DNA from: SAR324 cluster bacterium
GTDB lineage: Bacteria > SAR324 > NAC60-12
Length of the DNA stretch: 32,142 bases
Direction of reading: 5' to 3'
Assembly: GCA_016764995.1 (NCBI GenBank)
Contig: JAESQU010000042.1
Coordinates: 1-32,142, forward strand
Of this stretch, positions 1-32,142 are shown piece by piece (the stretch's first letter is position 1; every line of letters starts with the position of its first letter). The notes under the pieces are model-generated. The model was not told where the DNA came from. It did no database searches and saw only the letters and a list, made by a program, of their open reading frames with translations. The translations under genes and the position numbers were made by a program.

Positions 1-1020
1 CCAGACTTGATTGCCCCTTAAAAGTTCTGCAAAATTTCCAACACCTTTCTTTTCAATTTGCGTTTTAATTTGTTGTTCTATTATCTCACCGTAAGTTGAA
101 TTCTCCACTTGACGTAAAACACCCATCGGTACAGGAAATTCCGGAAAGTCGAATCCACTCAACAAATTTGCCAGAGTACTGTCCTCACAATATTGGTCGT
201 GTCTCAATAATTCTTTTTCGTTATAGTCCTTGTCCAAGTCCACTATTATGGGTTTCAATCCTCTCATACGAATTCCCTTGTTTTTATCTTTTCCGAATAC
301 AAGCACTTCTCCATGTTTCAGACGCAAAATTCGATCTTCCCGTGCAGAACGGTCGTTGATCGCTGAAAAAGTGCCATCGTTGAAAATGTTACAATTCTGA
401 TAAATTTCCACAAAAGAAGTTCCCTTATGATTAGCCGCAGCTTTAATAGTTTCCCGCATTCCTTTTGCGTCCACGTCAAAGGTGCGTGCAATGAAAGTTG
501 CGCCTGCGGAAAGCGCGAAAAGCATCGGATTTAGCGGCATATCCGGTGAGCCGAAGGGTGTACTTTTAGTAACTTTACCCTGCTCAGAAGTCGGTGAATA
601 TTGGCCTTTCGTCAGGCCGTAAATTCGATTATTGAACAACAACACATTCACGTCCAGGTTGCGCCGAAGCATGTGCAGCAGTTGATTCCCACCGATACTC
701 AGTCCGTCTCCGTCTCCAGTGACAATCCAGACCGAAAGCTCCGGATTAGCCACCTTAAGTCCGGTCGCGAATGCTGGAGCACGCCCATGAATGGTATGCA
801 TTCCATAGGTGTTCATATAATATGGAAAGCGGCTGGAACAGCCAATTCCGGAAACAAAAACAATGTTTTCTCTGGGAATATTCAATTCCGGCATTAGCTT
901 TTGGACATTGGCCAAAATCGAATAATCACCACAGCCCGGACACCAGCGCACAGTTTGTTTAGAAACAAAATCTGCCTTGGTGAGCGGAACTGAACTAATT
1001 GGTTTGACTGGAATATTCAT
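1..1020 (-). CDS. korB: 2-oxoacid:ferredoxin oxidoreductase, beta subunit (KorB-like), partial, runs off window start
   Basis: Absent from the ORF track because it has no stop in the window. Reverse-complement reading from ATG at 1020 gives MNIPVKPISSVPLTKADFVSKQTVRWCPGCGDYSILANVQ...VSGIGCSSRFPYYMNTYGMHTIHGRAPAFATGLK...WIVTGDGDGLSIGGNQLLHMLRRN; the CPGCGD, GIGCSSR and GDGDGLSIGGNH-like TPP motifs are typical of OFOR beta subunits. Confidence 0.9.
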   Translation of the reverse strand, partial: MNIPVKPISSVPLTKADFVSKQTVRWCPGCGDYSILANVQKLMPELNIPRENIVFVSGIGCSSRFPYYMNTYGMHTIHGRAPAFATGLKVANPELSVWIVTGDGDGLSIGGNQLLHMLRRNLDVNVLLFNNRIYGLTKGQYSPTSEQGKVTKSTPFGSPDMPLNPMLFALSAGATFIARTFDVDAKGMRETIKAAANHKGTSFVEIYQNCNIFNDGTFSAINDRSAREDRILRLKHGEVLVFGKDKNKGIRMRGLKPIIVDLDKDYNEKELLRHDQYCEDSTLANLLSGFDFPEFPVPMGVLRQVENSTYGEIIEQQIKTQIEKKGVGNFAELLRGNQVW

Positions 1021-1082
1021 AGTAATTTCTAAAGAAGAATAAAATTAATAAGCAAGTTACGATTCCCTTAACAAGCTGGGTT

Positions 1083-2967
1083 TCAACTATTACCAAGTAT
1101 TTCCAAAACTCGATTCCGGATTTCGGAAATTAAAAAATGCCGACCCTGCAGCTTCGAAAAAGAAATTGCGTCAACCAAATATTCTGCTCTGAGCAAACGT
1201 GACAACTGCCCTAAATTCATTTCCGGCACCAGAACCTTTTCAAACTTCCGCAGAATCGCGCCTAAATTTTCCTGAAATGGAAACAGATGACGCAGGTGCA
1301 ACATGGAAACCGAATACCCTTCTGCTTGTAGTTCTTCAATCGCAGAAAACGCCGGACCAAAAACACTGCCCCAGGTTACGACCAATAATTCGTTTTTTTC
1401 TGATCCGATAATTTTCAATGGCGGTAAATCTCTGACAATGCGCCGGATTTTTTCATCACGCAGCAAAACCATTTTTTCATGGTTTTCCGGCTCATAATTT
1501 ATTTCTCCGGTTTCACTATCTTTTTCCAAACCACCGATACGGTGCTCCAGACCTGGTGTACCCGGAATAGCCCAGTTACGTGCGAGGGTTTGCTGATTTC
1601 GATGATATGGAGAAAAGTTTTCCGGATCGGTGTGAAAGCTTGGCGTGAGATCCGGTAACTGTTGAACATCCGGAATTTTCCACGGTTCTGACGCATTGGC
1701 CAATCCGCCGTCACTGAGCACAATCACAGGAGTCATATATTTCAGGGCAATACGAAAGGCTTCAAGCACCATGAAAAAACAATCTCCGGGAGTGGCTGGA
1801 GCAAGCACCGGAACCGGCGCTTCACCGTGACGCCCGTACATTGCTGCCAGTAAATCTGTTTGTTCTGCTTTAGTCGGCAAACCGGTTGAGGGACCGCCAC
1901 GCTGGACATTCAGCACCACCACGGGTAGTTCCGTCATTACTGCATAACCCAGGGCCTCACTTTTCAAATCAAAACCCGGGCCGCTCGTTCCGGTTACTGC
2001 TAAAACACCGCCAAATGCCGAACCGATACTGGAAGACATTGCCGCGATTTCGTCTTCAGCCTGAATTGTTTTGACACCAAAATTTTTGTACTGTGCTAAT
2101 TCGTGAAGAATATCCGAAGCAGGCGTAATCGGATAACTCGAATAAACCAGGGAAAGACCGGAACGGTGGGATGCTGCCACGCAACCAAGTGCAAGCGCCT
2201 GATTTCCGGTGATTTGACGATAATCTCCGGAAGGCAAAACCGCGGGTGGAACAAAATAACGCGCCTGAAACAACTCAATTGTAATCGCATAGTTGTATCC
2301 CGCCTGTAGAGCAAGTGAGTTGGCTTTTGCGACATCAGGTTTTTTTTTGAACTTCGCTTTGATCCAATCCTGAGTCTGTTCTAATGACCTTACAAACAGC
2401 CAATTGACTACACCTAGCGCAAAGAAATTTTTGCTGCGTGAACCGTCGCGATGGGAAAGACCGGTTTCCTCAACAGCTTTCAGAGTGAGCTTTGTTATCG
2501 GAATTTGTACTACACGGAAATCATTCAACTCGCCGCTCTCCAGAGGATTTTCTGAATACTCAGCTTTTCGTAAATCATTTTCAGCAAAACTGTCAGAGTT
2601 AACAATCAGGATTCCTCCTTTTTCCAAATCCTGCGAATTCGTTTTGAGCGCCGCGGGATTCATGGCTACTAAAAACACTCAGTTTATCAGCAGTGGTATA
2701 AATTTCATTGCTTGAAAAACTCAGGTCAAAACTGGACACTCCGGCTAATGTGCCGGCAGGAGCTCTTATTTCCGCAGGATAATCAGGAAAGGTGATGACG
2801 TCGTTTCCTGCAATGACTGAGGTTGTAGTAAATCTGGTTCCGGTTAGCTGCATGCCGTCACCGGAATCTCCGGCAAATCGAATGGTGGCTTTTTCCAGTT
2901 CTGTTTCGGGGAAGGTTGTTTGAGTGGGTACTGAATTTTTAAGAAGGGGCGCCTGCACAGAAGACAT
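1083..2967 (-). CDS. korA: 2-oxoacid:ferredoxin oxidoreductase, fused gamma-alpha subunit (KorA-like), apparent frameshift at 2671-2675
   Basis: Two overlapping ORFs. 2599..2967 encodes the gamma domain ([17 protein letters not shown]...[21 protein letters not shown]). 1083..2678 encodes [11 protein letters not shown]...[14 protein letters not shown]...[41 protein letters not shown]. Removing one T from the T5 run restores [13 protein letters not shown]. Confidence 0.88.
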
Positions 2968-3352
2968 TTGTTGTCCTGAAATTTATGGTGATGAAAGTGG
3001 TGAAAAATTTTAAAAAGGAAGTGTTAAATTGTAACAGTAAAAATCATGGAATGCAAACAGGAAGCGGAAGAGTTGTTAAAAAAAATAATGTAATGCGACA
3101 TTTAAGATTATCAAGCTGAATGCAGTTATCAAGCCTATTTCAAGCACTACAAATTGTATCTTGTACGTGCATGGGAAAGCTTACTATAATAGCGAATCTA
3201 GTACGATTAAAAGTTCCCAAAACCTCACTTTACAGAATAACCATAACTTCATCCTCTACATTTGTTCAACTTTCCTCCGAATATTCCTTTTCTTTCAAGC
3301 GGTTCACTGAATAATATCTAACTTTTAAATACATTAATTTTATCCGAAAATC

Positions 3353-4228
3353 ATGTCACGACTACCTTCTAGAAACGATTACATAGTGCTGTTTGCCCTG
3401 GGTGCATTGTGGGGTTCTTCCTTTGGTGCAATCAAAATTGCACTGGATGGAGTTACTCCGCTGACTGTAATGAGTTCAAGAATATTACTCGCCGGTGCAG
3501 CCTTACTTTTACTGACATTAGTACGTAAAACGAAATTACCACGCGGTAAGCAGAATTGGATTAAAATATTCTGGATGACAATTTTTGGAACATTGATTCC
3601 TTTCTATTTGATTCCCTGGGGTTAACTTCAGATAGACAGCAGTTTGGCTGCAATTCTGTTGGCAGTCAACCCGTTATTCGCGCTTATTCTTGGTCATTTT
3701 TTTAGTGAGGATGAACGCTTTAGTATGCGTCAGTTACTGGCAATGTTCATCGGTTTTGTCGGAGTACTACTGATTTTTGGCGAGAATGCTATTTCTTCTC
3801 CCAATGGAAATATCTTGGCACAATTAGCAGTAATCATCGCCGGACTTGGATATGTCATTTCCGGAGTTTTTGCTACACGAATTAAGGGTATTTCAGCAGA
3901 TTCAGTCAGTGCGTCAATTTTTATTTGCGCCTCCATATTCGTCCTTCCACTTTGGTTGATCATGGAACAACCATGGAACTTCCACCTTGAAACAGCAACT
4001 CTTTTGGCTTTGACTCACCTAGGTATCGTTTCTACGGGGATAGCATTTCTGATGCGCTATTATATCATACTCAGAGCCGGCGCAGTTTTTTTGTCATACG
4101 TAGCGTTTATTATTCCCATGTTCGGAATTTTGTTTGGAGTAATGTTTTTAGGAGAAACACTTTCCTTAAACACTTTAGGCGCAGTAGCGTTGATTCTTGC
4201 CGGCGTATATTTAGGACGCAAAAAATAA
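3353..4228 (+). pseudogene. EamA/DMT-superfamily permease interrupted by in-frame TAA at 3623-3625
   Basis: ORFs 3353..3625 and 3644..4228 are in the same frame. Joined: MSRLPSRNDYIVLFALGALWGSSFGAIKIAL...FYLIPWG*LQIDSSLAAILLAVNPLFALILGHFF...; the GALWGSSF and WG(E)xxIDSxLAAIL motifs plus multiple TM segments are DMT-like. Confidence 0.8.
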
Positions 4229-4286
4229 ACTGGATTTTCGCCAAACAATTGAATAAGCTTTCAACATCTTTTTAACTGGTATTTTT

Positions 4287-5126
4287 ATGCATGATTCACT
4301 GATTTCTCCCCAAATCGTAAACGAACATCTTGAAGACTCAAATTGGCGTTTTTTCGATTGCCGTTATGTGCTGACTGAACCGGATAAAAAACAAGCAGAA
4401 TTCGCGGTTTCTCATCTTCCAGGTGCATTGTATGCCCACATGAATCGCGATCTCGCCGCTCCTCCAATTCCGGGAAAAACAGGAAGACATCCATTACCGG
4501 AAAAGCAGGAGTTAATAAAATTATTTTCAACATGGGGGATTGACCACGCTGTGCAAGTTGTAATTTATGATGATACAGGAGGTGCTTATGCGGTTCGGCT
4601 CTGGTGGATGTTACGTTGGCTCGGACATGATGCGGTTGCCGTGATGGACGGCGGTTGGCCGCGTTGGGTTAAGGAAGGGAGACCCGTAAGCGCAGATTTG
4701 ATTATCCCGAAAGCCGTGGAATTCAAAGCGAATCAGCGTGAACATTGGTTAGTCACGGCCGAAGATGTCCGGAACTATTTTGACAATCCGGAAGTACGCG
4801 TACTTGACGCACGCAGCAGAGATAGATACCGCGGAGAAAACGAAACTCTTGACCCTGTTGCCGGTCATATTCCAGGCGCAGTCTCAGCTCCCTTTGTTGA
4901 AAATCTTGATCCAGATGGCAACTTGAAATCAAAATCCGAACTCCGTAAAATGTATTTGGAATTACTTGATGGTTCTCCGGCGGAAAAAGCCATTTCATAT
5001 TGCGGTTCTGGAATCACTGCTTGCCATAACATACTCGCCATGTACTACGCAGGACTTGGAAATTCACGTCTATATTCCGGTTCATGGAGTGATTGGATCA
5101 CCAATCCTGAAAGACTTGTTGCCTGA
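4287..5126 (+). CDS. Sulfurtransferase, two rhodanese domains (3-mercaptopyruvate/thiosulfate sulfurtransferase type)
   Basis: 279 aa; FDCRYVL..., VVIYDDTGGAYAVRLWWMLRWLGHDAVAVMDGGWPRW, VLDARSRDRYRGENETLDPVAGHIPGAVSAPF, active-site loop YCGSGITACHN. Confidence 0.92.
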   Translation: MHDSLISPQIVNEHLEDSNWRFFDCRYVLTEPDKKQAEFAVSHLPGALYAHMNRDLAAPPIPGKTGRHPLPEKQELIKLFSTWGIDHAVQVVIYDDTGGAYAVRLWWMLRWLGHDAVAVMDGGWPRWVKEGRPVSADLIIPKAVEFKANQREHWLVTAEDVRNYFDNPEVRVLDARSRDRYRGENETLDPVAGHIPGAVSAPFVENLDPDGNLKSKSELRKMYLELLDGSPAEKAISYCGSGITACHNILAMYYAGLGNSRLYSGSWSDWITNPERLVA

Positions 5127-5328
5127 AAAGTGTTTTTTTGCAGGTCGGATCATTACTTTTTCAGCATGGCACAATGAATCATCTCCATAAAAAAACATCA
5201 TAAAAAATCTAAAATTCCTGCAATTTTTAACCAATAAGATGCCAAAGGAATAGAATTTGGATTGATATTTTAGCAAGATCTGATAATTACAAAAATTGTC
5301 TGCGCGTAAATTATTCCTGAAACTACTC

Positions 5329-6819
5329 ATGAAATTCCGGAAAACAAATTTTATTATCTGTAAAACCATCCTGGTTTTAGCTGTTTTTATTGCTTATGCT
5401 TCAACTGTATCGGCACAAAATTCGGCAGAATCCATCTCAACTGTTGTGATTGACAGTGCCCCCAAGAAGCTATATTCAGAGCTATATTCAGATGAAACAG
5501 GCAATCAGTTCATGGTGGAAATCTATGAAGAACCACAAGAGGGCCAAAACTTAATCCATTTTCGATCTTTTAAAAATGGACAAATTATCGGCCGAAAATC
5601 ACAAGCACTGGCTGATGCACATAATTTTACTTTTTTCATCGATGAAACAGAAGAACGCATCATGCGCCAAGATACCGAACAGATGCTCTACAACGTCCTG
5701 AAGAAACTGATGGAGGAATCTGACCAGAAATTAAAATCAAATCTGGAAGATATGTTTGATCAGGAAAAATTGGCAAAAAGCCTTTCTGAAAAAATCAAAA
5801 CACCGGACGAGCAAATTGCTACAATGGCCGATCAAATCTCAAAGAAAATCACTTTTGACGGTGGAGCAATTTCTGACATGGCAGAACGTATTTCCAAGCA
5901 AATAAAAACTCCGGAAGAACAAATCGCTGCAATGGCTTCACGTATTTCGAAGGAGATACAAACTCCCGATGATCAAATTGCCGCAATGGCTTCACGTATT
6001 TCTAAGGAGATACAAACTCCCGATGATCAAATTGCCGCAATGGCTTCACGTATTTCGAAGGAGATACAAACTCCGGATGATCAAATTGCGGCAATGGCTT
6101 CACGTATTTCGAGGGAGATACAAACTCCCGATGATCAAATTGCCGCAATGGCTTCAAGAATTTCGAGGGAAATACAAACTCCGGATGATCAAATTGCTGC
6201 AATGGCGTCACGTATTTCGAGGGAGATACAAACCCCGGATGAGCAAATTGCGGACATGGCTTCACGGATTTCGAGGGAGATACAAACTCCGGATGAGCAA
6301 ATTGCTACAATGGCAGATCAAATATCAAAGAAAATCACCTTTGATGGTGGAGCAATTTCTGACATGGCGGAACGGATTTCCAAGCAAATAAAAACGCCGG
6401 AAGAACAGATTTCAACAATGGCGGCACAAATCTCTAAACAAATAAAAACACCTGAAGCACGAATCAATGAAGAGTCATTGGCTTTAACGCTGGCTATAAG
6501 ACTAACACAAAAAGAAAACCTTGTTGCTACAAAAATTCCACCATATGCAGATTTGTTGAACCAAGTTTCTGCCACCAACGAACAGCAGGATTATGAAAAG
6601 GCTATAGACCTCCTGGACGAGGATATTGCCAACCGAACTCCGGAAGAACAACGAAAAGCACTGAAAATATCCGGACTGATGTCGGTACTCGTTGCGTCTA
6701 AAAAATTAAAACGCGCAATCTCAACCATTGATGATTACGACTTGCCTGACGATCCTGGTTTGCGTCAAATATCAGCGGCACTGTCAGAATGGCTGAGTAA
6801 GAACTTGGTTTTGGAATAG
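5329..6819 (+). CDS. Exported protein with 18-residue tandem repeats (helical/coiled-coil-like)
   Basis: ORF 5296..6819; better start ATG at 5329 (track start is TTG). Hydrophobic leader ILVLAVFIAYASTVSAQ; repeats of TPDDQIAAMASRISKEIQ; helix-rich C-terminus. Confidence 0.75.
   Translation: MKFRKTNFIICKTILVLAVFIAYASTVSAQNSAESISTVVIDSAPKKLYSELYSDETGNQFMVEIYEEPQEGQNLIHFRSFKNGQIIGRKSQALADAHNFTFFIDETEERIMRQDTEQMLYNVLKKLMEESDQKLKSNLEDMFDQEKLAKSLSEKIKTPDEQIATMADQISKKITFDGGAISDMAERISKQIKTPEEQIAAMASRISKEIQTPDDQIAAMASRISKEIQTPDDQIAAMASRISKEIQTPDDQIAAMASRISREIQTPDDQIAAMASRISREIQTPDDQIAAMASRISREIQTPDEQIADMASRISREIQTPDEQIATMADQISKKITFDGGAISDMAERISKQIKTPEEQISTMAAQISKQIKTPEARINEESLALTLAIRLTQKENLVATKIPPYADLLNQVSATNEQQDYEKAIDLLDEDIANRTPEEQRKALKISGLMSVLVASKKLKRAISTIDDYDLPDDPGLRQISAALSEWLSKNLVLE
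5800..6447 (+). repeat. 12 in-frame tandem repeats of 54 bp (18 codons), 648 bp total
   Basis: Threonine codon phases at 5800 and 6448 give 648 = 12 x 54. Units 3-9 are near-identical TP(E/D)(E/D)QIA(A/D)MASRIS(K/R)EIQ. Units 1-2 and 10-11 are the variant pair TPDEQIATMADQISKKIT/FDGGAISDMAERISKQIK; unit 12 is TPEEQISTMAAQISKQIK. Confidence 0.93.
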
Positions 6820-6965
6820 AGTTAGGCAAAAGACTTTTTTATATTTAGGAAAGAAATATTTATATATTCCTTCTTTTTCTTGTTAAGTCCTGCAAATCCG
6901 TGTACGATCCCCATTGGTACTTCTTCAAGACTTTAAAGTTAATAAACCCTTTCTGAAAAATAGCA

Positions 6966-8558
6966 ATGAGTGATTCCTCATTTAATTTGGAACAATACGA
7001 AATTCACCCTCGAAATATCATTCGCAATGCCACACCTCCTAAATTGTATGAAGAGGCACTGGCTCATGAACCGGACGCTTCCATTTCTTCTGTGGGAGCA
7101 CTGATTGTTTCTTCTTATGAAAAAACCGGACGCAGCCCAAAGGACAAACGCATCGTCGAATATCCCAGCATCAACAAAGACGTTTGGTGGGGAAATATAA
7201 ACATTGGCATGGATGAAGATACATTCATGATTTCAAGGGGACGTGCAATCGACTATTTGAATACACAAAAAAGAATTTACGTTGTTGACGGTTACGCAGG
7301 TTGGGATCCAAAATACCGGATCAAAGTCCGGATTGTTGCCACTCGTCCGTACCATGCTCTGTTCATGCACAATATGTTAATTCGACCAAGCGCAGATGAA
7401 CTAGCGGACTTTGGAGATCCGGACTACGTGATTTTTAATGCCGGAGAATTTCCCGCAAATCCACTTACTAAACACATGACTTCACGTACCAGTGTCGAGT
7501 TGAGTTTTGAGCGCAAAGAGTTTGTGATTCTCGGTACAGAGTATGCCGGAGAAATGAAAAAAGGTGTTTTCACAATTATGAATTACATCATGCCAAAACA
7601 GGGAATTCTTTCCATGCACAGTTCTGCCAATGAAGGTAAAGAGGGCGATGTAGCTGTTTTTTTCGGCTTGTCCGGAACCGGAAAAACCACGCTTTCCGCA
7701 GATCCAAAGCGGGAGTTAATCGGCGATGATGAACATTGTTGGACTGACGACGGAGTTTTTAACATTGAGGGCGGCTGTTATGCCAAATGTATCAACCTCT
7801 CAGAAGAAAAAGAGCCGGACATCTACCGCGCAATCCGTTTTGGAACAGTGCTGGAAAATGTAGATTATGACAAGGATACGCGCGTTGTTGATTACGACGG
7901 AACCACCCACACAGAAAACACACGTGCTTCTTATCCCATAGAATATATTTTGAACGCAAAAATTCCCTGCATGGGAGGGCACCCCCAGAATATCATTTTC
8001 CTGACTTGCGATGCCTTTGGTGTCTTGCCTCCTGTCAGCAAACTTACACCCGCACAGACCATGTATCATTTCATCAGCGGTTATACGGCAAAAGTCGCGG
8101 GTACGGAAATGGGAGTAACTGAACCGGAAGCGACCTTTTCAGCGTGTTTCGGTGCCGCCTTCATGGTTTGGCATCCGAGCAAATATGCGGAATTGTTAGC
8201 AAAACGTATTGAACAAAACGGAACTTCGGTTTGGCTGGTGAACACCGGTTGGAGTGGTGGCGGTTATGGAGAAGGTGAGCGGATGTCACTCAAATACACC
8301 CGTTCAATCATTGATTCTATTCTGGATGGAACCATGAAAAATGCGCCAATTGAACATGATGATTTGTTTGGTTTTGATGTTCCAACTGAATGTCCGGAAG
8401 TTCCAAGCGAAATTATGAAACCACGCAATACATGGTCTGATGGAAACGCTTATGACAAAGCTGCCTTAAAGCTGGCAAACATGTTTCAGGATAACTTCAA
8501 ACAATTCGAAGAAGGATCCAGCGAGGAAATAATTCAAGCGGGGCCTAAACTTTCTTAA
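6966..8558 (+). CDS. pckA: Phosphoenolpyruvate carboxykinase (ATP)
   Basis: 530 aa; [88 protein letters not shown]. Confidence 0.97.
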
Positions 8559-8709
8559 CTATTCAAACTTTTTTTCCTGCCGAAAACGTGCTTGTCACGA
8601 CGTTCCGCTTTCTGCAATGATGATTTTTAATTTGTCAATTCCTCAGCAGATTAGTGTGCTGAAATAATTTAATATTGTACTTCATTACATAACCGAAAAC
8701 TAAACAAAA

Positions 8710-10518
8710 ATGATTGAAAAACTGCGTCAAGCAATGATCAAACAAGGATTAGATATGTTGATTGTTGTCTCCGGCGATGAGCACCTCAACGAATACCTGC
8801 CTGTGCAGAATTGGCGTTTGCGGGCTTCAACTAAATCCGGAAGCTCTGCGGGTTTTTCCGGATCAGCCGGAACAGCGATTATTTGTGTTGAGGGACGTTC
8901 TCAGCTTTTTGTAGATTCTCGTTATCATTTACAGGCGGAGCAAAGCTGTGCCGAAAATTTTGATATTATGAAGCTCGGAAATGAAGGTGTTCCGGAACCG
9001 CAAAAATGGATTTCCGCACAGACTGAAAAGACTTTAAAAGTTGGCGCAGATCCATTTGTGATGAGTCCAAAAGAATGGCGACGCTACGAAAATGCAATTG
9101 GCAAATTTGGTCATACTCTGTTGCCGACTACTCCTAATTTAGTGGACACAGTTTGGGATAATAGACCAAATCCTCCTCAAAAAGAAATCTATCCCCTCGC
9201 TTTAAAATACACTGGAAAGGAAAGTGCCGACAAGTTGCAGGATATCCGGAAGGAAATGAATGAATCCGGAATACAGGATGATTCAAAGCTGGATGTATTG
9301 CTGTTAACAATGCTTGACGAAATTGCCTGGCTCACAAATTTACGCGGCAGCGATATTGAATACAACCCCGTTTTTGAAGCTTATGCAGCAATTTTTCAGG
9401 ACCGTGCACTTTGCTTTTGTCATCATCCGGACGCAAATTTAAGTGAACATTGTCCAGAATGGGAGTTCCGGCCTTATGCTGAATACCTCGGCTTTTTAGC
9501 AGAACTTGCAAAAGAGGAAGCTGTCAAAGTTTGGTTGGATCCTTCCACGATTACAATGGGCACACGAATGGCTTTTGCCGATGCTCAGGTTTTTGAAAAA
9601 TGTAGTCCCATCGTTTTAGCAAAGGCACTTAAAAATTCAACTGAAATATCCGCCACAAAAAACGCACATAAACAGGCTGGTGTTGGAGTTATAAAAAGTT
9701 TTCGGCGTTTACAAAACGCATTTGAAAGAGGACAGCCGGTAACGGAAAAAGAATTTTCAAACTGGCTTCATGAAGCATACTCGCAAGCTGAGGATTTTTC
9801 TGACCTTAGTTTTGGTACAATCGCAGGTTCCGGGCCGAATGGAGCAATTGTACATTACGGAAATCCAGATTCAAAAAACCCGATGCGGCCCGGAGAACTG
9901 CTCCTTGTAGATTCTGGAATTCAGTGTTCCGGCGGAACCACCGATGCCACGCGAACTGTCATTCTTGGAACACCGGATGAAAAGCAAAAACGGATTTACA
10001 CTTTGGTCCTGCAGGCCCATATTCGACTGGCAAGACAGGTTTTTCCTGAAGGTACAACCGGCTCATCTCTGGATGCAATTACCCGTTCCGGACTCTGGAA
10101 TGCAGGTTTGGATTATGGTCACGGAACAGGGCATGGAGTCGGTGCGTTTCTGAATGTGCATGAAGGTCCGCAGCGCATCTCACCTGTTTCTCATGATGTG
10201 GCTCTGCAAGCAGGAATGGTGATTTCCGATGAACCGGGATATTACGAAACAAACTGGGGAGGAATTCGTTTGGAAAATCTTTGTTTTGTCAAAAATGCTG
10301 AGGGATTACAGGAACATCCTGGCGGAAAGGGTTGGCTTTGTTTTGAAACTTTGACTCTGTTTCCTTATGAACGCAGATTGATTGACAGAAATTTGCTTTC
10401 AGTAGAAGAACTAAAATGGCTCGGTGAATATCATCTCCAAGTTTTAAAGGAAATTTCGCCAATGCTGGATAATCCGGAAGATGTACAATGGCTGGCTTGG
10501 GCTTGCGGGTTGGCTTAA
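8710..10518 (+). CDS. Xaa-Pro aminopeptidase, M24 family, three-domain type
   Basis: 602 aa; VDSGIQCSGGTTDATRTVILG, DYGHGTGHGVGAFLNVHEGPQRIS, MVISDEPGYYETNWGGIRLENL metal-binding motifs. Confidence 0.94.
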   Translation: MIEKLRQAMIKQGLDMLIVVSGDEHLNEYLPVQNWRLRASTKSGSSAGFSGSAGTAIICVEGRSQLFVDSRYHLQAEQSCAENFDIMKLGNEGVPEPQKWISAQTEKTLKVGADPFVMSPKEWRRYENAIGKFGHTLLPTTPNLVDTVWDNRPNPPQKEIYPLALKYTGKESADKLQDIRKEMNESGIQDDSKLDVLLLTMLDEIAWLTNLRGSDIEYNPVFEAYAAIFQDRALCFCHHPDANLSEHCPEWEFRPYAEYLGFLAELAKEEAVKVWLDPSTITMGTRMAFADAQVFEKCSPIVLAKALKNSTEISATKNAHKQAGVGVIKSFRRLQNAFERGQPVTEKEFSNWLHEAYSQAEDFSDLSFGTIAGSGPNGAIVHYGNPDSKNPMRPGELLLVDSGIQCSGGTTDATRTVILGTPDEKQKRIYTLVLQAHIRLARQVFPEGTTGSSLDAITRSGLWNAGLDYGHGTGHGVGAFLNVHEGPQRISPVSHDVALQAGMVISDEPGYYETNWGGIRLENLCFVKNAEGLQEHPGGKGWLCFETLTLFPYERRLIDRNLLSVEELKWLGEYHLQVLKEISPMLDNPEDVQWLAWACGLA

Positions 10519-11379
10519 ATGAGAATTCGGACGCCAGCGAAAATAAATCCTTTGCTCTATATTTTAGCAAAACGCGAAGACGGGTTTCATGAATTGTATA
10601 TGCACATGGTTCCGGTCAGTTTATTTGACACATTGAGCTTTAGCAAAAATAATGAAAAAAGGCTCAATTTCCGGATGAATGGAGCAAGCTTTTCTGAATC
10701 TCCGGAAGAAAATTTGGTGATCCGTGCGCTAAGGTCTTTTGAGCAAGCTTGCGGAATTACAGCAGCACTGGATGTTTTTCTTGAAAAACGAATTCCTTCC
10801 GGAGCCGGACTTGGCGGTGGCAGCGGAAATGCGGCTGGAACTCTTCGGGCGTTAAATCATATTTTTCGTGATTCATCCTCAAAAGAAGGGCTTTTGCCTC
10901 CGGAAACACTTTATGAACTTGCACTGGAACTGGGATCAGACGTTCCTTTTTTTCTTGATCCTCTTCCATGTGAAATACGTGGATGTGGTGAAAAGTTAAA
11001 TCCATTAGCAGAATATCCAAAATTATATGTTCTTATCATTAAACCGCCTCTCTCAATTTCTACTCCGGAAGCATACAAAAATTGCCGGCCTAAAGCATAC
11101 ACGACTTTTCCTGAAATAAAGTCATTTGATGATGTAAAAAATAGCCTGAATAATCAGTTTGAAATTTCATTACTCGAACAATATCCTGTCTTGTCTGAAC
11201 TGAAATCTTTATTGCTCAAAAATGGTGCATTTGGTGCATTAGTCTCAGGGAGCGGCTCTGCCGTTTTTGGTATATTTAATAAAAAAGAACTGCAAAATCA
11301 TGCATTTAAAAACTTGTCATGTCTTCAAATTGGCAAAATATTTTCCTGCGAAACTTTGGCTGCTCATCACTATTATTGA
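10519..11379 (+). CDS. ispE: 4-diphosphocytidyl-2-C-methyl-D-erythritol kinase
   Basis: GHMP kinase motif IPSGAGLGGGSGNAAGTLRALN; N-term PAKINPLLYILAKREDGFHEL; C-term GALVSGSGSAVFGIF. ATG directly abuts the upstream stop. Confidence 0.93.
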   Translation: MRIRTPAKINPLLYILAKREDGFHELYMHMVPVSLFDTLSFSKNNEKRLNFRMNGASFSESPEENLVIRALRSFEQACGITAALDVFLEKRIPSGAGLGGGSGNAAGTLRALNHIFRDSSSKEGLLPPETLYELALELGSDVPFFLDPLPCEIRGCGEKLNPLAEYPKLYVLIIKPPLSISTPEAYKNCRPKAYTTFPEIKSFDDVKNSLNNQFEISLLEQYPVLSELKSLLLKNGAFGALVSGSGSAVFGIFNKKELQNHAFKNLSCLQIGKIFSCETLAAHHYY

Positions 11380-12077
11380 TTAAGCAGTGTGGAAAACCAA
11401 AATTATTTAAGTACCAATGTCTTTTCCTCCTTTTTGCAGTCATTCTTGTTGGGTGCAGTCCGAAACCCTCAAGTTTGCGGAGCGGAAGAGATTACAACAA
11501 TTCCAAAGTCTGGAAACAGTCCAATTCTCGTATAAATAAATACGTAAACGTTTACAAGAATAACAAACATATCAAAACCTGTTTGGATCGTGCGACTTCC
11601 AGCCGTTATCTTTATTATATCCATCGGGTTTTTTATAAATATAAGCTGCCTCCGGAACTTGCGCATTTGCCAATTTTGGAATCATGTTTTGACACAAAAG
11701 CAGATTCCGGACATGCGCGAGGGATGTGGCAATTCACAAAAGCAACCGCCAAAGATTATGGTTTGAAGGTCAGTTGGCTATCAGATGATAGGCTTAACTG
11801 GCGCAAAGCGACACATTCAGCAGCACGTTATTTAAAAAAACTTGGGGAAAAGTTTGACAACAACTGGGAGTTAGCACTTGCAGGTTACAACGGCGGGCCG
11901 AATTATATGGCACGTCAAATAAAAACTCAAGGTACACGAAATTTTTGGAAATTAAAGCTACGTAAAGAAACACACGAATACGTACCAAAATTTTTGGCAA
12001 TGCTCAGTGTTGCACGCAGCAGATTTCCGGAACTTTATTATCAGGGTGCACCTCGTGCGTGGGCCAGATCAGGATAA
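11319..12077 (+). CDS. SLT-domain lytic transglycosylase, predicted lipoprotein (exact start uncertain, overlaps ispE end)
   Basis: LPPELAHLPILESCFDTKADSGHARGMWQFTKATAKDYGL...AARYLKKLGEKFDNNWELALAGYNGGPNYM; lipobox-like VILVGCSPKP. Confidence 0.85.
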   Translation: MSSNWQNIFLRNFGCSSLLLIKQCGKPKLFKYQCLFLLFAVILVGCSPKPSSLRSGRDYNNSKVWKQSNSRINKYVNVYKNNKHIKTCLDRATSSRYLYYIHRVFYKYKLPPELAHLPILESCFDTKADSGHARGMWQFTKATAKDYGLKVSWLSDDRLNWRKATHSAARYLKKLGEKFDNNWELALAGYNGGPNYMARQIKTQGTRNFWKLKLRKETHEYVPKFLAMLSVARSRFPELYYQGAPRAWARSG

Positions 12078-12150
12078 AATGAGTTAGTAATGACAATCTC
12101 ATATTTCACCAAATACTATTTAACAATCAAAGTATACAAAAGGAGTTTTT

Positions 12151-12669
12151 ATGGCAGATGAAGAAGTTGCCGGTGCCGGTACTACTGAAGACGGAGGCGG
12201 AGGCGGCGGAAAAAAGAAGCTAATTATTATTGTCGCGGTAGTGCTTTTGTTGGTAATTGGCATCGTCGTGTTTTTACTGATGTCTGGTGAAGAAGAAGAG
12301 CAATTACCGGAAGAAGAACAGCAGGTGACAGACGTGGCTGAGCCTCTGGCAGAACCGATATTTCTACCACTGGAAAGCTTTGTGGTAAATCTCAAAGACG
12401 GACGACGTTTCTTAAAAACAACGATTCAACTGATGCTCAGTGAACCAGGAGCATCTGCGTATTTGTCAATCCGCCTGGTTGAAGTCAAAGACATTGTGTT
12501 GGCGGAATTGCAGGAATTGTCAGTTGAGGATGTTAAACAGTCAGATGCCAGAGAAGCTTTGAAACAACGTTTAATCAGCGCAATCAGTCAAATTTTTCCC
12601 AGTAAGCCGGAATGGGAAGACCCTGAACCGATCAGAAAAGTTTTGTTTGAGGAATTTGTAATCCAGTGA
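12151..12669 (+). CDS. fliL: Flagellar basal body-associated protein FliL
   Basis: One TM (LIIIVAVVLLLVIGIVVFLLM) followed by FliL core PLESFVVNLKDGRRFLKTTIQLML...IRKVLFEEFVIQ. Confidence 0.85.
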   Translation: MADEEVAGAGTTEDGGGGGGKKKLIIIVAVVLLLVIGIVVFLLMSGEEEEQLPEEEQQVTDVAEPLAEPIFLPLESFVVNLKDGRRFLKTTIQLMLSEPGASAYLSIRLVEVKDIVLAELQELSVEDVKQSDAREALKQRLISAISQIFPSKPEWEDPEPIRKVLFEEFVIQ

Positions 12670-12783
12670 TCCCAGCTAATTTTAATCAGGGAACATGGAA
12701 CTGGAATGTCAGAAGACACTTTGGTATTGAAGCATTAAGGTCTGTCTGCGGAGTCGCGGTTTGATGGCAGACAAGAAATTGAG

Positions 12784-13290
12784 ATGGACAAAAGTTCACA
12801 GAATAATTCCATAAATCGAAAAACAAACTGGCTTTGCGGCAATTTTGGAAATAAAGCAATCTGTTTGTTGTTAATGCTTACAGGGTTATTTTTCTTTGCT
12901 TCAGCTTTGCACGCAGAAAAACATGCTGTTGAGGAAACAAAAGTCATACGGGAAGGACCTCCTCCACTGGAAAACCCACAATATTTGGATCTTGGTACTT
13001 TCGTAGTAAATATGCCTGGAGACAAATATTTTCTTAAAAGCAGTATCCAGCTGGGATTTGAAAATGCCGCTGCAAAAGATTGGCTCCTGGCTCGATTGCC
13101 AATTGCTAAAGATCTGGTAATTACACATCTTAATTCGATTACGGTTGAACAATTTGATGACACAAAAAATCGAGCTGTTATAAAAAATGATTTACAAATT
13201 CGCTTGAATTCACTTTTTCCCAACAAGGCTCCCTGGGAAGATATGGTGCCAATTCGAAGAATACTTTTTCTGGAATTTTACCGGCAGTAG
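12784..13290 (+). CDS. Second FliL-like protein with N-terminal signal/TM segment
   Basis: DLGTFVVNMPGDKYFLKSSIQLGFEN...FPNKAPWEDMVPIRRILFLEFYRQ, collinear with the upstream FliL (FPSKPEWEDPEPIRKVLFEEFVIQ). Confidence 0.75.
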   Translation: MDKSSQNNSINRKTNWLCGNFGNKAICLLLMLTGLFFFASALHAEKHAVEETKVIREGPPPLENPQYLDLGTFVVNMPGDKYFLKSSIQLGFENAAAKDWLLARLPIAKDLVITHLNSITVEQFDDTKNRAVIKNDLQIRLNSLFPNKAPWEDMVPIRRILFLEFYRQ

Positions 13291-13431
13291 TTTAAAATAA
13301 GCTTCGTAGACAAGTGAAAAATTTTAAAAGCAGATTATGACCGTATGATCTTGTATTTTTTGTTGTAGAGTTTCCTTTAAACTTGTACTCTGAAATATGA
13401 AATTTTAAACTTTAACTTAAAACATTGATTG

Positions 13432-13887
13432 ATGGCAGAAGAAGAAGAATCTTTTGAGAATCTGGATGACTTGGATTGGTCAGACGTTGAGAGCGAACTA
13501 AAAGCAAACAGGGATCAAATTCTCTCCGAAGTTAAGGGCGAAGGCGGCGGCGATCAGAAAGAGGTTAAAGAAGGCGATGGTTCCGGAGAAGGTGATAATG
13601 AAGATGCAAAGGCTTCTGTTTCATCCGGAGATATCGACATCAATTTTCTGTTTGATGTTCAACTCTCGATTATAGTAGAAGTAGGACGTGTCCAGATGCT
13701 GATCAGCGACCTGCTGGAACTGGGTGAGGAATCTATAATCGAACTTGACAGTATGGTTGGGCAACCTTTGGATATACGTGCCAATGATTTGCTGGTTGCA
13801 CGCGGTGAGGTAATTGTTGTCAATGAAAAATTTGCGGTACACATAACGGATATCATTAGTCCGGATAATCGTTTTGCAGCACTCTGA
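13432..13887 (+). CDS. fliN: Flagellar motor switch protein FliN
   Basis: Acidic N-terminus then SpoA domain FLFDVQLSIIVEVGRVQMLISDLLELGEESIIELDSMVGQPLDIRANDLLVARGEVIVVNEKFAVHITDI. Confidence 0.92.
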   Translation: MAEEEESFENLDDLDWSDVESELKANRDQILSEVKGEGGGDQKEVKEGDGSGEGDNEDAKASVSSGDIDINFLFDVQLSIIVEVGRVQMLISDLLELGEESIIELDSMVGQPLDIRANDLLVARGEVIVVNEKFAVHITDIISPDNRFAAL

Positions 13888-13897
13888 GGAAAAAAAC

Positions 13898-15124
13898 ATG
13901 AGTTTCGTGAGACCAGCTTGGCTCAAAGTAGGAATTTCGCTGGTATTATGGGCAAGTTGGATTATACTTGCAACCGCATCAGAAGTACGTACGCTGAAAA
14001 ATATTGAGGTAGTTTCCCTTGAAAATTTAGAGCAGATTCGTTTGGAATTTGATGGAGAATTTCTCGGAGAGCCTTTAATAAATTTTGAGTCCGGCTCAAT
14101 GAGTATGCGTCTGGATTCAGTCCAGATAGATTCCGCATTACCTTTGCTGACTGTTTCAACAGGTGATTCTTTCATAAAGGCAGTCCGCGCGGTTCAAGTT
14201 CCCAACACAGATAATGTGCATTTAGATATTCTGCTCCGATCTTCCCGTGTGTTATTGGGACATCCGGAAATAAAGCATTCAGGAAACAATTTACTCCTTA
14301 GATTACCCGGAAAAACATCTGCAATTCCGGCACTTTCAAACACAGAAGTCCTGTCACAAGAAATTGGGAAACGTGTCAAAACGGATTCGTCTTTTCCATC
14401 AACTTTTTCCAGGGTTTCAGCAGCTGAATCTTCTTCCGAGCAAATAGCTGACATTTTACCAATGCCTCCACAGGATTGGGCTGAGACTATACTGACTCTG
14501 GTTTTGTCACTGCTGTTCATTTTGCTGCTCATTTATTTATTGGCGTTTATCTATAACCGTTTTTTCAGCGGACGATTTTCCTCAATGAAGGGAAATATCA
14601 GCATCCGTCAAGTATCAAGCTACCATGTTGGGCCAAAACAGAAGATTATAGTTTTTAATTTGAACGGCAGACTGTTTGCGTGCGGAGTTACACCAACTTC
14701 TATAAATTTGATTGCTGAACTACATGATGAAAATGATCAGGAGTTTCTGAACGAGATCAAGACAGACGATGAATCCAATGAAATAAACATGGATCAAATG
14801 CAGGCAAATTTTTTAAAAACTCTGGATCCGGAAATTAAAAAAACAGAATCAGCGGCGACTTCGCATAAAGAAAACGTTGATGAATTTGCAACTGCAATAG
14901 AATTTGAAGGAGAGGAAAAAGGAGTTTTTATAAATTCTGATACTGCAAAGGAACTCCAACCATCCGTTTCAAACAACAAAAATAATGGATCCACAACTCC
15001 AATCAGAACACCTATTTCAAGCAAACAGGCAAAAACTGAAAAGATGAGTCATGGCAATCAAATAATGCAGGATTTTGCAACTAAGCTTACAGAGCGTCTA
15101 AATTTCTTAAAGCCCATCAAATAG
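13898..15124 (+). CDS. fliO: FliO-like flagellar export apparatus protein with long N-terminal periplasmic domain
   Basis: Likely ATG at 13898 behind GAGGA. N-terminal exported beta-rich region, TM ILTLVLSLLFILLLIYLLAFIY, then FliO-like ISIRQVSSYHVGPKQKIIVFNLNGRLFACGVTPTSINLIAEL. Lies between fliN and fliP. Confidence 0.78.
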   Translation: MSFVRPAWLKVGISLVLWASWIILATASEVRTLKNIEVVSLENLEQIRLEFDGEFLGEPLINFESGSMSMRLDSVQIDSALPLLTVSTGDSFIKAVRAVQVPNTDNVHLDILLRSSRVLLGHPEIKHSGNNLLLRLPGKTSAIPALSNTEVLSQEIGKRVKTDSSFPSTFSRVSAAESSSEQIADILPMPPQDWAETILTLVLSLLFILLLIYLLAFIYNRFFSGRFSSMKGNISIRQVSSYHVGPKQKIIVFNLNGRLFACGVTPTSINLIAELHDENDQEFLNEIKTDDESNEINMDQMQANFLKTLDPEIKKTESAATSHKENVDEFATAIEFEGEEKGVFINSDTAKELQPSVSNNKNNGSTTPIRTPISSKQAKTEKMSHGNQIMQDFATKLTERLNFLKPIK

Positions 15125-15179
15125 GCACATGCCGCATTTTAAAAATAGAGTTTCAGTTAAAAAAGAGAACGGAGAAATA

Positions 15180-15974
15180 ATGTCCGCGCACAATTTGAGA
15201 TATGTTCTCAATTGTGATACCTCGAAATTCTTGATGCGCGTTTTGTTTTTGCTGGCAATTTTATTTGTAGGGTTGCCGCTTTACGCACAATCTCCAATTC
15301 CTGGAATCAACATTTCAATTGATTCCGCTACCTCACCGCAACAGGTTGCCACTACTTTACAGATAGTATTTTTACTGACTGTCCTGACAATGGCTCCAGC
15401 CATTTTGATCATGACTACTTCTTTCACACGATTCGTGATTGTGTTGTCATTTTTACGTCAAGCCATTGGTACGCCACAGGCACCTTCAAATCAAATTGTA
15501 ATTGGACTGGCACTCTTTCTTTCGCTGTTTGTGATGATGCCGGTTTGGGAAGAAGTAAATCAGGTTGCACTTGAACCATATCTGGAAGAGACAATTTCCC
15601 AACAAGAATTTATGGACCGTGCTACTCTACCAATTAAACGATTTATGGGTAAATTCACCCGAGAAAAAGATTTGGCTTTGTTTGTTCGTATTGCCAAACT
15701 GGAACGTCCAAAAAATATTGAAGATATTCCAATCTGGGTCATGATACCTGCTTTTGTAATTAGTGAATTAAAAGTCGCATTTCAAATAGGCTTTTTGTTA
15801 TATGTTCCATTTCTTGTGATTGACATGGTTGTCGCCTCAATCCTGATGGCAATGGGTATGATGATGATGCCGCCGGTGATGATTTCATTGCCTTTCAAAC
15901 TTATGCTGTTTGTTCTTGTTGATGGATGGCACTTGATCCTTGGTTCAATGGTCCAAAGTTTTATGGATATTTAG
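15180..15974 (+). CDS. fliP: Flagellar biosynthetic protein FliP
   Basis: TTSFTRFVIVLSFLRQAIGTPQAPSNQIVIGLALFLSLFVMMPV...FVISELKVAFQIGFLLYVPFLVIDMVVASILMAMGMMMMPPVMISLPFKLMLFVLVDGWHLI. Start chosen at 15180 behind GGAGA. Confidence 0.96.
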   Translation: MSAHNLRYVLNCDTSKFLMRVLFLLAILFVGLPLYAQSPIPGINISIDSATSPQQVATTLQIVFLLTVLTMAPAILIMTTSFTRFVIVLSFLRQAIGTPQAPSNQIVIGLALFLSLFVMMPVWEEVNQVALEPYLEETISQQEFMDRATLPIKRFMGKFTREKDLALFVRIAKLERPKNIEDIPIWVMIPAFVISELKVAFQIGFLLYVPFLVIDMVVASILMAMGMMMMPPVMISLPFKLMLFVLVDGWHLILGSMVQSFMDI

Positions 15975-16003
15975 CCCACCTTAAACCATTTTTAGAGAGT
16001 TAT

Positions 16004-16276
16004 ATGACTGAAGCACTCGTTGTCTCCATCATGATCGAAGCCATGCGCATGGCCACTCTGCTTGCAGCACCAATGTTGATAGGCGCTTTGGTGGTTGGAT
16101 TACTTGTGTCCATCTTCCAGGCGGTAACACAGATTCAAGAACAAACATTGGCTATCATCCCCAAAATGGGTGCAATGATGGTTGTTATGGCAATCCTTTT
16201 TCCCTGGTTTCTATCTCAGGCCACAACTTATATGTCCGGAATTTTTACCAACTTTCCGCGTTACATTGGCGGATAA
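16004..16276 (+). CDS. fliQ: Flagellar biosynthetic protein FliQ
   Basis: 90 aa from ATG 16004: MTEALVVSIMIEAMRMATLLAAPMLIGALVVGLLVSIFQAVTQIQEQTLAIIPKMGAMMVVMAILFPWFLSQATTYMSGIF. Confidence 0.93.
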   Translation: MTEALVVSIMIEAMRMATLLAAPMLIGALVVGLLVSIFQAVTQIQEQTLAIIPKMGAMMVVMAILFPWFLSQATTYMSGIFTNFPRYIGG

Positions 16277-16476
16277 TAGTCAGTGTTGGGACTCCCCCTC
16301 TTTTTTTCAAGTTGAATTAACTAAAATTCAAACAAGTAATTTCTGGCTAGACCATCTGGCTGTGATATTGGATAATGGTTAGTGTACTTTTAGACGACAC
16401 TAAAAAATGTTCCAATTAAATTAACACGATTCAAGCGAATCAATAATTCCGCAAATTATACTTTTTAAAAAGTGAT

Positions 16477-18981
16477 ATGAGTAAATCTTCTGATCCTGAA
16501 TTAGAAACCGATACTGATCATCAAGAGGAAATTATAGAAATAGAGGGAAACATTATAGAGGCACTTCCTGAAGAAAAATCGCTGGTCATCAGCGAAGATG
16601 TTTTTCCGGATACCTTACTCATCGTCCCCCTTTACGATCGACCACTTTTTCCAAAAATGATCCTGCCTGTAATCATTGCTGATGAAAAACTGGAAAAAGT
16701 TCTAGAGGATGAATTAAAAGCTCCTCTGCGTTATGTTGGGCTGGTTTTCAGCCAGGAAGCTGAAGGCCCCAAACAAAACGGTGATGATGAACACATTCAG
16801 GACAATTTGGCCAAAATTGGTGCAGTAGGAAGAATTGTACAGGCATCAAAACATGGCAATGACCCAATGCATATTATTGTGCAAGTTATTGAACGCTTTG
16901 AGATTCTGGAAATAATTGCGGAAGATCCTGTGTACAGGGCAAAAGTTGCATATTTGCAGGATACCGGAGGACAAAAAACTGAATATGAATTAAAAGCATT
17001 TTCCGTTTCGATTATCAACTTTATAAAAGAGCTCGTTCAGCTCAATCCCTTGTTTAAAGAAGAGCTGGGTCTTTTGATGGGACGGATTAACCTCAAAGAT
17101 CCGGCAACACTTGCTGACTTTGCCGCATCAATGACAACTGCTTCCGGAAAAGAATTGCAGGAAATTTTGGAAACAATGAGTATCAAGGAGCGTATTGAAA
17201 AAGCGTTAAATTTACTTCGGCATGAACTGGAAGTGGCAAAACTTCAGGTTAAAATTTCGCAACGTGTCGAAGATCGAATGTCTCAGCAGCAGCGAGAATT
17301 TTTCTTGCGTGAACAACTTAAGGAAATAAAAAAGGAATTGGGGATCACAAAAGAAGGTCCAGAAAGCGAGGTTGAAAAATTTGAAGCACGGATAAAAAAA
17401 CTAAAACTTTCTGAAGAAGCCCAAGAACGAATCGAAGAAGAACTTGAGAAAATGCGTTTAATTGAGCCGGCGTCCCCGGAATATCACGTAACCAGAACCT
17501 ATCTGGACTGGCTGACAATTTTGCCTTGGGGCATCTACAGCAAAGATTATTATGACATCAAGCGTGCCACGAGAATTCTAAACCGCGATCACTATGGTTT
17601 AAAAGATGTCAAAGATCGAATCCTCGAACTGATCTCTGTAGGAATCATTAACGGAGATTTGGCAGGATCAATCGTTTTGTTGGTTGGACCTCCAGGTACA
17701 GGAAAAACCTCTGTTGGACAATCTATTGCCAGGGCATTGGGTCGTAAATTTTACCGTTTTTCTCTAGGTGGAATGCGTGATGAGGCGGAAATAAAAGGAC
17801 ATCGAAGAACATACATCGGCGCGCTTCCTGGTAAATTCATTAACGCGATCAAAACTTGTAAAACGGCCAATCCGGTAATCATGCTGGACGAAATAAATAA
17901 AATTGGCGCAAGTTTTCAAGGAGACCCTGCTTCCGCATTGCTGGAAGTCCTGGATCCTGAACAGAATAAGGATTTTCTTGATCACTATCTTGATGTTCGT
18001 TTTGATCTTTCAAAAGTACTTTTCATTTGTACCGCAAACCAAACGGACACAATTCCTCCGGCACTGCTTGATCGGATGGAAGTCATCCGTCTTTCAGGTT
18101 ACATCCTGGAAGAGAAATTGGAAATTGCTAGGAAACATTTGTTACCAAAACAGCTCAAAAGACATGGACTTAAAAAATCTCAGTTTTCACTTCCCAAAGT
18201 TGTTTTACGTGAAATCATCGACGGTTATGCAAGAGAAGCAGGAGTAAGAAGTCTGGAAAACAATCTTAAAAAATTGATGCGTAAATCTGCTCGAAAGATT
18301 GTGGAAGAAGAGATTGATCAAGTCAAAATTAGTAAAGATGAGCTTCCAGAAATGTTAGGCCGCAAGACTTTTGCGGAAGAAACTCGTTACAAAAAGCCGA
18401 AAATTGGAGTCATTACCGGTCTGGCTTATACGAGTGTCGGCGGTGCAACTTTGTTCATAGAAGCTTCTTCTGTTGAGGCAAAAAATCCCGGGTTCAAACA
18501 GACCGGACAGCTGGGTGATGTGATGGTAGAATCCACGGAAATTGCCTACACTTATATCCGTTCCAAAGGCAGCACTGACGAAAGAATTAAAAAGTTTTTT
18601 GCAGAAAATTTTATCCACATGCATGTGCCTGCGGGCGCAACTCCCAAAGATGGACCTTCTGCTGGAATTACAATGGTTTGCGCACTCCACTCATTGGTTG
18701 CACAAGAACCGATTATTCCGAATCTTGCCATGACCGGAGAGTTAACCCTCACCGGATTGGTTATGCCGATCGGCGGAGTTAAAGAAAAAACAATTGCTGC
18801 ACGGAGAGCCGGAATCACTCAATTAATTTTTCCTGCCGAAAATCAAAAAGATTTTGAAGATTTGGATGAAATAATCACTAGAGGAATTAAACCCCATTTT
18901 GTGAAAATTTTTGACGATGTACTCCCCATTTGCTTTCCAAATTTGCAAGGAACAAAGAAATTGAAACCGGCAAAAAAATAA
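16477..18981 (+). CDS. lon: ATP-dependent protease La (Lon)
   Basis: 834 aa; Walker [22 protein letters not shown], Walker [32 protein letters not shown], catalytic [14 protein letters not shown] and [14 protein letters not shown]. Confidence 0.97.
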
Positions 18982-18992
18982 AAATTTCAATT

Positions 18993-19034
18993 TTTGTGCT
19001 TTGTCTTCAACGGTTGTTTGACACAAAGCACAAA
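18993..19034. terminator. Stem-loop downstream of lon (12-bp perfect stem); possible terminator or 3' mRNA hairpin
   Basis: TTTGTGCTTTGT (18993-19004) is the exact reverse complement of ACAAAGCACAAA (19023-19034), 18-nt loop. No following U-tract, so intrinsic termination is uncertain. Confidence 0.4.
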
Positions 19035-19116
19035 GAATTTCGGCAAACCTGTGCCTTCAAAATAAGATCCAACTGATCCCCAATATAATTGCATTAAAAT
19101 TAAAATCTGAAATTTC

Positions 19117-19944
19117 ATGCAATACTCTTTTACGAATCCTGATTTTATTTCTTTGCTGGTAATTGTGCTTGTATCGGGTGCCTTTGCCGGATTATTAGCA
19201 GGACTATTCGGGATAGGTGGAGGAATTATTTTAGTTCCGGCTTTACTCTATGCATTCGATGAGTTGGGTTTTTCTCCGGAAGTCACCACTCAAATGGCTA
19301 TCGGAACATCATTGGCAATCATCGTGCCTACTTCAATTACTTCTGCCTGGTCTCATTATAAACGTGGTTCGGGAAACATCATTTTGTTCCGTAAGTTAGC
19401 ATTTCCGGTAGTAGGTGGTGCCTTGTTCGGTGCATGGCTCGGAGACAGCCTGAGCGGAGATGCTCTCAAAGGAGTTTTTGCAATACTGACAATGTTGGTT
19501 GCGCTATTTTTATTACGAAAAAACCATTTCGTGTTTGGATCAGAACTGCCGGTATTGCCAAAGTTGTGGGGTGCAGGAGGTGTGATCGGCATGCTTTCAG
19601 CAATAATGGGGATTGGAGGAGGTGTGTTTTTTACCCCTTATTTTACTGCCTATAGTTTGCCCATGCTAAGCGCGGTTGGAACATCAGCAAGTTTGGGGTT
19701 GATGATTTCGTTACCTGGAGCAATCGGCTATATTTTCGGCGGTTGGGCCAACCCAAATCTTCCTTCGTTGAGCTTCGGTTATGTTAGTTTGACAGGCTTC
19801 CTTTTCATCTTTCCAATTACAATGTTCATGGCTCCCCAAGGCGCGAAACTCGCTCACCATTTGGACAAAGAAAAACTCAAACGCTGGTTTGCCCTGTTTC
19901 TGTTGCTGATGTCCCTGCGAATGTTTTACATCGTTTATTATTGA
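19117..19944 (+). CDS. TauE/SafE-family sulfite exporter-like permease
   Basis: GAFAGLLAGLFGIGGGIILVPALLYAF and the second half MLSAIMGIGGGVFFTPYF; multi-TM. Confidence 0.88.
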   Translation: MQYSFTNPDFISLLVIVLVSGAFAGLLAGLFGIGGGIILVPALLYAFDELGFSPEVTTQMAIGTSLAIIVPTSITSAWSHYKRGSGNIILFRKLAFPVVGGALFGAWLGDSLSGDALKGVFAILTMLVALFLLRKNHFVFGSELPVLPKLWGAGGVIGMLSAIMGIGGGVFFTPYFTAYSLPMLSAVGTSASLGLMISLPGAIGYIFGGWANPNLPSLSFGYVSLTGFLFIFPITMFMAPQGAKLAHHLDKEKLKRWFALFLLLMSLRMFYIVYY

Positions 19945-19956
19945 GGTTTTTTTCCA

Positions 19957-20589
19957 ATGGCAAAAAATGTGTCAAAACCTTTTGTGATGGGAATCGGTGG
20001 TGGTTCCGGCTCCGGAAAATCAACTATTGTCCACGAGCTTAAAGAACAGCTTGGTCCGGAAAAAATGTCTGTTCTGCATCATGATGCCTATTACAGGCAC
20101 CGACCGGAATTGACAATTGAAGAACGCCACAAAATAAATTTCGATCATGCGGATTCATTAGAAACAGAACTGTTGGTTAAGAACCTGGAAGAGCTGATTT
20201 CCGGAAATGATGTTGAAGTACCTATTTATGATTTTGCTCAGCATTTGCGGTCTGCAAAAACAAAAAAAGTTGCACCTTGTCCAATTTTGATTGTGGACGG
20301 GATACTGGTTTTGAATGACAGTCAACTCAGGAAAATGATGAATTTAATAGTTTTTGTAGATGTTCCTCCGGACTTAAGATTCATCAGACGTTTAGAACGC
20401 GATTTGCGCGAACGCGGCCGCACTGTAGAATCCGTGACAGAACAGTACTTGGCTTCAGTACGTCCGATGCACGAAAAGTTTGTTGAGCCCAGCAAACAGT
20501 ACGCAGATATTCTCATTCCCGGAGGAGGACATAATCTGCAAGCGGTTCGGCTTTTGTTAGCACTTTTGCAAACGTTGCCGGAAAAATAA
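19957..20589 (+). CDS. udk: Uridine kinase
   Basis: MGIGGGSGSGKSTIVHEL, HHDAYYR, NFDHADSLETELL, VPIYDFAQHLR, ILIVDGILVL, VFVDVPPDLRFIRRLERDLRERGRT. Confidence 0.9.
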   Translation: MAKNVSKPFVMGIGGGSGSGKSTIVHELKEQLGPEKMSVLHHDAYYRHRPELTIEERHKINFDHADSLETELLVKNLEELISGNDVEVPIYDFAQHLRSAKTKKVAPCPILIVDGILVLNDSQLRKMMNLIVFVDVPPDLRFIRRLERDLRERGRTVESVTEQYLASVRPMHEKFVEPSKQYADILIPGGGHNLQAVRLLLALLQTLPEK

Positions 20590-20617
20590 AATTAAGCAAT
20601 CGCAAATAATAGTTGAG

Positions 20618-22000
20618 TCACCGCAAATAAACTTCCTTTTCCAGCAACTGCAGAACGTCTTCGCGTTGGAATTCCATTGCATAATCAGCTGCGGTTTTTT
20701 GAGCAAAATCAACTACAGACGGATCAGCCCCTTTATTGAGTAACAAACCTATTGTTCCAATTTTTCCACGACGTGTTGCCAGAATAAGAGCAGTTTTTCC
20801 GCTATTATTATGCATGTTGACTCCTGCACCACGTTTTAATAGCTCCCAAATTGCTTCCGTATTTCCTTTTTCTGCAGCCCACATGAGTGCGGTCCAACCT
20901 TCGTGAGTCCGGGCATTTAGATTTACTCCGGATTTCAAAAATAATTTTAACATCGGCAAATTACCATGAAAAGCAGCCCACATAAGTGGAGAAAAGTTTC
21001 CTTGATCCGGATCGGCGCCATGCTTGAGCAATAATTTTACTATGGGCAAATTTTGCATTGAAGAGGCCCAAACCAATGGTGTGTCTCCAAACTCGTCATT
21101 TATGCCAACATTCGCACCATGTTCTGCCAGCAATTTGACCAGTTCCGTATTTTGCTTTTTGATTGCAAGCATCAAAGATGTATAGCCATTTTGATCACTT
21201 TTTTCCAAATCAACACTAGTAGCTAAAAATTGTTTGACTGCCGCCAATTCACCTTGTTTGACGGCCTGTATCAAGGTGCTCTTTGATTTTTCTTGAATTA
21301 ATACACTTTCTGCAGGCCCTGTTTTCACTGCAAATTGTGTCTTGTTATCATTCAAAAATATTGCATGAATTTTCCCTGATTGATACTCAGGCCAGAGAAG
21401 AATCATGAGAGTGAGAGCAATTCCTGTTAAACTTAATAACAGAATCCAGCCTAGCTTGAGCCAGAGTGAATACTTTTCTGAAATATTTTTCTGCAGGACA
21501 AACTCAACATCATCCGGTTTTTCAGCATAAAATTGATTTTCCGCATCATCGGCTTGAGTCTGTTCTGTTTCAATTACAGGAAGCACATTCTGATAAACAG
21601 TTTCTTCTTTTTCTGTGGAAAAGAAAGGAGTTGGGTAACGTGAAAAATATTTTGGTTTTATCGTAAATCTGACTTCTTCTTGTTTCTTCTGCTCAACATT
21701 TTGAGGCCGTCCTTCTGAGATTGCCAGCAGAATTCCGGGGTCAAACTGCGTGCTTCCTGTAATAGAAATTGGGATGTTTTGCAAACGAACATGCCTGATA
21801 ATTAACCCTAAAAGCTCATGTGTATCATGGCTTATGACTTGCAAATTTTCTAAATCCAGAGTAACCTTCCGCATGTTACTCTCAGCCAAACTATTTGCGA
21901 TTACTTGCATTTCCGACTTTATATCATTTTGCTTCAACTCATCAATTACTTTCAGAGTCGCAATTTGATCTTTTTCTGTAAGAACTATTCGGTTCAACAT
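20618..22000 (-). CDS. STAS-like domain / TM / ankyrin-repeat protein
   Basis: 460 aa. N-term STAS-like (MRKVTLDLENLQVISHDTHELLGLIIRHVRLQNIPISITGS), TM LWLKLGWILLLSLTGIALTLMILLW, then ankyrin repeats (NGYTSLMLAIKKQNTELVKLLAEHGANV; GDTPLVWASSMQNLPIVKLLLKHGADP; SPLMWAAFHGNLPMLKLFLKSGVNL; GWTALMWAAEKGNTEAIWELLKRGAGV; GKTALILATRRGKIGTIGLLLNKGADP). Confidence 0.8.
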   Translation of the reverse strand: MLNRIVLTEKDQIATLKVIDELKQNDIKSEMQVIANSLAESNMRKVTLDLENLQVISHDTHELLGLIIRHVRLQNIPISITGSTQFDPGILLAISEGRPQNVEQKKQEEVRFTIKPKYFSRYPTPFFSTEKEETVYQNVLPVIETEQTQADDAENQFYAEKPDDVEFVLQKNISEKYSLWLKLGWILLLSLTGIALTLMILLWPEYQSGKIHAIFLNDNKTQFAVKTGPAESVLIQEKSKSTLIQAVKQGELAAVKQFLATSVDLEKSDQNGYTSLMLAIKKQNTELVKLLAEHGANVGINDEFGDTPLVWASSMQNLPIVKLLLKHGADPDQGNFSPLMWAAFHGNLPMLKLFLKSGVNLNARTHEGWTALMWAAEKGNTEAIWELLKRGAGVNMHNNSGKTALILATRRGKIGTIGLLLNKGADPSVVDFAQKTAADYAMEFQREDVLQLLEKEVYLR

Positions 22001-22057
22001 TGTACTTTGTTAATATTGGCAGGAAGGTTGCAAAAGTTTAGTAAGCTTCTTAATTTT

Positions 22058-22074
22058 ATTCTCCTCAGGAGAAT
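22058..22074. promoter_or_regulatory. 17-nt perfect palindrome in divergent intergenic region (candidate operator)
   Basis: ATTCTCCT-C-AGGAGAAT, 8-bp arms with a 1-nt centre, between start of 20618..22000 (-) and start of 22111..23115 (+). Confidence 0.4.
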
Positions 22075-22110
22075 CAGCAAAAAACACACCAAGTTTTTGA
22101 CATTTTTAAA

Positions 22111-23115
22111 ATGATAAATTTTACGCGTAAATTGCTTTTGGTGTCGTTAATAATCGCCTTAAGTTGGACCACTGCTTTTGCAGAAGAGGAAGAGCCCGTT
22201 TTTTGGAAAGATCGGCAGATTTCACAATTGGAGCAACTCACTCCAAGTCTGCTGGAGTCTGTCAAAAGTATGCAAAACAAAATTAGCTCTGTCGCAATTT
22301 CCAGCATTTCTTTTGGAGATTCCCTGCCCAGTAGTTTTCGCAAAGTCGCAACCGCGCGTTTACAACAGACACTCACCAGTTTGATAAAATTGAAAGTGAG
22401 TGTCTGTGAATCCTGTAGTCAAATTCGTACAGATATTTCCGGAAGTTTTCTTAAAATCAGCCGTGGAATCGCGGATGATAACTACCGCCGAGAGATTGCC
22501 AAAGAATTAAATGTAAAGGGATTTCTCGACATTGCTGTATTTACAAGTGAAGGTGAACAACTTTCTATCTCACTGAACGCTTATGAAGCAAAAGGAGGTG
22601 AAATTGTTTATTCTAAAATTGTTACCGGAACACCTCCTAAAAGCGGAACTTACATACACGCGTTCTATGGTAAGATGACTGTTCCAATTACTTTTACCAG
22701 CACATCCTCCGGAAGCGTTACCACCGTTGAGCACCAGGCTAGAGTATTAGGTGCAGAAAAAATGGTTCGACTTACAGATGACTGGAGTTTTACCGGAGGC
22801 GGAGCAATGTTGAGTGACGACAACTCCAACTTGACAGATAAATACGAAAAATCAATCACCGGATTTTTGATTGATGGCACAATTATTTATGACGTTTTCA
22901 ACTTTGGCGGTGATCAAGTAGCATTTTCTTTGATTGCCGGTTTAGGCATGATGACAGTGTCACCTTTTAACAATCCGTCATATTTAAAAACAGGGCTTAG
23001 CTTATCAGTAGCAGAACAATTGACACTCAATTACCATTACCTGCTAATGCTGACAACAGATGAAAGCGCTACGGCTTCCGGAGCATCAATTATTTCCATT
23101 GGCTGGAAATTCTAA
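22111..23115 (+). CDS. Exported protein, CsgG/LpoB/FlgO-like N-terminal region and predicted outer-membrane beta-barrel-like C-terminus
   Basis: Signal peptide LLLVSLIIALSWTTAFAEE; alpha/beta region YRREIAKELNVKGFLDIAVFTSEGEQLSISLNAYEAKGGEIVYSKIVTGTP; C-terminal amphipathic strands ending ...ASIISIGWKF (terminal Phe). Confidence 0.55.
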   Translation: MINFTRKLLLVSLIIALSWTTAFAEEEEPVFWKDRQISQLEQLTPSLLESVKSMQNKISSVAISSISFGDSLPSSFRKVATARLQQTLTSLIKLKVSVCESCSQIRTDISGSFLKISRGIADDNYRREIAKELNVKGFLDIAVFTSEGEQLSISLNAYEAKGGEIVYSKIVTGTPPKSGTYIHAFYGKMTVPITFTSTSSGSVTTVEHQARVLGAEKMVRLTDDWSFTGGGAMLSDDNSNLTDKYEKSITGFLIDGTIIYDVFNFGGDQVAFSLIAGLGMMTVSPFNNPSYLKTGLSLSVAEQLTLNYHYLLMLTTDESATASGASIISIGWKF

Positions 23116-23149
23116 CTAAATTACGTATTCAAAAAATATACGCATTATC

Positions 23150-24481
23150 ATGAAACTATTTAATAATTTCAAATTATTAAGTTCATTTTATCAAAAAGTA
23201 TTTTTTGTTGGCCTTGTTCTGGTGACAGCTCTCAGTGGTTGTACTACGACAGAAGATACTGTGGAACCGGTTGCTGAACTTCCAATCAAGAAAAAAGTGC
23301 TTTTCAATCAGAGAACAGATGGCGGAAAAAATTCTGTTACGGTCATTGAAGAAACACAGGGCAACAAAAGGATTCTGCGAGTTGTTTTACAACGCGGTGG
23401 TCTGCAATCCAACTTAATCCATCCAATTGACAGTCCTAATTTTGTCATTGCAGTTCCTCTGCAGGATGCAACAAGCAAGCGTTTAAGTTTAAAAACAGCG
23501 AATTTTGAACAAAGTCTTAAACTTGATATAGATCAATTACTCTCACGTTACCTTTCTCCGGAACGCTTTAATGTTTCTGTCATAATAAATTGGGACAAAA
23601 AATTGCTGCAGGAAGTACAACTCAAAAATATGCCGCTTGAAACTGATGCCTCAAAGGTTGAAGCAAATAATGTAAATGAAGACGGCGATGACGAAATCTC
23701 TGAAAGCGCAAAACGAAACCATGAATTGAAAGAAGCCCTTAAATCGGTGCAAGTAGGTGTACTACTGGATAACACTCTTCCTGAAACACAAGAGCTGTTT
23801 TTAATGAAACTGATTCCAGCTCAGGAATTTTACAATGCTGATCGTGGAGATACTGTTTCTGTGGAAAGGACATCTTTCCCAAAACCTTTTTCAGACAGTA
23901 TTGCGCCTTATGAAGAACAGATCGTCAGGCGAAAACTGATTGAGTTGTTGATGAAATATGTTGCTAAAACGGATTTTGTGGTAAACGTTAAATTTTCTTT
24001 GATTGAAAGTGACGAAAATACAAAAAACAAGGCACCATCGTCCAGTAACATAAAAATGGCGATAAATTTACTGCTCGATGAAACTGTTCTTCCTGCGGTA
24101 GATACTTTCCTGAAGGAAGCAATCCCGCTGGCAATAAATTTTGATAAGAAACGTGGTGATACACTTTTAATTATCCGCAAGGATTTTCCGGAACGTTCCG
24201 ACAGTTCAATTTCGCCGGAACAGCGCAGTGCGCTTAAAGATTATCGCATAAAAATACTTGAAGCTTTCCAAACAGGAGACTATGTCGCGGGCTTGGAATG
24301 GGCAGCAAAGGGTTTGAAAGTGGCGGTAAAACGTTCAGACAAAATTTTCATTCTGAAAATGAAAGGTTCATTACATTTCCTCCTGGAAGAAAAAGAGGAA
24401 GCCCTTGAGATGTGGGAGCATGTTCAACTTTTAGATCCTAAAGACGAAGAAGTGCGTCAAATGCTGGAAAATTTGGAGTAA
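23150..24481 (+). CDS. Lipoprotein with two FliF ring-building-motif (RBM3)-like modules and C-terminal TPR
   Basis: Lipobox VTALSGCTTT. Module 1: ERFNVSVIINWD...VQVGVLLDNTLPETQELFLMKLIPAQEFYNADRGDTVSVERTSFP. Module 2: TDFVVNVKFSLIE...IKMAINLLLDETVLPAVDTFLKEAIPLAINFDKKRGDTLLIIRKDFP. TPR-like YVAGLEWAAKGLKVAVKRSDKIFILKMKGSLHFLLEEKEEALEMWEHVQLLDPKDEEV. Confidence 0.6.
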   Translation: MKLFNNFKLLSSFYQKVFFVGLVLVTALSGCTTTEDTVEPVAELPIKKKVLFNQRTDGGKNSVTVIEETQGNKRILRVVLQRGGLQSNLIHPIDSPNFVIAVPLQDATSKRLSLKTANFEQSLKLDIDQLLSRYLSPERFNVSVIINWDKKLLQEVQLKNMPLETDASKVEANNVNEDGDDEISESAKRNHELKEALKSVQVGVLLDNTLPETQELFLMKLIPAQEFYNADRGDTVSVERTSFPKPFSDSIAPYEEQIVRRKLIELLMKYVAKTDFVVNVKFSLIESDENTKNKAPSSSNIKMAINLLLDETVLPAVDTFLKEAIPLAINFDKKRGDTLLIIRKDFPERSDSSISPEQRSALKDYRIKILEAFQTGDYVAGLEWAAKGLKVAVKRSDKIFILKMKGSLHFLLEEKEEALEMWEHVQLLDPKDEEVRQMLENLE

Positions 24482-24484
24482 GGA

Positions 24485-25663
24485 ATGAAAAAAAACAAAG
24501 TTTCCGGTGCCGAAATTTCTCTTTACACCTTGCTCATTATCTGTCTACTGATCTTTTTGTATATCGACAAAGTGCACGCGCAGGATTCTGTCCGGAATGA
24601 TGTTAATGCACAAGTCGAAGATCCTTCTCCTGAAAAAGCGGCAGAGGCTGCTGAAAAAAAACAAACTCTTGAAGAACTGCTTGCGGTTCCATTTAATCAA
24701 ATTAAGCAAGAGCAGGAAGAGGAATTAGGCCTTTCCGGTGATGGATCTGAATCTGACAAAAAAAGTAAAAGTAAAGACGGTGACGTAAAATTACCTCCAC
24801 CTCCGGAACAAAGAAAAGTTGAAAGAGATTTAGAAAAACAGTTGGATGAGATTTTCCGGGAGAAATTGCCAAAAGCGTATGTTGGTGTTTCTGTAAGTAT
24901 TCGTTATATTCTGGAAACTGTTCCTGTCACGAGACGAGATAAGAGTATCTCAAAAATAAAGTTGCCTGGATTTGAAAATAATGTCTGGGTACCGACAGAA
25001 ACGAAAAAAATAATCGGCATAGTAAATCAAGTGCGGCCGTACACGACAATTTTTGCTGTCGTGAACACTCCTGTTTCTCTCTTCAATGTTGAAGTTCTTC
25101 GACAAACTTTAGACAATCGGATTAAATTTCTCAACTTGACTGGAAGAGATGTACTCAAAATGGTACATGTTCCGTTTACGACTCCAGCCAAGTCTTCTGT
25201 AATTACCCTTGGAAACGCGGCGGCTCAACTTGCGGAAGCAGATCAAAAGGATGCTGACGAAAAGGAAACAGAAAAAGAAACTGATAATGCTTCAATGGTT
25301 GAGGAAGAACCTGGAGTTGATGGTGAGGATGAGAGTCTTGTAGATGCGGAAGAAAAACCGGAAGCTGTTTTGGAGCCTGATCCTGAACCGCGGAAGATAG
25401 ACATGAAAGCTAGAGTTGAAACCACACGCTATCTATTGCAGGCAAGAAAGAGTTATCTGATTGAAGATTATGACACCGCTATCACCGCACTCCGCAGAGC
25501 AATTGAACTCAATCCATTTTCATCACAGGCTTTTGCTATGCTTGGTTCCATTTACTACCGGCTTGGCTGGAACAGAATGGCAATAGAGAATTGGCAACAC
25601 GCCCTTGAACTTGATCCAACAAATGAGGGTCTGAAAAAATATCTCCTGCGTTTTTCAAGGTAA
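24485..25663 (+). CDS. Exported/membrane-anchored protein with one FliF RBM3-like module and C-terminal TPR
   Basis: N-term hydrophobic LYTLLIICLLIFLYIDKVHAQ; DEIFREKLPKAYVGVSVSIRYILETVP...IKLPGFENNVWVPT...IIGIVNQVRPYTTIFAVVNTPVSLFNVEVLRQTLDNRIKFLNLTGRDVLKMVHVPFTTP; TPR ARKSYLIEDYDTAITALRRAIELNPFSSQAFAMLGSIYYRLGWNRMAIENWQHALELDPTNE. Confidence 0.6.
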   Translation: MKKNKVSGAEISLYTLLIICLLIFLYIDKVHAQDSVRNDVNAQVEDPSPEKAAEAAEKKQTLEELLAVPFNQIKQEQEEELGLSGDGSESDKKSKSKDGDVKLPPPPEQRKVERDLEKQLDEIFREKLPKAYVGVSVSIRYILETVPVTRRDKSISKIKLPGFENNVWVPTETKKIIGIVNQVRPYTTIFAVVNTPVSLFNVEVLRQTLDNRIKFLNLTGRDVLKMVHVPFTTPAKSSVITLGNAAAQLAEADQKDADEKETEKETDNASMVEEEPGVDGEDESLVDAEEKPEAVLEPDPEPRKIDMKARVETTRYLLQARKSYLIEDYDTAITALRRAIELNPFSSQAFAMLGSIYYRLGWNRMAIENWQHALELDPTNEGLKKYLLRFSR

Positions 25664-27609
25664 TGATGTTCAAAAAAAAATATTTGAAGCCAAACAAGCC
25701 TGGACTCATAAATCCTCACAGATTTTTTCTGTCTGTTTTAGTTTCCTCAATCATATTATTTTTGCTTGCTCCAACTCTTTCTGTTGAAGCACAGGAACGT
25801 GTAAGGTCGCTCAGCATACGCCAATTAGAAATTGAAGAGGCGATCCGCAACGGACTCAAATATTACCTGGAACCCAGGGATTATGTGCTGCGTGTAAAAC
25901 TATTTGGAGAGGAACGCTCTGTAAGTATGGCAAACGAAACTCTTCCAGGCTTCGGTCAACTAAATGAACCTTCCAGCACAAGTGGTGCAAAATATTGGCA
26001 AATCACTAGGATGCGTGTGGATTTGGTGATGCACAAAGAAGTTTCGCCTTCAGTTAATTCTTACATCGGTGAAATTGTTCCTATCCTCAGTGGACTTGAT
26101 TATGAGCGCGGAGATGAGTTGATTTTTGTGCCGATTTTACCAAGCGAGCCTTTTCCTGAAAAGTTGGATTTGTCTGGTGAATCTGCGGATTTGCCTGATC
26201 CAATGGCGGAAGCTGTTCCTGAAGATGCAAAAGAAGAAGGTGAGGATCTAAAAGTTGAGCTTACTGCGGAAGAAGTGGAAAAGTTGGAGGAAGAAAAACC
26301 GATTTGGTTGAGGATGAGTGATATAGAAATGATTCTTGCAGGAATGTTATTGTTGCTCATACTCTTGTTTTTATGGGTTCTGTGGAAACTTAGCAAGCTC
26401 AAAGCCGCTGGAGCTGATAATGCAGGTTTTCCCGCATTGATGCCGCCTGATTTACAAACACCTCAACTGCCATTACCTCCACAACAAGGCTTGGTTTCAA
26501 TTCCGGATCCCATTGATAAATTGCTGGGTAAAAACGGACATTCGGATTATGGAATCAATGACGCTCAAATAAGAGAAGACAACGAACGTCTCATTCAAGA
26601 AATCATTAAACAACTCATTGGACGAAACGATTGGAAAGAGGAATTGGTCCATGAGATGTCGCGCGACAAGCAATCGATGGAAATGCTGACCAAGCTTATT
26701 GCAACGCTGGGTATGAGTGCATCAAGAAAACTCTTTGCCGGAACAATTCCAAATAAAACATATTTGGATATTGAAAAATTGGCGGAAGAAGCAAATCCTT
26801 CTCCTGAAGAAGCAAATGCTGTTTTAAAAGATGTGCAGAAATTTCTGCTCACCAAACAGTTAACGGATCCGGAAGATAACAAAACAAATCCTTTTGGATT
26901 CATGGATCAGCTGACAACATCACAAATCGGATTTTTGATAAAAGATGAACCCGCAAAAATAAAAGCCTTTGTAATCATACGCATGGAAAGCGAGGAGGCC
27001 GCAGAATTACTTCGTGATCTTCCAAAAGATGAGCGCACCAAAGTAGCCTTGGAAATGGGAAAGATTCACGAACTTCCACTTGAACTGGTTGAGAAAATTG
27101 GCTACAACCTTGCAGAAAAAGCGAGACATGTGCCGGATGAGGGTACAGTTGGAGTTGATGGAATAAAATTCATGGCGGACGTGCTTAGTGAACTTGATAA
27201 CACAACCAGAGATGAATTGATTAATGGCTTGCGAACCTCAGATATTAAACTGAGTGAGAACATTGAGAGTCATTGTTTTATTTTTGAGTCACTTCCGGAT
27301 GTACCAAAAGACATATTACTGGAGGTGGTAAGAAAATTACAACCTGATGCAGTGATTACGGCGATTTCCGGATCTACCACAAAAATTAAGGAAGCGGCAA
27401 TCATGTGTTTTCCTGAAAAAAGCCGTTCCGCACTTGTGTCTTCACTAAAATCAAAATCTCCTGATTCAGCTGAAATACGGGCTGCTCGCAAATTATTTAC
27501 GCAATCTATGCGTGATATGGCGGATGCCGGACGCTTGGATTTGAAAGAAGTAAATACAAAATTCACACAACGCGACAGTGCTCCGGAATCTGCGCCAACT
27601 AAAAGTTAA
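25663..27609 (+). CDS. Membrane protein with periplasmic FliF RBM-like region, TM, and cytoplasmic FliG-like (N-M-C) region
   Basis: TM1/signal FFLSVLVSSIILFLLAPTLSVEAQE; RBM-like LKYYLEPRDYVLRVKLFGEE...LPGF...ITRMRVDLVMHKEVSPSVNSYIGEIVPILSGLDYERGDELIFVPILPSEPF; TM2 MILAGMLLLLILLFLWVLWKL; FliG-like MLTKLIATLGMSASRKLFAGTIPNKTYLDIEKLAEEANPSPEEANAVLKDVQKFLL...LTTSQIGFLIKDEPAKIKAFVIIRMESEEAAELLRDLPKDERTKVALEMGKIHELPLELVEKIGYNLAEKA...GVDGIKFMADVLSELDNTTRDELINGLRTSDIKLSENIESHCFIFESL. Confidence 0.65.
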   Translation: MMFKKKYLKPNKPGLINPHRFFLSVLVSSIILFLLAPTLSVEAQERVRSLSIRQLEIEEAIRNGLKYYLEPRDYVLRVKLFGEERSVSMANETLPGFGQLNEPSSTSGAKYWQITRMRVDLVMHKEVSPSVNSYIGEIVPILSGLDYERGDELIFVPILPSEPFPEKLDLSGESADLPDPMAEAVPEDAKEEGEDLKVELTAEEVEKLEEEKPIWLRMSDIEMILAGMLLLLILLFLWVLWKLSKLKAAGADNAGFPALMPPDLQTPQLPLPPQQGLVSIPDPIDKLLGKNGHSDYGINDAQIREDNERLIQEIIKQLIGRNDWKEELVHEMSRDKQSMEMLTKLIATLGMSASRKLFAGTIPNKTYLDIEKLAEEANPSPEEANAVLKDVQKFLLTKQLTDPEDNKTNPFGFMDQLTTSQIGFLIKDEPAKIKAFVIIRMESEEAAELLRDLPKDERTKVALEMGKIHELPLELVEKIGYNLAEKARHVPDEGTVGVDGIKFMADVLSELDNTTRDELINGLRTSDIKLSENIESHCFIFESLPDVPKDILLEVVRKLQPDAVITAISGSTTKIKEAAIMCFPEKSRSALVSSLKSKSPDSAEIRAARKLFTQSMRDMADAGRLDLKEVNTKFTQRDSAPESAPTKS

Positions 27610-27626
27610 TCCGGAAAATCGATGTT

Positions 27627-28703
27627 TCAACTTTCAGGTGAGTCTAATTTAGATAGTTCGGCATTTGGTTGAGGAATTAAGGACAAGACCTTTTCCGGAG
27701 TTATTGTAGTCAAACAGCGCAAATAGTCCGAATTTACGCATTTACCACGTCCATCACGGGAACAAGGACGACAGCTAAGAACTTCATTTGTTTCCAGCAT
27801 TTTGCTTTCCCGCAAAAAAGGCGCATAGCCAAATTCTCTCACCGTTGCCCCGAACAAAACTATTGCGGTTGTCCGCATCGCTTCCGCCAAATGACTGACA
27901 GATGTATCATTTGTCACAACGAGGCTTGCCTGTCCGAGCAATTCTGCTGATTCCAGCGCAGAAAACTGACCCGCCACACTGTGTACTTTTCCGGAAAATT
28001 CTTTCTCAAGTTGAACAGTTTCTTTTTCATCCGCTCCTCCCACGAGTACAACCGGCCAACCTTGTTCAAGTAAATTTGAAATCAATTCATGAAAATAAAC
28101 CACCGGCCAGCATTTGAGAGGATATGAAGCAGCTGGGCCTACTGCAATAAAACGTTTTGCTAAAAGTCCGTTTTTCTGCAGAAATTTCTGCACCCTTAAA
28201 ACAGTGCTTTGATCCGGAAATAGTTCTGTGTGATTTTGAAGTTCAATTTTCGCATGATTCTGTAGAGGATGCAGCAAATGCAGACGCTGCGGAAGAGTAT
28301 TTTTGAGGAAATTGAGTTTGAAGCGGATCAGCAAACTACGACTCCAACTGCGTTTGTTGATGGACCAAACTTGCGGAATTGAAAAAAAGCCGATTCCGGA
28401 GAGGTTCCAGACAATCCAAATGCTTCTCAGTGAACGGTGAGCATCGTAAATCAACTCAAACTTTTCCTTGCGCAGTTTTTGTATCAAGGCTTGCAGATGC
28501 TCGCGGGATTCGTTTCTATTGTGCCGAATTACATGATCAATGTGAGGATTGTTGTCAAGTACGGAACCCAGTCCGGAAGAAGTTAAGAGCGTTATTTTTG
28601 CATCCGTAAAAACACGTTTCAATTCGCGAAAAATAGGGGTCGTCAGTACCAAATCACCTAAAGCACTGAAACGAATAACAAGAATTTTCCGTGGATTAAG
28701 CAA
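27627..28703 (-). CDS. Glycosyltransferase family 9 (ADP-heptose:LPS heptosyltransferase-like)
   Basis: KILVIRFSALGDLVLTTPIFRELKRVFTDAKITLLTSSG..., VVLVGGADEKETV, LLGQASLVVTNDTSVSHLAEAMRTTAIVLFGATVREFGYAP. Confidence 0.9.
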   Translation of the reverse strand: MLNPRKILVIRFSALGDLVLTTPIFRELKRVFTDAKITLLTSSGLGSVLDNNPHIDHVIRHNRNESREHLQALIQKLRKEKFELIYDAHRSLRSIWIVWNLSGIGFFSIPQVWSINKRSWSRSLLIRFKLNFLKNTLPQRLHLLHPLQNHAKIELQNHTELFPDQSTVLRVQKFLQKNGLLAKRFIAVGPAASYPLKCWPVVYFHELISNLLEQGWPVVLVGGADEKETVQLEKEFSGKVHSVAGQFSALESAELLGQASLVVTNDTSVSHLAEAMRTTAIVLFGATVREFGYAPFLRESKMLETNEVLSCRPCSRDGRGKCVNSDYLRCLTTITPEKVLSLIPQPNAELSKLDSPES

Positions 28704-28796
28704 AAAACCTTTAACATTTAGGTGAAAATTTCATGGAGTTTGCATCAAGTCTATGCAAACAAAAAGGCGCATTCAATACTAAACCAAACCAATCCA

Positions 28797-29177
28797 ATGA
28801 ATGTACATCAAACAAGTTCCGTATTTCAGCAGAGAAATTCAGTTTCCGGAAATGAACAAAGTACTTCCGTTTCAAGCAATCAAAGACTTTCATTTGAAAA
28901 TATTCGTGTTTTTCGTCAACACTTTGAACAAGGATCCACCCCGTTGCGTTCCGTTTTGGGAGATGCCCAACATCAGACAATGATGGTTGCAATGTATGAA
29001 GGAACAGAAAAATTGCTGAATCAGGATGTTTCACAATTTGCTGTGCTGGAATATCTGGAAGGACTGAAATTGACTGCCCAGAAATTACGCCAACAAGGTA
29101 TTTCCGGAGATCAATTCAGAACTACTTTGCTGGAACATGCTGTCTCAACTGTCAATAATCTTGTCCGTTCTTCCTGA
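28797..29177 (+). CDS. Small protein of unknown function
   Basis: ORF 28722..29177; alternative ATG 28797 gives MNVHQTSSVFQQRNSVSGNEQ...LLNQDVSQFAVLEYLEGLKLTAQKLRQQGISGDQFRTTLLEHAVSTVNNLVRSS. No competing ORF of comparable quality over its length. Confidence 0.5.
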   Translation: MNVHQTSSVFQQRNSVSGNEQSTSVSSNQRLSFENIRVFRQHFEQGSTPLRSVLGDAQHQTMMVAMYEGTEKLLNQDVSQFAVLEYLEGLKLTAQKLRQQGISGDQFRTTLLEHAVSTVNNLVRSS

Positions 29178-29182
29178 ATTCC

Positions 29183-30541
29183 TCAGGTTCCGCTCACTGC
29201 CATTTTATCAATTTTAAAAGCCGGAGTGAGAATAGAACTTCGTTCGTCAACTTCACTACCGATCATTTTCAAATTCTTCAGCATTTCATTAAAAGTTCCA
29301 GCAATAGTAAATTCACTTACCGGCTCCGCCAATTTTCCGTCACGAATCCATATCCCCTGCGCACCCCGTGAAAAATCCCCTGTTACTATATTTGCTCCCT
29401 GTCCGGACATAGAGGTTAAATACAAACCGTTTTTGACACTTGCGATCAACTCCTCTTCAGGATAATCACCAAGTTTCAGGATAAGATTTGAAATTCCACC
29501 TGAGTGACCGTTGGAAATCATTCCTAACTTGTTTGCAGAATATGTCGAAAGCATATAATTTTTGAGTACACCTTTTTCAATCAAAACCAGCGGTTTAGCC
29601 TTCACACCTTCGCTGTCAAAGTGACGGCTTCCGAGTTTTCCTGGAAGCAAAGGATCATCAATTAAATTGATTTTCGAATCTGCAATTGACTCATTGAGCT
29701 TGTTCAAAAGAAATGATTGCTGACGAAAAAGATTTTCGCCCATGAGCGCCGATGCGATTTTACCCAGAAAACTTTGAGCCATTTCTGAGCAGAAAACAAC
29801 AGGAACTTCCTGACTGACCGGTTTTATTGCACCTAATTTACGTAAAGTTCTCAGGCACGCTTTATCAACAATTTCCTGTGATGGTGTCAAATTCTTGTGA
29901 AAGCGGGCCGCGCTGTACCAACCGTCAGTTTGTTTCCGGCCAATATTTGTTGAGTCGCTGTTTCCATTGGAAGTTGATTCAATATCGTCAGCAATCATCG
30001 AAACTCCCAGACTAAAGAGAGTCTTGGTTTCACCTTCTAAAAATCCGTTGGAATCAGCATGAACCATATAAGAAATGCTGTCGGCATAAAAGGCTTGATC
30101 GGTTCTTAATCTTTGATCTGAATCCAAACTCAATTTTTCCAAATCAAGTGGAATATTTACTTTTTCAGCTGAGCCGAGTTTGTCAAAATCAGGATCATTA
30201 AATTCTAAATTTATAGACGCGCGTCCTTGCAATTTTGGATCAGGAAGGCTGTAAAATTCATCTATTCCCATGTAAGGCAATGCCTGCAATGTAGAACGTA
30301 TTAAGGGCGCCAGAGTCTCTATTCTCAAATCATTTGAGGAAACAGTTGAGCGCCGTTTGTTTTTTGAAACTGTGAGGTGAATTCCTGAAGAACCTGATTC
30401 CTGAAGTGATTCAATTTTCTGCTCACGTACATCAACCTGAAACGAAGTCGAGTTCGCAAGCGAAACTGAAACTTGTTCGGCGCCAAATTCTTGCGCAAGA
30501 TCTATGATGTCTTTTGCAATAGTTTTATGTTTTTCTAACAT
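29183..30541 (-). CDS. pmbA: PmbA/TldD-family metallopeptidase-like protein
   Basis: 452 aa; EFGAEQVSVSLANSTSFQVDVREQKIESLQESGSSGIHLTVSKNKRRSTVSSNDL; SRHFDSEGVKAKPLVLIEKGVLKNYMLSTYSANKLGMISNGHSGG; GANIVTGDFSRGAQGIWIRDGKLAEPVSEFTIAGTFNEML. Confidence 0.92.
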   Translation of the reverse strand: MLEKHKTIAKDIIDLAQEFGAEQVSVSLANSTSFQVDVREQKIESLQESGSSGIHLTVSKNKRRSTVSSNDLRIETLAPLIRSTLQALPYMGIDEFYSLPDPKLQGRASINLEFNDPDFDKLGSAEKVNIPLDLEKLSLDSDQRLRTDQAFYADSISYMVHADSNGFLEGETKTLFSLGVSMIADDIESTSNGNSDSTNIGRKQTDGWYSAARFHKNLTPSQEIVDKACLRTLRKLGAIKPVSQEVPVVFCSEMAQSFLGKIASALMGENLFRQQSFLLNKLNESIADSKINLIDDPLLPGKLGSRHFDSEGVKAKPLVLIEKGVLKNYMLSTYSANKLGMISNGHSGGISNLILKLGDYPEEELIASVKNGLYLTSMSGQGANIVTGDFSRGAQGIWIRDGKLAEPVSEFTIAGTFNEMLKNLKMIGSEVDERSSILTPAFKIDKMAVSGT

Positions 30542-30580
30542 ATTGTCAGTTTTCTAAGGCTTACTTAAAATATTCTTTTT

Positions 30581-30687
30581 GTCATCCCGGACTTGATCGG
30601 GGATCCAGATTTCAAATCCGGTTGAGTACAATAATTTAGGTAGTTCCCCTGGATTCGGGGTCTACACTTAACTTCGCTCGAAATGAC
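30581..30687. repeat. Imperfect inverted-repeat intergenic element (candidate dispersed palindromic repeat)
   Basis: GTCATCCCGGACTTGATCGGGGATCCAG... and ...CCCCTGGATTCGGGGTC...GAAATGAC; terminal GTCAT/ATGAC and inner GGATCCAG/CTGGATTC pair. Located between pmbA and the tRNA. Confidence 0.4.
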
Positions 30688-30830
30688 TCGGTTTTAAAGC
30701 TTTTTCAGCTTAATCAAAAACACAAAATGTTGTCTTGATTTATACATAAATATCAGGGCTTAATAGTAGCATAACTTCAAACAGTCACAAGTCTGTACAG
30801 CTTTAGTCCTTTCCTCTAAAAACTCAAGCT

Positions 30831-30906
30831 GCTCCCATAGTTTAACTGGATAAAATAGGGGTTTCCTAAACCCTAGCTCCGTGTTCGAGTCACGGTGGGA
30901 GCACCA
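30831..30906 (+). tRNA. tRNA-Arg (anticodon CCU), CCA encoded
   Basis: GCTCCCA/TGGGAGC acceptor stem, D-arm AGTTTAACTGGATAAAATA, anticodon loop TTCCTAA closed by GGGGT/ACCCT, T-arm CCGTG TTCGAGT CACGG, A discriminator plus CCA. Confidence 0.93.
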
Positions 30907-30931
30907 TGCAATAACAGTTACTTAGCAACAT

Positions 30932-32071
30932 CTACACATTACTTGTTTTTGCCGTGGTGTCCATATAGGTGTCCATCGTTCCGGTTGTTCCTTGCTTTAA
31001 GTCGAGCCATTTCATACCCCTCATTTCTTCTTCTGTGACCAAATTGTACCGTTGAAATGCAATATCCGTTTTGTGTCCGGATGCTGCTTTGATGGTATAG
31101 TGATCATTTCCTGCAAGACGAAGGTTGTTGATTGCGCAATGCCTAAGATCATGGAAAGTAAAGTCAACTATTCCAGCAGCTTCTAAAGCCTTATTGTACG
31201 CTTTTCTGTTAAATCTCCTGCTCTGACCAAAAACATACCCACCATGTATCGGACGAGGAATACAACGAAAGAAGTCAATAATCCGTGGATGTAAAGGAAT
31301 CACCCGACCAGTTTTATTTTTTGTGCGTTGTCCGCCAAGTCTAATAAATCCCGTTTTAAGGTCTATTTCTTGCCAAGTGAGGTCCAAAATTTCCGCCTGT
31401 CGCATGGGCAGATAGTACGCAATCAGAACAAGCCCTTTTAAGGACTCAGGGCAATGTTGATACAACATTTCAAACTCTTCAGGAATCAACACCCGTTCTC
31501 GAACATTGTTTTCTTCAAGGTGTCTTACACGCCCTATCAGGTTAGTTTCAATCTTTGAATGGTCAAGAGCTTTGTTCAGCATTGCTTTAAGGTTGGTCAC
31601 ATCCCTGTTTACTGTGGAAGGTTTAACAGGCCGGCCTTTGCGTTTTGAAATTTCAGTCAGTCGCTTTTTTCGGAATAATTCAAGACGGTTCTGTGTCAGC
31701 TGACTTACCGGAATATCACCAATGCCATCTACACAAATTCTTAGACATTTTTTAATACTTGAAAAACTACGTCTTTGCTTCACTTCAGATAATTCAAGAT
31801 ATCAATCTCTAAGATTCCCAAGAGTAATTAAAGTGTTCTTATTTTTACGGATATTCCTTCCCTCAGCTTTGGCCGTCTGGACTTCCCGAAAACGATTCTC
31901 AGCAGCTTGTTTACTTCGTCCGATCCTCTCACGAACACGCCTTCCATTTTCATAATACTCAATCCAATAGTTCTTTGAGGCAGCTTTCTGGACATTATGA
32001 CCACATTTACATAGTTTTCTTTTTAGTCCTCCTCTATTTTTGCAGGCAGGACATTCAACCAATATTCCCAT
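30932..32071 (-). pseudogene. Tyrosine-type site-specific integrase with N-terminal zinc-ribbon, interrupted by in-frame TGA at 31802-31804
   Basis: ORFs 31802..32113 and 30932..31783 are in the same frame (joining codons YLELSE). Catalytic R (YYLPMRQAEIL), K (TKNKTGRVIPL), HxxR (FHDLRHCAI), H (AASGHKT), Y (IAFQRYNLV). N-term CPACKNRGG...CKCG then YWIEYYENGRRVRERIGRSKQAAENRFREVQTAKAEGR. Confidence 0.82.
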
Positions 32072-32142
32072 GATAACCCCTCTATAATTACAGTTTAAGT
32101 AAAAGTTGAACAATTTCGATATCCAGAGTGATTAGTTTCTTA

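Follow-up and report, generated by a model that had tools for sequence, protein, structure and literature searches.

The window, the whole stretch of 32,142 nucleotides analysed here from a SAR324 cluster bacterium, contains a gene for a predicted outer-membrane barrel protein followed by genes for a lipoprotein, a periplasmic protein and a fusion of FliF-like and FliG-like parts. The original prediction, made from the letters of this DNA, proposed that four FliF-like ring-building modules spread over three adjacent open reading frames (23150-24481, 24485-25663 and 25663-27609) belong to an undescribed complex crossing the envelope. The frames lie where it placed them, the 3-bp gap (24481/24485) and the 1-nt TAATG overlap (25663) are both present, and the module positions are close to its estimates. 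It did not include the upstream barrel gene, an unlinked MotA/MotB pair or homologous operons in FlhA-negative genomes. The features, in order, are:

22111..23115, + strand: outer-membrane protein gene, with a signal peptide, a periplasmic domain resembling TolB-N/LpoB in which a CxxC is conserved, and a C-terminal 8-strand barrel
23150..24481, + strand: lipoprotein gene, 443 aa, with lipobox LSGC (Cys31), an N-domain, two FliF-RBM3-like modules and C-terminal TPR
23282..23479, + strand: lipoprotein N-domain, whose homologue in other orders is encoded by a lipoprotein-TPR gene of its own (a gene fusion)
23495..23890, + strand: ring-building-like module 1 (M1) of the lipoprotein, a FliF RBM3 match modelled as helix-strand-strand-helix-strand
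23915..24184, + strand: ring-building-like module 2 (M2) of the lipoprotein, matching M1 at E 5e-17
24485..25663, + strand: periplasmic RBM-TPR protein (protein 2), 392 aa, with a signal sequence, one module and C-terminal TPRs
24800..25198, + strand: ring-building-like module of the RBM-TPR protein, matching M1 (HHalign E 1e-9) and the FliG-fusion module (9e-8)
25663..27609, + strand: FliF/FliG fusion, 648 aa, with a signal sequence, one module, a transmembrane helix, a FliF-tail-like segment and a FliG-like domain
25798..26160, + strand: ring-building-like module of the FliG fusion, with the LPGF loop and RGD motif
26308..26409, + strand: transmembrane helix of the fusion by hydropathy, residues 216-249
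26578..26661, + strand: segment of the fusion placed like FliF's FliG-binding tail, judged by eye without a statistical test
26920..27543, + strand: FliG middle and C-terminal domains of the fusion, with the acidic torque pair replaced by Ser-Ser

Profile-profile comparison with HHalign relates the modules to one another: M1 matches M2 (E 5e-17), the FliG-fusion module (E 6.5e-16) and the RBM-TPR module (E 1e-9), while the FliG-fusion module also matches M2 (E 2e-11) and the RBM-TPR module (E 9e-8). Most control pairs gave P of at most 0.5%; the noise level was set by a shuffled pair, which reached 16% at E 1.6e-3, and by an unrelated pair with 2.7%. Compared directly with FliF RBM3, M1 stands above this noise (P 70.6, E 4e-5); the other three modules (P about 18-22) fall within shuffled-control noise and were not used as evidence, so the link to FliF runs through M1. 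The Pfam model YscJ_FliF_C (PF08345) scores 22.7 bits on the window lipoprotein (E 1.5e-4), just below its cut-off of 23.8. In several relatives the sum of neighbouring matches passes that cut-off, and elsewhere there are faint matches to the two lipoprotein modules and to the module of the FliG fusion. Single-sequence Pfam and NCBIfam scans, as the sole means, were too weak to place the modules, and for the N-terminal transmembrane helix and domains 1-2 of FliF (PF01514) none of the three proteins gave a hit, even at E as high as 1. The best four fold matches of the lipoprotein model among 350,542 PDB chains are all FliF MS rings; the structure models, with 19-24 sequences behind each, are of moderate confidence (pTM 0.42 and 0.56). 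Both downstream proteins keep the LPGF loop without exception (17 and 20 sequences), and it recurs in the lipoprotein modules of relatives. By profile and predicted fold, the modules resemble the third ring-building domain of FliF, and the proteins that carry them may assemble into rings, which the original prediction pictured as concentric or stacked. The profile comparison that the original prediction had proposed thus found the modules related, and its claim of four kindred modules with a FliF ring-building fold agrees with the HHalign links and the exclusively FliF top folds.

The lipoprotein N-domain matches the lipoprotein-TPR gene, which still stands alone in other orders, at P 97 and E 1.3e-10 (HHalign), all other targets giving P <1. 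Considered as a possible fifth ring module, that gene gave P of about 1 and matches the N-domain instead. Module duplication, offered earlier as the source of these proteins, is not the sole origin of the lipoprotein, whose N-domain derives from the separate gene. The C-terminal TPRs claimed for two of the three proteins are clear in the RBM-TPR protein (Pfam E 9.8e-10); in the lipoprotein, Pfam is weak (0.053) and a profile comparison (E 6e-17) and the structure model support them. The expected locations also stand, with one predicted outer-membrane lipoprotein, one periplasmic protein and one inner-membrane protein. The AF2 model of the barrel protein, encoded by the first gene of the conserved operon, has eight strands over residues 180-333 (pLDDT 81.6), and its Foldseek matches are OmpA/NspA/OprF barrels, LpoB and TolB. 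The barrel gene occurs in 29 SAR324 genomes and in 0 of about 330 others.

By sequence and model comparisons, the inner-membrane protein is the equivalent of FliF's C-terminal half, with its third ring-building domain and its second transmembrane helix, joined to FliG. FliG_M (46.5 bits, E 4e-12, cut-off 25) and FliG_C (48.4 bits, E 1e-12, cut-off 23.3) both exceed their Pfam cut-offs, the protein matches a solved FliG structure at E 4e-23, and it has two hydrophobic segments. Judged by eye, the tail-like segment reads RPDLAxxLxxxW in f2 relatives and GRNDWKEELVHEM in the window fusion; the FliG-binding tail is clear in split homologues (GQPDAATRILREWL) and degenerate in the window protein, again without a statistical test. 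The FliM-binding EHPQR motif is not kept in the fusion, which has DEPAKIK at that place. With R281, D288 and D289 as the criterion for a charged FliG torque helix, the acidic pair (E. coli D288/D289) has become Ser/Thr/Ala in 17/17 SAR324 fusions, is kept in homologues at loci L191, L192, L224, L227 and L231, and is deleted in several FlhA-negative homologues. As the pair is lost or deleted in these proteins, the classical torque contact cannot apply to them unchanged.

The gene order barrel, lipoprotein, RBM-TPR protein, fusion is conserved in genus, family and class, with the lipoprotein-TPR gene added in order and class relatives; the operon conservation that the original prediction had wished to see examined therefore holds from genus through class. 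Across 52 SAR324 genomes, the fusion co-occurs with the barrel (p 2e-10) and with a dedicated MotA-MotB stator (p 7e-8); among the 18 that are at least 90% complete, the stator is found in 7/7 genomes with the fusion and 1/11 without. Several matches were set aside: the one in G024 (L195) comes from a transmembrane segment of an unrelated protein, and the FliG-like proteins of G041 and G043 and the L059 protein gave no significant module match.

In the window's own genus the stator pair is encoded elsewhere in the genome, unlinked to the operon. It adjoins the operon in a genome of the same family and in order- and class-level relatives: in L049, of the same family, it immediately follows the fusion, and in L050, L051, L052, L055 and L096 it immediately precedes the barrel. 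The dedicated MotA matches solved MotA/PomA structures (E 7e-26 with 6ysf MotA), keeps the PAFGM.GT and TTLYG motifs and forms a clade with 100/100 support that groups with SAR324 flagellar MotA, far from TolQ. Plug and OmpA domains exceed their cut-offs in the L049 MotB, to which the own-genome MotB is 58% identical, with TFADLMTLLFCFF at the ion-binding Asp site. The charges equivalent to MotA R90/E98 are kept in nearly all split-type operons; in the SAR324 dedicated MotA the alignment is locally ambiguous. By these sequence features the dedicated stator is of flagellar type, with a MotB bearing the ion-binding Asp and a peptidoglycan-binding OmpA domain, and it travels with the operon.

Homologous systems extend well beyond SAR324. 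In one other phylum, 101/149 genomes match the FliF-like protein, and genes for a barrel-TPR protein, MotA, MotB, the FliF-like protein and FliG stand together in 15/15 loci read. Among the other phyla, fused FliF/FliG occurs in L190, L191 and L241, and split FliF-like and FliG proteins with MotA-MotB in L192, L193, L218-L232 and L239; matches in G192, G169 and G329 are ordinary flagellar FliF. A general tie to flagella, favoured at first (FlhA in 38/39 genomes), was contradicted by homologues in FlhA-negative genomes. FlhA was not found in 43/56 matching genomes tested, 23 of those 43 being at least 95% complete, and homologue presence is independent of FlhA (13/56 vs 2/12, p 1.0). The system is therefore not a flagellar accessory at large. 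At the loci read, the operon includes no export gate, ATPase, rod, hook, filament or secretin-like gene.

Given the barrel, the dedicated MotAB and the operons in FlhA-negative genomes, what had been called a trans-envelope complex is better described as a probable motor driven by ions, and these three findings argue against a simple flagellar accessory. We consider it probable, at roughly 0.6, that the genes of this window specify the rotor and the envelope-spanning part of a machine that is powered by MotAB and is not a flagellum. In such a FliG-based motor, peptidoglycan-anchored MotAB would let ions in and push the FliG domain; the module proteins would assemble in the periplasm into a shaft or into one or several rings, carrying force to the outer-membrane lipoprotein and barrel. 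Rotation and output are conjectural. Since genes for export gate, ATPase, rod, hook and filament are all missing from the operon, the output may be motion at the cell surface or the outer membrane, such as gliding or driving a surface polymer, rather than swimming or secretion; this is the least certain step and is put forward tentatively.

A flagellar role within SAR324 itself is an unlikely alternative, in which the proteins supply extra rings and stators to the flagellar motor, much like the added disks of other complex motors. FlhA is present in all 27 operon-bearing SAR324 genomes, genes for FliL, FliO and FliP stand some 6-10 kb upstream of the operon in the same window, and the dedicated MotA groups with its flagellar counterpart. 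However, flagellated SAR324 genomes at 93-99% completeness (G017, G024, G033, G041, G042) have no operon, the window's own genome encodes canonical FliF, FliG and MotAB separately, and the 43 FlhA-negative genomes carry homologous operons. Rather improbable, too, is a force transducer that does not rotate, on the model of Tol-Pal or TonB-ExbBD. In this reading the stator would move a bridge across the envelope to maintain outer membrane or peptidoglycan, and the FliG domain would serve only as a docking adaptor. The TolB-N- and LpoB-like domain of the barrel protein, the lost torque pair and the lack of appendage genes would all fit, but the stator combines a flagellar-type MotA with an OmpA-type MotB instead of the TolQR/ExbBD form (compare PMC12505986), the presence of FliF-type modules together with a FliG domain implies a ring as partner, and FlhA-negative L224, L227 and L231 keep torque residues on both sides, that is, both stator charges (R90/E98) and the acidic pair.

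Two further readings carry very little weight. Ring-building modules are common to type III secretion bases and the sporulation SpoIIIA-SpoIIQ channel, and the rings could by analogy be a secretion conduit; this is very improbable, given an operon without export gate, ATPase or secretin-like gene at every locus read, FlhA/SctV family proteins missing from 43 genomes, and FliG and MotAB playing no part in either system. That the operon is a functionless, decayed leftover of an old flagellar motor has a precedent in known filament-less flagellar remnants (PMC12199754) but is already contradicted by intact frames, strong conservation across phyla, an order of five genes kept in 15/15 loci and invariant residues, and hardly merits belief.

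The wider form of the preferred reading, a MotAB-powered machine, is that MotAB, FliG and FliF-type rings linked to the outer membrane make up a widespread class of ion-driven motor, so far undescribed, that has neither flagellum nor export apparatus. It would occur in SAR324, in several other lineages and in most of the members sampled from one phylum that largely lacks FlhA, and would still be elaborated by ring-module duplication and gene fusion. We hold this to be somewhat better than an even chance. As the original prediction had supposed, no earlier description was found in the open-access literature searched; subscription papers or bioRxiv preprints may contain one.

FliG and FliF count as signature proteins of the flagellum. 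In a 2025 survey, 11% of non-motile species had rotor proteins but no filament proteins, and the question was raised whether these serve another function (PMC12199754). The operon is a concrete candidate for that function, since rotor, stator and outer-membrane part are encoded together in FlhA-negative genomes. If correct, our reading would describe a new kind of envelope motor and be relevant to whether a flagellar motor core is possible without protein export; FliG or MotA alone would then be no ground for calling a genome flagellated.

Among known systems, ExbBD-TonB, TolQR-Pal, GldLM, AglRQS-Glt and ZorAB likewise have an ion-driven inner-membrane stator that acts on envelope parts without a flagellum. 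To our knowledge, none of them uses a FliG rotor or FliF-type rings, and the operon's stator differs in being of the flagellar type; the A subunit of ExbBD/TolQR is distinct, TolQ sequences lying far outside the dedicated MotA clade. SctJ/SctD and SpoIIIAG/SpoIIQ share the general ring-building fold, but the best structure matches of the lipoprotein are FliF only and the operon is without an export system; the FlhA/SctV export gate that accompanies the rings of a type III secretion injectisome is missing from it at the loci read. With the flagellar motor the system shares a probable counterpart of the third ring-building domain of FliF with its RGD motif, the second transmembrane helix, FliG_M and FliG_C, a flagellar-type MotA, and a MotB with the ion-binding Asp and OmpA domain. 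It differs in having neither the first transmembrane helix nor domains 1-2 of FliF, in not keeping the EHPQR motif, in an operon without FliM/FliN, export gate, rod, hook or filament, in the added module-TPR proteins and outer-membrane barrel, and in its homologues in FlhA-negative genomes. Known FliF-FliG fusions (such as PDB 8z4d and 8z4g) also unite MS-ring and rotor parts in one chain; there full-length FliF is joined to FliG, whereas the operon fusion retains only the C-terminal half of FliF.

The three adjacent genes and four ring-building modules (RBMs) of the original prediction were recovered as described, with 3 bp separating the first two genes and a 1-nt TAATG overlap joining the last two. 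Each module was excised from an alignment of 17-20 relatives, and HHalign comparisons were run alongside controls, both unrelated and column-shuffled. The comparison joins the four as one linked set: the two lipoprotein modules, M1 and M2, match each other (E 5e-17) and the module of the FliG fusion (E 6.5e-16 and 2e-11, respectively), while the module of the intervening RBM-TPR protein matches M1 (E 1e-9) and the fusion module (E 9e-8). RBM3 of SAR324 FliF aligns with M1 (P 70.6, E 4e-5). Direct scores of the M2, RBM-TPR and fusion modules against FliF (P 18-22 each) are equalled by one shuffled control, and their link to FliF therefore runs via M1.

Profile and structural comparisons point in the same direction. 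The Pfam family YscJ_FliF_C falls slightly under cut-off in the lipoprotein; across relatives, the Pfam FliF profile detects both lipoprotein modules and, weakly, that of the fusion. AlphaFold (pLDDT 75.9, from 19 sequences) predicts each module of the lipoprotein as helix-strand-strand-helix-strand, and the best four matches of the model among 350,542 PDB chains are FliF MS-ring structures, at whole-chain TM-scores (0.17-0.19) that are low, as expected for a chain whose domain orientation is not fixed. An LPGF motif is invariant in the RBM-TPR protein and in the fusion; Pfam places TPRs in the former and FliG_M (46.5 bits) and FliG_C (48.4 bits) in the latter. The earlier interpretation, concentric or stacked rings forming a trans-envelope complex, is supported in part, for the kinship of the modules and their FliF type; its functional side we infer, and it is extended here by a barrel, a stator and homologues in genomes lacking the export-gate protein FlhA.

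The gene at 22111-23115, which precedes the lipoprotein gene in every relative locus compared, is by this sequence evidence assigned to the operon set. Its product is predicted to combine an 8-strand barrel and a TolB-N/LpoB-like periplasmic domain. In other SAR324 orders and classes an extra lipoprotein-TPR gene lies between the barrel and lipoprotein genes, and its N-domain is fused into the lipoprotein of the window (E 1.3e-10), which supports a joint function. A divergently oriented gene (20618-22000, minus strand), whose product has a STAS-like-looking N-terminus, a single membrane helix and ankyrin repeats at the C-terminus, adjoins the operon in the genus and at L047 and L048; its product is possibly a regulator or accessory. 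A 151-aa protein without family matches (28722-29177) is kept beside the operon across the genus only.

A dedicated stator accompanies these genes. MotA and MotB genes lie directly downstream of the fusion in a genome of the same family (locus L049, G022) and directly upstream of the barrel at L050, L051, L052, L055 and L096. In the genus of the window the pair is relocated, the copy of the genome studied here lying on contig C215 (L080):

L080:9230-10198, minus strand, dedicated MotA, 62% identical to L049 MotA
L080:8590-9228, minus strand, dedicated MotB, 58% identical to L049 MotB

The flagellar stator of the same genome is separate (C208, L081); that locus carries one MotA and two MotB genes. 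Among solved structures, dedicated MotA matches flagellar MotA/PomA (E 7e-26), and it retains the channel motifs. This and other dedicated MotA genes encode about 50 additional residues between membrane helices 1 and 2, not present in the genome's flagellar MotA and predicted from MotA topology to face the periplasm. In the MotA tree, dedicated MotA, a second paralogous set and a diverged locus (L059) form one clade (100/100), which joins SAR324 flagellar MotA (97/88), remote from TolQ. Across 52 SAR324 genomes, treated as independent although they are not, co-occurrence was marked for fusion and stator (p 7e-8), fusion and barrel (p 2e-10) and barrel and stator (p 3e-9). Among the 18 genomes at least 90% complete, the stator is present in 7/7 with the fusion versus 1/11 without. 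FliF-type modules, FliG domain, flagellar-type stator and barrel are encoded or inherited together.

Related sets were seen at other loci. The same genus and family also have a second, compact one (L039:5470-10924, L098:6335-11805, L038:5169-10570, L037:7122-11267, L196:4939-10409), which comprises a module-TM-FliG-like protein, MotA, a long MotB with an OmpA domain and, mostly, a beta-barrel-like protein; its module matches the RBM-TPR module of the window (E 1.2e-8), and TolQ/ExbD-like genes adjoin it in L037-L039 and L098. L059:4151-18413 (G021) encodes a diverged barrel protein, a FliG-like membrane protein and MotA/MotB, directly followed by genes that by eye resemble those for the sheath and tube of contractile tails. 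Signal-TM proteins, each about 600 aa long, occur at L035:6641-8461 (G041), weakly FliG-like (E ~1e-6), and at L036:7360-9153 (G043), resembling the former; at both loci no adjoining MotA and no significant module match were found.

Within SAR324 the operon might, less probably, be part of the flagellum. All 27 operon-bearing SAR324 genomes have FlhA (on C99 in the genome studied here), and the window itself encodes FliL, FliO and FliP (two FliL genes in tandem, 12151-12669 and 12784-13290, upstream of the others). Against this, the genome studied here has separate canonical FliF (C209) and FliG (C33), five flagellated SAR324 genomes at 93-99% completeness (G017, G024, G033, G041, G042) lack the operon, and homologous operons exist in genomes of other phyla without FlhA. 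The homologues in other phyla were located with a profile of the fusion's module and membrane part. Fused proteins are encoded at L190 and L191; at L192 and L193, alongside barrel-TPR, MotA and MotB, the FliF-like module protein and FliG are encoded as two separate proteins, and canonical FliG genes lie elsewhere in these genomes. In the phylum of G105 the FliF-like protein was matched in 101/149 genomes, some perhaps spuriously because a coiled coil forms part of the profile; the matches at the 15 loci that were read are genuine, and all of these loci have the same five genes (barrel-TPR, MotA, MotB, FliF-like module protein, FliG) in identical order. Many of the FliF-like proteins have a C-terminus resembling the tail of FliF, for example GQPDTATRIIDAWL. 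FlhA occurs in 13/56 genomes with a match versus 2/12 without (p 1.0); 23 matching genomes at least 95% complete lack it. Of the 15 loci, 11 lie in genomes with no FlhA scoring over its cut-off; one of these genomes, G397, consists of a single contig of 2.8 Mb. Two further lineages have the split (L239) and fused (L241) types; L241:4708-9025 (G259) encodes a fused module-FliG protein, MotA and two MotB-like proteins.

In the mechanism we propose, MotAB would push the FliG domain and the module proteins would pass the force on to the outer membrane. Retention of R90/E98-type MotA charges, the MotB Asp and an acidic pair in the torque helix of FliG at three loci from FlhA-negative genomes (L224, L227, L231) counts in favour of such a push. 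Counting against it, the acidic pair is Ser/Thr/Ala in 17/17 SAR324 fusions, and other homologues from FlhA-negative genomes have it deleted; any turning of the SAR324 version must therefore rest on a different contact chemistry. Our best guess for the output is surface movement, since the chain of parts ends at the outer membrane.

Flagellar-type and generic stators are described in the open-access literature (PMC12505986), in the consulted portion of which a FliG-linked non-flagellar set was not found. Unexplained rotor proteins are reported in 11% of non-motile species (PMC12199754). For SAR324, motility is touched on only briefly: flagellar genes are scattered and gliding is suggested as a capability (PMC4782131), every genome has genes for flagellar motility (PMC9031357), and structures for cell motility are mostly found above 200 m (PMC8364033). 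The set is a candidate for a new kind of system, with a proposed function; a prior description may exist beyond the open-access literature searched. Compared with known systems, it lacks domains 1-2 of FliF, the export gate and filament of the flagellum, and the acidic pair and EHPQR of FliG; EHPQR is the FliM site, and its loss is consistent with FliM and FliN missing from the operon. With these differences, the set would work like the core of the flagellar motor.
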